A stretch of 64,000 bases of DNA from Labyrinthula sp. Ha. Lineage: Eukaryota > Sar > Bigyra > Labyrinthulida > Labyrinthulaceae. The notes below the pieces were generated by a model that was given only the letters and a program-made list of their open reading frames with translations, did no database searches and had not been told where the DNA came from. This document shows, piece after piece, positions 1 to 64,000 of this stretch. The position numbers and the translations under genes were made by a program. The stretch covers positions 744,001 through 808,000 of the forward strand of contig JAALGZ010000004.1 of assembly GCA_015227615.1 (NCBI GenBank), read 5' to 3'. How positions within the stretch are numbered: position 1 is the first letter of the stretch; every line of letters starts with the position of its first letter.

Positions 1-1252
1 CTTTATAAGAAATATTAACTTGTGCTGGAGCACTTGGAGCTAACCATCTATTGTAAATATTCTTTCCCTGCCGTAATATAGAATTTGAGCTAAATTTCGC
101 GTACTTTTTCTTCCATAACAGAATAGTTTCATAAAAATGTAAATTCTCAGAAGAAAATTCATTTATCAGATGTTTTTTAAATGCTTGTCTTCCATGTTTA
201 TTTGCAAGAATATCATCCAAAGATAAATCAGCACCAGATCTCATTCTTGGACTATACCTGAAATGTAAAGATTTCAACACAGGAACTGTGAGAGAAATAA
301 ACCCAAACCAAGCAATTGCAACATCAAGGAAAAACCCATAAAAAAAAACTATACTGCCCTGATTTTCATCCTCAGGATCATACACAACATTTAGCGGATC
401 CGTAAATGTGCAAACAAAATACACTATAGATAAGAAAATAGGAACAGTAGACGCCAACTTTGTTTCTTTGACAATCTCAAAAGGATCTGTGTAATCTCCT
501 TTTTGTAATTTCCTAGCAAGGTATAAAAAAGAAAAAAGTAAAAATAACGCAGGCATAAAATAAACTAAAGAAGCCAATGTGTATTCTAAATTCTGACCTA
601 CAAGTAGACACCTTTTTTCTAAGAAAGTAGGACAAACAGTTCCAGAGTAAGCGAAAGCAATCCCAACATATAGAATCAAAATACAAATGTTTGAAGTGAT
701 GACAAATTTCTTTGTAATCAGAAAAGGTGCTTTTTCTTCTGAATCCAAAGAATGGACCTCTGATGGTGCCACAGTTACTGTTTGTTCTTCAGTTTCATTT
801 CTAATTGATAGTGAAGAGCTTAGTTTTCCATGTTCTCGAAAAAATTTTCGGAAACGCAAGTTTTGTTTTGATTTATCTTTTGAACTTTTATTGAAATGAT
901 TATATTTTGCTTGCAGAAGAAGAAGACGCATTGCAAAAGTATACATTCCAAGGGGGGTGACTAAAGCTTGTAGGCTCATGTGTAACGCGCAATCACCAAA
1001 CATTTTTTTTCGGTAAATGCTTACGGCGGCGACTAAGAGGTTAAAGGTCCATCCAGTGCTAACAAAGACCAAATGAGTTTTTCCTCTAACCTGAATGAAT
1101 GGATCTTTCTTAACTTCTGACAAGTAAATCCAAGTTGGAAACGTAAAGAAAATTATAACTCCACAGACAATAGCGTACACTAAAGAAAATATGCGATAGC
1201 CTTCAGTGACGAAAAGAAGATCTTCTTGAATACATTGTGTGCTGTTGTTCAT
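1..1252 (-). CDS. 7TM receptor with C-terminal RGS domain (3' end outside window)
   Basis: An open frame of 417 codons runs from an ATG at 1252 (minus strand) off the left edge of the window with no internal stop. The protein has seven hydrophobic segments at about residues 20-44, 59-80, 91-113, 183-203, 222-246, 268-285 and 300-326, with a long polar loop (about 115-180) between the third and fourth. After the seventh segment, from about residue 343, comes the start of an RGS domain (SLDDILANKHGRQAFKKHL, then EFSSENLHFYETILLWKKKY), the typical helix pattern of regulators of G-protein signalling. Proteins of this build (plant AtRGS1, many protists) sit in the plasma membrane and accelerate GTP hydrolysis by G-alpha subunits. 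The ligand cannot be read from the sequence. The end of the RGS domain lies beyond base 1. Confidence 0.85.
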   Translation of the reverse strand, partial: MNNSTQCIQEDLLFVTEGYRIFSLVYAIVCGVIIFFTFPTWIYLSEVKKDPFIQVRGKTHLVFVSTGWTFNLLVAAVSIYRKKMFGDCALHMSLQALVTPLGMYTFAMRLLLLQAKYNHFNKSSKDKSKQNLRFRKFFREHGKLSSSLSIRNETEEQTVTVAPSEVHSLDSEEKAPFLITKKFVITSNICILILYVGIAFAYSGTVCPTFLEKRCLLVGQNLEYTLASLVYFMPALFLLFSFLYLARKLQKGDYTDPFEIVKETKLASTVPIFLSIVYFVCTFTDPLNVVYDPEDENQGSIVFFYGFFLDVAIAWFGFISLTVPVLKSLHFRYSPRMRSGADLSLDDILANKHGRQAFKKHLINEFSSENLHFYETILLWKKKYAKFSSNSILRQGKNIYNRWLAPSAPAQVNISYK

Positions 1253-4200
1253 CAATTTTAGGTCTCTTTTCGTTGTACCAAGAGTTTCTACTTTGGTTTG
1301 CCCCTGTTTGCGCTTCTTTTTTCGATATCAGGTGCGCAAAATCCAGGATTAAACGGTTAATTTGAGCTGTTCATTTGCAATGGGCTGTTTCAAATGTCAC
1401 AATTGAGCATTACCGTAAGAATGCAGTAGTGCGATATGATTATTACCCCCCTATTTGGTGGGAATTCGCGTGGCTTTGTACTATCCCGATAAATGTTCAA
1501 GAACAAGACATTCTTAGTATCTAACTTGCTTCTCGTTGTATTGATTCTCTTAAAACATAAGTAGAAAAAAAAAATTGTATTGAAATAGAATATTAAATTA
1601 TTACATATATAATTTGAGGAATCTTCATCTTTCGCAAAAAGAAGAATATTGGTTTGATATGTTGGTGAATAAGATTGTTTTTCTGTTTTATTTCATTAGT
1701 TTATATTTAGATTTCTCTGATATCAGCTTAACTCTTGGTGATGCACCAACACCGAGTGTATGAAAGCAAGGGTCTGTGATTAATGCACGTACGGCACGCA
1801 GGTTAATCTTGACTACTTCTTAAATAGATGATGTGCTGAATAAGTATTTTGTTCATCACGCCACTGATCCAGCGTTACTTGCTTCGTCTCCCTTCCCTGG
1901 GGTTTTTCCAAATGTATAGATATTTCGCACTGAGGCTTTCAATGCTGAGACCTTTCATTCCTGTTAAACGCAGAGAAGTGAAAACTATCAATTTATTTGT
2001 ATATTCAAAGTTGTTTTACAAGTAGTCACTCTCAAGAGCTAGCAAGTTGTTGCTCATGTTGTTGTTTTACCTGGATTCCAAGCCTTTTCTCATAGTTTCA
2101 TAAAGATAGCCTAACGAAATGCAAAAGAAAGTAGGAGTCGTGGCAAGAGTTTAAATGGAGAATTAAAGCTCTTCCACTAGTCTTGGCTTGAGTTAGTTGT
2201 CTTCTTCTCTATGTCTTCCTTCAAGATTCTTGACTTGTTTATAACTGAATACATATACATTTCTTGTCTCGATATAGGTCGCCACTCCTATTCTCACCCT
2301 GTTTCGCTGATTGTGAGTGGTAGCGATTTGCCCGATGTCTGAAGAGTTCTGTGCCCATGTGCCCATGTATTCTCATTCCTCAATAGGATTCAATTTCCTC
2401 GAATCGAATAAAGATAGTCTCAAAGGGACCCGAAGAACCGATAACTTGAAGTTTTGATCATCCGCAAAATTTCAAAACTTGTTGTATCTAAATTTACTTA
2501 TAGACCCAAAGTTATTCCTTTTGATAAGTAATTTTGCAAATAAGATAGAAAACATCTTTCTTCATGTTAGCCACAAGTCTATTTTATTCAATAACAAGTT
2601 CCTTAAAAACACATACTTGAAGTTGATCAAGATAAAACTTCTACTCCGTTTGGTTGTACTTTTTCTTATGCTTCATTCGTTTTGCAGGTTTATCGACCTG
2701 AGCCAGTTCTTCAGGTGGACATTGAAAAGAAAATTCTTACTGTTTGGGGATTTTCCTAAAAGATCACTAACCGCTTTTTCAAGAGAATGGACCTCAAGTA
2801 TTAGAAAAGAAGTTTTGAGGTCTTGTTTAATCGTGGTTAGAATGTAAGGTTTAAGTCTCGTCATGAAATATTTAGGTTATTCCTACTGATTGCCCTTCTA
2901 AGTATTAGAAGGCTATTGCATGGCATGATGTTATTTGTTGTATGTAAATTCAAGCAGGTATTCTTCTTGTAAAATTAATGTCTGGAACTGGAGAAGAGGG
3001 GATTCAAAATGAAATCTTTAAGATCTTGCCTGGGCTTACAAATTACACAAAAGGAAAATCTCTTAGTGACTGAAGATTTACTATTAGTACTACTTTGTTC
3101 CGCAGCCATTTTAAGAGCTCTTGCTCTGAGATTTCGTGTTTTCGCTACACGCCTATGTATGAAACAGTTTTTTTCAAGTTAGTCTTTGGAAGGCTACACT
3201 TATTGGTAGAACCAATAATCCAATATCCCAAAATTCCGACCTTAAAACCAACAAAGAAAGAAATGAATCAAGAAAATTACGAAAGCAAGAAAGAAGCCAG
3301 GAAAACGACCAAAGAAAGAAGGAAGCGAACAAGAGCATGAAAAAGATGGTTATTGGATTTGACTGAAGCATATTATACAAAGTTTTCATAAAAAAGAAGA
3401 GATTATACCTCACGATGCATAAAAGAAAACCGCGAACAAAAGATGCTGGAGATGGAAAGAGGATTGGATAAGAGCTATTCTTAGAATACGCTCTCTGAAT
3501 GTAGGATTTGTTCAAATGGCAGAAATTCTTCGTGTGCTAACTAAAACCTCTTAGACTTCGAATTTGTACGCTATTAAGAAACCTGAATTTTCTGAAATTT
3601 GGTATTTAGTACCAGGTCCTTAAAATTATCATTTCCTTTCTTCTAGTTTCTTATTTATAACTTATTTAAACACTCCAATGCATCTATACTCAAAACAAAA
3701 GAGAGGATGTAAATCAACCCTCATCTTTATCGAGGGTCGAGTCATGCTGGTCATTTTTAAAGACGCGGGGGAGCTTGAAAGGATTACAGCTGCGTTAGGA
3801 TAATACAACTTCGCATTTTAGTATTTTTTAACTTTTACTGTTTACTTGCTACCTTCTAGGGCACTTCACTTTGTTCCCAGCCCGCTCTATACTTTGTTTA
3901 TGGGTTGGGGTTAGGGCCTTGTGGACTTTTGGTCTCATGTTTAGCTATTATTACTACCGCTAAGAATGGATTTTCAAGGGGTAGTCTCTAAAAAACCAGC
4001 CCCCTACTCATTATTCAAAACCAACGCAAATTTCAGAGTCTGGTAGATTTTTTTAATAGCAAAAGATATAGGCACTCTAATATTCGAGCAATTAAATTTC
4101 TATCTGAATCACTTAGTAAAGATCACTCTTTCGTCTGCCTCAGCTTCAATTGAGACCTCACAAGAACGGTGAATTATAAAAGAAATAAGACTATTAATAT

Positions 4201-5193
4201 AGGAGAGTGTTAAAACGAGAAAGAGAACTAAGCAAATCGCATCATAAAGGGAGAGAAACAGGGTACAAAAGGCCTTTAAGAGGTGAGGAACTACTTCAAA
4301 ACTGTACTTTGATACACCATATGTGCTAACATCTGGCTGAAAGCTTGGTCCTGGAATGACTCAACTAAGAATTTTTCTAACCTTGTTGTAACTTTTAAAG
4401 GTTGAGTAAGGTGTCATATTTTTATTAGTATTTTTTTATGTCGGGTCTCCGGATTCATGTTCCTCTTTTGTTCAAAGAACTCCTGAAAGAATCGCGAAAT
4501 ATTATGATTAGTATACCAGAAGTAAAGTTAGCCCTAGAAACTTAGCTTACCGCTATAAAAAATTACTGGAGAATGCTGTTATATAGTCTTAGATAACAGG
4601 GATGGGACCGACAAGGTTAGTATTTTAGTGTTACATGCAGAGTAAAGGATCACCCTATTTCACTCAAAGTTCAGACATTATTCTATCATCCCGTTTTCCC
4701 ATTAGAAATTTAAGGATAAGCTAAATTTTTTTTCTTGATACCATTAAACTGTATTGGTTTATGGTTACGATGGTGTGCCCTGGATGATTTCCTGAATGGT
4801 AGCAAAATGACACCATAAGATAGTTTGAAAAAAAGATATTTTGACTTTCCAATTTCTAAGTATTTAAAGCAGTTAGAAATAAATAAAAATAAATATTACA
4901 ATTAAATACAAAATCTTGAACTTCAAATTATCTCATTAGACAGGATTAACCAGTATTAAGAAAAGAAACATGAAACCAATACTTTTCTGAACTAACACAT
5001 TATATCACCTTCTTAGCTATCCTGCAAAGTATTGTAGTACAATAATCCAGTATACATCTTATTAAAACCATGAATTATCTCTATTTTGAGTAAAGTCTTA
5101 TCAACTTTTGCAATAAGTGAGAATATTGGGCCATTTCTGCAATTCATCTCAAGTTTCAATTACTCTCAACACAGTGGCACATTACCACAGAAA
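1253..5193. other. AT-rich intergenic region, nothing recognised
   Basis: About 3.9 kb without a convincing gene. The open frames near 2480-2860 overlap on both strands, and the plus-strand one begins at TTG. The frame at 3095-3340 becomes a low-complexity Lys/Glu/Arg run. No family resemblance was seen. The region must contain the promoter of the receptor gene to its left and of the Tat-like gene to its right, but I can point to no specific site. Confidence 0.5.
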
Positions 5194-5724
5194 ATGTTTG
5201 ACATAAGTCTAGGTGAATTTGTGATAATTGGGGCAGCCGCATATGCTTTACTTGGTCCTGCCCAATTGACAGCAGGAGCTTACACTTTGGGGCGATCACT
5301 TGGACGAGCTGTTGGGTTTATTAATCGATCAAGAGATCTTCTGGCAAAATCAGTTAAGGAACAATCGGAAATAACGCACAATACTGCCTTATCAAGAAAC
5401 TTAAAAGACTTTGAACAATTTTCACAAGAAGTTCAAAACATTTATATAAACCCAATTCAAACTGTTCAAAGTGCTATGCGGGAAGCACAGTATCAAAGTT
5501 CAAGTACAATGCAAAAGCTGCCTCCAATGAACAATGAAAAGAAAAAAGTGCCTGCGGAGAATGTTAACAGTATACCAAACTTTCCCAAAAGAAAAACTGC
5601 AAAAGAAAAAAGTCTACAGATGTCAGGTTCTGAATTATTTGCGCAGATACTAGAAGAAGAAAAATTGCTCGATGAGTATGCAAAACTTTCACAACAAGAA
5701 ACAAACTCCAAGAAAAAAACCTGA
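5194..5724 (+). CDS. TatA/TatB (MttA/Hcf106)-like twin-arginine translocase subunit
   Basis: The ATG at 5194 opens a 176-residue protein beginning MFDISLGEFVIIG. A single hydrophobic helix runs to an LGP hinge, followed by a Gly/Arg-rich amphipathic helix (TLGRSLGRAVGF) and a long polar tail. This is the TatA/TatB layout: short membrane helix, Gly-Pro hinge, amphipathic helix, variable tail; the MFDI start is typical of TatB. In eukaryotes such proteins work in plastid thylakoids or, more rarely, mitochondria, exporting folded proteins with TatC. The frame is open upstream to 5074 but without an ATG, so a targeting sequence may come from an upstream exon. One option is an ATG at 5070 joined across a 64-nt GT-AG intron (5090-5153), which keeps frame, but it makes a poor presequence. 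The stop lies 18 bp from the stop of the convergent RBM42-like gene. Confidence 0.65.
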   Translation: MFDISLGEFVIIGAAAYALLGPAQLTAGAYTLGRSLGRAVGFINRSRDLLAKSVKEQSEITHNTALSRNLKDFEQFSQEVQNIYINPIQTVQSAMREAQYQSSSTMQKLPPMNNEKKKVPAENVNSIPNFPKRKTAKEKSLQMSGSELFAQILEEEKLLDEYAKLSQQETNSKKKT

Positions 5725-5742
5725 TACTGTGAAACTGATGAA

Positions 5743-6528
5743 TTACGAAAAGATTCGTTTACTCTTCTTTTCTTCTTTTTTCCGTTTCTTGGATTGTTTT
5801 ATTCCTCTCTCTTTCCATTTTGATCTCTTTAATTGCATTGGTCTTCCTGCACAATATTTCCCATTTAAGTTCTTAATCGCATGAAGCATATCTTTCGGAT
5901 CAGAAAAACTTACAAACCCAAAACCTTTGCAAACTTCTTCTTTTCCTCCAAACCTATCCTTTACTTGCAAACTGCTTTTGTTACTCATAACAGCTTTTGA
6001 AGTATTGTATGAGTTATAAACACCAAATACATCTCTTAAACTTCGGTCTGTTGCTTCAGGCCCAAGATTTCCCACGAAAAGTCGGAAATCATTTTCTGGC
6101 CATTCATCAAGAGTTTTATCCTCCCATGTTTTATTTCCGACCTGTCTTATATTTTTCTTTCCTTTGCTTTTCTTTTGAAGGGTCACCGGTTTTGGTGGAT
6201 CGTTGTTTTCTTTAAACTCTGCTTCCTGTTCTCTTTTTTCTCTTGATAGCTCAGCTAGTTGAGATTTCTGGGATTCTAAGTTTTGATGTTGGGATGATAT
6301 TTTTGAAGTGTAAAACGCTGGATTAAACTCTGCAGGTTTTGAAGACACTGTGCTGGTAATTTGTATCCCAGGTGAGGGTTTCGCAGGGCTAGAAGTTTGG
6401 GAAAGTAAAGATTTTAGATTTACCTGCTTCTTTGGGGCTGTTTTGGTTTCTGATTCATTTTCAGCGTCGTTGGATGTATCTAATCCAGCTATTTCTGCTT
6501 CAAAATTGGCTAATTCATCGTCTGACAT
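5743..6528 (-). CDS. RBM42-like RNA-binding protein (single RRM)
   Basis: A 261-residue protein from an ATG at 6528. The first half is polar and low-complexity, with a Lys/Glu/Gln-rich helix (about 75-105). A conserved lead-in (GNKTWEDKTLDEWPENDFRL, about 130-149) follows, then one RRM with RNP2 (LFVGNLG) and RNP1 (KGFGFVSF). Straight after the RRM come RPMQLKRSKWKERG and a basic tail. The TWED-TL-EW lead-in and the R-x-K-SxWK-R exit are the hallmarks of RBM42, a protein linked to hnRNP K and to pre-mRNA splicing in animals and plants. The product is therefore expected to be nuclear. It is single-exon and convergent with the Tat-like gene, so the two 3' UTRs must overlap. Confidence 0.85.
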   Translation of the reverse strand: MSDDELANFEAEIAGLDTSNDAENESETKTAPKKQVNLKSLLSQTSSPAKPSPGIQITSTVSSKPAEFNPAFYTSKISSQHQNLESQKSQLAELSREKREQEAEFKENNDPPKPVTLQKKSKGKKNIRQVGNKTWEDKTLDEWPENDFRLFVGNLGPEATDRSLRDVFGVYNSYNTSKAVMSNKSSLQVKDRFGGKEEVCKGFGFVSFSDPKDMLHAIKNLNGKYCAGRPMQLKRSKWKERGIKQSKKRKKEEKKSKRIFS

Positions 6529-7089
6529 TTTGCTTGTCCACTATGATTTATTCTTTGGAAATTGCAACTCGGACAGCAACTGGTTGACAATGTAACACAG
6601 TAATGTAACACTGTTTTAAAAGCTGAATTTTTACATTTATTTCGTCCATACGGGCGACTGTTAGGAAGATATCCGGGCACGGGAACACATCATAGGTTTC
6701 ACTAAATCACGGCTGAAACTTGTTAGTCCGGCGTTGATAGTTGCAGTAATTAACGTTCTTTTTATAAAACAGTTTAGTTGAAATATTGACCACTTGTAAT
6801 AATTAGGTCGTTTTCAGACTGGTTGCAATGACTTGGGTACTGACATAGCCGTTGTAATTTGACATTACTGTTGTTTTAGCCGTTAACACTCAACAAAAGA
6901 AAAATGAAAACAACTTACTGTCATTCTGAAGAAGCTTATTATACGAGAAGACTCTTTTATTATTACACCTTATAATATTCATTTTATCATTTTATATTCA
7001 ATCTTTATCTTTCTATCTTTATTTTATTCTTACTCTTCTTCTACTCAATTATACCTTATTCTACTTTCATTTTACAAACAATCCTGTGG
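6529..7089. other. Intergenic: promoter side of RBM42-like gene and left flank of old retroelement
   Basis: About 560 bp. The stretch 6960-7060 is strongly pyrimidine- and AT-rich (repeated TTTAT/TCTTT blocks). A short direct duplication of TGTAACAC lies near 6590-6610. I could not match this region to the far side of the element that follows, so no LTR can be claimed here. Confidence 0.4.
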
Positions 7090-7110
7090 AACGACTATTG
7101 AAGCTTCAAA

Positions 7111-8080
7111 TTGACCCTAAGTGTTGATAGGGACAAATATTTCTTAGAACTTGACGAAAAGGGTAATCCCCAGTATTTCACTTACGAAGGAAAGAAGAAA
7201 GTTTACCTTGTGATGTCAGAAGTTAATGGGATGAGTGTGCCATTATCCACTGAAATGCTCGAAGCCCTCAAGAGACTCGGTTTACCTATCTGAAAACCAC
7301 CTCGCTTACAGGTTTTGAGGAACTTTGGTAGGGAACCCCTCTTGGATTTCATCGTTAGAGCGAAAATGATGTTTAAAAGCCATAGCAATTTGAAAATCAT
7401 TGACTGACTCCCTGACAAAATCTGCTACAAACTAGAAAGCCGCGACGTATATCTCGAAGACACTCAATCGTTTCTGGACCACCTTGTGGGTATCGAAAAA
7501 TTAAGAGTGGAGTCTAGATACCAACATAGTATCGCCCAGCTGACCAAGGAATTAACCTTTCCTAAGGATACTAATAGTGAGAAGGAAGCCATTACTAAGT
7601 TCTTTTTCAGACTTTGTGAAGTCCATGCCCATATAAAAACAAAGACAAGAAGACACAGAAAACCGCTATTAAAGCTGTCCTTTAACGACTTCCTAAATGA
7701 TTTCAGGTGAGTAAAGAAAATTTTAGTCACTTCTTTCCGCACTTTAACAGGATCGGAGATTTAGAAAAAACGCTTCATGTTTTAGCTCCCATTGAAGATA
7801 CGCACATCAGGCAGAAAAGATCTAATTCTAAAGCCCTAGCTTTACATTCTCAATTAGTTACCAACAACAGTGCTATTCAACAAGGACCCTCTGATAGTAG
7901 TGCATCTCTCATAACGTTGAATTCAAATGTCTTTTTCGAACCTATTGAGAGGATGATCATACAACTTAATTCTATTCAGACTGCTGTGAATTGATGCTAT
8001 ACATGTAGTGGTACAGACCACTTTGCAGCTAACTGCCCTGCTACAAACCGACCAGAACCTACTACTTCTAAGTCTAGCAC
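7111..8080 (+). mobile_element. Old element: gag-like part with CCHC zinc knuckle
   Basis: Fossil nucleocapsid region. A CX2CX4HX4C zinc knuckle (CYTCSGTDHFAANC) is readable at 7995-8036, preceded by a charged, helical gag-like stretch. The zinc knuckle is typical of retrotransposon nucleocapsids. The younger relative in this window lacks an obvious knuckle and uses an Arg/Ser-rich tail instead. Confidence 0.6.
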
Positions 8081-9089
8081 CTTGAACCGTAGTAACAATA
8101 AATTTAGAAACAACCAGAGGGGGGAAACCCTCCGAGGCTGATCACTTGTTTTGAGCCAAGAGTTGACCACGTGAAGCTCGTTGAAATCATGGGGTGGGTA
8201 GACTGGCATATAGTCAAAGGGTCTTAGACAATGGTACTGGTCAAACCATCGGTTTCATCAAATCACAGGAAAAGTTTTGTTCAATGAAGTTTCATCTTCA
8301 TTCTAATTTAACAGGTCAAATTAGCTAAAAGCACACCAATCCCGATTGTTAAATCTGGTGAAATCAAAGTAAGGGTCGAAGTCTACGCAGTTGAGCCCGT
8401 GCATTTAGGCAAAATGTGTATTTTCATTGTCGACGATCCGCAGTTCGATATCATTTACATCGGCCGCAAAACTCTCTTTAAAATGAGTGCAATATCCGAA
8501 CAGTTATTTAAGAAGATGCCTTCTTGGCAAAGGAGCCTGTTAGTCCCATTTATGGGCACCAAGCCTAAAAGTAACTGAAAGGTCGGAGATGAGGTAGGCT
8601 CCCTAACGCAACATTGAGATCGATATATTTTAGCTGACCCCTACAAGGCCCTGGTTACTATTCCAATCAATACTTTCTATGATGATTTTGACAAAGCCTT
8701 TACATTACTAGAAGCTGGAATAGCTATTCTGAACGAATCATATTTTTTAACATCCGACTATCAGAGCTTGAGACTATCTTTACTAGGAAGGAGATCGATT
8801 TTAAGCCAACCAGTGAAATCTTGGATATAAAAAGAGCAACCGATTTGTTAGAGTATTCTCTGGAGGACCCAATAAGGGTGGTTAACCCCTACGAAGAGGT
8901 AGATGAAGAAAACTTTCCACAAGTTTCTTATTTTGGTGGGGATGGAGACGACCTACCTCTAAAGGTCGAAGAAAGTAAGACCAAAGAAATCATCACTAAA
9001 TCTCTATGTAAAACCATCTGTATCTCAAAAGGCTAGAAAGAAAAACTCAAATTAACATGCTCCAAGAATATAAAGCTTTTGGCCCCACT

Positions 9090-10560
9090 CAGGGGACCAG
9101 GCAGGTTAGTGGATTAACACCTGTTCCGTGTCACTTAGTCCCCGATGCGCTACCGGGTATTAGCGTCAAACCCAAACCGGTTGGTCAAAAGAAGAAACTT
9201 GGTTGAAGAGTAGAATAGAAGAATTATTATCTACGGATATTTTAAAACGTGTGGAAGACCCGATTTACTCTTTACCTAAGCATATAGTACCCAAAAAAAG
9301 GGCGACGATCTCAACAAGCAATATTGCTTAGTTGTGGATATGAGGCGGGTGAATGATTTCACCATCCCCACTTCTCTTCAATTACCTCATCTTGAACAAC
9401 AACTACACGGAACCAGACATGCTATATTTTACGGTGCAGTTGACATTATATCAGGATTTGGCTATTTGCCTATTGAAAACGATTCAAAGCGCCACTTCAA
9501 GATGGTCACCCCTTGGACCACTGCTTATCAATTTCAAGGCACGGTCCAAGGGTGGAAAACTTACCCATGTACTTCCAAGACTGCATTTATATAGAAATCT
9601 TGGAAGGCAGTGGCTTCATGGAACCTGATACCATCGTTCGTGGTTTTGTACAATGGGTTGATAATGTTCTATTTAATTCAAAAGGCTCCGCCTCCTATGT
9701 AGACATGATGGATGTTGTGCACCAACGATCTATTGATAGGAAGGTTAGACTCAATGTCAAGAAATGCACATTCATTACAGCAAGACTCAAATATTGTGAC
9801 AAGTATCTGAAAAAGGGCACTTTTACTTATGAGTTTGACCTTTACAAAACTATATTATAAACTAAGAGACCGATCTAGCAACATCAATTAGCTGACATCC
9901 TGTACGTATGCAATTGGTTGGGGTCAACAATTTATAAACTGAAAGAGTTCAGAAGTAGATTTGCAAAAACTTTCAAGTTAGGAATAAAGCAGCTGAAATC
10001 AAAGAGGCTGAAACGTTCTATAGCGTGTACCGACATTTTAATTGAGTCATGGAATGAATTTTTATTAGAAATTTCAAACGCTATGAAAATAAATCTTTTT
10101 TTTATGATCAGTAACGTAGGTTCAATGTCTTCGCTAATTCAAGCAAGGGAAACTGGTCATCGTCGATAACCCAGCCAATTATTGAGGAATATGGATTACA
10201 TATTATGAATAAGAAAGCATTTTTTCTTTATTGATGCTCAGCGGCTCTTTTACTGTTGGATAAGTTAAATGGTGTATTAGTCAGAAAGAGATATATCATA
10301 TATTATTCTTTTGAGGAGGGCTGAGTATCTTATAGTAGGATATCCAAATCCAGTTAGAGTGTACACGGATCACTGTAATTTAATATTTCTAATCAAACCT
10401 AACTGGAATGAAAACATATCCTATTTGACGAGATTTGCCAGATGAGCTCTTATTCAACAAGATGTCAACCTTATATTTTGGCACATCTAGGTGCTTTAAA
10501 CGTGCTCGCAGATATGGTCAGCAGGTGGGTAAATGAGAACTATAAAAAACCGAAAGATAA
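9090..10560 (+). mobile_element. Old element: reverse transcriptase and RNase H remains
   Basis: Fossil pol region. The resemblance to Ty3/gypsy reverse transcriptase includes a YCLVVDMRRVND-type segment near 9325-9355, a following D-x-x-S-G-F segment near 9440-9465, and a QWVDN segment near 9650 in the place of the catalytic YVDD box. RNase H-like remains follow at about 10240-10560, including a VYTDH-type segment near 10360. The same segments occur in the young element (MVLDLVAVN, DVVSGFDQL, QWIDD, VYTDHLN). Confidence 0.7.
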
Positions 10561-10659
10561 ACTTATTCAACTTATTGTGTAAATTCTAAGAAGTGTAAAA
10601 TCAAAAGAAGTTGACCCTGTTACTGATGATACCCATCCTACTAACTTAAAAGATTATAT

Positions 10660-11810
10660 AGATCAGATGGGCAAATATCGTATATTTTTCCTAAACCCTT
10701 ATTACAAGAGAAAGCAAAAACATACTACCGAGAATGAAGTACTCAACCTATACAAGAAAGTTAAACCATCCTTAGATACTTTGGAAAAAGATAAAGGGAA
10801 ATTAGTAATACCGTTAGAGCTGGTTCTAAGGCTGGTGGTCTATAAACAGATAGCCTCGGTTTACCCTTCCAAAACTGTAGAGTTGGAGAAACTTAATACA
10901 CATTTTATATTCAAATTGCCTTTTAATATCAAGCTTGAGAATTTAGCTAACGAGTTGCATCGACAGTGTGCACATTGCATTCGTATTCCTGCTTTAATTA
11001 GGACACCTTATTACAAAACTGAACTGGGTAGAAGCAGGGGCAGCCTTCTGAGACTGGACTTTTTACATGTCTCCAACGAAGGATACTTCCTTTTTATTCT
11101 AGATGATTCCACCAGGAAAATTTCATTAACTTACTGTGAGTAGTGTAGAACCATTGATGTAGTCAGAGCACTTTTAACCTGGCATTCGTGGCTTGAGCTG
11201 AGGCCCACTTTTACTATGATAACTGACAGGGTTTCGCATTTTTGCAATATTTTAATGCAAGAACTAAGTCATTGGCTCAGGTATACGCACTCATTTGCTA
11301 TATCTTATGGCCCATGGACTAACGGCGGTACTGAGATCGCCCACGTCCGCATCCTGTTCATTTTGAGATTAGCTACCGATGAGCTCCATCTAGCCCAGAT
11401 GGATTGGAAACATACTTTACCCAGTGTTCAAACAATCATCAAAATGACCAGGACCATCCGGAACAAGAATTGTACCCCTAATGAGCTCTTCTTGGGCCGC
11501 ACTGCATATGAGGAGGCTGGAAATGACGATACTCTTATTCAAACGCACCTCTTTGAAATACAGGATGAATCTAAATCCCTGCGACCAGCTACAGATCTGG
11601 AAAAGATAGTTAAACAGAGCCTGGAGTTAGCGGAATATATTAAAGAAGAGCAAGAGAAAGTAGATTTGTTTGTCCAAACCTTGCGGAAGCGAGCTAATGA
11701 AAGATATAACGCACGATTTGCCAAACGTGTCCTGCAATATAACCTAAGCAATTGGATGTTGTTGAGCGCAGTCAACACTCATCGTTCTAGACAGGATAAT
11801 GAATTGAGAT
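10660..11810 (+). mobile_element. Old element: integrase remains
   Basis: Fossil integrase. A zinc-finger-like H..H..C..C segment lies near 10950-10985, an acidic catalytic-core segment (LRLDFLHVSNEGYFLFILDD) near 11050-11105, and the second core segment near 11215-11345 (ITDRVSHF, then SYGPWTNGGTE). The latter closely parallels TDRGSHF and SYASWTNGEVE in the young element. This is the best preserved part and shows kinship between the two copies. Confidence 0.75.
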
Positions 11811-11959
11811 AACAGAGTCCTTTCCAGGTGATAAACACAACCTCCGCTAACGTGTATCACCTAATGAGTTTACTATGAAGAAAAACGCTGTGCCATGCAT
11901 CACCAATGTGGTAGTATGAGCCTCCGGAGTATTCGCAGCCAGATGAGGTAATTAGATAT

Positions 11960-12420
11960 TTTAGAAGAGCGCCTGGCGCACTGTCAGTTGAAACTATTCA
12001 GGGTATTAAATTTAGCAATGATGGTTATTTACTAAAAACCAAACGATTTGGCTTCGAAGATGAAGATGCGTCGTATGAACCACTAGAAATATTGGCAGCC
12101 GATGCTCCAACACTAGTTAAATATTTTTTGTTGGAGGAGGGGGTGAAAAAATCCAGTTAAAGAGATATGATTTTGATTCTGTTTCTGATGTCTTGAATGG
12201 AAACAACGTGGTTTTACAATTAAATGCAATAAAGTTCTTAGTTAAAATTTCCTATGAAGCTAAGATCTGGTTACCTATGGATAATAATATTTTAAAACAG
12301 TGTGTGGAAGATTGTTGAATTGGAAGCTATAAATTAATACATGCCAACTCTAACCTGCCATTGAAGAACAGGCAACATATGTATACCCAGCTGCAGAAGT
12401 TTCTAGGAAGGTAACACACT
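11960..12420 (+). mobile_element. Old element: chromodomain and SANT/Myb-like segment
   Basis: Fossil targeting module. At about 12000-12130 the translation reads like a chromodomain (YLLKTKRFGFEDEDASYEPL), equivalent to VVEVKWRGF..NTWEPI in the young element. At about 12270-12420 there is a SANT/Myb-like helix pattern ending LPLKNRQHMYTQLQKFLGR, which lines up with LPHKSSSMIRGYIQQQLGR in the young element. Chromodomains in Ty3/gypsy elements (chromoviruses) are known to steer integration to marked chromatin. The role of the SANT-like part is inference. Confidence 0.5.
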
Positions 12421-12429
12421 TCATAATAC

Positions 12430-13460
12430 AACTTCATGAAGTTAAACGTTGATGAGGTGGCCGTTTTTGACTTCTCGAGACATGGTGTTACTTTCGATAA
12501 AGAACCGGACTGTAAAATATCAACAGCGGAGCATATTATCAAGAAATTCTTTAACCTGTTTAGATTCACCCGAAATGTCAGACCGAAGGATCCAAAATCT
12601 ATAAGATTTTTAACTATGTGGATAAATGGACTTGATTAGAAGCAAGTTTGAGTATCTGCGGGGTGTGGACGATATTCGCATTTTTGGGCGTGTCTATCCT
12701 AAGCTCAGCTGGAGCGATCGACTTGGGGGGATTATGAAATTAGAAAATCAAGTTGTAAATAAGGATGATGAGATTAACATCCAGAACACGGTTTCAAAAC
12801 AGGTTGCCGTTATCATTAAAGAGCTATAGTTTTAATCGTTTAGCAAAGAGGACTTTAAGTTTCAAGAGTTTATTTTATTTAATCAAGAGAGGTGTTAAAG
12901 TATTTGGAACATGGTGGATTTGGAAGTCGCGATTATGCACGACAAATTTACGCTGAAATATGACTTTTTCGAGTTTAAAAGCCTAAACTTGAAGTTGAAT
13001 GTACTATCTGCAGACGATTTTTCTATATTTTTAAAGAAACATGAGGTATATTTCCCAATCATCATTATCGCCCCCCATGGAAATTAGCAGACACGACACC
13101 GACAAGTGGCTCAGCTCTGGCGTACGACCCAATGGATTTTTACTCTCTTCTCTTCAAAAAAATGTTTTCGGTAGTAATGAATGGAATTTTTTATGCATGG
13201 GTTGTTCATGCTTATGAGCACCAACTTCGATTGGTGATGATTCAATTGGGATACAAAATCGAGGACACTTTTACTTGCATTAAGGTTAGCGACCAAGGCT
13301 TAATGCTATCCTCAACTGACCCTCATGTGAACAAGGCTAAGAAAACCTGTCTCATGATTTCTATGGGCAGTGTTTCTGAGCATCAGATTAAATCTAATTT
13401 TTATATAGACGTGATTTTTTCTTACCTTAGCTGGTTATATTTTATTCAAACAGATTAGTT
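12430..13460 (+). mobile_element. Old element: MT-A70 adenine methyltransferase remains
   Basis: Fossil methyltransferase. A PPW motif of the DPPW type is readable near 13070-13090, followed by TTPTSGSALAYDPMDF. Downstream segments resemble the later strands of the METTL3/METTL14/MT-A70 fold (QLGYKIEDTFTCIKV, then CLMISMGSV and IDVIF; compare WGFRRCEDICWIKT and HCLMGIKGTV in METTL14). The domain lies just after the SANT-like segment, exactly as in the young element. It is badly decayed and clearly not functional. Confidence 0.5.
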
Positions 13461-13470
13461 GTCTGGATAA

Positions 13471-16400
13471 GTTCACGGATATATATTTTAAAGGTTTGTT
13501 TGCTCCAAGAGTTAAATGCCTGGTTTGTATCCTATTCCCTCCTAGTAAGCTTACCCATTCTATTTATTTCATCTGTGACGCTATTTATCGAAAAATATGA
13601 AAACATAAATAAACTTCTTTGTAATTTACCCTTTTATGCTTTTTATCGATAAACGCGTTTGTTTTATCTTCAGCTAAGCTTTTGAACAACATCCTTTCAA
13701 TAGACGTTTAACATCTTCTTTAACGGATACCTTTATTTTAGTCACATAAAATTGCTATAACAATAATTTTTCTTGTTTTCATTCACTGGTAACTCAACAT
13801 AATGGATATACTCACGGCAATTTCTCATAATAACACCAAAACTCCAGAAATAGCGCAAGTTTTATTTTTTGTGAATTAAGTAAAATTATTTTTTGTTTTA
13901 CCTTTGAACTACATGACTTAATATAGTCGCAAGAATTTTTTACAAATACGACACACAATATGAGAAGTTATAGAACTGCTTCTGAAAATGTGTGGCTGGT
14001 GTTAACCATATAAGCTTCATTTCTTCTATTCTGGTGCTTATTTGAGGTTTTAAACTTGATGCAATTCATTTCTAGTCATGTAGAAGAACCCAAATCTAGA
14101 TATAAGATAGAGAAAGTATAAAAATAATTTTATCGATGAAGTTTCAATATATATTTGTGATCAGCCGAGTGGCAAAATTCTTGTTCAAAACAAGATTATG
14201 AAAATCTTAAAGTTCACACGAAATCAATATCATGAGTTGTATGCAATTGTTCATAATGATTCTTGGTATGGTGTAATCGGTTATTTAAAAAACGGAACTT
14301 GGGATAAGATTCTACATGAAAGCTGCAAGAAACTGGGTTTTCGATAAATTAATATTAACTAACATTTGTGTGATAAAATAAAATTATTTCTTACTAGTTG
14401 CTGAATATTTTCTTGACATCTTAATTGTTATATTCATGTACCATTTTTGGATTTCCCGCTATACCTCAGTTCCCTCAAACTCTCTCGACTTTTCGCTGTT
14501 TTTATATTTGCGCTCCTAGAGCTTAACCTAACTGCTGTTCCTCTGAGCATGGTTTTGAAATTATTTATCGTCTATTACGTCTTATTGTTTCTTTCTTTTT
14601 ATGAATTTGTCTTCAGTATGGGACTGGTTTTATAAGTATGTAAGCTGGAACTTATTTTGCGTTTTTTGAAAAAATAAAAATTTTCATGTATTAGTATTCA
14701 TGAAGCATGGTTACCCAATTTTTTGCTGGGCAATTTTTCTCTTTGTTTACTCAAGAATCACAGTTGGGCATCAATATTTTATTTACTGTAAAGTAACGCC
14801 TCTGAGCTATTGAATAAACTGATTTTAATGATTTGATGCAGAATTGAAGTTTTCTTCGTACGTAGCCTTTGAATAACTGAGCAAATTTTCCCTATATGTA
14901 AAAAATATATTTAATTTTAATTACTTTTGTAATTTATATATATATTAAGAAAAATCTTCAGAATGGACCTTCCATAAAATTTCAGCTCCAGATGGACCAA
15001 TTCTGTAGCTTCCTCCAAAACAGTCTATTTTGCACTAATCCCCCCATAATTCACATTATATTAGATCAATTTTTAGTTTTAATTTATCCAAAGTACCCCA
15101 TAACATGTTATTCAAATGTATGATATCTATTTTTTTTTCACCATATTCACCGTCAACACATTTTAAGCATGATTTATCATACCTTCTTAGAGAATTTTTT
15201 TTAATATCGGACTCTTGTTGATGTTACTGGTTTTGTTGTCCATCGATTGAGCTTTTCACCAATATTCTTTTCTTTATTGATACTCTGACATCTGCTTCAT
15301 ATTTTGCCTCAATCTTACTTGATTCTTTTCCTTTTTCTCAATTGATTATGGTCTCATTTCGGATTTATGCTTTGCGGTCAAATATTTCAATCTAATTTCC
15401 TAGTGAAACTTTACTGGCTTTATATTAAACTTTAAATACGTTAAATCCATAATGTGTTGGCTTCGATTATTTACTTTATGAATGAAACTACTTCTTTTGT
15501 GCATATTAACTCCGCAAAATCATAGAGAGTCTTCATATCTCATTCACATAAAATACTCCCTCTGTTAGATTATAGACGGTAAAGAGCAAGTAAAGTGCTC
15601 AAAGAAAGGAAAACAATGATCGAATATATTTATGCATTGATTGATCCAGCTAAGAAGGACAATTAAGACTTACCATATAAGAAGAAGTCAAAGACTTTGG
15701 GACATTTGGTGATAGTAAGATTGGTTATGTTTTCATGATTGTGAAGTGTCAATAAAAATTAAACATAAAAATTCAATTAAATTGCACACTGGGCCCCATC
15801 CATACATGAAGATGCTTGCCTAAGAATTGATCCTTAAAGAAATAGCACAATTCTTGCTGTCCAATAGAAAAGCTATGAATGAATGTGTGAGTATTTCAAT
15901 CCGTAGAAATAATGAAAACAACAAATACTTAATTCAAAAACGCTTAAATTTTTCCAGGTTTTAGATTGAAACATAAGAACATGGACCACGACAAATGATG
16001 TACATTACATTCCTAATGTAATTATAGCGTTAACTCCTATATTTTCATAGCCACCCCAGAACTCTCAAACCCTAATTCCCCTATCAGAAATAATACTGAA
16101 AAAATCGCATATATATTCAATCAGAGCGAATCCAAATTACTTCTTCAATTAGTTACATTGCTAATTTCAACGTATTCTCAACACTGCCAATCGCTCTGTA
16201 CTCCCTTTTAATCCAACTATTAATGCAATTTAGAGGGAAATAGATCTTTCTGCCACTATCTTTATAAAATTGTCTTTTCTAATATCCTAAGAAATACATG
16301 GTTAGCTCAGATAGCTATCGCATTATTCATCAAGTCAGAAACATCTAATATTTGAATTCAGGACTAAAGTGTACTTATCCTTTCATATCTTCAATAATCT

Positions 16401-17660
16401 TCTTCGCCTAATTGCACTTTTATGTGAGATGATATCATACTACCTATAGCTATTCTATTGATGATGAAAGCAGTTTGAGATGAGGTGTAGTCATTTGGAT
16501 ATAAAAAAAGAAATTAAAACTAATAGCAATATCTGCGAATAACTTCTTGAGGCTGTAGTCTGTAGGTTGCTTTCACATGATTCAAGGTCGTTGTCTATAA
16601 ATTTGGGAAGTATTAAGATTTTTAATGATCTCTGGACCTTCAAGCATTGATTACACCGTCGATTTAAAATAGCTTTCTCGGCAAGTAATAACTTTCTTAC
16701 AAAATACAGTTCTTAAGAACGCTTAGCTAGATTGTGATAATGACAAAACTTATAGTATTTTGAATGCGTATCCAGTGATATTAAATTGTGTTTATTCCAC
16801 TTAAATTCTTTTTCAATATATTCTACTAAATACTTTAATTCTTATTTTAGTTCTTTGTTTTTTATATAAGCGTTTGGCAATAGAATCTCAATCAACTTCG
16901 TAATAAACCTTAATTAAATTCTATTCCCTAGCATTAGAATAATGAGTTTTCATTACAGAACAATAGTCATGATTAAAAAGATCAAGGTAAAGGACTCAAA
17001 TTTGATACACATATGCATGAATTGAGTTATATTTAATGAAATGGTGGGAGATATGATTGAGTTCAAAGCGAATAAAATTAGACATCGACCACTATTACCT
17101 TTTTTTCGGAGCATATTTTAGTTGAGTTGGATTCTGAAATAAGTTATTCTTCGCGGTTTAAAAATTTGAAGAAAAAATGGTAATAAGTAACCAAATCGTA
17201 CTAAGACGCTGAAAAAATTAGATGTAATTTATCTATTAAGATTTCATACTGTTTTTTTTTCTCTGGTATTCTGTCTCATGAAAGTGAACATCATAGTTGC
17301 AATATATGACAGATTAAAATATTTGTATATTAAGCTGGTAAAGGTAAAATATTTAATTATTCTACCTATTTCCTTTTCTGAGTATTCTTTCCGTACTCCT
17401 TGGGGTAGCCACATAACAAGAAATTTGATGAACTGTATATGGCATAAACAAAAGGTCATGTCGTGCATTTTTTCTTATTATATTTTAAGATAATAGAAGT
17501 ATTATTTTGTTTTATATTAACTGAGAATATATTTTCATTAAACCTGTCAAAGATATGCTTTCACTTAAAGGTATCCAGGTTGATGGTCTCTGGCCACAAT
17601 AATTGCAACACGGGAAAGTTCCCAAAATTGTTTTCTTTTGCATCGAGAATCAAATTCAAA
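13471..17660. other. AT-rich gene desert with one domain-like fragment
   Basis: About 4.2 kb of very AT-rich DNA with stops in all frames. The only readable item is the short frame listed separately at 14111-14347. No tRNA or other RNA gene was recognised. The right end should contain the 5' region of the epimerase-like gene. Confidence 0.5.
14111..14347 (+). pseudogene. Short open frame with SRCR-like motif (gene fragment?)
   Basis: A 78-codon stop-free stretch ending in TAA at 14345-14347, with its only internal Met well inside. It ends WYGVIGYLKNGTWDKI followed by CKKLGF. The spacing NGTW...C..LGF is that of a scavenger receptor cysteine-rich domain (typically NGTWGTVC...VVCRQLGF), but the first cysteine of the usual pair is missing and nothing else of the domain is visible. 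It may be a gene relic, one exon of an undetected gene, or chance. Confidence 0.2.
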
Positions 17661-18569
17661 ATGGATACTTTTAAATTTGATCCCGCAGATAGTAACTCTC
17701 ACGATTGCGTTCGCCTAACAACCCCTGAAGGAGCATCTATCTCTATCTCACTTTTTGGTGCGACTATTTACTCTATTTTATCTTCTGATAATGAAGAACT
17801 GCTCTTTCTCTCAAAGAACTCAAAGAAGCAGCCTCCAAAGCCTATACGAGGCGGAATTCCCGTTGTTTTTCCTAAGTTTGGTGATGGGCTTGTGGAAACT
17901 GACCTTCCAAGTCATGGTTTTGCAAGAAGATGTGTTTGGAAGCTAAAGCATCATGAACTCAAAGAAGAAGAAAAACTTCTACAGTTCTCTCTCGAACTTA
18001 ACGATCAAATGTTGTTGGAACAGTTTCCAGCATATTCTGAAGCTTGGAAATATAAGTTCGAACTGACTTTAGAAGGTGCTTTGAGCTATGATGGAAAGAA
18101 GTTTATTAATGCGCTGAAAGTCAAGAACACTGGGAATGATTTCTTCGAGTTTCAAGCTTTGCTTCACACTTACTATTTATTAGACAACGTTGCTGCGACT
18201 GTTGTTAATGGTTTGGATGGTGTCGGCTATGTGGATAAAACCGATGGAAATAAAGAAAAAACGCAAATTAGAGGTCTAAAAATAGAAAAAGAAACTGATT
18301 GGATATTCTCGCCTGGTCTTATAGATAAAGTAGTTGAGATACAATCGGGTGCGAAGAACATTAAGTTAACAATAACAGTTCAGAATGGCGTCCCTGATTC
18401 TGGGGATGTGGTTGTTTGGAATCCGTACGCAGAGAAAGCTAAAGGCATGGGAGATTTTGGAGACGAAGAATACCACAATATGATCTGTGTTGAACCTGGA
18501 TATGTCAAGAAGAACGTTATTCTTGAGCCGCGAAGAACTTTTACTCTAAAACAAACCATAGAAGCATAA
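17661..18569 (+). CDS. Glucose-6-phosphate 1-epimerase-like protein (aldose 1-epimerase superfamily)
   Basis: A 302-residue protein. The motifs follow the family: RGGIPVVFPKFG, then LPSHGFARR, FQALLHTYY with the likely catalytic His169, VVVWNPYAEKAKGMGDF, and MICVEPGYV with the likely catalytic Glu278. These match YMR099C/YeaD-type enzymes, which interconvert the alpha and beta anomers of hexose-6-phosphates in the cytosol. I chose the ATG at 17661 because MDTFKFDPADSNSHD lines up with the start of the conserved domain in the paralogue at 30.4 kb (TKFDPLDSQSHD). An in-frame ATG at 17583 would add 26 residues, and the frame stays open upstream only from a GTG. No signal peptide or membrane segment is seen, unlike in the paralogue. 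Confidence 0.85.
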   Translation: MDTFKFDPADSNSHDCVRLTTPEGASISISLFGATIYSILSSDNEELLFLSKNSKKQPPKPIRGGIPVVFPKFGDGLVETDLPSHGFARRCVWKLKHHELKEEEKLLQFSLELNDQMLLEQFPAYSEAWKYKFELTLEGALSYDGKKFINALKVKNTGNDFFEFQALLHTYYLLDNVAATVVNGLDGVGYVDKTDGNKEKTQIRGLKIEKETDWIFSPGLIDKVVEIQSGAKNIKLTITVQNGVPDSGDVVVWNPYAEKAKGMGDFGDEEYHNMICVEPGYVKKNVILEPRRTFTLKQTIEA

Positions 18570-21500
18570 GCCCCTGTATCGTTATTCTATAATTTTGTCT
18601 TCAATCCTGCATGATGAGATACTGTGTGAGCTTCAGTTTGCTCAGTAGACTTACTAGCGATGCACGCCACTATATAGAGCCTCTGGAAAGATAAAAAAAA
18701 TATTGTTCATGGCAATAATTTTACAGTGAGAAGGAGAAGAGCTAAGTGATAGGCGAAGTGCTTTTCTTCAGTTCCGCATTGTTCTCTTACCAAATTTGCA
18801 CTACTTTTTCATTTTCTTTTATAATGGCTTCCCAGTTCTAGTCAACGGTATATAGCTGGAAATTAAGGTAGCAACGCTGAGAAAGCGAATTTGGTGTACT
18901 GCATAATGCACGTAATAGTTTTTACCTTCCACACGCAACGCATATCCACTACACTTTGCTTTCACCCAACTTTTGCTCTTGATGTGTATTATGTCGTCAA
19001 GACTTTGTTTTAAACCTGCTCTAGCGTGCGAATCTTTCATAAGACAGTCTTTAAACTGTGTTTTTTAAGATCGAGGCATTCGAAAGAGCATATACTTTCA
19101 AAAGCAGATTCCTTCAGGTTCTCAATTAAATCTGTTCTTGAAACGTTTCCTTCAGTGTTCCACTTCGTATTACCTTCGTTGCATGTACTGTGTTAGTAGA
19201 TGTTTACACACTAACAATTCAAGCCCCCAAAACAAAATCACGTTAACAATCTGACTATATTCTTCTTCTTGTATTGGTTTCTGTGAAGAAAGTGAATGGA
19301 GGGATATATAACAGTTCATATAAGAAACAATGTGAACTTCAACTTCTTTCTGAGAACCCCAGCAAGAGAACACAAATCCACTTTTCAATGTATAAAATAG
19401 TAAGTTTCCCTCAGGAAAAAGCTGGCTTTAAGCCCGATAAAAAGCATAGATTGGTTTCTTAAAGCAAATGTAATAGTGAAAAACAAATCCTTAAAGGTTG
19501 ATTATTTTACTGTAGTTGAGTCCTTAAGAAGCAAAGAAAGTTAACTCCAACACGTTAGACACAGTTTCTACATCCGGAAAGACAGAGATTAATAGAAAAC
19601 ATATTAAATTTTTTTTGGCTTTGGTATGACCTTTAATGCTGCTTCCATTTCAACTTCTCTCTGGTGTATCCTAGGTTCTACAACAGAGATTGGCTCTGAA
19701 CCAGTGGTCATATTCACTGATACTTTTCAAGAGAACAAGTGGCTCAACTTTAATTTAAATTTACTTAGACACTGCTCCATTGAAATCAAGAGATAAGCAC
19801 AAGAGGCAAGTCTCACAACCTCTTTCTCTATGCTTATTTTTTACAGAAGTCTTTATCTTTTTTTATCACTTTAATGACTCCCTAAAAAAACAATGATAAG
19901 TTTATCCCTGTCGGGATGCTTGGTTTCATAGGATGAAGCCATGATAGTAATTAACTTTTCCAGACTTGTTTTCAACCAAATTTTACACGGGAAAAAGAGT
20001 TAGTTCAACTAGGATGTTGAGTTCTAGTAAGTATGTAAAGTCCTTTCCTCCTAAGACAGACCCCTCTAAGACTTCATGGCTAAGCAGATGGGATCATTTA
20101 AATATTCGTTTCCACCAGAAGGTTGAGAATAACTTCGTACTAGTACCACGTCTAAGCTTAGTCCACATGAACTAAAGGATCAGACTGGCTAAGTGAAATT
20201 ATTTTTTTCTTCTTTGATAGCAGAACCAAGGGTCTATGGCATCCTTCTAATTGTGTATAAAAGGCATCATTTGTTTGTTTTCCAATGAAAATTTTCATCA
20301 GCTGTTCATTGACGTTAGTCTTCAAATGAATCTTTTTTTAACTCCCAGGTTTTTCTCAAAATATATGGATAACCTTTAATACTTTTCCTTCCGACTATTA
20401 CCCTGAGTTTAATGGTTGACGTATTGGGAACGTACCTTTTGATGAAGGATTAATTGTGAAAGTCTATGTACTAGATATAGGAAGAGAAATAGGACAACAA
20501 AATGATTTGAATGAACAACTTTCAATTATTCCAAAATTGTTAGTTTCCGAAATTATTCTATGAATTTGGCACTATGTTAGCTATATGAACCCCCTTTACT
20601 TAAATATACCCTATATTTAATTTCTTAAAAGATAAATTTAACTGAAGAGACGTATACCTACTAACATTTATGAGATTAAGCATGGGTAACATATTCCCGA
20701 TCATACAAAAAGGAATGTGGAACTGATGTAGCAAAGCATGAGAGCTTTTAGTAAATGTGAAAATTGAATGGGCAGCTTGAAGATGGAATGGAGAATCTTG
20801 GAACAAGTTATCAAAATCTCATGGTGAAGTGAAAGAAGCATAGTATTAAATGAGAATTGTGTTGTGGACCACATTAATAGGTGGTGGGCAACAACATGCT
20901 CAAGAGAGCTTATTAGTAGCCCTCCATGAAACATGATTGTTTCCTGCTATTATTTTAGTTATATGTATAGACCTTCTTCTTGGTTACCTTTCAGTGTTCA
21001 GGTTGAACAAAGGCATCGCTGAAGATATTCCTTCTCTCTTTCTTGACTGTCTTAGAGAATAAGGTAAAGAAAAGAGGCATGTAGCAGATGATGTTATATT
21101 AGAAAACTAGCTCCCCTCATGCTTTCTTTCCTGAACAAAAACATAGTGCAAGCACAAGAAATGTCAAAGACGGTGTGAGCAAAACTCTTCTTCAATGTAC
21201 GAGATATTGTTTGACCTAACGGACATATAATGCAGCAATTATACGCTCTTAGACTAGAATTCGCCCTTGAAAGTGTTGCTTCACGCTTAACACTTTGCTA
21301 AGTATTCCACTGATCTCTGGAAACTATCATGATGGTGCTATGTAGAGGTGTCCTGATGTGCGTCTCCCAGGTATGAAGATATTTTTGGAAAGAACTCTTT
21401 GTTAGCTATAGAACATATGGGAACTTGGTATGGCTGACGAACCTACAGGGAAAGTAGTGTTTTTTATTGATTGCGGTTCCATATTCGAATTTAATCGCCT

Positions 21501-22700
21501 CTTCCAAGCTCTAATAATTTTGAGCCTTGGTGCGACTTGGAGAGATGCCAGTGATTGCACGCAAATTTAGCCGCAATTATCAACTCCAAGTAAATACAAC
21601 TTTTTAAATGTACCCATATCTAGTTCAGTATATTAGTTCTGTTTTACTTTATGTGCATGTTACCGAATGAATTTCTGGCTGCTTATATTAAAGTGTATGT
21701 GAACACAAAAACTTTTTTAGTTAATAGACAAAATAGCCAAAAGTAGTCAGTTCTGAAATAGACAGCAAGAAAATGTGGTTTCGGACCAGTCGGCCTGGAG
21801 TTTGGGCTTAAATATGAGCTTCCACAAGACTCAAAGTCATGTTTCCCCAACCTTGTTTCAGTTAATAGCTGTTGGAAACTATCGTTAGCCTCATTAGACG
21901 AATAAATTTCCACGAACCTAGTCTTAAGTGATTTATTCATCGCGGTGGATACACAACAAACCCGTGACTTCAACTAGTACATAGATTTGAACTCTTCCTT
22001 GCTGTAACTACACCCACCCCGAGGTCATCTACCTTCTTCAGTCAGTACTGTCAATTAAACCACGATTTACTAAATGACCTAAAATGGCACATGGCGTGGC
22101 ATAAGGGAAAAGATAAGATACCGTTACTTCAGACTAATTCTTGTTGTAGATGCAAAGTCAAGGTTGAACTTGGAATAATTTAGAAGTTGAGTGGGATTTA
22201 TGAGGTCGCAAGTAAAGGGTGATTCCATATTTTCTGCTAATGAAATTTTAGGTAAAAAGAGTAATTACAATCAATATTTACTGACAAATCTTTACAGCTT
22301 AATTATTTCTTCGGTATTTTTCAAAAAAAAAATTTGATAATATTGCTTAACTGAATGAAACAAACATGAAGCTGTTAGCATCGAAATTACCATACTCACT
22401 TTTGCTTAACAACTTCTTATGTAAAAGAAACAGAACTCTTGCATTGTGATGCTCTATATCTTCAAACGCTTCACTGCAACAGTTTACATAGCGCTATGAT
22501 GATTCTGTCTAACTGAAGATATAACTCTTATAAAAGACTCTATTAGCTTCATAAAGTTTATTGTTTATTATTTAATATAGATATAAGTCCTCTACATTAG
22601 TATTAAAACGTAAGAACAAGATAGGATATAAAATTTAGTGTAAGATATAAAAGTGATGACCAACTTATTGCTTTTACTATTATAATATAACTAAAGTAGG
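18570..22700. other. AT-rich intergenic region, nothing secure
   Basis: About 4.1 kb. Several 60-95-codon frames occur (for example 18819-19040, 20600-20934 and 21683-21973, all minus), none with convincing family resemblance. They overlap frames on the same or opposite strand and have no matching neighbours. The DNA looks like degraded, AT-drifting spacer. Confidence 0.5.
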
Positions 22701-22715
22701 AAAGTAATTATTCTA

Positions 22716-23266
22716 TGACGTCGCGTCCCATTATCTATGGTTGCTGTGTTTTTTCTTACTGACGCGTTTTAATTGTGATAACTCATGATCGAACTCCGAG
22801 TTTATCTAACTTCCTCCGTTTTGTTTTCTTCTGATCTTCTTACCTTTCACGGCAAATACCGGCTATATACGTATTCTTACTATTTTTTGTCGAGATCTTT
22901 TATTTCGCGTTCTATTTCTCAGTGGGTTTGATGACGTAGGAATCGATGAGTGAGTGCTTCGTTCTAGTAAGAACAGTGTCACTTGGTCGCCCAGTCTATC
23001 ATATAAATTATATTCGAGAGTAGATTTTTCTTTAATAACCGTCTCGATAACTTATTATTTCTCAATATATATTTTTTGATATAAAGATGTCCACGGGCCA
23101 AACTTGGACCAGATTTAGTCCCAGTGGGCTCTCGGGACACCTGGGCCAGTTGACCCGGGACAGTACGTCATAAGAGTTAATGTTCCATTACCACAGAGCA
23201 GGAATAGTAAGTAAACCGACATAAGAGACACCGGGATGGAATATTTTAACGTAAGTTCGTGACGTG
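22716..23266. promoter_or_regulatory. Cluster of TGACG/CGTCA (bZIP-type) sites upstream of the sugar transporter
   Basis: Four TGACGT-type hexamers lie in about 550 bp: TGACGTC at 22716, TGACGTA at 22932, TACGTCA at 23164 and TGACGTG at 23260. A related TGACGCG sits near 22760. TGACG cores are the classic target of bZIP factors (CREB/ATF, TGA). In AT-rich DNA such a cluster is more than chance would usually give, and it sits 160-710 bp before the transporter ATG. That these sites are used is inference. Confidence 0.35.
23086..23165. promoter_or_regulatory. GC-rich patch with short inverted repeats before the sugar transporter
   Basis: A local GC-rich block inside AT-rich DNA carries repeated GGGAC/GTCCC and GGGCC words. 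Possible short hairpins are CCAA-AC-TTGG, GTCCC...GGGAC and GGGCC...CCCGG. Its position 260-340 bp before the transporter start makes a regulatory role possible, but no known element is matched. Confidence 0.25.
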
Positions 23267-23428
23267 TCCTCCAAGGGTTCAGTTTGAAGAAGCACGAGCC
23301 GAAAACCAAACTAAATAAAACTCGGTAACTTCGCTATTAGAAAACACAAAACCAAACTAAACTTGGTAGAGTTAGGGACAAACAAGTACACTCAATAAAT
23401 ACCAAGACTTATAAAGAAAGAAAGCCAG

Positions 23429-25126
23429 ATGTCAGAGGATAATACCGAAGTAATAAGAACTCCAGGAGACAGGCGATATGCTATATTTATTAGTGTCTTT
23501 GCCTCTATAGGTGGCTTCTACTTTGGATATGATCAGTGCTTACTTTTCTTCTTCTAATTCCTTAGAGGTGTAACCGGTGGGATGCTGACTATGTTCTCGT
23601 TCCGAGACACATTTTGCGTTGACAGCGACTTCAAGAATTGTTCCAGTGACACAGACTATCCTCAATCTTTCCAGACCTTCATCACTCTCTACAACATGCT
23701 CTACTACTTTGGATGTATGCTTGGTGGATTACTCGGTGGAGTTATTGGTGAGAAATACGGTAGAAAAGCTGCGATCCTTGGAGCAGCTCTTTGTTTCATC
23801 ACTGGAACCGCTTGGGTTATCACTACTCCTACAGGACGTAATGGATCTGCACTGGCAGGAAGAGTGTTAGAAGGAATTGGTGTTGGATTTGCCTCATTTG
23901 CTTCCCCACTGTATGCTGCAGAAGTTGCCCCAAGAGAATATAGAGGTGCTATGTCTGGAATGCAACAGATGATGGTTGTAACTGGTCTGTTTGCGTCTAA
24001 CGTTGTGAACATCTTTGTAGAGGATATTGAACATGGATGGAGATGGACCAATGGAGTAGTACTTTTGGCTCCTGCTATTATCATCTGTGGTGTTTGGTTC
24101 CTTCCAGAAAGTCCTAGATGGTTGTACCAAAAAAAAGGTGATGATGGAGTTCTTGCTAAGGCAGCTCTCAAAAAAATCAGACGAACTGATGACATGGAGA
24201 CGGAATTCAGTGGAATAGGAGAACAAGTTGCCGAGGAAGTTGGAAAGAAACCAGCGACCTATGCGGATGCATTTGCGAAGGCAGTTAGATGGAGACTATT
24301 TCTTGCATGTATGATACAAGTATGCCAACAAGCAACTGGAATTAACCCAATCTTCACATACGGAGGAATCATCTTCGCTGCAGTTGTGGACAATGAGTAC
24401 TTTAGTCTTCTAGTACTTAGTGGAGTGAATTTACTAAGTACTGCTCCAGCGATGTACTGGTTAGACCGATACGGAAGAAGAACTTCACTACTTGTTGGAA
24501 GTGTTGGTGCCACTCTTGGACAGCTTATGGTTGCTGTAACTTTTGTTACAAATTGTGATGAGGTAACTGACGAAAATGGAGATGATACTGTTGAGTGTAG
24601 TGGATTCGCTGGAGAAGCTATGGTTGGGTTCTGTGCAGTTTTTGTATTCTTTTTTGCTATGAGTTGGGGTGCTGTTGGCTGGGTGTACCCTCCAGAAATC
24701 ATGCCGCTACACGTCAGAGCAAAGGCAGTTTCTCTAAGTTCTGCATCTAATTGGATCAGTGGAACAGTTATGGTTGGGATTAACCAGTTGTTTCCGCTGT
24801 TAGGAATTGGAGGAGTGTTCTTTCTCTTTACATGTACTTGTGCTTTATGCTGGGTGTTCGCATACTTTAATATTCCTGAAACAAAAGGACTTATGCTTGA
24901 AGAAATTGAAGCATTGTTTACTAATAAGAAGGATGGAGATGATAGTGGCTCTATGGATAAGAAAGAAGTTAAGAGTGATGAGAACACCCTTACTGTTGTA
25001 GAGGCTAAGGTTGAAAAAGAGGTTGCTGCAGAGGATGCTGTTAAAGCTGTTGAAGAGCCTAAAGAAGAGGTGAAGAAAGAAAATGTAGCTGTTGATGTAG
25101 AAGTTCCTAAGAAAGATGAGGTATAA
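23429..25126 (+). CDS. Sugar (hexose) transporter, major facilitator superfamily, one 30-nt intron
   Basis: A 555-residue sugar porter made of exon 1 (23429-23535, from ATG) and exon 2 (23566-25126). The join restores GFYFGYDQGVTGG in the first membrane segment, the standard start of plant/fungal-type hexose/H+ symporters. Further family motifs in order: GEKYGRKAA, GRVLEGIGVGFAS with PLYAAEVAPREYRGA, LPESPRWLYQKKG, QQATGINPI, DRYGRRTS, WVYPPEIMPLHVRAKA and FNIPETKG. The layout implies 12 membrane helices with a central cytosolic loop. The C-terminus is a long acidic/Lys tail of Glu-Val-Lys repeats, expected to be cytosolic. It likely imports glucose or a related hexose across the plasma membrane. 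The substrate cannot be fixed from sequence. Confidence 0.92.
23536..23565 (+). other. 30-nt intron in sugar transporter
   Basis: It begins GTGCTT and ends TTCCTTAG, with a pyrimidine-rich body and a TCTAAT branch-site-like word. Removal joins two halves of a conserved motif (YDQ/GVTGG) in frame, which is strong evidence that it is a real intron. Confidence 0.85.
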
Positions 25127-25606
25127 GTGATAAATATAAATGAAAAGCATATATAGAATAGATCAATATGCTTTACATTTGATAGAATATCATTTTTGGT
25201 TTATAATTTAAAAAAAAAAGTCTTAGGGTTTATTTCGTACTTGCGACAAAAGCCAAATATTTTAAAAGTTTTTGAAGCAGCAATAAAACACACAGCCTTT
25301 TTGTATCACCTACACTGACCAGTTTTTGTTCCAACTTTTATCTTTCTCTTTGGTTTATACAGCTTTGTGTCCTACTCTTAGGACATCTCCTGCGAGTGCG
25401 TCATGGGAATATAATAAATAACATTACTCTCTTACCACTATTTCCTACCTGCTCCTTGATAGACTATTCGATAACTCATATGATAATACAGAAACCATAG
25501 TTTACCTTACTAATTTTCTAAAGGAGGACACAATAACGGTCCAAAAATCAATAGATCCGTTTAAAATCCTAACTCGAAAGTAAAAGTAGAAGAACAACTT
25601 TACATC

Positions 25607-27847
25607 ATGTCGCCTAAAGTTACAGCACCAGCACCGATATCGGTTGGAGATGAGCTTGTTCAGTATGATTCCAAAGATGCTCCTTTCACACGTGTATTGA
25701 AAGAAGAGTTGAGACCTATTAAGTATGCGAAGAGTGGTCTTGCAAGTACGCCCACGATTACCATACCAGCGTACTTCAAGAAGGCGTGCGAGATGTTGCC
25801 AGAAAAAGTTGCACTGAGAGTTGAATGGCCAGAACCAGCGTTTGATCCTTCAAACGCGCAGGAATCCTTGAAGTCACTGCCGATTGAGGATTGGAAAAGA
25901 TGGACATATAAAGAAATGCAGGACTGTACAAGGGTTGCTGCAAAAGGTTTTATTAGCTTGGGATTAGATAAACTCTCTACCGTGAGTTGCTTGGGATTTA
26001 ACTCACCATTCTATACTTTCTCTTGCTTTGGGGCAATACTGTCTGGTGGAATTTATAACGGAATGTACGCGACAGATTCCGTCGAGCAAATTACGTACAA
26101 GTGCGAGGTTTCTGCAACACAGATAGCCTGTGTGGATACTATAAAGAATTTGCAAAAGTTCTTAGATGTGTCTAAAACTTACCCACATTTAAAGGCCATT
26201 ATTGTTTGGAAAGAAGTGGATGATCTTTCCAAGTTTAAGGATTCAACCGTTCCAGTTCTAACTTGGGAGGAGTTTGTGAAAAAAGGTGAAGAACTTGAAG
26301 ATGGAGATGCAAAGTTAGAAGCTGTGATAAGTGGCATTAAGCCTGAAAGCTGTTGTACTATCGTTTTCACTTCGGGTACAACTGGAAGGCCGAAAGCTGT
26401 AATGGTGTCACATGACAACATCTACTTCATGGTTCTACAGGTGAATACAGCTTTTCCAAAAAAACTATGGGACAAGCCAGCAGTTAGATTACTCTCTTAT
26501 TTACCTTTGTCACACATTGCGGCTTTTGTCTTTGATTTGATGGGGCCCTTACTCACAGTTGTTGAGGCAAACAGACCCATGGAGGTTCATTTCGTAAGAA
26601 GCTATGATATGAAAGTTGGAGGTTTGCTTCCACGTTTACAAACAGTTCGACCTACATTCTTCTTTGGTGTTCCTAGAGTTTGGGAAAAGTTTGCAGAGGG
26701 AATAAAAGCTAAGGCTGCAACTAGTGGATTACTACCAAAATTAATTAAGTACGCAAAAGGCAAGATGTATGAGAAAGTGTACAATCAGCAGCTGGGACAA
26801 TCAGGTGCAGAGCCTTGGGGTATAGGATTCTCGAAAGTTTTAATCAAAATTGTTCAGAAGAAGTTGGGCTTGGATGAATTATTGTATGCCGGAACGGGGG
26901 CAGCTGCAATGAAACTTGAAACGACAGAATATTGGGCTAGCCTAGGAATAGAAGTGCGTGAGCTTTGTGGAATGAGTGAGAATTGTGGTGGTGCTATGGC
27001 AAATACAGATGCAGCTGTTCAGTGGGGCACTTGTGGGTATGGGTTCCCTGGCACAGAAGTTAAAGTATTTAAGGTTGACCCGGATGATTTTAACAAGAAA
27101 ACTGAGTGCCCATTGGTACCTAGGAACATGTTTCTTCAAGGCACCGCGCATATCGATGAGAAGTATCAAGGAGAATTATGTTATCGTGGGAGACATATTA
27201 TGATTGGGTACCTTGCCAACCCAGCCCTTGGGGAGGAACATGTTGAAACCGTTAGAAAACAGACAGCCAGCACTGTAGATGATGAGGGGTGGTTACACAC
27301 TGGAGACAAAGGTTGTATATCTGAGCTCAATATGATAAAAGTTACCGGTCGATACAAAGAACTCATTATTGGGGCTGGAGGAGAGAACATTGCACCAGTG
27401 CCCATAGAAGATGATCTCAAAAGAAGATGCGCAGCAATTAGCAATGTTGTTATGGTTGGGAATGGTCACAAATATAATGTCGCTTTAGTGACATTACAGT
27501 GCGAGGGTGCGACAGGGGAAAAACCAGGTACCGACAAACTAACAGGTCCAGCCCTTGGTTTTGGTGGGTCTGACGCCAAGTCAATAGCAGAAGCAGCTAA
27601 GTGTGATAAATATGTAAAGGCTCTAGAGGAAAAATTGAAGGAAACTAATGATAATGGTGAAGTTATTATGAACAATACATTTAAGATTCAGAAGATTGGC
27701 TTGCTACCTTCTGATCTCAGTGTTGAAGGCGATGAACTTACAGCGACGTTAAAGTTAAAACGAAGTGTTGTGGAAACTAAATATAAATCAACAATAGACA
27801 AGATATATGCTGGGAAAGGAGTCTTTATTAACACCCTCAGCGATTAG
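25607..27847 (+). CDS. Bubblegum-type long-chain acyl-CoA synthetase (ACSBG-like)
   Basis: A 746-residue AMP-forming acyl-CoA synthetase from ATG 25607. The ATP-binding signature FTSGTTGRPKAVMVSHDN is at about residue 253, the adenylate-forming YGFPGTEVKVF segment at about 478, GWLHTGDKG at about 561 and VTGRYKELIIGAGGENI at about 577. The text after the last motif (IAPVPIEDDLKRR) matches the ACSBG/bubblegum branch, where the Lys-poor AGGENI-PVPIE segment is typical. The enzyme activates long-chain fatty acids to acyl-CoA for oxidation or lipid synthesis. No signal peptide is visible, and the C-terminus (NTLSD) is not a peroxisomal PTS1. It is single-exon and starts 480 bp after the transporter in the same direction. 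Confidence 0.92.
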   Translation: MSPKVTAPAPISVGDELVQYDSKDAPFTRVLKEELRPIKYAKSGLASTPTITIPAYFKKACEMLPEKVALRVEWPEPAFDPSNAQESLKSLPIEDWKRWTYKEMQDCTRVAAKGFISLGLDKLSTVSCLGFNSPFYTFSCFGAILSGGIYNGMYATDSVEQITYKCEVSATQIACVDTIKNLQKFLDVSKTYPHLKAIIVWKEVDDLSKFKDSTVPVLTWEEFVKKGEELEDGDAKLEAVISGIKPESCCTIVFTSGTTGRPKAVMVSHDNIYFMVLQVNTAFPKKLWDKPAVRLLSYLPLSHIAAFVFDLMGPLLTVVEANRPMEVHFVRSYDMKVGGLLPRLQTVRPTFFFGVPRVWEKFAEGIKAKAATSGLLPKLIKYAKGKMYEKVYNQQLGQSGAEPWGIGFSKVLIKIVQKKLGLDELLYAGTGAAAMKLETTEYWASLGIEVRELCGMSENCGGAMANTDAAVQWGTCGYGFPGTEVKVFKVDPDDFNKKTECPLVPRNMFLQGTAHIDEKYQGELCYRGRHIMIGYLANPALGEEHVETVRKQTASTVDDEGWLHTGDKGCISELNMIKVTGRYKELIIGAGGENIAPVPIEDDLKRRCAAISNVVMVGNGHKYNVALVTLQCEGATGEKPGTDKLTGPALGFGGSDAKSIAEAAKCDKYVKALEEKLKETNDNGEVIMNNTFKIQKIGLLPSDLSVEGDELTATLKLKRSVVETKYKSTIDKIYAGKGVFINTLSD

Positions 27848-30364
27848 ATCCACCTAAGTGGAAAGAAAAGTTGATTTTAATCATTTTTCTTATTTTCTCT
27901 GCCACTGTTAAGACACTAACTTTTCGCTAATTCACTCAGTCTTCCCTTAGCACTTTATGCAAACAAAAAAGTCTGGAACGGGCTGAATGCATCAAAGTTG
28001 ATCCTGCTAGTCCAAACTCACAGCTATTTTGCATACTTGTCGATTAAGATTTCTGGAACCATCGCACATATTGGCCTCAAGGTCTCTCATGTACTGAATT
28101 TTACGGCCAGTACAAAACAAAAGAAGACTTGAAGATCTCTTTATAATATGCCCTAAATAAATATAACCCACTTTACTGAAATAAGCAGGGATTACCAACT
28201 CTGCACTTCAAAACTGAAAAATGTGCGATTGCTGTGCACTATTAATGGCTACTTGAGATTGTTACATGTTCAAGCGATCCCTGTCTTATCTAAGTAGAGG
28301 TAGGGCATAGCTTTGGAGCAGTTGCAATAATCATTCAAATGACTAGTATTTCGCGAGAGAAGGTTGTCAACTACATCAGAATTTGAAGTCTTGTTCCAGT
28401 GACGTATTGTTGAGCACATTACATATGATCAATTTGACGTATTCTTAGACTTTATATAATTCCCTCTCATGCTATTTATTACTTGAAAGCTGCTAGTTAA
28501 AACAGTATAAGCCATTTATATTTCACTCCACAATAAATATCTTGTTAAAATATGCCTAGTCTTAACTAGCTTAACTAAAAGATTATTCGGGTATTGGTTC
28601 AAGAAATTAGCTTTCTATGTCATTATTTTTAAAGTTAAAGTGGCCTCATTCTAATTTTCATGTGTTTTAATAATCTTTGGGATAGTTTTGTTTGAACCCT
28701 ACAATGCTTGGTTTACTGTGTTGGCTAGTCCATTACGTTTTCTTTTACTGTTATCGTTCTTTTACATAAGTTTGTGAAAGAATTTTTTTTCAATGAGAAT
28801 TTTTCATCCAATTTTTTTCTCCAATGAGAAAATATCTCTCTTTTTCAAACAACTTGTTTGAAATTTGCGCATAATGGAGTTTTCAATTACAAATGTTCAC
28901 TATTTGCCCTTGTACTTATTTAATTTAATATACATTTCCTGTTTCAATTTTCTGCCCAAAGTCTTAAATGTGGATACTTTGGCTCTAGTATTATCGTGCT
29001 ATTTGAAGGTTATTTGAATCTTCTGTTAGGATTTTGTTTGAGAGCTTTTATGCTTATTTCCCAGATTAAAAATGTCTTTACATTCTGAGTGGGTAATTAT
29101 TAGAAGCACATTCGAGACCAATAATAGGAAGATAGAGTCTTAGATTATAATATTTGAGTAAAACCATTATCTTGGCTTAAAGTATGAGAACTCTGTGAAC
29201 TGCAATGCTTTTTAATTTTGAGAGATATGGTCATCTGATATGAATTACCTGATGCTATTGCATACAAACTTTTGCAAAGACAAAAACTTGGAGAACGATA
29301 ACGTCTTGATGCTGCAAGGGCATATAGTTACCATTTTCTCTATTACATGGCCTTTATTAGAGCTCTACCTCAGCTACTGGGAGTCAGCGACTATTTTGAT
29401 GCAAGTTTATGATTCTTTTACATTTTTCATGAGCCTCTCGTAACAAAGCTGGTGCCGATTCCATGCGGTAAATTACACTCGGTCGCTAGAACTTCTTTAC
29501 ATGTTCACTGTACGAAACACACACATCAGGGCTATAAGTCTTCTTAACTAATGCCAAAGAGTAGCAAGTATAGGCTTTTTTGCCTCAGTATTAAAGAAAA
29601 CTAAGCCAACACTTTCTAATCTGCATTGCTACTAGGTTTGAAAGCTGTTTTATTTGGATATGTCTAGGAAAACTTCTTTTGCTTCAGCTGATACATTTTT
29701 TGGAATCTGAGTTAGATCCTCATTGACCCTCTTAGGAATTTCTTCACGGTTGAGGCGCATCAAGTAATGAGGCAATAATTTTTTTCCTATTAGATTCATC
29801 TTTGAACTGACTATTCTAGTTTCGTTCAACAGATTCTCACTTCTACTTCCAGTTTGTTTCCTAACTAGAGAGTCTAAACATTTTTTGTTCATCAGTACGC
29901 TTAAAATGTCAGGACAATTTTCTGTAAATCCCCGCAATCTAGCTCAAGTTGAGTTTTCTAAGCGTTTCTCTGTTTTCTTGCTGATTTTCTGCTCTTAATT
30001 AGCCTTTGTGCGAGTTGCTGGTGTGTATTTTCAAAGGATCCATAATTTGTACACACTGAAACCTTCAGTAATGTTCTCAACAAGACTCAATTTTCTCCAA
30101 TAAAGCGTTTCAGTCAGCGGTAGCCGTCCAGAACATACTTAAGAAATATTCTTACTCGCTCGTCTCTTCAACAAAATGCACCAAGCGCCGATGTGTGCTA
30201 GTTAGTGTTCAAGAGCACCTACTGAATAAGTCATTTAGACAAGTATCATCAAGAATAAACCTGAATACGTTAATTTAATGCCTAGAAGCCGATTCAACAA
30301 ATGGTAATCAATTAAGAGAGTTACAAACTTGGATTTTTCGGGTACAAAACAAAATCTCTGGACC
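27848..30364. other. AT-rich intergenic region with weak open frames only
   Basis: About 2.5 kb. A minus-strand frame at 29650-29937 (95 codons from TTG, rich in Lys, Asn and Glu) and a plus-strand frame at 29240-29443 have no recognisable domain. Near 28780-28850 the block CAATGAGAA occurs twice next to T-runs, a small local duplication. No RNA gene was seen. Confidence 0.45.
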
Positions 30365-30436
30365 ATGGCCTTCACTCTTACAAATACTTGTACTTACGAA
30401 AATCACCAAAATCTGGTTCGCAAAATAATAGTATGA
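30365..30436 (+). promoter_or_regulatory. Possible upstream ORF overlapping the epimerase start (ATGA overlap)
   Basis: An ATG at 30365 opens a 23-codon frame whose TGA (30434-30436) overlaps the next ATG (30433-30435) as ATGA. If the mRNA leader includes it, ribosomes reaching the main start would have to re-initiate or scan past. Whether the transcript starts upstream of it is unknown. Confidence 0.3.
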
Positions 30437-31575
30437 AAGCGGGAAAACTTGTAGGTAGAATCGAGAGTAATCCTATGCGAGAAGTCGAAGAAATTGAAGT
30501 TGTTTCGATTCAGCAGAAGAACACTACTTCGCTCCCTCGCATGCTAATAATATTTCTGCTCGGGGTTGCGGTTTCTTCAGTAGCATATTTCTTCTACTTT
30601 AACGCCGATGATGATGATGCAGAAACTCATACCGGGACAACTGCTGAAGAGTCTTTGTTTGTTTCAGTAACCAAATTTGATCCGCTTGATTCCCAGTCTC
30701 ATGATCTACTTACGTTCAAAACTCCACTTGGAGCATCAATATCTTTAACTCTGTTTGGAGCAACCATTGTCTCAATCAAGAACTCTGACCAAAATGAAAA
30801 GCTGTACTTGTCGCCACTAACGAGCAAGTCAGGCACAAGTCCAATCAGAGGGGGAATCCCAGTAATTTTTCCAAAGTTTGGCAGTGGTTTAATCCCAACC
30901 GACCTCCCTGGTCACGGATTTGCTAGAAGAGTAATGTGGCATCTCAACTCTGCAGTGGTCAATGATAAAACTGAGGCGCTGGAACTCTCCCTCTATCTCA
31001 ACTCAACAATGCTAGCAGAACAATTTCCAAACTATTCTGAGGCTTGGCCATATTCTTTTTCTCTTATTCTAGAAGCTTCTTTATCTTTCAACGGACAAGT
31101 TTTTCAAAACAGCTTAACGGTTAACAACGATGGAACGGAGGACTTTGAGTTTCAAGCGCTACTGCATACTTACTACTTGGTTGACGATATCGCAGACGTA
31201 TCTATCACCGGGCTTGACGAGAGCACGTACATAGACAAAGTGGATGATTGGACCGTTAAAAAGATGAATGGAACTTTATATATTGAAGAAGAAGTAGATT
31301 ATATTTATTCACCAGAGCTACTTGATAAGGATGTGTTGGTTCAGTTGGGTGGAAGTGAAGCAGTGGTTACTGTGAGTGTCGAGAAGGAAGGGAAAGCAGT
31401 TGCTGGTGACGTTGTGGTATGGAATCCGTGGGCGGAGAGATCATTGAGGACATCAGATCTTGCAGCAAACAGTTACTTGAACTTTGTTGCTGTTGAACCT
31501 GGTTTCGTAGAAGAGAATGCAATCTTGGGAGCTGGACGAGCCTTTCAGTTAATACAAGAGATTTCTTTTGCTTAA
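30433..31575 (+). CDS. Membrane-anchored glucose-6-phosphate 1-epimerase-like protein
   Basis: A 380-residue paralogue of the protein at 17.7 kb. A polar N-terminus (1-35) is followed by one hydrophobic segment (about 37-56, MLIIFLLGVAVSSVAYFFYF) and an Asp-rich linker. The epimerase domain from about 78 carries RGGIPVIFPKFG, LPGHGFARR, FQALLHTYY with His245, VVVWNPWAERS and VAVEPGFV with Glu355. Both presumed catalytic residues are kept. The single hydrophobic segment suggests a type II signal anchor, so the enzyme domain may face the secretory lumen or cell surface. Its substrate may then differ from that of the cytosolic copy. The start at 30433 is the first ATG in frame; the frame is open further upstream only from TTG. 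The convergent neighbour ends 65 bp away. Confidence 0.85.
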   Translation: MKAGKLVGRIESNPMREVEEIEVVSIQQKNTTSLPRMLIIFLLGVAVSSVAYFFYFNADDDDAETHTGTTAEESLFVSVTKFDPLDSQSHDLLTFKTPLGASISLTLFGATIVSIKNSDQNEKLYLSPLTSKSGTSPIRGGIPVIFPKFGSGLIPTDLPGHGFARRVMWHLNSAVVNDKTEALELSLYLNSTMLAEQFPNYSEAWPYSFSLILEASLSFNGQVFQNSLTVNNDGTEDFEFQALLHTYYLVDDIADVSITGLDESTYIDKVDDWTVKKMNGTLYIEEEVDYIYSPELLDKDVLVQLGGSEAVVTVSVEKEGKAVAGDVVVWNPWAERSLRTSDLAANSYLNFVAVEPGFVEENAILGAGRAFQLIQEISFA

Positions 31576-31639
31576 TATTTTAAGCGTAGGAAGACCAGAC
31601 TTTCTTATATAACAAAAAGAAGAGAGATATTAAACATAT

Positions 31640-32590
31640 TCAAACAGAGTTTCTAATTGCTCGCTTCTTTTCTCTAGTCGAGCTAGTTTCGTGCGAAAAT
31701 GTGTATTTATATAAATATTTATTTACCTTCCCGTTTAGAGAAGCAGGCAGCAGAGAATCATCAGGCAAAGGACAAAACTTGTACCCATATTTCTTTTGAA
31801 TATATCGCAGCGCATTCTGATCAAACTTAAAATTTCCAGACTCAACTGCATCTTTCCACGCACTTAAAAAATGTCTGGAGTAAGTTCTATGGGCAAGAAA
31901 GTTCCCAGAGTTCCAAATAGAGAACGATAACTCAAAGTAATCAGCAATAGACCCAACCAGCAACGAAAAATATTCAGATCGAGGAAAAATTGGCCAAAGC
32001 GGGTACAGGTTCATGTACACGTCGCACGGTAAATACCAATTCTTTCCGAGGGAGTACACTTCCTGCATGTACGATCTCATATTATTCATAGCTTGGATAT
32101 CTGCGTCAAAGAAGAGAACAAGATCCGTGTTTACATAATCAAACACCTTGCTCTTGTATACCTTAGCTTCCATAGCTGAGTGTGTATTGTTTACCATGTA
32201 TAAGGTGTAGAGATCGTCTACACCTTGTAGATTAGACTCTAAGGACCTGAAATCTGATAGTAATACCGTTTGTTCCTTGGAGGAGTAGAGAGGCCAAAGT
32301 CCAGGTGAGGTAAAGCTTTGCAGCAGAGACACTGCATTATATCCCCCAGTCGCAATGCTGAAAAGAGACAGATCTTTAAATAGCTTTTTCCTATCCCCTG
32401 ATGCTTCAACGTAGTTTTCTTGCTTTCTAAGCATGTAATTTGTGTCAAACAGTAAATGTTCTAACAAGAAGGTAAAGGAAATGGTCGCCATACAGAAGAG
32501 TACTAAAGGGAGTATGTAAGCATTCAACCTCCTTTCGGATTCTTCACATTCTCGTTTGGACTTCATCGCACTCTTTAATGTTCTAAGCAT
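31640..32590 (-). CDS. Putative type II membrane glycosyltransferase-like protein
   Basis: A 316-residue protein from ATG 32590. It has a short cytosolic N-terminus, one signal anchor (about 23-47) and a luminal domain. Around residues 154-165, VNTDLVLFFDADIQAM carries a DxD motif (Asp162, Asp164) after a hydrophobic strand, the usual metal/nucleotide-sugar site of GT-A fold glycosyltransferases. Later features (SIWNSGNFLAHRTYSRHFL, then DQNALRYIQKKYG) resemble the acceptor-side part of such enzymes. I cannot name the family or sugar; Golgi location is inference. The last 28 residues are doubtful. A GT-AG intron-like stretch at 31683-31726 (44 nt, very AT-rich) would replace them with a two-residue end and a stop at 31674. 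Confidence 0.6.
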   Translation of the reverse strand: MLRTLKSAMKSKRECEESERRLNAYILPLVLFCMATISFTFLLEHLLFDTNYMLRKQENYVEASGDRKKLFKDLSLFSIATGGYNAVSLLQSFTSPGLWPLYSSKEQTVLLSDFRSLESNLQGVDDLYTLYMVNNTHSAMEAKVYKSKVFDYVNTDLVLFFDADIQAMNNMRSYMQEVYSLGKNWYLPCDVYMNLYPLWPIFPRSEYFSLLVGSIADYFELSFSIWNSGNFLAHRTYSRHFLSAWKDAVESGNFKFDQNALRYIQKKYGYKFCPLPDDSLLPASLNGKVNKYLYKYTFSHETSSTREKKRAIRNSV

Positions 32591-32899
32591 TTAGTTCTGA
32601 AGTTGACTATTGGTCTATGGGAATAGACTGCATTTTTACGAGGTACAGATTCTTTTTTTAGATTCAAACCCTGAGTACATTGCAATTGGATTCATTTCAA
32701 TACATCGTTTTACATGTTTTATGCAAGCTTTACAGTATTACAGGAGAAAAACGGGAATAGAATTGGTTAACGCTATCTTGACGATGTTTTTCGATTTTGA
32801 TGCAAAAATTCGCTACGAAATTTATCGGCATGTATCGGTAGGTTTAGTTAATACTAATGAGATGTATATTGTTGTTAATGACGTGGCAAGTTAAGCTAA
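32591..32899. promoter_or_regulatory. Shared promoter region between divergent genes
   Basis: The 309 bp between two divergently read ATGs (glycosyltransferase-like to the left, gamma-glutamyltranspeptidase-like to the right) must hold both 5' regions. No TATA-like or other specific site stands out. Confidence 0.4.
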
Positions 32900-34513
32900 A
32901 TGAATAAATACAGAACAACAAGTTCAAGATATTTTCCAAATGCTTCAGTCGCAAGTTCACAGCCTCAAGCAACATCTGCAGGGCTTGATATATTAAGAAA
33001 AGGTGGAAATGCTGTAGATGCTGCTGTTGCCGTGTCGGTTGTTCTTTCGGTTGTCGAGCCTGCTTCCACTGGACTAGGGGGGGACTGTTTTCTTCTCTAT
33101 TATAGAAAGTCAGAAGGAAAAGTTTACGGGGTAAATGGATCTGGAAGATCACCCAGTGATAAAAATTATAATTGCGCAAAGGTTCGAGAGTTGACAAAAG
33201 CGACAAAGGATGATCTGTTGCCTGCGAGCAGTGTGCACTCGATAACAGTTCCAGGGGCTGTATCCGCTTGGGTTGATTCAGTCAATGCTTATGGAAGTGG
33301 AAAAGTTTCTTTAGCAGATATTTTTGCCCCTGCTATTAAGCTTTGTGATGAAGGATATGTCATTCATGAAATTACTGCGCTGCAGGAACTGCTCACTAAA
33401 CCGGTGCTTGATCAGTTTGAACGCCATTCAAAACCAGTTCCTAAAGTCGGTGATCTAGTTCTTAACAAGGAACTAGGATCAGTTCTTAGAAGTATAGCAA
33501 CAAATGGAAAGCAAGGATTCTATGAGGGGAGAGTTGCTCAACATATAGTTACAACGTGTCAACAGTATGGAAGCTTTCTGTCTTTGGAAGATTTACGAAA
33601 GCATGAAACTGAGTTTACAGAGTCAATGAGTGTCGAGTTTAATGGTAAGTTGATTCACGAGATGCCTCCTAATGGACAAGGCTTAACTGCGTTGGTTGCC
33701 TTCAAGATTTTGGAAAAACTGCGTCCAGAAAATGAGACTGAGAAAGTACATTTCATGATTGAGAGCTTAAGGTTAGCCTTTGCTGAAACTAGAAAACATG
33801 TTACAGACCCAAATTTTATGAAGGTTAAACCAGAAATGTTTTTATCTGATGAGCACATTTTGAAACTGGTATCCAAACTTGAAAAATATAAAGCCTGTAG
33901 CAATATTAAAGGAGCAGCACCGATGGAGTTGACCAAGTCTGACACAGTTAGTTTTCAAGTTGTAGATGGAGAAGGTAATGCAGTTAGTTTTGTTAACTCA
34001 ATCTATGGACCTTTTGGGAGTGGTCTCTATATACCAGAACTTGGCTTTGTCATGCAAAGCCGTGGAGGTAATTTCAGCTTAGATGAAGAACACGCAAATT
34101 GTGCAGAACCTGGAAAGCGGCCTTATCATACTATTATACCCGGACTTTGTTTAAATGGAGATTCTTCGCTTCACTCTTCCTTTACCGTAATGGGTGGATT
34201 TATGCAACCTCAGGGGCACGTTCAGTTGATGACAAACCTGTTAGAAAAAAATATGCTCCCACAACAGGCTTTAGATCAACCTAGATTTTGCATAATGGAT
34301 GGAACGAGCAATGGTGTAATATGCTTTGAAGAAGGGTTTGATGAGGAAATTATTGAGGAGTTGAAGAAACTTGGACATAAGATCAACCCAAAGCTTCTTA
34401 CAGGCGCTCAGAGAGCACTATTTGGAAGAGGGCAGGTTATTCAAACAACTCCTTCAGGATGGCTGTGTTCGGGAAGCGACAGTAGAGCTGATGGTCTAGC
34501 CTTTGGTTATTAA
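32900..34513 (+). CDS. Gamma-glutamyltranspeptidase-family enzyme
   Basis: A 537-residue protein from ATG 32900 with the layout of gamma-glutamyltranspeptidases. The N-terminal large-subunit signature is SSQPQATSAGLDILRKGGNA, then DAAVAVSVVLSVVEP and STGLGGDCFLLYY. The maturation site lies in KSDTVSFQVVDGEGNAVSF, where Thr349 would be the self-cleavage residue and new N-terminal nucleophile. Downstream, GSGLYIPELGFVMQ and GGFMQPQGHVQL fit the small subunit. Family members cleave gamma-glutamyl bonds of glutathione and related compounds, or act as amide acylases. No signal peptide or membrane anchor is present, so this resembles the cytosolic, bacterial YwrD-like branch rather than secreted GGT. 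The next gene starts only 33 bp after the stop. Confidence 0.85.
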   Translation: MNKYRTTSSRYFPNASVASSQPQATSAGLDILRKGGNAVDAAVAVSVVLSVVEPASTGLGGDCFLLYYRKSEGKVYGVNGSGRSPSDKNYNCAKVRELTKATKDDLLPASSVHSITVPGAVSAWVDSVNAYGSGKVSLADIFAPAIKLCDEGYVIHEITALQELLTKPVLDQFERHSKPVPKVGDLVLNKELGSVLRSIATNGKQGFYEGRVAQHIVTTCQQYGSFLSLEDLRKHETEFTESMSVEFNGKLIHEMPPNGQGLTALVAFKILEKLRPENETEKVHFMIESLRLAFAETRKHVTDPNFMKVKPEMFLSDEHILKLVSKLEKYKACSNIKGAAPMELTKSDTVSFQVVDGEGNAVSFVNSIYGPFGSGLYIPELGFVMQSRGGNFSLDEEHANCAEPGKRPYHTIIPGLCLNGDSSLHSSFTVMGGFMQPQGHVQLMTNLLEKNMLPQQALDQPRFCIMDGTSNGVICFEEGFDEEIIEELKKLGHKINPKLLTGAQRALFGRGQVIQTTPSGWLCSGSDSRADGLAFGY

Positions 34514-34546
34514 AAAGTTAGCGGGTAATAATTATATATAGATAGA

Positions 34547-35810
34547 ATGACAATAGCTGAGGAAAAGTCGCTAATAATTCAGTGCTTCTTGCGCTGTATG
34601 TTCGCCAGGGTGAGATTGAAGAAATACTTTCTTGCAAACATAGAGCGGGTATTGGATGAAGAGACTGGTTACTATTTCTTCTTTAATCTAAATACTAATG
34701 AGAGCGCATGGGAGATTCCATCAAATTTACATAAAAGGCTAAAAATCACAAGGCGAGATGTATTGTCACCGAAAGAAAGATTCGCGTTAGGGATTAAGAT
34801 AGAGAAGGAAGAGGGGAAGATGTTAAAACGAAAAGGTAATTTGAGCAATGACGCAGCTGCTAAGACAATTCAAAGTGCATTTCGTGCTTCTGTTTTTAAG
34901 AGGTTGCTCAAAAATTTAAGCAAAGAAGCATATGTGAAAATTTATGATGAAGAAGATGAGAAATATTTCTTCTACAACAGATTTCAGAGATCTTCTACAT
35001 GGACCAAACCAATATTTCTATGTGAAGATGATGTAGAGAAACTTCTGGTTGAAGGAAAGGAGGAAGAGAAGAAGGATAAAAAAGCAGGAGAAATTAACCC
35101 GGATGATCTTGATGAATCACTCTTAGAAGGAACGGAATTATTCTCATTATTAGGAGCTTATGGACTGCAAAAGTTAGCAAGAGTATTAATAGCAGAGAAT
35201 ATAGATGATTTAAAAACCTTTCTTCAGCTCAGAACAGAGGATTTTGATATGTTAAAACTATCCCCAGAAGAAAAATGTATCTCGTTGTGTATTAACTTTC
35301 ACTATAGCAATGATAAAGAATGTCTTTGTTCTTGAAAAAAAGAAAAAGGATGAGCTTCTTAGCATACAATTAGAAGATGATAAGAGAAAAAATTGTTTTC
35401 CAGTATTTTATAATATTGTTTTCTTCTCTTAGATGCTCAAGGGGGTTAAGTACGAGAGAATCTTTGCAGGTAAAGGAGATATAAAACCTCAACTGGGCTG
35501 GATAGTTAAATTTAATTACATTTCTTCTTGTGACGGTGAAGAGAAAGAGTTAGAAAGTACTTTTGCAAGAAAAAGACCGATTGAGGTTCGATTGGAAGAA
35601 AATACCCTTCTTCCTGGGTTGCAGGAACTACTACTCTTAATGGAAGTCGGCGAAAGAGGGAAGGCTGTTCTAGATCCCGTGAAATGTTATGGAATAAATG
35701 GGTTGCCGCCCCTAATCCCTCCAGGGGTACCCCTCCATCTGGAGATCGAACTACTGGATACATTTCAGTCCCCAGAAGTGGACCCTACTGTAGTGGAAAA
35801 ATACCTTTAG
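34547..35810 (+). CDS. IQ/WW/SAM/FKBP multidomain fusion protein (two tiny introns)
   Basis: Exons 34547-35276, 35308-35402 and 35433-35810 join to a 400-residue protein. The order is an IQ-like helix (about 8-25), WW-like 1 (about 34-60), IQ 2 (about 104-122), WW-like 2 (about 127-157), SAM-like (about 196-260) and an FKBP-type prolyl isomerase (about 276-385, ending YGINGLPPLIPPGVPL then LEIELL). Both WW-like units have the late aromatic/Trp-Pro half (Trp55, Trp152) but lack the first Trp. The evidence for fusion is that the 31-nt intron completes the last SAM helix (SPEEKSMIKNVFVLEK), and without it the two coding regions would overlap in different frames. IQ motifs suggest calmodulin or myosin-light-chain-like partners; the function is otherwise unknown. 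Parts of the classic FKBP active site are changed, so catalysis is uncertain. Confidence 0.75.
35277..35307 (+). other. 31-nt intron 1 of the IQ/WW/SAM/FKBP gene
   Basis: It starts GTATCT and ends CACTATAG, with a TATTAAC branch-site-like word 12 nt before the end. Its removal changes frame so that the SAM helix continues into the FKBP part. Confidence 0.7.
35403..35432 (+). other. 30-nt intron 2 of the IQ/WW/SAM/FKBP gene
   Basis: It starts GTATTT and ends TTCTCTTAG with a T-rich tract. It carries an in-frame stop if retained; removal joins the linker to the FKBP domain in frame. Confidence 0.75.
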
Positions 35811-36157
35811 TGTTATTAGAGTAATAGAAGTATCTTCCTCAAAGCTAGAACACATGATGCTCAAGTCACTCTACCATGACTTACAGGTGGATTCACAAAG
35901 TTTATTTTCAAGTGTTAACCTAGGGAATGGATTGTTGGAGAGGAGCAAGCTGAATTGCCAGAACGGAAAGTATATGACATACGGTTGTATATGATAAGAC
36001 TATATTCTTAATACTTTGAAGCAACCAACACAAATTTAATAAGCTGCAGGCGCACTTTTCCTTACGTAGAAAAAATTGGGTAAATGTTTTCATGGCATGT
36101 AGACAATCCATAAATCTAAGAACCCATTGGTGCTTTTTCTGTCTCTAAAATAATGTG
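35811..36157. other. Intergenic, 3' flank and insertion site of the young retroelement
   Basis: About 350 bp of AT-rich spacer with no gene. Its right end (ATGTG, 36153-36157) is repeated just after the far LTR and marks the target-site duplication. Confidence 0.6.
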
Positions 36158-36453
36158 TAGAACTATCTGGTATGAGCTTCAGACAGTTTGGCTGGTTCGA
36201 ACTTTCGAAGATACGACTTAACAGTTATCTCTCCTCTTGTGTATTGATATTCTCTGGCCTAGTTTCTTATAGTTAACTCTTATTCTGTTGGATTCTCTTT
36301 TTTTTTTACTTTTATTATTAAATTATTCCGTTGGATTGTTACACTGACCCTTTTGGTCATTCTGTGTACCCAATCATATCACTCTAACTACCCAATCATT
36401 TATATCCTATTCAATACTAATAACCAATAATGCAGAACTTCATAACGATACAT
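36158..36453 (-). repeat. Young element: 3' LTR (296 bp)
   Basis: Direct repeat of 45539-45834. A 12-nt purine run on the minus strand (36454-36465, plus-strand CCCCCTTCTCCC) touches its inner edge and is the expected polypurine tract. Confidence 0.9.
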
Positions 36454-37045
36454 CCCCCTTCTCCCACAAATGCGAGACTCCGTTCTGTCTAAGCACCGCC
36501 TGTACCCCAAGACTTCTCATATTTTCGTATAGGTCAGTCCTGGTCCCGACGTGCAGCCATCCTTTTTGTAGTCCGCTAATACTAGAAAATATCTCCGGCA
36601 AAACTGCATTCTCCCCCATTATCCACTTAATCTCCTCTTTCACCGCCAGTGGTTTTATTCCGTATTTTGCCCTATCAGCAAATATCACTTCTTGTTCCCT
36701 CAATACTTCCAACTCTATCGATCCTTCAACGTCGCGTCGCTTAAAGAAATATAATACTTCATGCGATCGCTGAAATATTTTTCCTAAAGCTCCTCTTACT
36801 TTTCCACGTGGCGTCATTTTTACCCATGTCCAACTATGAACGGGCTCATAATCCGCCTTGTCCATATATCGAAACGCCTGGCACAGCTTCCCCTGCGGAA
36901 TCCATACCGCCGTATACTGTGGTCTTACTTCTTTTATTCCGAAGTCCATCCAGTCTGCATTCCCGCCTCCGCCTAGATTCACTTCCGCGCTTTTCCAAGG
37001 CGGGTCGGCTAAAATCAGTTTTACTTCTGGCAACCCTGGCACTCC
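36440..37045 (-). mobile_element. Young element: MT-A70-family adenine-N6 methyltransferase domain
   Basis: The strand LPEVKLILADPPWKS holds the catalytic DPPW motif (about 36995-37006). It is followed by YTAVWIPQG, SWTWVKMTPRGKVRG, SHEVLYFFKRRD, then GIKPLAVKEEIKWIMGENAV and LQKGWLHVGTRTD. This is the full MT-A70 order: DPPW, aromatic strand, W-x-K, HE-LYF, KP helix, GW-x-x-G-x-R/E. The family transfers methyl groups from S-adenosylmethionine to N6 of adenine in RNA (METTL3/14) or DNA (METTL4, MTA1/AMT). Whether RNA or DNA is the target here is not visible. Its place after integrase and chromodomain is unusual. Confidence 0.8.
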
Positions 37046-37626
37046 CTGACTCCAGTCCATCTTATATGGATCAAGTGTATACCACACCTTCTCAGGTGGC
37101 GCTATACAACACTTCAGCACTACTTCGCTTTCTTCGAAAAAGATCTCAAATACTCGACCTACGCACTGTATCGCGGTAAGTTGTATTTTTCCATCATAAG
37201 ATATCAGATACCGCCACTTTGAATCCTGCTCGATTTGGAAGGGGATGTTCGTTAATGCCCGCGGCGTCCTGGTCGGCTCTTCGTGGCATTCATATCTTAT
37301 TCGAAAGCCATTTGCCTCCCATTCCGCTTCTTTATTTTCCTCAAAAGCGGCAGCCATCGTACTTACCATTTTCTCATATGTCGCTAATTTCCTGCTTAAC
37401 TCCGCCGCTTCCCTAACATAATTAGCAGCCCGCTTTCTATGCTTCCGCAAATCTGCCGCATATTTTAGCGCAAATTCCTTCGCTACTTCCTCATTCGAAA
37501 GTGCTAGCGCCTGCTCACAGTCAGAAAACCGCCTTACGCAGCGGAAATCCGCGCGCCTAATTCTTTCATTTGACTTTCGCGCTTTTTCAATATCCCAATG
37601 TTCTCCCCCTATCTCTTCAAGGTTCA

Positions 37627-37771
37627 GCCGCCCTAATTGCTGCTGGATATATCCTCGAATCATAGATGAACTTTTATGCGGGAGATATAAATGGTACTTC
37701 TCAAAGCAGTCGACACCAAATTTAAGCACCAGCTTTCTAATTTCCTGCTTTTCCGCTTTTGTCCATCCTTT
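37627..37771 (-). mobile_element. Young element: SANT/Myb-like segment
   Basis: A segment beginning GWTKAEKQEIRKLVLKFG and ending LPHKSSSMIRGYIQQQL has the helix and tryptophan spacing of SANT/Myb domains, which bind DNA or histone tails. It lies between the chromodomain and the methyltransferase, and the old element has an equivalent. A charged coiled-coil-like stretch follows (about 37370-37480). Confidence 0.5.
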
Positions 37772-37950
37772 TACCGCCGCCACAATATGTTGCTTGGTCG
37801 GTAATTTCGTTTGAGCTGCTGTTAAATAATCATGCCATTTCCGAAATCCTGGCATTCTCCTTATTATTCGATCAACACCATGTTCCGTTGTGATAAGCGC
37901 TTGCTTTGCTCTTTTTCGCAGTTTATCTTGGCTCGGTCTACGCGTTTTTG

Positions 37951-38128
37951 CCGACAAGTGTTCCGTCAGAATATTCTTCACATCCTCGTACATTGTTTGA
38001 ATAGGTTCCCAAGTGTTGTCTTCGTCACGAAAACCTCTCCATTTAACTTCTACTACATATTCGGTTAAATGAGGGTCGGATCTAACATCTCCGAAACCTG
38101 CTACTTCTAAATGTTTAAAGTTTCCGAC
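37951..38128 (-). mobile_element. Young element: chromodomain
   Basis: Segment with a VEVKWRGFRDEDNTWEPIQ core and a closing helix (EDVKNILTEHL), the standard chromodomain pattern including the aromatic residues that hold methyl-lysine. In chromoviruses this domain directs integration to heterochromatin. Confidence 0.8.
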
Positions 38129-38289
38129 ATAAACCTTTCTCAACGCCTCCGACGGTACAAACCCGCTCGGCTCATAAAGTATAGCCGGCTTCCATGCACT
38201 TCCGTCGTTTTTCCATCCAATGTTTTGATTCTGTAAACATTTCTCGAAACTACTTCTACAATTTGTGCCGGGCCAGACCACTCCAGCGC

Positions 38290-39330
38290 TAACTTATCGC
38301 GCTCTCTTGGAGTGCCTTTCGACGATACCAGGCACCAGTCCCCTTCATTATATTGAAGTAGCGCTGGATCAACCGCCGTCTTCTTTCTCCTATTGTTCAG
38401 TACTTTCTGAAATTCTACATACTTAGCGATTTTTCCTTCATAATCATCCAAGTGCTTTCTGAAAGCGGAACTCAATTTATATAGTATATCATCATCAATA
38501 CCGACCAACATCCTGGCGCCGCCTCGGATTCTTTCCACTACTGGCGGAAGACCCGCAGGTTCAATATACTGGCGCTCCGGATTTACATATAAAAATAATT
38601 CATACGCCGTCGGTGCATTTTTCCGACCGGGTATTCTCCGCGAAGGCACCGGTAACTCATTCATTGCACCTTGAATTTTATTCAATATTTTCGGCCACTC
38701 ATCCTCATTCAGCCGGTATTCGTTAACCAAACTCTTCAAGAAATTCAACACCTTTTTATTCACCACTTCAACTTCTCCGTTTGTCCAGCTCGCATAAGAT
38801 ACCGCGAAGCTTTGAGAAAAGCGAAGTTCCTTCCTAAGCACCGTCATTAACGAATTCGCAAAATGACTTCCGCGGTCCGTTACTAACGTAAAGTCTTTTT
38901 CCAATTTATAATTTGCCGCAAATCTATCAAGCGCTTCTACAACCGCCTGTGTATCCGGTGTTTTCGTATGCGTTAGCTGCGTAAATCTGCTAAAGGCATC
39001 TGTTAATACTAAAATATGCCCTATTCTATTTACGTACAGGAAGTCTGCAACTAAAGTTTCACGCGGCCGCCTGGCTCTCGTGACCAAGCTGTAGGTTGTT
39101 TTTATCGCCTTCGGGAGTCTGCGGCAGTGTATGCAGTTATCCCTGAATAAGCGGATTAATTCAACCATCTTCTTCCATGGGGTATCTCCTCTTAACGTAC
39201 GCTCCATGGCGGCGGGAATTCTCCATTCAAATTTAGCCGCCTCCGCCAAGTCCGCCTCAAGGGAACCGTGCTTATTTGCTAAATGTATGTGGACTAATTG
39301 CCGCTCCAAAAGTGAAGTCGGCAAAATAAT
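38290..39330 (-). mobile_element. Young element: integrase
   Basis: Integrase with an N-terminal zinc-binding H..H..C..C part (IHLANKH, then CIHCRRLP) and a DDE core: LVADFLYVNRIGHILVLTDA, then LVTDRGSHFANSL and SYASWTNGEVEVVN. The C-terminal part leads straight into the chromodomain region. The same core signatures occur in the old element at 10.7-11.8 kb. Confidence 0.85.
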
Positions 39331-40079
39331 CTTCCCCGACAACCTTTTTATTCTCGAGGTTCTAGTGATCAACTCTTTTCTCTGCTCATTAATAACTTCC
39401 GCTTCCGTCAGCGGCGCCCAATCGCCTTCAAAATATGGGTTGAATACTGATACCCTATATTTATCAAGTGACTTAAGCGACGCATATATCTTTTTATCCA
39501 TCTGACGTTTTGGTCTCAGGTGGTTGACTCTCACCATTGTGCTTCTTATCTTTGCAGTAGTGCCATCCTCATCCTCCGACGATGAATAAGCATCCGTCTC
39601 AATGTAGCGCTCTTTTTCTGTGTCGCTAATATCCGACGGAACTTCAGTCGGCCACGTCGCGAAATCCTCCGTCAGCTTTCTCCATTCTTCTTCAGAATAT
39701 TCCTTTTTAATTTGGCGCTCTATTTCTTTCATAAGATTCAGCGCACCTTCCTCTCGCAGCGGTTTCCGCATAATCCGCCTAGTAATTTGCCGACAACCTG
39801 TTACCGTCGGTTGCACAAAATACTTGGGCGTGATACTCATATTCAACCCTTCTCTCCATTTTCGTCTTTTTGGTTGCAATAAGTCGGGTGTCCAGTCTTC
39901 AAAATCTCTCTTGATTCTAAAGAATAGGTCCTCATCACCAAGTAGCGAATCATCTCTCTCGGTATATACGGATAAAGCATCAAGCACTGCTTCCTGAAGC
40001 CACTCTTTTATTCTTGCGTCAGTCTCCTGTCGGCATTTCTCCGACACTCTTCTCAGGCGCTTCATCGCGCGCGGCAGGA

Positions 40080-40638
40080 CGGGTATTTCTCTTTCCGCTT
40101 CCCGTGTCTGCACCCTTACCGTTCTTACGGCCATGCTTCCGCCATCGTCTGTCGGCGCCGCCCATCTCGTAAGCATGTCCGCAAAAATATTACTATCTCC
40201 GTCGACGTGATGGATGTCTACCAACACATGTTGCAAGATCACCATCCAGCGCTGTAGGCGGTTAAGATGTCCATGATTAATCTTTGACCCGCCTTGCAAT
40301 ATTGCTTTCAGGTTGAGGTGATCCGTGTATACTTGTACCGCTGTCGGATGAAATGGCAACAAGTATGAAAGTTTGTTGAACGTTCGGATTATAGGGTATA
40401 GCTCTTTATGACATATACCCCATACAAGTTGACTTGCGTCAAATTTCCCGCTAAAAAACATCATTGGATAAACTGTCTTTTTTAACAAATCCTTTCCGCG
40501 CTCCTCTTGACGCGCTTGGAATAGGATGGCGCTATGATATTTATCCGACGCATCGGTTACCAGAATTAAATCCATGCTCCGATCATAGTGTTGTAGGCGC
40601 GCCTTTGCGGCATCCGCCAATCTCTGCTTAAAGCGCAT
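40080..40638 (-). mobile_element. Young element: RNase H
   Basis: Ty3/gypsy-type RNase H. It begins with LILVTDASDKYHSAILFQ, continues through CHKELYPIIRTF and VYTDHLNLKAIL, and ends HHVDGDSNIFADMLTRW. The acidic catalytic residues of the fold are recognisable. Confidence 0.8.
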
Positions 40639-40662
40639 AAAAGTCGCTTCTAATTCTTCGTT

Positions 40663-42198
40663 TCACAAAATTCGCTTCTTCTCTTTTAAAAGCTTCTTCT
40701 TCTTCCCTTTCATTTCCGGGTAAAACAACATAATTTTGTCTCTAAGTTCCGCCATTTCGGGAACTGCTGTTGTCAACCATTGCGCCAAGTGTAAGAGCTT
40801 TGCCAACTCGTATACATACTCTGGCTCTGGGACAAGTAAAATCTTTTCGTAATACTTCTTCGAAAAATTCCATCCGCCATTCTGCAGAATCCTTCCGCAA
40901 TACTCGATACCCGTCGTAAATAATATTGATTTTGTCGGGCTAATTCTAACTTTCCACTTCCGCAAATTGCGCAAAACATCTTCCAATATTCTGATGTAGC
41001 GTTTAAAATCCTTCGCATGTATCAACGTATCGTCAATCCATTGAACGATTCCGTTGCCTTCTTTATTATAATTAGCCGCCGCAATATGATCCACCATGCG
41101 CTGGTGAAAAAATACTGGGGTGGAATGGTATCCCATTGGCGCAAATTGCAATTGAAATACGCCATAAGTTGTCATAAGGTTGAAATACTTCTTAGCGCGG
41201 TCCGTAATTGCTAATTGATCAAATCCGCTCACAACATCTAAACATCCATAAAACCGCGCCGGCGCCGTGTTGACTAATTGTGTTTCAAGTATGGGGAGTA
41301 TATTTACATCCCTATGCAATACCTTATTCACTGCAACTAAGTCCAACACCATGCGCCAAGTATTATTTTTCTTAGGGACAGCAAAGACAGCCGACCCATA
41401 AATTGCTTGTCGGATTTTCTTTGCCATACCCTTCTCAACCATTCCGTCCAATTTTTCCTTCACAAATTCCGCCTTTCCAGGCCCCAGCGGCCGTGGCGCG
41501 GGCATCTTGAATTCCACCCATTCTATTGGCACAACATCCATAGGCGGCAAAAGGCTAATCCCTATTTGTGACGTACTTGTTGCAAAAACATCTTCATATT
41601 TGAGGCATAGATCCATCAGCCGCTTGCGCTGGTCTTCATTAGCGTCGCCAGCGGCTTCTACCATTTTTGTTATCGCCTCGCGTATCTCAGCCTTTTCCGC
41701 CTCCGGTTTATAGAGCGCGTTTCCTTCGGGAAGCATTAATTGCTCTAAGTTGTCTTCGTCAACTACATCCTTATTTTGCTTTAGGTGTATCGTTTCTCCA
41801 AACGGTATACCTTTTGCATTCCCGTCGCGCAGACGTCTACTAAAATCAATCGACGCCGCGCGGATCGACGGAACGTCGGCAAGGACTTCCATTTTACCGC
41901 CCGTTAGTTTTCTAATCATAGCCGCCAAGCGCAGCCTAGGCAGCCTTAACCCCGTCAAAAATTGCACATTCTTTGACTTCTGGCGGTTAAGTTTCTGTGC
42001 CTTCAAATTTTTCGTAAAGACAAAATACGTTTTTACCGCCAGCACCCCTTCGGCGTCTTCATCCACAATCTTTACTATTTCAGCTAAAGCATATCCATAT
42101 TTCGTGAAGTTAGAAATTGAACCAAGTATTAAATTTAAGCTCAACCCAACTACGACGATATCATATACTCCAGAAAGCTGTCCAAGTTCCTCCGACAT
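40663..42198 (-). mobile_element. Young element: reverse transcriptase region
   Basis: Reverse transcriptase segments in order: AVPKKNNTWRMVLDLVAVN, then DVVSGFDQL, FAPMGYHSTPVFF and the catalytic QWIDD box (the usual YVDD/FIDD position), then GIEYCGRIL. The domain spans about 40860-41560. The upstream part is a linker with a LLPPMDVVPIEW-type entry common in this superfamily. Confidence 0.85.
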
Positions 42199-42288
42199 CA
42201 GCGCTCTTACAACTGCGGCGCTATCAGCAAAGCAACTTCGACAAACCTTCAGGCACGCGGGACCGCTTTCCGCCTCGCTGCCAACTTC

Positions 42289-42645
42289 CTACGCATTTTG
42301 GTGCGGCATCAATCCCGCCTCTTCCAGCGCGGGAGCTCCGATCAATAGTTCCTTCCATTTTCTATCTTCTACAAGGAACACCTTCATTCTGCGGAAGTCG
42401 CACTTCCAGATGCCGCCGATGCGCAATTCAAGATCGGTATAACCTACTTTAGTTATACGGAGATCCGTTGTTCCGTCAGCTAAGGTTATTCTCTCTTTGA
42501 CATCTTCTATAGCGTCCATCATCCACGCATGTTTGTGGAGTGAAGCGACACTCTCATCCGCTCCACTGTCCAGGATCGCGTCTGAAATGCGATCTCCTGA
42601 TCTGACATGGTGGATGGTTACGTCCTTTTTTTCCGCCCTTCTCAC
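42289..42645 (-). mobile_element. Young element: retropepsin-type protease
   Basis: Contains an AILDSGADESV segment, the D-S/T-G-A active site of retroviral-type aspartic proteases, followed by a hydrophobic strand pattern (LADGTTDLRITKVGYTDLEL). Position between gag and reverse transcriptase is as in Ty3/gypsy elements. Confidence 0.75.
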
Positions 42646-42653
42646 CGAAACAT

Positions 42654-45524
42654 TTATCCTTCTAGTCGGGTTACGTTTTTTATATTCGTCCCCGGTGCTG
42701 GCAACGCTAGAAATGGATCGCGCTGCTTCGGCTTCCTATCTTCATTTCTTTCATAGCGCTTATTCTCATAGCCGCCCCTGTTTCTATGCGGGAAGTACCT
42801 TCCTCGATTCGTACTTCGTCTATATCCGAGGGGGCTGGGGGATCGAGACTTGCGGCGGTAATATTTGTTGCCGCTTCTACCTCTTTCCTTATCAGAAGAT
42901 ATCGATTGTCTTCTCTTCCTTCCGCTTCGATGCGCCTTCTGTTGAGTCCTTCTTACTTCGGACTCGCGCGGCGCCGTGACGGTCGGTTCGGGCGGCGATA
43001 GGTCTACTTCTTCCGTGGTGTCCATTCTCCGCTCATAGACTGACTTAATAAGGTCTCTAAATTTATTAAGCGAGTCGCCGAACTTTGACTTTGGCGCATC
43101 TAGCTTCACTTTAAGGCGGGCATCCCTCATTTGCAACTCCACCGGAAGCCGCTTATTCAGCGCTTTTAATACTTCAAATTTTTGCGCGTTCTCCTTAAGC
43201 TGCTTCCATTTGATACACCCCGTAGCGCTGCTCATGTAAGTATTCAGGCGCTCCAGGAACGGGCCTTCACTCGGCCATGCGACTTTTTCCGCAATAGTGC
43301 GGAGCGTATCTTCTCCTTCATATGCTTCGTGCTCCGACATGTACTTTCTCAAATATTCAACAAGCCCTTCCTCTGTTACGCCTGAGCTGGAAAGACTCTG
43401 TTTGATCTCTGGGTCGACATGAATCCAGAGGTTTGGCTCTTTTTCTCCGCCGTGTACATCTAGGTATGCGTCGCGCATATCTAACATGGCGCGGATATCC
43501 TTTACCTTTAGCGCTTTCAAAGTTCTGAATTTACCGCCGTAGGATCTCCACGCTCGATCGCGCCGCGCATCCTCCGCTCTTTGCCTTTGGATTTCAGCTA
43601 TTTCATCCGTATCCTTGGGCCTCTTTAGCGCTTGAGCGGTTACTTCCGTCAACTTCGCTAGTAGCGATTCCATTCCGCCCATTTTTGCCGACAGCGTGAA
43701 GACACTCTCTTGTGTTGCTTCCGCCAGCGACCTCGTTTCCGCAAAGTCGGAAAGGGTTCTTCCGTGAGCCGGGGTTGACTTAGGCGTTGGCGGTGTTTGA
43801 GGAGTAGGTCCAAAGGCGCTTTCTTGTTCGATAGCCGACCTTTGAAGTTCTCTTACCTTTTCTACCTCCGCGCGGTAAAGACTTTTCATCTCCTTCAACT
43901 CTTTAGCCATCCTCTTAATTTCCGCCTTATTCTTCTTCCGTTGCTCATCCACGACCTTTTTCATGATCGTGGAATTACGGTCTCTAAGTACCGACACCGC
44001 CGCCAACGATTGCGCCTTGATTCTTTCATTCGCTGTCGTTAACGTATCGATGCGTTTTTGCAACCTATTTTCCGCATCCGTCCTAGTATGCTCCGAAGGT
44101 CTCACTTTGCGTATTGGCGTTCTCATCACTAACCCCGCGGCGGGTTCCGCCTTCATTACCCACCTAAAGGGCGTGATCCGTCTTGGGCGGTCCGGGTCAT
44201 CATTAGCCGACAAGTTAGGCTTCGGCAGATTTCCTCTTACAGCTGCCATACCCCTATTCGCCATGAATTGTACGGCCGTCGTAATTAGGCCTTTCGATGA
44301 GCGGAAAAACCACGTCGGTGTATTATGTTTAAGAACCTGCGGCGGGGTCTTTTTCCGATGCGCCACCAGTTGCGCAAAAGACATTTCCTGGTTTTCTCTA
44401 AAGTTCGGCACCGCCGCCAACATATGCGCTACTCTGTCGCTTATCGGTACTCCGTCGAGTTCCTTTTCCGACAACGCGGTCATTAACAATATCGGATATC
44501 TCGAGGATTCGTGTATGTTCTTTTCCTCGAGCAACTCTACCGCCGTCTTTCCTCTCATTCGGCTTTGTATTTCACGAAGGTCTTCTTCGCAAACTACATA
44601 CTTTTTTGGGGTAAACCAACGTGGTTCTTTCAAATAAAACTCGCATTGCTTTCGAGTAAGTCTCTTTTTCTTTTGAGTCTTTGGCGGCGCCCTCTCTTTT
44701 GCGCCCTTCTTTTTTGCCGATGACGGAGAAGTTAAATTTACCGCCTCCGCTCCAGCTTTCTTATTCCGACCTTCTGCAATTAACCGCTCAAGGGTTGTCG
44801 GCTCGTCAATATTAAGCGCCTCGTGACTTGAGGCGGCTTCATCCTCCAGCACTGCGGTCGGCGATGTCGGCTCGACCTCCTTAGCCGCTGTCATAGGTTG
44901 CGTCAAGTCTAGAATATCCGCTTCCTTTTCGGCGGCGGCGAATATTCTTTCCGCCCGGTCTTCTGTGGCGGCGACTTCATTTTCCGCTTCATCTTCCGCC
45001 CCGGCGGCTAAATTTTCCGCCTCATCTTCTTCCCCAGCGGCTAAATTTTCCGCCTCACTTTCCGATTCGGATAAAAGCATCGCCTCGGCCACCGCGTCTG
45101 GCTTGGGGTCATCCTGACCCGGCGCTCCTGTCGCGACACGGTTAGCCTTGCTTTTTGTCTTCTCAGCCGCCGCTACCTGGGCGGCTTCTTGGCTGTTATT
45201 TTCCGCCTCAGTTTCCGCTCGGGCGGCTAAATTCTCCGCCCTGCTATTCTCCGCCGAGTCTTCCGCCTCGTCAGCTGACGGTAAATTAAGCGACTTGCGC
45301 AGTGCGGCGCGCTTCTCGTCGCTTAATTCGTCAGTCCGACCTTCATCGGCTTCAGCACTTTCACCTGACGATGAGTCGCTCCCGAAGAGCTCCTCATCTT
45401 CTTCTTCTTGTTCTCTCCTCTTCTTCTCGTCTTCCATCTCTTCTAACTTCTTCTTCCTTTCTCTCTGCATAGCCCTCTCTTCTCTCGACAGTGGCATCTC
45501 AATCGTATTTCGTCTTGCCTCCAC
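42654..45524 (-). mobile_element. Young element: gag-like region with acidic repeats and Arg/Ser-rich tail
   Basis: A long gag-like region. The N-terminal third is very acidic and Ala-rich, with tandem AENLAAG-type units (about 44990-45260). The middle has a Lys-rich, helical part, then a capsid-like helical region. The end is an Arg/Ser/Gly/Tyr-rich basic stretch (about 42680-42930) that probably binds RNA in place of a zinc knuckle; no CCHC motif was found. It is larger than most Ty3/gypsy gag proteins. Confidence 0.7.
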
Positions 45525-45538
45525 AATTGTTTAAACAA

Positions 45539-45834
45539 TAGAACTATCTGGTATGAGCTTCAGACAGTTTGGCTGGTTCGAACTTTCGAAGATACGACTT
45601 AACAGTTATCTCTCCTCTTGTGTATTGATATTCTCTGACCTAGTTTCTTATAGTTAACTCTTATTCTGTTGGATTCTCTTTTTTTTTGACTTTTATTATT
45701 AAATTATTCCGTTGGATTGTTACACTGACCCTTTTGGTCATTCTGTGTACCCAATCATATCACTCTAACTACCCAATCATTTATATCCTATTCAATACTA
45801 ATAACCAATAATGCAGAACTTGATAACGATACAT
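45539..45834 (-). repeat. Young element: 5' LTR (296 bp)
   Basis: Same sequence as 36158-36453 except for three positions. It starts TAGAAC and ends GATACAT on the plus strand rather than with the usual TG...CA. The host flank on the right begins GTGTAAG. Confidence 0.9.
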
Positions 45835-48800
45835 GTGTAAGAAACCAGTTGAAGATTCGCTTGATGAAAGAAAGCAGGGAGAGAATAACCAAGAGCTATC
45901 TACTTTTCCGACTCTAGGCTGACTGTTGAAGTCTATCAGGTCTAAACTTAATTCCATCTTAGAGCTTATATACTCAAGTTGCTTGATTCGCTTACAGAGA
46001 TATTCCTTTGCTAGAATAGTCCTTAGTAGTACATGATTGGCTGGCTTAAAGTCAACCAATTATATATTGCAGTTTACAATCCTAAGTCATGATTTGTACT
46101 AGCACTTATTAATGCTTTTCTTTCTTGGCTATATCTCTACTTGCGGTCTTGCAATGTACTCAGGCTCTGAGCGGTATTGGTTTTCTATCTCTAAGGTAGT
46201 TAGTTATTGTTTGTGAGATGCAATAAGACTCATGGGAATTCATGGCTGTGTTATTATTCCCTAACCTTAAAAAATTGTCCAAGAATTTCCATGGTGGCCA
46301 AGCTCTCTAGATGCTATATGGTGCCACTACTATTCATATCCATGATCCTGGAGGTGCCAGAAGAATGGTCCCTTAAAGTTTCTATTCCTGCATAACTTAA
46401 AATTCATTATTACAAGAGCAGCTTCAATGACATATAATAAGTCTTAGAGATTTACTCTTAGCAAAGATGTGCTCTCTTCTGGAGATCTTTTTGCACCCCC
46501 ATACAGCAAAAGGATGAAGTCAAATAGTATGTAGAGCATCAGTGAGCCCTATATGTTAGCAAAATATATTTGACCCATTTAATTCAAAACAGTATTCCTC
46601 GCGCGTCCCATTCAACATGGGGTTTTGTTCACATTCTTCAGTTAAGCCATTTCTTTTTCATGAAAACAAACGAAGCGAAACTGAAGCACTAAGACTCAAT
46701 AATAATAAGAGACTTTCTTTAAGTAGCTTTCAAATTTTTTAGGCCTCTACCGATTTAGGAGTGTTATTTAAGGAAACAGTATCAAAGTTCAAACCACATT
46801 ATCAAAATTCTTGCGTTTTTTTATTTTTGTTTTTCAGTTTGATATTCCTCAATTGAGACTTGAGTTTTTCTTATGAATCATAATTAGGCATGAGATTCAA
46901 AAAGAATTTTCAATAATTAGTTGATAAGTATTTGTACTCTGATTATCAATAAAGTAATTGGACTTTTGATTTTATCAAATGATGCTGATTTTCTTTTGAT
47001 TATCAACTGATTATCAATAATCAATTATAATGGTTGAAAAATTACCAAAATCAATCAACCAGAAAAATATAAGCAAAATTTTGCATTGATAGCTTATCAA
47101 AGAATAAAAATTGATCCCTAAGCACAATACCTCAAATCTTATTTTCGCCACATGGCCAAGCGACAGATCAGCCTGACACTTTATACTACTCTTGCGGCTT
47201 ATTAAAACCAAGACAAATGGACTATATGACACAGGAATATTCAGGGAATTGATGGCATCAGAAACATATTTCACGGAAATAATCATTGCCTCCGATGTTC
47301 TCATTGGATTAAAGCATTTAAATGGAAAATCTAGTGGTCTAGATGGCCAGAACCTCAAGTGGTATGCATGAGAATATCAAGACTCACTCAAAGTGGTTGG
47401 GAACACCTCAACAGCACACCAAGTAAATTTCAAATCCTCAAAGCTCGCTTGATATATCATGTTACTAGTAAATAGTACCCCGATCCCGAAACATCGTATG
47501 AAGGATCTACATCTGCATCTATTATCCAAATAGTTCATGCTATCCTAAACTCTGCTGGTACTGAATAGATGTGGATACCCTAGCGTAATGAGCTAAAAAA
47601 CTCGAATCGATGGAGCCTTTCTGGATTTCAAAGAAAAAGAACAGCATTAACTCTACCTGCTTAGCAAACGAGAATTATGGCTACATACTTTTAGAATGGA
47701 AGACATTTTTATCAAGAAACATTTAATGATCATGAGATTACATACTTAATTTTGTCTAATGAACAACAAGGCAAAATTCGAGGAAATGTATGTATGAGAG
47801 GCTACTCGACCACCCCGTATGAATGCGCCGCTTAATATAGACAATATAAACAGTTAACGTTGCAGTTATTCTACCTATAATTATTTTGGGAAATTTTAGT
47901 TAGGCAATAAGGTATCCAATGACAATTTCGAAAGAACGCGGCTTTGCCGGTAGGCAACTTAGGGTTCTCGGCTGGTAAAAAAACTTGAGTCCTAAGCCAA
48001 TCACCAAGCCATGAATCCAGTATTCATGATAGAATTAAAGTCTTCCTCAATTCAAGAAAAGTTAACACAAAAAAATACAGTTATCATCTATTGCAGGGTT
48101 CATTCTTTTAGCCTACTATGAGACCTCTTTCAAGTAGATTGAAAACAAGGGGTTTCTGAGCAAGAAAGTAAGTCAATCAATGGTAAAATAGCAGATTAAA
48201 CTGCTGTTAAATTTTAAGTCCGTTCATTTTCAAGTTTTCCCATAATCAACTTACTAAGCACAATACCCGTAGTTTTCATCGGCTAAACTGCAGACGGGCA
48301 ACATACCACATACATAAAGGGTACAATAAGACGAGTTTTAGTATAGCTCTATTGTCAATTATGTTTCTTGAACACATAAATCCTGGAAGAATTTTGTACC
48401 AGAAGTGCGGAGTAAGATTTAAATACTCATCCAATAGGATACTGATCACGGAAAGGTGCAGATAAATGCTACAATTTGCGAAATTTTGACTGTTTGCTAG
48501 CAGCGTTTATGTCTTTAATTCGAGTTGTAGCATACTTGCAAATGATTTTTAATATTCTTAGATCTTTGCAAGGGCTATAGACTAATTATTAACCTTTGAA
48601 AAGCAATAAACCAACATCTTGTTAGTAGATAAGTGTGTCTTTATAGCTTAAAATACCCTAACCACAAATATTAAACCCTTTTAAAAATAATAGTATTACC
48701 TAACAGAGTATACAAGAAACACAGGATCGTGCTACATGACTAATTCGTTGTAGTAATTCAATTGCAGATAATCTAGTTGGGCCCTATGTATAGAGATTTT

Positions 48801-49502
48801 TGTTGCTGAAAGCAAGCTAAAATTGTGAAATATGATATTATGTTAACTAGTCTATCACCAGGATTCTTCTTAACACTCTTCAGCTTCAAGAGTTAGGAGT
48901 AAGGCGTGCAACTTTGGAACACATGATGCTGCCGCCAGCACTCTCATTTTCTGTGGAGTGCAATAACTTTTGACTGATTTATTCATAAAAAAATAAAATC
49001 TTGAAAAAAATTTAAGTATGTGCTTGTTTTGGACCAATGAATTACTAAGTCAAACCCGGAAGAAGATATTCCTGAAACGCGGTGTCTCATAAGTTCTTTT
49101 CCCAAAGAGCAAATGTCCTTAATAAAAGAACATTCTGAAGGGTATCCAATGTACACATAATTTAGATTATAGTCTTGAAAGAAAGTTTATTTAATATTAA
49201 AACAACTTAAACATTATGTTAACTTATGAAAAAGCCTTAGTTCAAAAAAAGAGATCCGCAACTAATATAACCTTAGAAGCATGAATTTTACAAATTCTAC
49301 AAAAAAAAAAAGAATTTTAGAGTTATACAAGGCTTTTTTAGGACCACAGTAATACTCTGTGGGGTAAATTAGACATCTATTCTTTTACTATATGTATTTG
49401 TACTTCTTCAATTGTTCTACTCCCAGAGAGCCTCATATCTCAAGTCTTCCTCTGTAATTTGCCCAAAATCTGTACCATGTTGCATCAAACCAAAAAGACA
49501 AG
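45835..49502. other. AT-rich spacer with LINE-like debris
   Basis: About 3.7 kb. Apart from the LINE-like stretch listed separately, no coding region is convincing. Around 46900-47040 the word GATTATCAA and close variants recur several times. A similar but weaker pattern occurs near 53630-53730. The right end holds the NMD3 promoter, with no specific site recognised. Confidence 0.45.
47214..47900 (+). mobile_element. LINE-type reverse transcriptase relic (weak)
   Basis: A stop-free stretch of about 50 codons at 47214-47373 ends GLKHLNGKSSGLDGQNLKW. It resembles the early LINE reverse transcriptase block (LK..KSPG.DGI...LK). Downstream fragments near 47480 (STPIPKHRMKD) and 47620 (AFLDFKEKEQ) resemble the next blocks (IPKK and DF..AFD) but contain stops and frame changes. 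If real, it is a decayed non-LTR element. No target-site repeats or tail were found. Confidence 0.35.
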
Positions 49503-50975
49503 ATGACATCAACAGAGAACCCTTCCGCTCCATTGATCCTATGTTGTCTATGCGGCACACCCACTCCATCAAATCCTTCCAACACTTGTACAACATGTTT
49601 ACAATCTACTCATGATATTTCATCTACTCTTCAAAAACAGTCTCTCCTTTTTCATTGTCGTCGCTGTGAGCGCTATCAACGTGCTGCATCACCAAATTCC
49701 TCCAACACCCAAACTTCTTGGATTCAAGCGCCTACAGAATCTCCACAACTTTTGGCTTTATGTTTAAAAAAGATTAAAGGTATTGGAAAAGTTCTGAGGC
49801 TAGTTAATGCAAAGTTCGTATGGACAGAACCCCATAGTAAGCGGATCAAAGTGAGTTTGACTCTATCGAAGGAGGTAGAAAACAACGTTGTAGTAAAACA
49901 AACAACTGTGATAACATTCATAGTGCAAAATAAAATGTGTCCTGATTGTCATAAAGTAGAGGCAAAAAATACTTGGAATACAGTTGTTCAAGTACGACAA
50001 AAAGTTAAACACAAGAAGACATTTCTTCTTTTAGAGCAGTTGATATTGAAAGATAAAATGTACGTAAATACGACAAACATAGAACAAAAACCAAATGGTA
50101 TAGATTTTTTCTTTTCACAGAAAAATCATGCACTTCAATTCGTTGATTTCTTATCATCTAAAGTTCCTTTGAAAAAAAAAGTTGCAAAAAAGTTGATATC
50201 AGCTGATTTAAAGTCAAATGTAGCAAATTATCATCACACCTTTCATGTAGAGATTGTTCCAATATGTAAAGAAGACTTTATTATATATGGAAAACGTTAT
50301 TACTTATGTTTGAGTGTAAGTTCAGCGATCATTTTACTTGATGTACAAACTTTTGAAGTCATGGACATTTCAAGTATGAAATATTATCAAAAACCCTTTT
50401 TATCAACCCTTTCTTCTTCATTATTAAAGGAATATATAGTATTAGATGTAACAGAAGTTCCCTTTGATGAAGTAAATATTCCACATGCAAGACAGAAACT
50501 GCTCAACACGAAAAGAGGAAGAGATGAACCAGAGAAGAAAAAGAAAGGGTTTAAAGTTGTAGATGTAGAAGTTGCTAGAGCAAGTGATTTTGGAGTTAAT
50601 GATAAAAGGTTTTTCATCAGATGCCATTTAGGAAAGTGGATTAAGGTTGGAGATAGTGTTCTTGGCTATGATTTGGTCAATACAAACTTGGAGATGGAGT
50701 GTACACAGGATGTGGTTCTTGTGAAGAAACATTATCCCCTTTGGAGGAAGAAGAATAGAACAAGAAAGTGGAAATTGAAGAAGTTACTTGGTTCGGGAGA
50801 CGCAAAAGAGGAAGAGCAGTTTCTACGCGACATAGAAGAAGATACTGATTTGCAAGAGAAAATAGATATATATGCTAGAGAAGGCGTAGTTGAAGAAGAT
50901 GGAGATATGGAGATGGAAGAGGATGCGCCAGTTATAAAAGTAGGTAGTTTGTTGAATGACTTAACTTTACGATGA
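49503..50975 (+). CDS. NMD3: NMD3, 60S ribosomal export protein
   Basis: A 490-residue single-exon protein from ATG 49503. The N-terminal zinc-binding region (Cys15, Cys17, Cys29, Cys32, Cys52, Cys55) is typical, followed by ALCLKKIKG, FVWTEPHSKRIKVSLTLSKE, CPDCHKVEAKNTWNTVVQVR and KKTFLLLEQLILK. All of these match NMD3 closely. The later SVSSAIILLDVQTFEV, CHLGKWIKVGDSVLGYDL and RKWKLKKL also fit. The acidic C-terminus (about 430-490) carries a leucine-rich end likely to contain the CRM1 export signal. NMD3 binds the nascent 60S subunit in the nucleus and bridges it to CRM1 for export. The length is close to that of the human protein. Confidence 0.95.
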   Translation: MTSTENPSAPLILCCLCGTPTPSNPSNTCTTCLQSTHDISSTLQKQSLLFHCRRCERYQRAASPNSSNTQTSWIQAPTESPQLLALCLKKIKGIGKVLRLVNAKFVWTEPHSKRIKVSLTLSKEVENNVVVKQTTVITFIVQNKMCPDCHKVEAKNTWNTVVQVRQKVKHKKTFLLLEQLILKDKMYVNTTNIEQKPNGIDFFFSQKNHALQFVDFLSSKVPLKKKVAKKLISADLKSNVANYHHTFHVEIVPICKEDFIIYGKRYYLCLSVSSAIILLDVQTFEVMDISSMKYYQKPFLSTLSSSLLKEYIVLDVTEVPFDEVNIPHARQKLLNTKRGRDEPEKKKKGFKVVDVEVARASDFGVNDKRFFIRCHLGKWIKVGDSVLGYDLVNTNLEMECTQDVVLVKKHYPLWRKKNRTRKWKLKKLLGSGDAKEEEQFLRDIEEDTDLQEKIDIYAREGVVEEDGDMEMEEDAPVIKVGSLLNDLTLR

Positions 50976-53900
50976 AAGTGTCATTTTATGTGAATAAGGC
51001 CAGATTTTTGTTTCAGCAAAGTTATTTCATGCTGTTTTTTCTGTTCGTATTTATACGGAGAAAGCATGTTGTTTTTAAGTAGGAAGAAGCAATGATGTAA
51101 GAGTTCTAGAAAATAAAAGAGTAGGAAATAATGACGAAATATTTTTGTCAACTCCTTCGTCCATTTAGTTATTGGTCTAACTATGTACTCTTGTCAATAC
51201 GGTTGGTGTGGATTAAAGATTTTAGATATTCAAGAAAAGAAGATGGGTTTATGTTCAGGGTTTAATAACTGGAAAAATCGGTCAAGTATTTAATATTGGA
51301 GAAGTCCATGCTGTTTGCAGACGATGCATTGCTCCCCTTCCTGTGCGTTTTCCTTTTCCCTAGTTGACTTCACCTTAAGTCTACTTTCCGGCAATAATTA
51401 TACTTTCTTACAATCACAGTTGGATTATATATTAGGTTGATCCTCATCTTACCTAGGGTAGCACAAGTTTTCTTGCACCCCTCTTCCGAAACTATAGCTT
51501 CATCGCTGACCTTATCGCACTCAGACATCAGCATTTAGTACTCCACCTCTTGTCCTCTTGCTGCACCAGTCGTTTTAATTCCTGCAACATTTATTTTGAA
51601 CTAAAAAGAGATTTCGCCTTCAATTTCTAAGTTCCTTAAGAACTTTTTTACTTAGCGGGGTCTTTAGTATCTCATCTACTTATCGAATATTCTTTCTTCA
51701 CATACTGTACTCAACCCTGCAAGAATACCTTAGCAAAGTGCCTACATAAGATATGGTGATTCGTTCAAGTAGGAAACATACCTACAGATTATATCTTCCC
51801 ATCAATTTTGGCTACGCGCAACAAATGTGTTTCTTGGATCTTGCATTTCTGTTAAGCACCTCTGATTCAAAATTCACCAGCTCTTTCGTAACGTAAGATC
51901 TATTCATCACCTTGATCTCAATTTACATAAGAGAATCAACCTCTTGAAAAAATGCTGGTTTCGCTCTTGATTAGTGTTTATACTTTTTCTAAAGTGCATT
52001 CAACATATCTGCGGCATTTCGTTTATGTTGAGCTACCAGATGGTTCAAGGTACAGGTTCTGCTATTAGATTGTAAACCTAATTTATCCTTAGTTGAGAAA
52101 GAGGCGAATGCGCTCGCTGTGTTACCCTATTTGAGAAACTCAAAGAGATTGGTGTGTATGTCCAAGAAACATTCTCTTATCTTGCTCTATTCCTTGTTGA
52201 TTAAATCTGGTTGGCTGATCACGAAACTTTTACAATGAATCCTCATAAATTTATAGGGGCTAGCTGATGTATCGAAGTCTGAAGTAATGGCTTCTTGAAG
52301 CAGCAAATACAAACATGTTTAGCTCGGTAGCTCTTAAGCTTTTGCATGTGGTAGGAAGTACTTCAAGGAGATGTTTGAGACATCTTACATATAACAATAT
52401 AGATTTTGATGCAATTTTTATTAGCGAAGTACTGCCATCTGAGAAAGTAACCCGAACTTTAAGAATTCTAAATTCTTTTAGAACCTTTTTAGAATCCCGT
52501 GTACTTTCTGCTTCCATTTACCTGCACCAAAATTGATTTTACGAAGGGAACATTGGACGACCACATAAACATGACCAGAAGATGATACCCTGTTAAGCCA
52601 TGAGTAGTATATACTTAAACATAATCTCCATTTATCTATATCACTCTATTTTGTTGTTAAAGGGGCAACTATATTCTGTTAGTACTTGCTTTTCCAGCCA
52701 TCTAATCCTTACAGTAAAACACAAATTTACATTTCTGTGTAGATATTTATTCCCATAGCGTAATAAAGTTTCAATATTGGCTTACTCTAACTTTTTTAGC
52801 TCCATCTTCATCAAGTACCTTCCATGGAAAAGAAGACCCTTAGAAAACAATACTCTGGGCAACTTCATGTGTACTTCCACATTTGCTACCATTGCACCCA
52901 CACCAGCCCTACCAAAATTTTGAATAAGCTGTTCCTTTCCTCTGTTAGTTGCTGTGGATATTATTCCATACCTCTAACTAAATTTACCCCGTAACTCGTG
53001 TGATTTTTGCAAATAATGGCGAATCCATTCTAGATTATTAAATATTTAATTTAGGATTTCAGTCAAACAGGCACAATTTTGAGGAGGCAAGAAGACTAAA
53101 TATTTTTGATTTCATATGTTCATGCTGTAGTCTTATGTACTGTTCTCATCTAAGAGGTAGCTTATGAGTATCTTCTTCTCACTTAAATTGTTCTTAAAGA
53201 AGTCAGCGGGGATGTTTCAAGGCTTCTTCCTCTGTGTTACTCTACATACCAGTCAATGTTTTATCTATTCATTTCATTTTGTTTTCTATTTTTTTTATAT
53301 GGGCCTTCTTCAAGTTTATATTTCGATCCATTTCCTCTATGTATATTTTTCTGATTATAGTTCATCTAACCTAATGGTATCCTACCAAACACTTCCTGGG
53401 AAGAACTTGACTCCGGAGACAAAAATATGGATCCATCTACATAGAAATCGTAATGAACTACATCTTCATCGGAAGACCTCAGATGATATTTAAAACACGT
53501 TCTGCTTATACCCACAAATGGATGCGCTTCCCCGATATTCGTTTGTTTAATCGGGTAGCAAGACTAACTTCCTATTCCATGTGTAACTAGGAATCAAGTT
53601 TGATAAAATTTAACAATATATTTGATAACGGTTTCATATCTGATTATCAATTTGAACATTATAAGCCTTAACCTTATCAATTCATTCTACTTTTCTCTGG
53701 CGAAATAGATAATAAATAATCAATAATAATAATTTTGTAAATTTATACTAATATTAGTAAGAAAACTATGGGCAAAACTTTATGGATAAAATATGAATAA
53801 ATCAAAATCCGATCCCTGTCCATAGCTCAGGTTGATGAACCACCCAATGCTTCGTAGAACCTTCAAAAACCTTTTAAGTCTTACTGTGATAATGAATTCT

Positions 53901-55685
53901 GTTCGAGCATAAGGTTTTATGTTAAGAGAACTTTTTCAAAATGATAATTCAGGGGTAATTTAGTATTTTCATAACTTTTCCGCTTCATTCTGTTTCTAGT
54001 TCCAATTTGAGGAGAGATTCGTCCCGTAGAGGAGATATGAAAATTCTGTAAGAGCACTGATAAGAGATGCTTGTGGTGTTGCTACATATATGAAAATTTC
54101 CCTTACTTCACAGTAGTTGTGTGGCCGTTTCTAGTAATGGTATCTAAGGATTTATCGCTACTTAAGTTGACCATGATTATTCTTCGGCTTGTAGTTAAAG
54201 GTTGGTAATACGCAAAAAAAGGAGAAAATATTTTACCAGTGCTATGAAGTATCTATGATCCCTATTGGCATTAAACTAGCTCCGCAAAGAGCTTAAGTAT
54301 GAATTAAAATAATCAAGACTTAATATCACTTCTACTAGTGACTAAACCTATAAGCTATACTTGGTAGTGCAGAGTGTAAACTTCAATCAAGCGTAAGGCA
54401 ATCTAGACCATCTCAATGGTAATCTGAAATGCTAAGAGCCTGATTGGACTCGATACAGTACGATATGGGAGTACCTTAGTTTCACGCTCTAGAGTTGAGT
54501 TTCATATTAAACTTAAGTTACATTTGATCGACTAGACTCGGGTTAAAGGTCACACTAGCACTCTAGATTGTAGTGGATGAGTAAAAAATGTAGAACACGT
54601 AGAGTAGAAAAGTTAGTTACTAGCAAGATTCTCCACTGTTGTCCTTGCTGCTACATTTCTTGCCATTGTGATAGAAACTAGAAAACATTTTCCACGGTAG
54701 CAGCCCTGTTAGAGCGTAACCTCTGTGTAACCAGCTCTCTGCTTAAGTGAACTTTAGTATCAATATATTGAGATAGTAGTAGTTTAACTGTTAAGATTCT
54801 CGAAGCTGCTTATTGCGAAGTGTCACTATGGTCTGTGGACATACATTTTGGGTCAGCTCAGTACTTAAGCAAGAATAACAATCACAACAGTAATGAGAGA
54901 GAAAAAAATCCAACACTACCTTAATCAATGCAAGGAACAAATAAAATATGAATAAGCGAACATTTTATAACAACAATACACATCTGAAAGCCACTAATAG
55001 TGTGCATTAAACATTCAAGAGCTTATTTTAGGGCTGGATCCCCTAAACTGACTCCAACTACGTAGCAACAGCAAATAATACCGAAGAGATATCAACTGCC
55101 TACGGTGAAACAAAGTTTTGATAACTAAGGGGCCGCAAAGCTCTATGAAGTACATTCTAACTAAGAAAAAGGTTTAAAATTTCAATTAACTAAACCAAAG
55201 TCAGTACATTTCCCATAAAAGAGACTTAGACTCGTAATTCAAGTTCTAATTTGCCTACAGTATAGACATTTTAGGTGCTTAGACTTAATCAACTTCACGT
55301 TAGCTGGTAACCCTTGGGTAGAGAACAAACTAAAAGGAAACCCACAGCTTTGGAGTGTAGCTTCAATCCCATAAACTACCTTTTGCGCCAGAAAGTATCG
55401 CATTTTCACGGCGAGACCCCTCAATGTACCGGTTGCATCATTATATATTTCAGAGTAACTTTGTCCTATTAACTCTATATTCTCTACATTAATTTTACTT
55501 GCTGAGTTGCCAAAGATGAGATAACAACATTAAGCAGCTTTCATAGTACGGCTCATACTTGACGTTTATATAACTGAAACTACTTGGGCGCAACGCACAA
55601 AGTATTCCCAACTTCTGACACCAAGTATCAGAATATACAAGAACCCAAAGCAAAACAAAATACGCTTAAATTTTTCTTCTGAACA
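50976..55685. other. AT-rich gene desert with retroelement debris
   Basis: About 4.7 kb. The only family resemblance is a Ty1/copia-like relic on the minus strand (listed separately) and a lone FADD-type word near 51306-51330. Frames such as 53164-53493 and 55239-55424 have no recognisable domain. No RNA genes were seen. Confidence 0.45.
51700..52540 (-). mobile_element. Ty1/copia-type relic (broken, old)
   Basis: On the minus strand, 52260-52517 translates to a stretch with RVTFSDGSTSLIKIASKSIL and LKHLLEVLPTTCKSL, like the segment after the protease of Ty1/copia polyproteins (V..DGS...I..G...L...L..VL..P....L). Further along (about 51880-51990) EVDSL and SYVTKELVNFESEV loosely resemble the start of copia reverse transcriptase. 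It is heavily decayed, with many breaks and no visible ends. Confidence 0.35.
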
Positions 55686-56036
55686 ATGAACAATACTTGG
55701 AGAATGGGATCACTAAGTCCTTCAAGTGAGGATCTTGAGTTACAAATTGCTGCCTTTGCACCTTTGGGTTCATCAAGAATGTCGAGAAGTGATTTTGATG
55801 AAACTGATGATGACTTAACTTTTGGTGTTGTAGTAGAACAAGATGAAGAGAGTACACAGCTTGAAGATGCTACTGAAGAAGAAGATGATGATAAAGCCAT
55901 ATGTTACTTGGCATTATATATGGTTGTATTCCTCTGTACACTAGCAGCTACTCTAGCTCTAGCACTATTTGGAAAAGGCGCAAGTTTCATGTGTACAAAC
56001 TCAACACATATATTTGCCAATAATAATTGCCATTAG
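55686..56036 (+). CDS. Small single-pass membrane protein, unknown function
   Basis: A 116-residue protein from ATG 55686 that I do not recognise. It has a polar, Ser/Asp/Glu-rich N-terminal half (about 10-70, with a run of acidic residues at 52-69) and one strong hydrophobic segment (about 72-96). A short C-terminal tail carries two Cys and an N-glycosylation sequon (NST, about 105). With no cleavable signal, it looks like a membrane protein whose acidic domain faces the cytosol. The biased, acidic composition and the ATG start favour a real gene over chance. It ends 89 bp before the inferred stop of the convergent REV1 gene, or 15 bp if the REV1 intron is retained. Confidence 0.5.
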   Translation: MNNTWRMGSLSPSSEDLELQIAAFAPLGSSRMSRSDFDETDDDLTFGVVVEQDEESTQLEDATEEEDDDKAICYLALYMVVFLCTLAATLALALFGKGASFMCTNSTHIFANNNCH

Positions 56037-56125
56037 ATATATCATGTTAGACTATAGTTGTATATAAATTATGGTGTTTGAAAATACCAAGTTTGTTATA
56101 GTAAGAGGAAAAATACTTGATAGAG

Positions 56126-58067
56126 CTAGCCAATTAAAATGGGCTCGTCTGTATTCATAGTCACCAAACTTTTGATATGTATAAAATAGTCTTCTTTTTG
56201 AAAGTGCGGTGAGAGAAACTAAATATGAAAGAAAATAACATTTTACTTCAAAAAGCTCAGCAAATTGATCAGGTTTTATAAGAGCCTTGAGCTTTCTTGC
56301 AACAAACTGTAAATGACTTTCCAAAGCTTCTAGAAACATGCAAGGAGAAAAAAATTTACGTGTTCGCGACTTCCCTCTGACTACAGCATCGATTTCTACC
56401 TTTCCCGGAATTTGTGCCAAGAAATGAAAAGACTTCCTTTTCTGTCTGTTTGTCAGCATCTGCGACTCCACGTCCTCAGCTAAATCAACAACCTGGATCC
56501 TCTTAGAAAGATAGTTTCGGTGGATCTTATTTTGTATTATTCCTGTAGATTTTACTTTGAAGAATCCACTGGCTATGTTAAATTTAGTCTGAATCATCTT
56601 TTTTCCATTGACCATTGCAAATGAGTTAATCACAACACCCAACCCTCGAACATCGACAGCTTGTATATTCAATTCTTTAAACAGTTGAACACAATTTTGA
56701 CACAAAATAGATGCGTCTACTTCCAAGCTCGACATTTTCTTCTGCCTTTGAATGATGTCACATTGTCCATGCCCCAAAAAACCTTTCATTCTATTAGGAT
56801 CAGCATTGACTTTAGCTTTCCACACTTTGATACTAACACCCCGAAATCCAATCTTGTTAGTATCGGATATGCTAAACTTAGTATTAAACCTTGATATAAG
56901 TTGCTCACAAAGTGCTTCAATAAACTCATAACATTCCTTGCCTTCTTCCATTCTCACACCATAAGAAACTTGAGCTGACATGGACTTAACATCCTCCAAT
57001 AGCTGCTCAACATTGTCATCTCCAGAATAAATGGAACCCTGTGAAAAGTTATATTGATTTCTATCCACACCACGACAAAAATAAAATAGCCTCTCCCCAT
57101 TCTTATCTCCTAAATGTTTCTTTATGTCATTTAGAGATAATTTCTGAAGGCGAACACAAGTAGAAATACCGAGGCTCCTCAAGAGTCTTTGTGTCTTTCT
57201 TCCAACTGAAGGAATACTTGAAATATTCAACTTCCCAATATACTCTTCCCTTGCTGTTTGAATGAAATAGGGATCCAAAATAAATAACCCATCTGGTTTA
57301 GCCTTCTTAGTTGCTAGTCTTGCCATTGTAACATTGTGACCTATACCTATCGAACATGTACATTTCGTGCTAGCAAAAACATTTGTTCTTATCCTCCTTC
57401 CCATTCGAACCACTTCTTTTTCAGGGTCATCAACATTTTCCAACAAGTGTGAGACATCCAAATATGCTTCATCGCAGCTAACTCCAAGAATGAACGGAGT
57501 AATATTAAACAAAACTTCATATACTTTTAAAGCAGTTTCTGAATACTTTTCAAATTCAAACGGTAGAGTAATTAAGTTTGGATCCTTTAGCCTTGCCGTT
57601 TTTAGCCATTCTCCCGCTCTTATACCTTTAGATCTTGCCACGTAATTAGCGCAGGAAATTTCACTAGAACTATTTTCAACATTTGCTTCACCCCAGCATA
57701 TAGCAAAAGATAGTTTCTTGTTTAAATGAGGAACTTCATTGAGGCTAACATTGGCAAAAAAAGCATCCATGTCAACATGAAGTATCCAAGTTTTGTTTTC
57801 AGGATATTTTTGAAACTTATTCGGTTGTTGATGTGATCGAGATTTAAGGAACTTTTGGTACCGTTGCTTCCAAGTACCAATGAAGTGAAGCCGAGAGGCT
57901 TTGAAAAATGACTCCACGTAAGGTTTGGCTCCTATCTGGTGACTAGATTTTCCTCTATGAAGGGAATGTGTATTAGGGTTCTTTCTCTTCAATGAATTCG
58001 CCAAATATCTAGCTTCTTCAAGTAATTTGATGTGATCTTCACAACGGTTGCTCGATAGAGAATTCAT
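56126..58067 (-). CDS. REV1: REV1, Y-family translesion DNA polymerase (deoxycytidyl transferase)
   Basis: Exons 58067-56247 and 56218-56126 give 637 residues. The REV1 entry block YVESFFKASRLHFIGTWKQR lies at about 50-69. The catalytic palm has VDMDAFF (Asp99, Asp101) and SCDEAYLD (Asp199, Glu200). SIGIGHNVTMARLATKKAKP, FCRGVD, GHGQCD and AVDVRGLGV are further REV1-type matches, which rules out pol kappa or eta. REV1 inserts dCMP opposite damaged or abasic sites and scaffolds other translesion polymerases in the nucleus. The 28-nt intron (56219-56246) is inferred: splicing gives a helical end (FLSPHFQKEDYFIHIKSLV) that could be the REV1 C-terminal partner domain, whereas read-through looks non-coding. 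No BRCT domain is present before the polymerase; an extra 5' exon cannot be excluded. Confidence 0.88.
56219..56246 (-). other. 28-nt intron near the 3' end of REV1
   Basis: On the minus strand it starts GTAAAA and ends CATATTTAG, with a T-rich body. The length is not a multiple of three, and the spliced frame gives a plausible charged helical C-terminus. Size and sequence fit the other tiny introns here. Confidence 0.65.
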
Positions 58068-58314
58068 TCTTCATCATATCGAATAGCGTGGAAATGTCAT
58101 ATTGAACACAAAGAGGAAAATATCCCCTTATCGCATTACCACAGCTGAAAAATTGTAAAAATCTTTCCTCGATGGGATCAAGATCAACTTCGCGGACAAG
58201 ACATTCTTCCAGCACCAATTCACTCGCTATTCGCCCTGTATGGTTTATACTAACAATTCTGATACTTGGTACATATGTTTTTTAATTTAAGCTCATTTTC
58301 CAAGCGGATTTAAT

Positions 58315-59035
58315 ATGTGTGCGTGTGATTCACAAATTCTTTTTACTTTCTAGGTTCTTTTATTGCCACGTTGGTTCAACTGAGTCAAGGTTTGCACAAT
58401 GAGTTGATAGAAACAAAAGAAAATCTCGCTTCCTTAAAAAAGAAAGTTGTTGAAATAAGTAAATACTTTTCTCCTTTTCAGGGACGCTGTTCATCAATAT
58501 TTATTCTCTAGGTGATGAAAAAGAAGTTCTGCTTCATCAACACGGAGAAAGTGAATCTAAAGCTTTTCGTCTACAGAAAAAAGTAAATTTTGTTATCATT
58601 ATTGATGAATAGTCTCAAACTGTTCTTGAAGAGTTGCTGACTCAGCAGAAAAAAGTAAAGGCACTTCAATTTGAACTCCTGTCATCACGAGAATCTTTAC
58701 ATTCGATGGTCAAAAATTGTACAGGTGACTCCAACTCATTAAGAACCGAGTTTAATCTCTCTTTAAATTATATTGAAAAACTTCTGACTTCTAATAAGGA
58801 GTATAAGCGGCTAGTAGATAAGCTAATCAAGGAAAAAGTGGAAATGGAATTAACGGTCGAAAGTTTACAGTTCCAGATATCGGAAGTAACGGACAAATTA
58901 CAGAAACAAGGTTCAAATTTAGTAATAGCCAAGAATACAATTCAGAGGGAGAAAGGAGATTTGGAAAAAATGAATCAGCAAGTACGACGCGCCAATCAAG
59001 CAATGGCCGAAGCTGCTGCTTTGTTAAAAAAATAG
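58315..59035 (+). CDS. Coiled-coil protein, unknown function, several tiny introns
   Basis: Best model: exons 58315-58324, 58354-58458, 58512-58582 and 58613-59035, 202 residues, all phases consistent. The introns are 29, 53 and 30 nt. The product is almost wholly coiled coil (heptads rich in Leu, Lys, Glu and Gln, for example ELIETKENLASLKKKVVEI and KLIKEKVEMELTVESLQFQI), ending AEAAALLKK. I do not recognise a family; short coiled-coil proteins of this kind are common in cilia, centrioles and vesicle tethers, but nothing fixes the role. The first exon (10 nt) is the weakest part, and the real start could be in another upstream exon. The second intron has an alternative 3' site at 58481 that keeps frame and adds ten residues. 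Confidence 0.6.
58583..58612 (+). other. 30-nt intron in the coiled-coil gene
   Basis: It starts GTAAAT and ends TGATGAATAG. It contains in-frame stops if retained; removal keeps the coiled-coil frame across the join (RLQKK/SQTVLEEL). Confidence 0.7.
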
Positions 59036-62000
59036 TTCAACGAAAACATATGTGGACATCATTTGTATTCCTTAAGTTCATGGTTTTGCTTATCTTTTGC
59101 ATTTGATTTTCTTGCTCTAGAAACCCTTCTCTTGCAAAAAAAACCTTCTTTGGATAACCCATTTTAAAGCTAACGTTGTCTTCTGTATGAAAATAGGAAT
59201 TTCATGGGATTTTGACCCTGGTTTAATGGAAGAACTCATGGAAAGAATGACGATAAAGCTTAAATCTGAATCTTTTATATGCTAGCTTGTTTGAAAACTT
59301 TTTCTCCTTAAGAGCGACAAGTACGAATGTTTGTATGGACATGATAAACGTGCAAGAGGTCATAATGATGCTGAGAAACCATAGTTTAAAACCATTAGCA
59401 TTAATAAAATCACTCAATTCCCTGTGGATTCATCGAGTAGGGCTAGATGTTGATTTGTAGCTTGCTTTTGTCGAATCACAAAATATTACTTTTTCTGTTC
59501 TAGGAGCTCATAATTGACAAAACGGAATGAACACAGCTGCAAAATGCCAAATGAACGGCAAAGTTTTACATAGAAAGAAAATCAAACCTACCCCTCGGAA
59601 ATTTGCAACATTGGTTTTCTGTTTTTTTTGTATAATCTATTATAGAGACCTGCAAGTACTCTACCAAACTCGGAAGATTTCCTCCATGAGAATCTGACCT
59701 TTAAAGGTGGTAAATCAGGAAATGATGAACATAGCTGCTACATATATGTTATAACAATGCTACCATTGATAATTTGTATGATGCCAGAAGCAAATCGATA
59801 TAACTAAGAATTATACATGTACCATCAAGAATGTGCATTATATATATCTAGTTTGAACTTATCATATAGTTGATATCATTCTTTATAATCAGTTAACACT
59901 ACATACGCATTAAAACTCAAAATATTTTAAACAAAATGACTACTAAATTCAGACTATATTATGTTGAAAAAGTTTTTCTAGATTTCTTACCTTCATCTTA
60001 TGATGAGATGTTACTGTAGTTCTGTTCAGTGTCATCGTTACCTTGTGAAGACTTCGGAGGTTTTCTGGCAAGTATTCTCAGATTTCCAAATTAAGTTTTC
60101 ATCATTAAATCACGCTTATATTCTTTTATCCCTATGAAATAAAAATATTATCAACTGGGATATTAAAATTCTGAGAATATGAGCCCAGATCCTAACCTGG
60201 TTTGGCAAAAATCTGCATATAAATCTGTATACAGAGGTGATACGAGAGTAAAATGTACATTTTTCAAATTTTCCAACGAGTTACTTTCAATTCTTGACTT
60301 CAAAATTAGACTCTTAGTTGAAATAAGAGCTCTCTAGGTAATTAAATTTTTAAACATGAAGTTTTTCACTGTTTTTAGAACAATATACAGATAATAATAA
60401 CGAACTAGAAACGACAATTTGTGGTGAGTATCAGGGTTTTCTATAATTAACGGCTTTTTATGCTCTACTCTTATTCTTGGGTCAAGAAATGATGATACAC
60501 AAATATATTGCCCATTTATTGTTGCAAAGTCTAGAGCAATTTTCGAAAAATGAGCGTTTATGTCGCTTTCGAACCTTTGACATAGTGCTAACTTTTTATA
60601 AGGTGTTAAACTCTAGTGAGAGTATTGCCGGAAACGACGTTTATTTGCTACTAAACTACCATGGACTCTAGAAATGACAGCTTTCTGACAGTGGAACATA
60701 ATGTTTTTTCGTCCTACGTAATCTTTGTTCTTGTCGTTTTCTTAAAATTGAAGCGAAGAATCTGCTCTGAAATATCAAAGGTTGGAGTACTTGCTAAATA
60801 TATTATATTTTATTCATGTCCGGACCTTGGAGTTTACCCATAATATCAATGAATAAGATGATAGTGACGTTAATAGAGAATCTGGGACCTTATTAGTTGA
60901 CGTTAGATGTTTTACTGTTTTCTATATAGAGAACCTACTCTTATTGGCTACTGATAATGTAGCACAACGGGAAAATTAGGCGATTCTTTTCATACTTTAA
61001 ATGAGCTCAAGACCTTATCCCTAAATTCAAAGAATCTTTGTCTAAATAGTTATCTCAAATAGTTAACCCTGGCAAGCTTTCCTTTTAAACTTTCAGAAAA
61101 TGAAGATTTGTGGTGTGTTCAAGTTTTTGATACTGTATAACCTCCAAGAGCACTACTACTTTCTTCTACCTTAATACTCTGTTTCAATAAGAAATACTTT
61201 TACAGTGCCCTTAAATTAACAACAGGATAAAACTTCTTCGAATTTAATATTTCTAAAAAACGAACCAGAATTTTGGTTTGGATAAAACAAAGTTTTATAT
61301 TTCTAAGAAAATATACCTTGATTCTCCTTAACTGTTGTCAGAGAGTATTAACGCCTTTGAAAAAATTGGTTCCGGTAAAAGAGATAAAAACACAGAATTC
61401 GCTACATTTGAGAGTAGACGTAAATATGGCGCAATAAGCATTCCCAGCAACTTGCTACCCCGCTAATACGTTCGTAGATTCTTAATCCAAACTGATAGTT
61501 ATAACAGGAATTTCTCAAATATATGGATATCCTTAGGAAGCTTCGGAAGGTAGATCTTGGAAAATTATGTGTTGTAGCTGTTAACATAGCGAATTTACTG
61601 GAATTAGTATTTAGATGTGGAATTTCTTCTAAGAAATTCCTTTTAATCTACTAAAAATGTACTAAAGTGTAGTATCGTCTAAAAGTTCGAAAAACACGCT
61701 TATGAATTTCTCAACTAGTAAAACTTAAAAAAAAAAGCTACTCGTATTAGGTATTAGTATACTTATTTAAACTTGGTGATGAATTCTTGAACTTAAAAAG
61801 AATCCATGTTAGTTCTGCTATTTTCTAATGAAGACTTATAGGAGTAGCATAGTAATGATAATTGCTGCGATTAGTATAGCCAACAAACTAGTTTTTTGTA
61901 GATATTGTTATTTAGAAAAAATAATATTATTATTTCTGGCTGAATAGTATATGACTACTGCTATTGCATCCATAATTGTCTAGAGTTTTAAAGGAAAATG

Positions 62001-63678
62001 GAATATTCTGTTATTGAAAACAATGATATTTCAAGAATCATGTTTAGCAGTTACTCTAATCTTAAGAGTATAGCTTAGTGCTACGTAATAGAATCAGAGA
62101 ATAAGACTTCATTTTGGCGGCGTAAGAGCTTAGACTTTTTGCTTCAAAACATTAAGTAAGACGAACGGGGAAATCTCCCTTTCTGCGACTAGAGAAAAAC
62201 AATCTATCCCATGGTTTGGGCCTTGGTGACACGTGTGTTTGTAATGCGTTGATGAATTTATCACTGAGAAACAACCCATATAATTCTAAGGTTAAACTGG
62301 GACAATTTGTTTCAACACATATGTATCCTGTCATCGTGTAATTTTACTGGAAACCGCTAAACGAATAAGAGACAGAGCTTGGCACTTGGACTATAATTAT
62401 ATTCATAACACTATCAGCGCGAACTTGCCGTTCTATCGTTTCAATTGAAGCACTTCCTTTTATTCTTGCTTTGCACTTTCCATTCTGCGGTAGACTTATT
62501 CTTAGAAACAAGAGACTACTTCTATAGTCATTTACACGAAACGAATTCATGCTAATGCACGCTTCTTGCCAGTGATTATTGACTAGTTTAAAGTTTTGTT
62601 GATTAAGAGTAATTTAACCCTTATGTTCAGTTTAAATTCGATCCTCATTCAGTAGACGCAATAGTACTTTGGGTAAAGCTTTCATTCAATCCATTTAAGC
62701 TGCCCAGCTTTGACCAACAACACTGACCTTAGGAATATGAATTTAATATACAGGTTTATGTTTATAAGAGCTTTAAAATTTATTCAGGTCTTCCAATTTA
62801 AGGCAACAGTTTCTACAGCACAATAAACTGATGGAATACTCAAGTTTTCCCTTAGAAACACCTACAGAGTCTTCTTGGTTCTTTTTTTTTCAAACATGAA
62901 GTAAACACAGGGATAGTTCCTTAAGAAAAGAGTATAAGATTAGGCTAGTGTGGATAAAGCAATACAAGTTTTAACGAGCTATTTATATTTTGAATATTTC
63001 AATTGTCAGATTCCCCAATTGATGTACTTCTTTTAATTACGGCTCTTCGGATATCGAATTTTGTCTTTTCACGACAAGAATTTAGAACCAATCTGAAACT
63101 GCAACGCTATAGAGTTCCCGAAAGCTATTTTTTGGTTATTCTTGTCTTCGGGTAACTTTTTCTATTTTCTAGGTAGCAACCTGCTAGGTATCAAGGATCA
63201 TTGTCCTGGCATTGAATGAAAAAAAGAAAACGATTTTAAATGGAGCATATTATACTGTTACCTCGTGCATATAAAATTCGACATTTATCATTTTGAATAT
63301 TGTGAAAAGCTAGGTTACCTTTTGCAAAGTCAAGCGCTATAGAAACACCCCATAAGAGATTCAGCTGTCACAAAGATTTTTCTTTAACTCCTGTTAATGT
63401 AGATTTTTCTTCTACTTCCTCAATTTTACTCTCCAACAGGGTTTCAAATAATACCTTTTACAGGAAAGTAGAAGCTTTTGTTTTTTTCAAAAGCAACTTT
63501 CGAGAAAATTTTGCTTTAGCTGTCCCGTTGTATAATTGTTCCGTCAGGCGTGTGGAACTGCGTTGTTCCTATCCCTGGTATTTTTTAGACATATGTCTTA
63601 TTTAGACATGTCTGATTAGGACAGTTCAAAACAAATTAAACGAATCAAAACTCAAAACACAGAGAGAAAAAATCTACG
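59036..63678. other. AT-rich gene desert, nothing recognised
   Basis: About 4.6 kb. Frames of 60-70 codons at 59223-59417, 60477-60843, 61402-61587 and 62152-62550 show no domain and mostly start at non-ATG codons. No repeats, RNA genes or transposon domains could be read. The last few hundred bases must hold the 5' region of the hydrolase gene that follows. Confidence 0.5.
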
Positions 63679-64000
63679 ATGGTAAACGATAATGTACCAG
63701 TGTACACTTCTAATCTTCAGGAGAAAAGGGGTGGGGAATGTCTTTTCCTTATAGATATGCAAGTGGATTTTGTAGGAATCATAGGAGAGAAGAATGGCCA
63801 ATCGTCTGCGGGACTTCCTGTCGAAGGCGCGAAAGACGATGCTTATAAAGTTGCCAAGTTCATTGAGAAGAAAAAATTGGACCTGGAAGAAATTTACATT
63901 ACCATGGATACTCACGAGAAATACCATATTGCACACGCTTCATTTTGGTTGAACAATTCACTTCAAAGACCGGCTCCCTTCACAGAAATTACCTCTGATC
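63679..64000 (+). CDS. Isochorismatase/nicotinamidase-family cysteine hydrolase (N-terminal part)
   Basis: ATG 63679 opens a frame that runs off the right edge (107 codons visible). After a short leader, CLFLIDMQVDFVG (about 21-33) is the first catalytic block, with Asp26 as the presumed catalytic acid. YITMDTHEKYHIAHASFW (about 73-90) carries the D-x-H...H metal/substrate cluster typical of nicotinamidases. The next words, PAPFTEI, occur at this place in a subgroup of the family found in bacteria and protists. The nucleophilic Cys would lie beyond the window. Nicotinamidases turn nicotinamide into nicotinate for NAD salvage, but other family members act on isochorismate or carbamoyl compounds, so the substrate is open. 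Confidence 0.8.
   Translation, partial: MVNDNVPVYTSNLQEKRGGECLFLIDMQVDFVGIIGEKNGQSSAGLPVEGAKDDAYKVAKFIEKKKLDLEEIYITMDTHEKYHIAHASFWLNNSLQRPAPFTEITSD

Follow-up and report, generated by a model that had tools for sequence, protein, structure and literature searches.

Numerous and diverse long terminal repeat (LTR) retrotransposons of Ty3/gypsy gene order in the genome of Labyrinthula sp. Ha carry, behind integrase and a chromodomain, a Myb-like segment and an MT-A70 domain that are best read as relatives of p1 and AMT1, two subunits of a writer of N6-methyladenine in DNA (6mA), joined in one chain. We propose, at a probability of roughly 0.6, that families with preserved motifs use this module to methylate adenine in element DNA as a permissive mark.

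The element in the window, by which we mean the whole stretch of 64,000 nucleotides analysed, occupies positions 36159-45833 on the minus strand, and its pol region closes with the chromodomain, the Myb-like domain and MT-A70 (Table 1). The original prediction of a retroelement of Ty3/gypsy gene order in which a chromodomain, a Myb/SANT-like segment and MT-A70 follow one another is thus confirmed by Pfam matches, with both the Chromo and the MT-A70 models recognizing their segments. Alignment of its two LTRs shows 3 differences over 296 positions (direct repeat 36158-36453), and the element combines LTRs and a target-site duplication with the protease, reverse transcriptase, RNase H, integrase order of the Ty3/gypsy group (Metaviridae), the protease being recognized from its motif alone. 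Judged by its best PDB matches, which are Pr125Pol reverse transcriptase chains (65 bits) and the Ty3 reverse transcriptase (40 bits), the reverse transcriptase is only a distant relative of the foamy-virus and Ty3 enzymes. The LTR ends in CT instead of CA, and by eye there is no obvious tRNA-type primer site past the 5' LTR. Elsewhere in the window, single-frame genes include two aldose-1-epimerase-like genes (17463-18569 and 30388-31575), a gamma-glutamyltranspeptidase, NMD3, an IMS-family DNA polymerase and a sugar transporter; an Rfam search of the window gave no match, and PADLOC returned generic type II methyltransferase matches only.

Table 1. Coordinates of the retrotransposon features in the window.
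Feature	Position	Strand	Remarks
5' LTR	45540..45833	-	begins TG, ends CT; terminal 21-mer occurs 2 times in the window, expected 0.00
3' LTR	36159..36452	-	MT-A70 frame terminates 13 bases into the LTR
Target-site duplication TGTGT, right copy	45834..45838		read by eye from the flanks
Target-site duplication TGTGT, left copy	36154..36158		read by eye from the flanks
Gag-like open frame, 958 aa	42654..45530	-	named from position alone; no Pfam match at E<=1
Aspartyl-protease-like frame	42289..42735	-	DSGA motif; Pfam RVP E 0.23, 12.2 bits (cut-off 20.7); closes at in-frame TAG
Reverse transcriptase	40663..42288	-	RVT_1 3.9e-16; closes at in-frame TGA
RNase H and integrase	38140..40662	-	RT_RNaseH 2.2e-18; rve 1.2e-9
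C-terminal frame: chromodomain, p1-like Myb, linker, MT-A70	36440..38293	-	out of the integrase's frame in the window copy
Chromodomain core, protein residues 78-103	37982..38059	-	Pfam Chromo 5.8e-6
p1-like Myb domain and tail, about residues 174-250	37541..37771	-	alignment; profile top match p1 of the Tetrahymena MTA1 complex, 75 bits, E 3.4e-20
MT-A70 domain, residues 424-583	36542..37021	-	Pfam 2e-8; fold match AMT1/METTL3; SAM pocket degenerate
Polypurine tract GGGAGAAGGGGGA, adjoining the 3' LTR	36453..36465	-	read by eye

The module is widespread in the genome (50.8 Mb in 153 contigs), which was searched with introns ignored, and all counts given here are lower bounds. Among Pfam MT-A70 matches, all of the best 150 of 354 candidates lie over the Pfam cut-off. 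The window's C-terminal protein, used as a query against its own genome, gave 72 matches, the next best copy being 90% identical; 57 of the 72 extend into MT-A70. When the intervals of two own-genome searches are merged, at least 204 distinct MT-A70 places result, one of them a host gene and many of them fragments, so the domain is not confined to the window copy; additions from two further own-genome searches raise the number to 237. The places are linked to element genes in a directional manner. Among the best 150 of 549 integrase candidates, 80 have MT-A70 at 0.5-4.5 kb downstream on the same strand, as against none upstream and one on the other strand, with 70 of the 150 having no MT-A70 in the lists. 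Likewise, 119 of the 150 p1-like matches listed are followed by MT-A70 at 0.6-1.5 kb downstream on the same strand (one upstream, none on the other strand), while 31 of the 150 have none in the lists used.

Five full elements (L009-L013) encode MT-A70 at the end of long open frames of 1797, 2333, 2107, 2660 and 2180 aa, respectively. In each of the five, reverse transcriptase, RNase H and MT-A70 exceed their Pfam cut-offs; an integrase match is also listed in each, passing its cut-off in two (L010, L011), and Chromo reaches E 0.01 or better in four and its cut-off in two (L011, L013). In L012 no Chromo match is listed and Myb lies over its cut-off. LTR identity is 99% in four of these elements and 96-97% in L009, and because the pairs are 96-99% identical we regard the insertions as recent. 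The same domain order recurs in P0011, a 3045-aa frame on a 9933-base contig from another source: reverse transcriptase, RNase H and MT-A70 lie over Pfam cut-offs, Chromo scores 24.9 bits against a cut-off of 25.1, integrase and a zinc knuckle fall under theirs, a DSG protease motif is present, and the p1-like domain is recognized by alignment. From chromodomain to MT-A70, P0011 matches this genome at 34% at best, over 531 of 533 residues, and it probably comes from a second species; a pattern scan of viral contigs for relatives of P0011 found none. In the window copy the reading frames are broken: one in-frame stop, TAG, follows the protease, a second, TGA, follows the reverse transcriptase, and integrase and chromodomain are read in different frames. 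Breaks of this kind might be expected if a host gene had come to lie beside an element by chance or through an assembly error. Such an artefact is, however, scarcely credible in view of the open frames of the five elements, the 80 linked integrase matches and the identical order in P0011. Two other copies of the window family (L018, L020) stay open from the integrase part through MT-A70, over 1075 and 1078 aa in a single frame.

The position of the protease varies. In L009, L010 and L012 the sole clear motif, DSGA, is found after the p1-like domain and ahead of MT-A70, and in these families the protease seems, from its motif, to have been relocated beside the methyltransferase. The motif stands ahead of the reverse transcriptase in L011, L013, P0011 and the window element; L012 also has an RVP match of E 0.0018, under the cut-off.

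By sequence scores we favour an AMT1-like identity for the MT-A70 domain of the elements. A profile of seven element domains (P0011, the five full elements and the window element) scored 231 bits against Tetrahymena MTA1 (AMT1) in the PDB, compared with 164 for METTL3, 87 for METTL14, 60 for 7cv6, which we take to be METTL4, and 53 for MTA9. Tetrahymena MTA1 was the top-scoring relative for 48 of 54 distinct MT-A70 sequences, host AMT1 and P0011 included; a bacterial MT-A70 was best for the other six, all window-family pieces below 32 bits (among 26 bacterial or metagenomic proteins), and METTL3 or METTL14 was the closest relative in none of the 54. Trees had been proposed along with the original prediction as a means of placing the domain. 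Domains covering less than 70% of the model were dropped, which retained 79 of 105 matches; the first tree held 60 rows and the second 49, after removal of near-copies and eight bacterial rows and addition of five bridge rows. The bacterial rows stand apart as one clade (support 96/88 and 100/100), but the backbone does not separate AMT1, METTL3 and the element domains from one another, with the window family on a long branch apart from both AMT1 and METTL3. One family (L001-L007, L009, L036, L037) reads DPAW in place of DPPW, a variant shared by certain relatives of bacterial or metagenomic origin (P0016, P0022, P0023, P0027).

The Myb-like segment points to the same complex. A profile of the seven element Myb domains, searched against the PDB, found p1 of the Tetrahymena complex as its best match over profile columns 12-85, the tail past the Myb fold included, ahead of SNAPC4 (61 bits) and p2 (24 bits). 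By eye, the similarity between element and host p1 continues beyond the Myb domain into an RKNG..VN.G motif. The SANT/Myb-like assignment made from the sequence alone is upheld by this profile match, although the Pfam Myb model itself stays under its cut-off in the window (E 0.046). Excerpts of PMC12695648 describe p1 and p2 as found only alongside AMT1, AMT6/7 as the non-catalytic partner and 6mA as accompanying permissive chromatin. In ciliates the complex methylates double-stranded DNA, which MTA9 and p1 accommodate, and assays of single enzymes had failed (PMC11065753, excerpt); fungal Mta1, Mta9 and the Myb-like P1 interact (PMC13297926, excerpt).

The host has genes of its own for these subunits. 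Its AMT1 gene (C91:220677; L035 3494-4474) is a single open frame of 327 aa that matches a segment of Tetrahymena MTA1 at 55% identity, and the 5 kb around it hold one other frame of at least 150 aa, encoding a 369-aa protein. Two p1-like host genes lie without MT-A70 beside them, at C1:1284470 (47%) and C100:136087 (44%). The former (L058 1333-2484) ends in an Agenet domain over the cut-off and a Tudor-type domain under it, a histone-reader type of end that recalls the PHD carried by p1 of ichthyosporeans (PMC12695648, excerpt). A METTL3 query, scored over the best candidates and with introns ignored, limits that could hide a gene, returned nothing above host AMT1, at 44%, and a host METTL3 may be absent.

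Because the Myb domain is closest to p1 and MT-A70 is AMT1-like, we favour 6mA in DNA over m6A in RNA as the product of a catalytic module. The original prediction had left the two open; the notion of an adenine writer is kept, pointing to DNA, and its RNA branch is disfavoured. On that branch, MT-A70 would write m6A on the element's own RNA and so affect its stability, packaging or masking. METTL3 and METTL14 do belong to MT-A70, and an orchid Gypsy element encodes an m6A eraser that acts on RNA in vitro (PMC9289625, excerpt), so this RNA mark may be relevant to certain retrotransposons. We nevertheless consider an RNA writer improbable: METTL3 and METTL14 are the closest relatives of none of the 54 sequences, the p1 fusion indicates a DNA pathway, and the host METTL3 search yielded, among the best candidates scored, no match above AMT1.

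Whether the domain could act as an enzyme differs between families. We compared the residues that contact SAM and the acceptor, in METTL3 numbering (PMC5023411, excerpt). In the window family, the seven distinct core copies retain K513 (7/7) and DPPW (6/7); all seven, however, have a gap at Y406 and S, N or K at R536, and the equivalent of N539 is also lost in all seven. The MT-A70 domain in the window had been described as complete-looking, which does not hold for an interrupted copy of a family lacking these residues, DPPW notwithstanding. In the other element families, by contrast, 24 of 25 rows have D395, all 25 have Y or F at position 406, 24 have K513 and all 25 have R536, many rows being near-copies. 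Even these better-preserved families are not certain enzymes, since the METTL3 ribose contact N549 is kept in just 4 of the 24 rows from these families that have no gap at that position. A degenerate SAM/acceptor site within a conserved fold, as found in the window family, is also a feature of METTL14/AMT7-like subunits. A first predicted structure of 475 aa, made from 7 sequences, reached a pLDDT of 41 and was left out.

Despite its lost residues, the window-family MT-A70 is under purifying selection, with a median dN/dS of 0.16, next to 0.155 and 0.07 in two other families. These values rest on 18 of 21 usable pairs in the window family, 16 of 28 in the L009 family and 6 of 6 in the L043 family, with saturated or tiny dS omitted; the L010, L041 and L012 families offered zero usable pairs. 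Within the window family, MT-A70 (0.13-0.22) is less constrained than integrase (0.05-0.08), the pair L016/window-C being left out of this comparison because a missed anchor had placed it in a wrong region.

Residue loss under sustained constraint is what would be expected if the module were a targeting device rather than an enzyme, in which the chromodomain and the p1-like Myb domain, together with an MT-A70 fold that binds DNA, would guide integration or anchor Pol on host chromatin. The reference lists of PMC12477816 and PMC9289625 (excerpts) include a title on chromodomains directing integration. As an account of all the families this is unlikely, though the strongest of the alternatives, as the other families retain D395, Y/F406, K513 and R536, which a tether would not need. 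For the window family itself, we favour a role as tether or non-catalytic partner: it is probably a derived branch, and an AMT7/METTL14-like partner without catalysis, or a DNA-binding module, is more likely there than an active enzyme. The resemblance of this family to a pseudo-enzyme, together with the existence of host AMT1 and p1-like genes, would also suit a module that interferes with the host AMT1 complex, for instance through competition over its partner subunits or over sites on DNA, and thereby shifts 6mA at host genes or silenced copies. Such interference would not require catalysis, in families whose motifs are nonetheless largely intact, and we judge it quite improbable.

From the architecture, copy number, linkage, constraint and nearest relatives observed, we infer a self-marking function for the families with preserved motifs. 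Pol would have acquired, behind integrase and chromodomain, relatives of the DNA-binding Myb subunit p1 and of the catalytic subunit AMT1. We envision that the chromodomain and p1 would keep Pol at the insertion site or on the new copy, and that MT-A70, alone or with partner subunits, would methylate adenines in element DNA at or after integration, probably at ApT by analogy with AMT1. New copies would thereby carry a mark tied, in eukaryotes with AMT1, to permissive, transcribed chromatin. No p2 or AMT7 module was noticed in the elements read, in the course of reading rather than by a dedicated search; as neither was seen and single-enzyme assays failed (PMC11065753, excerpt), one chain is perhaps insufficient. 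An extension of the self-marking proposal, tentative and rather unlikely at present, is that the element population forms an autonomous multi-part 6mA writer beside that of the host, in which AMT1-like families catalyse, the window family serves as an AMT7/METTL14-like partner, and p1 and the chromodomain aim the activity at element copies. The pairing of catalytic and degenerate families is worth testing because ciliate AMT1 requires a non-catalytic partner.

Among known systems, the AMT1/MTA1-AMT7/MTA9-p1-p2 complex of ciliates and early fungi is the nearest, as its AMT1 and p1 subunits are the closest relatives of the element MT-A70 and Myb domains. Unlike that complex, the elements fuse two of the subunits behind integrase and chromodomain and copy them as a transposon, show no p2 or AMT7 equivalents and, in the window family, lack key SAM residues. 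Capture of a methyltransferase by retrotransposons is already known as a kind. To our knowledge, the captured DNA methyltransferases of known retrotransposons are all cytosine or Dam-type enzymes. A report of MT-A70 in a retrotransposon, with or without p1, did not appear in the titles, abstract openings and excerpts of the literature searched, one review beyond that search perhaps mentioning such a case.

One such precedent is a Gypsy element of Klebsormidium nitens with Dnmt3 in Pol, which shares with the present elements a DNA methyltransferase within the Pol frame under purifying selection (Ka/Ks <0.2 there); further DNMTs occur in LINE and DIRS elements of Symbiodinium (all PMC5890265, excerpt). 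The Klebsormidium and Symbiodinium enzymes are, however, cytosine C5 methyltransferases of another fold, and the word chromodomain is absent from that paper, whose excerpt reports no DNA-binding partner subunit. DIRS elements with Dam-like adenine methyltransferases (PMC5890265, excerpt) share the presence of an adenine methyltransferase in a retrotransposon, but these are tyrosine-recombinase elements whose enzyme is not MT-A70 and which have no p1. The orchid elements of the Ty3/Gypsy group that encode an AlkB m6A demethylase (PMC9289625, excerpt) likewise join Ty3/Gypsy to an N6-methyladenine enzyme; theirs is an eraser acting on RNA from a separate ORF, not a writer. Ectocarpus has chromodomain Gypsy elements outside the chromoviruses, with the chromodomain C-terminal to integrase as here; these are without a methyltransferase, and an N4C/N6A methyltransferase sits instead with ParB in a Sola1 DNA transposon there (PMC12477816, excerpt).

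AMT1 has been traced to LECA, and the excerpts of PMC12695648 portray comparatively little change among MT-A70 families and a 6mA-AMT1 pathway that evolves slowly and in concert, with endogenous genes as its targets. The elements described here would be a counter-example to this static picture of a pathway aimed at endogenous genes, and they suggest that parasites of the genome may place chemical marks on DNA to their own advantage. Since 6mA accompanies permissive chromatin, they would offer a direct test of whether a mobile element can write an 'active' mark on itself, the mirror of silencing by 5mC.
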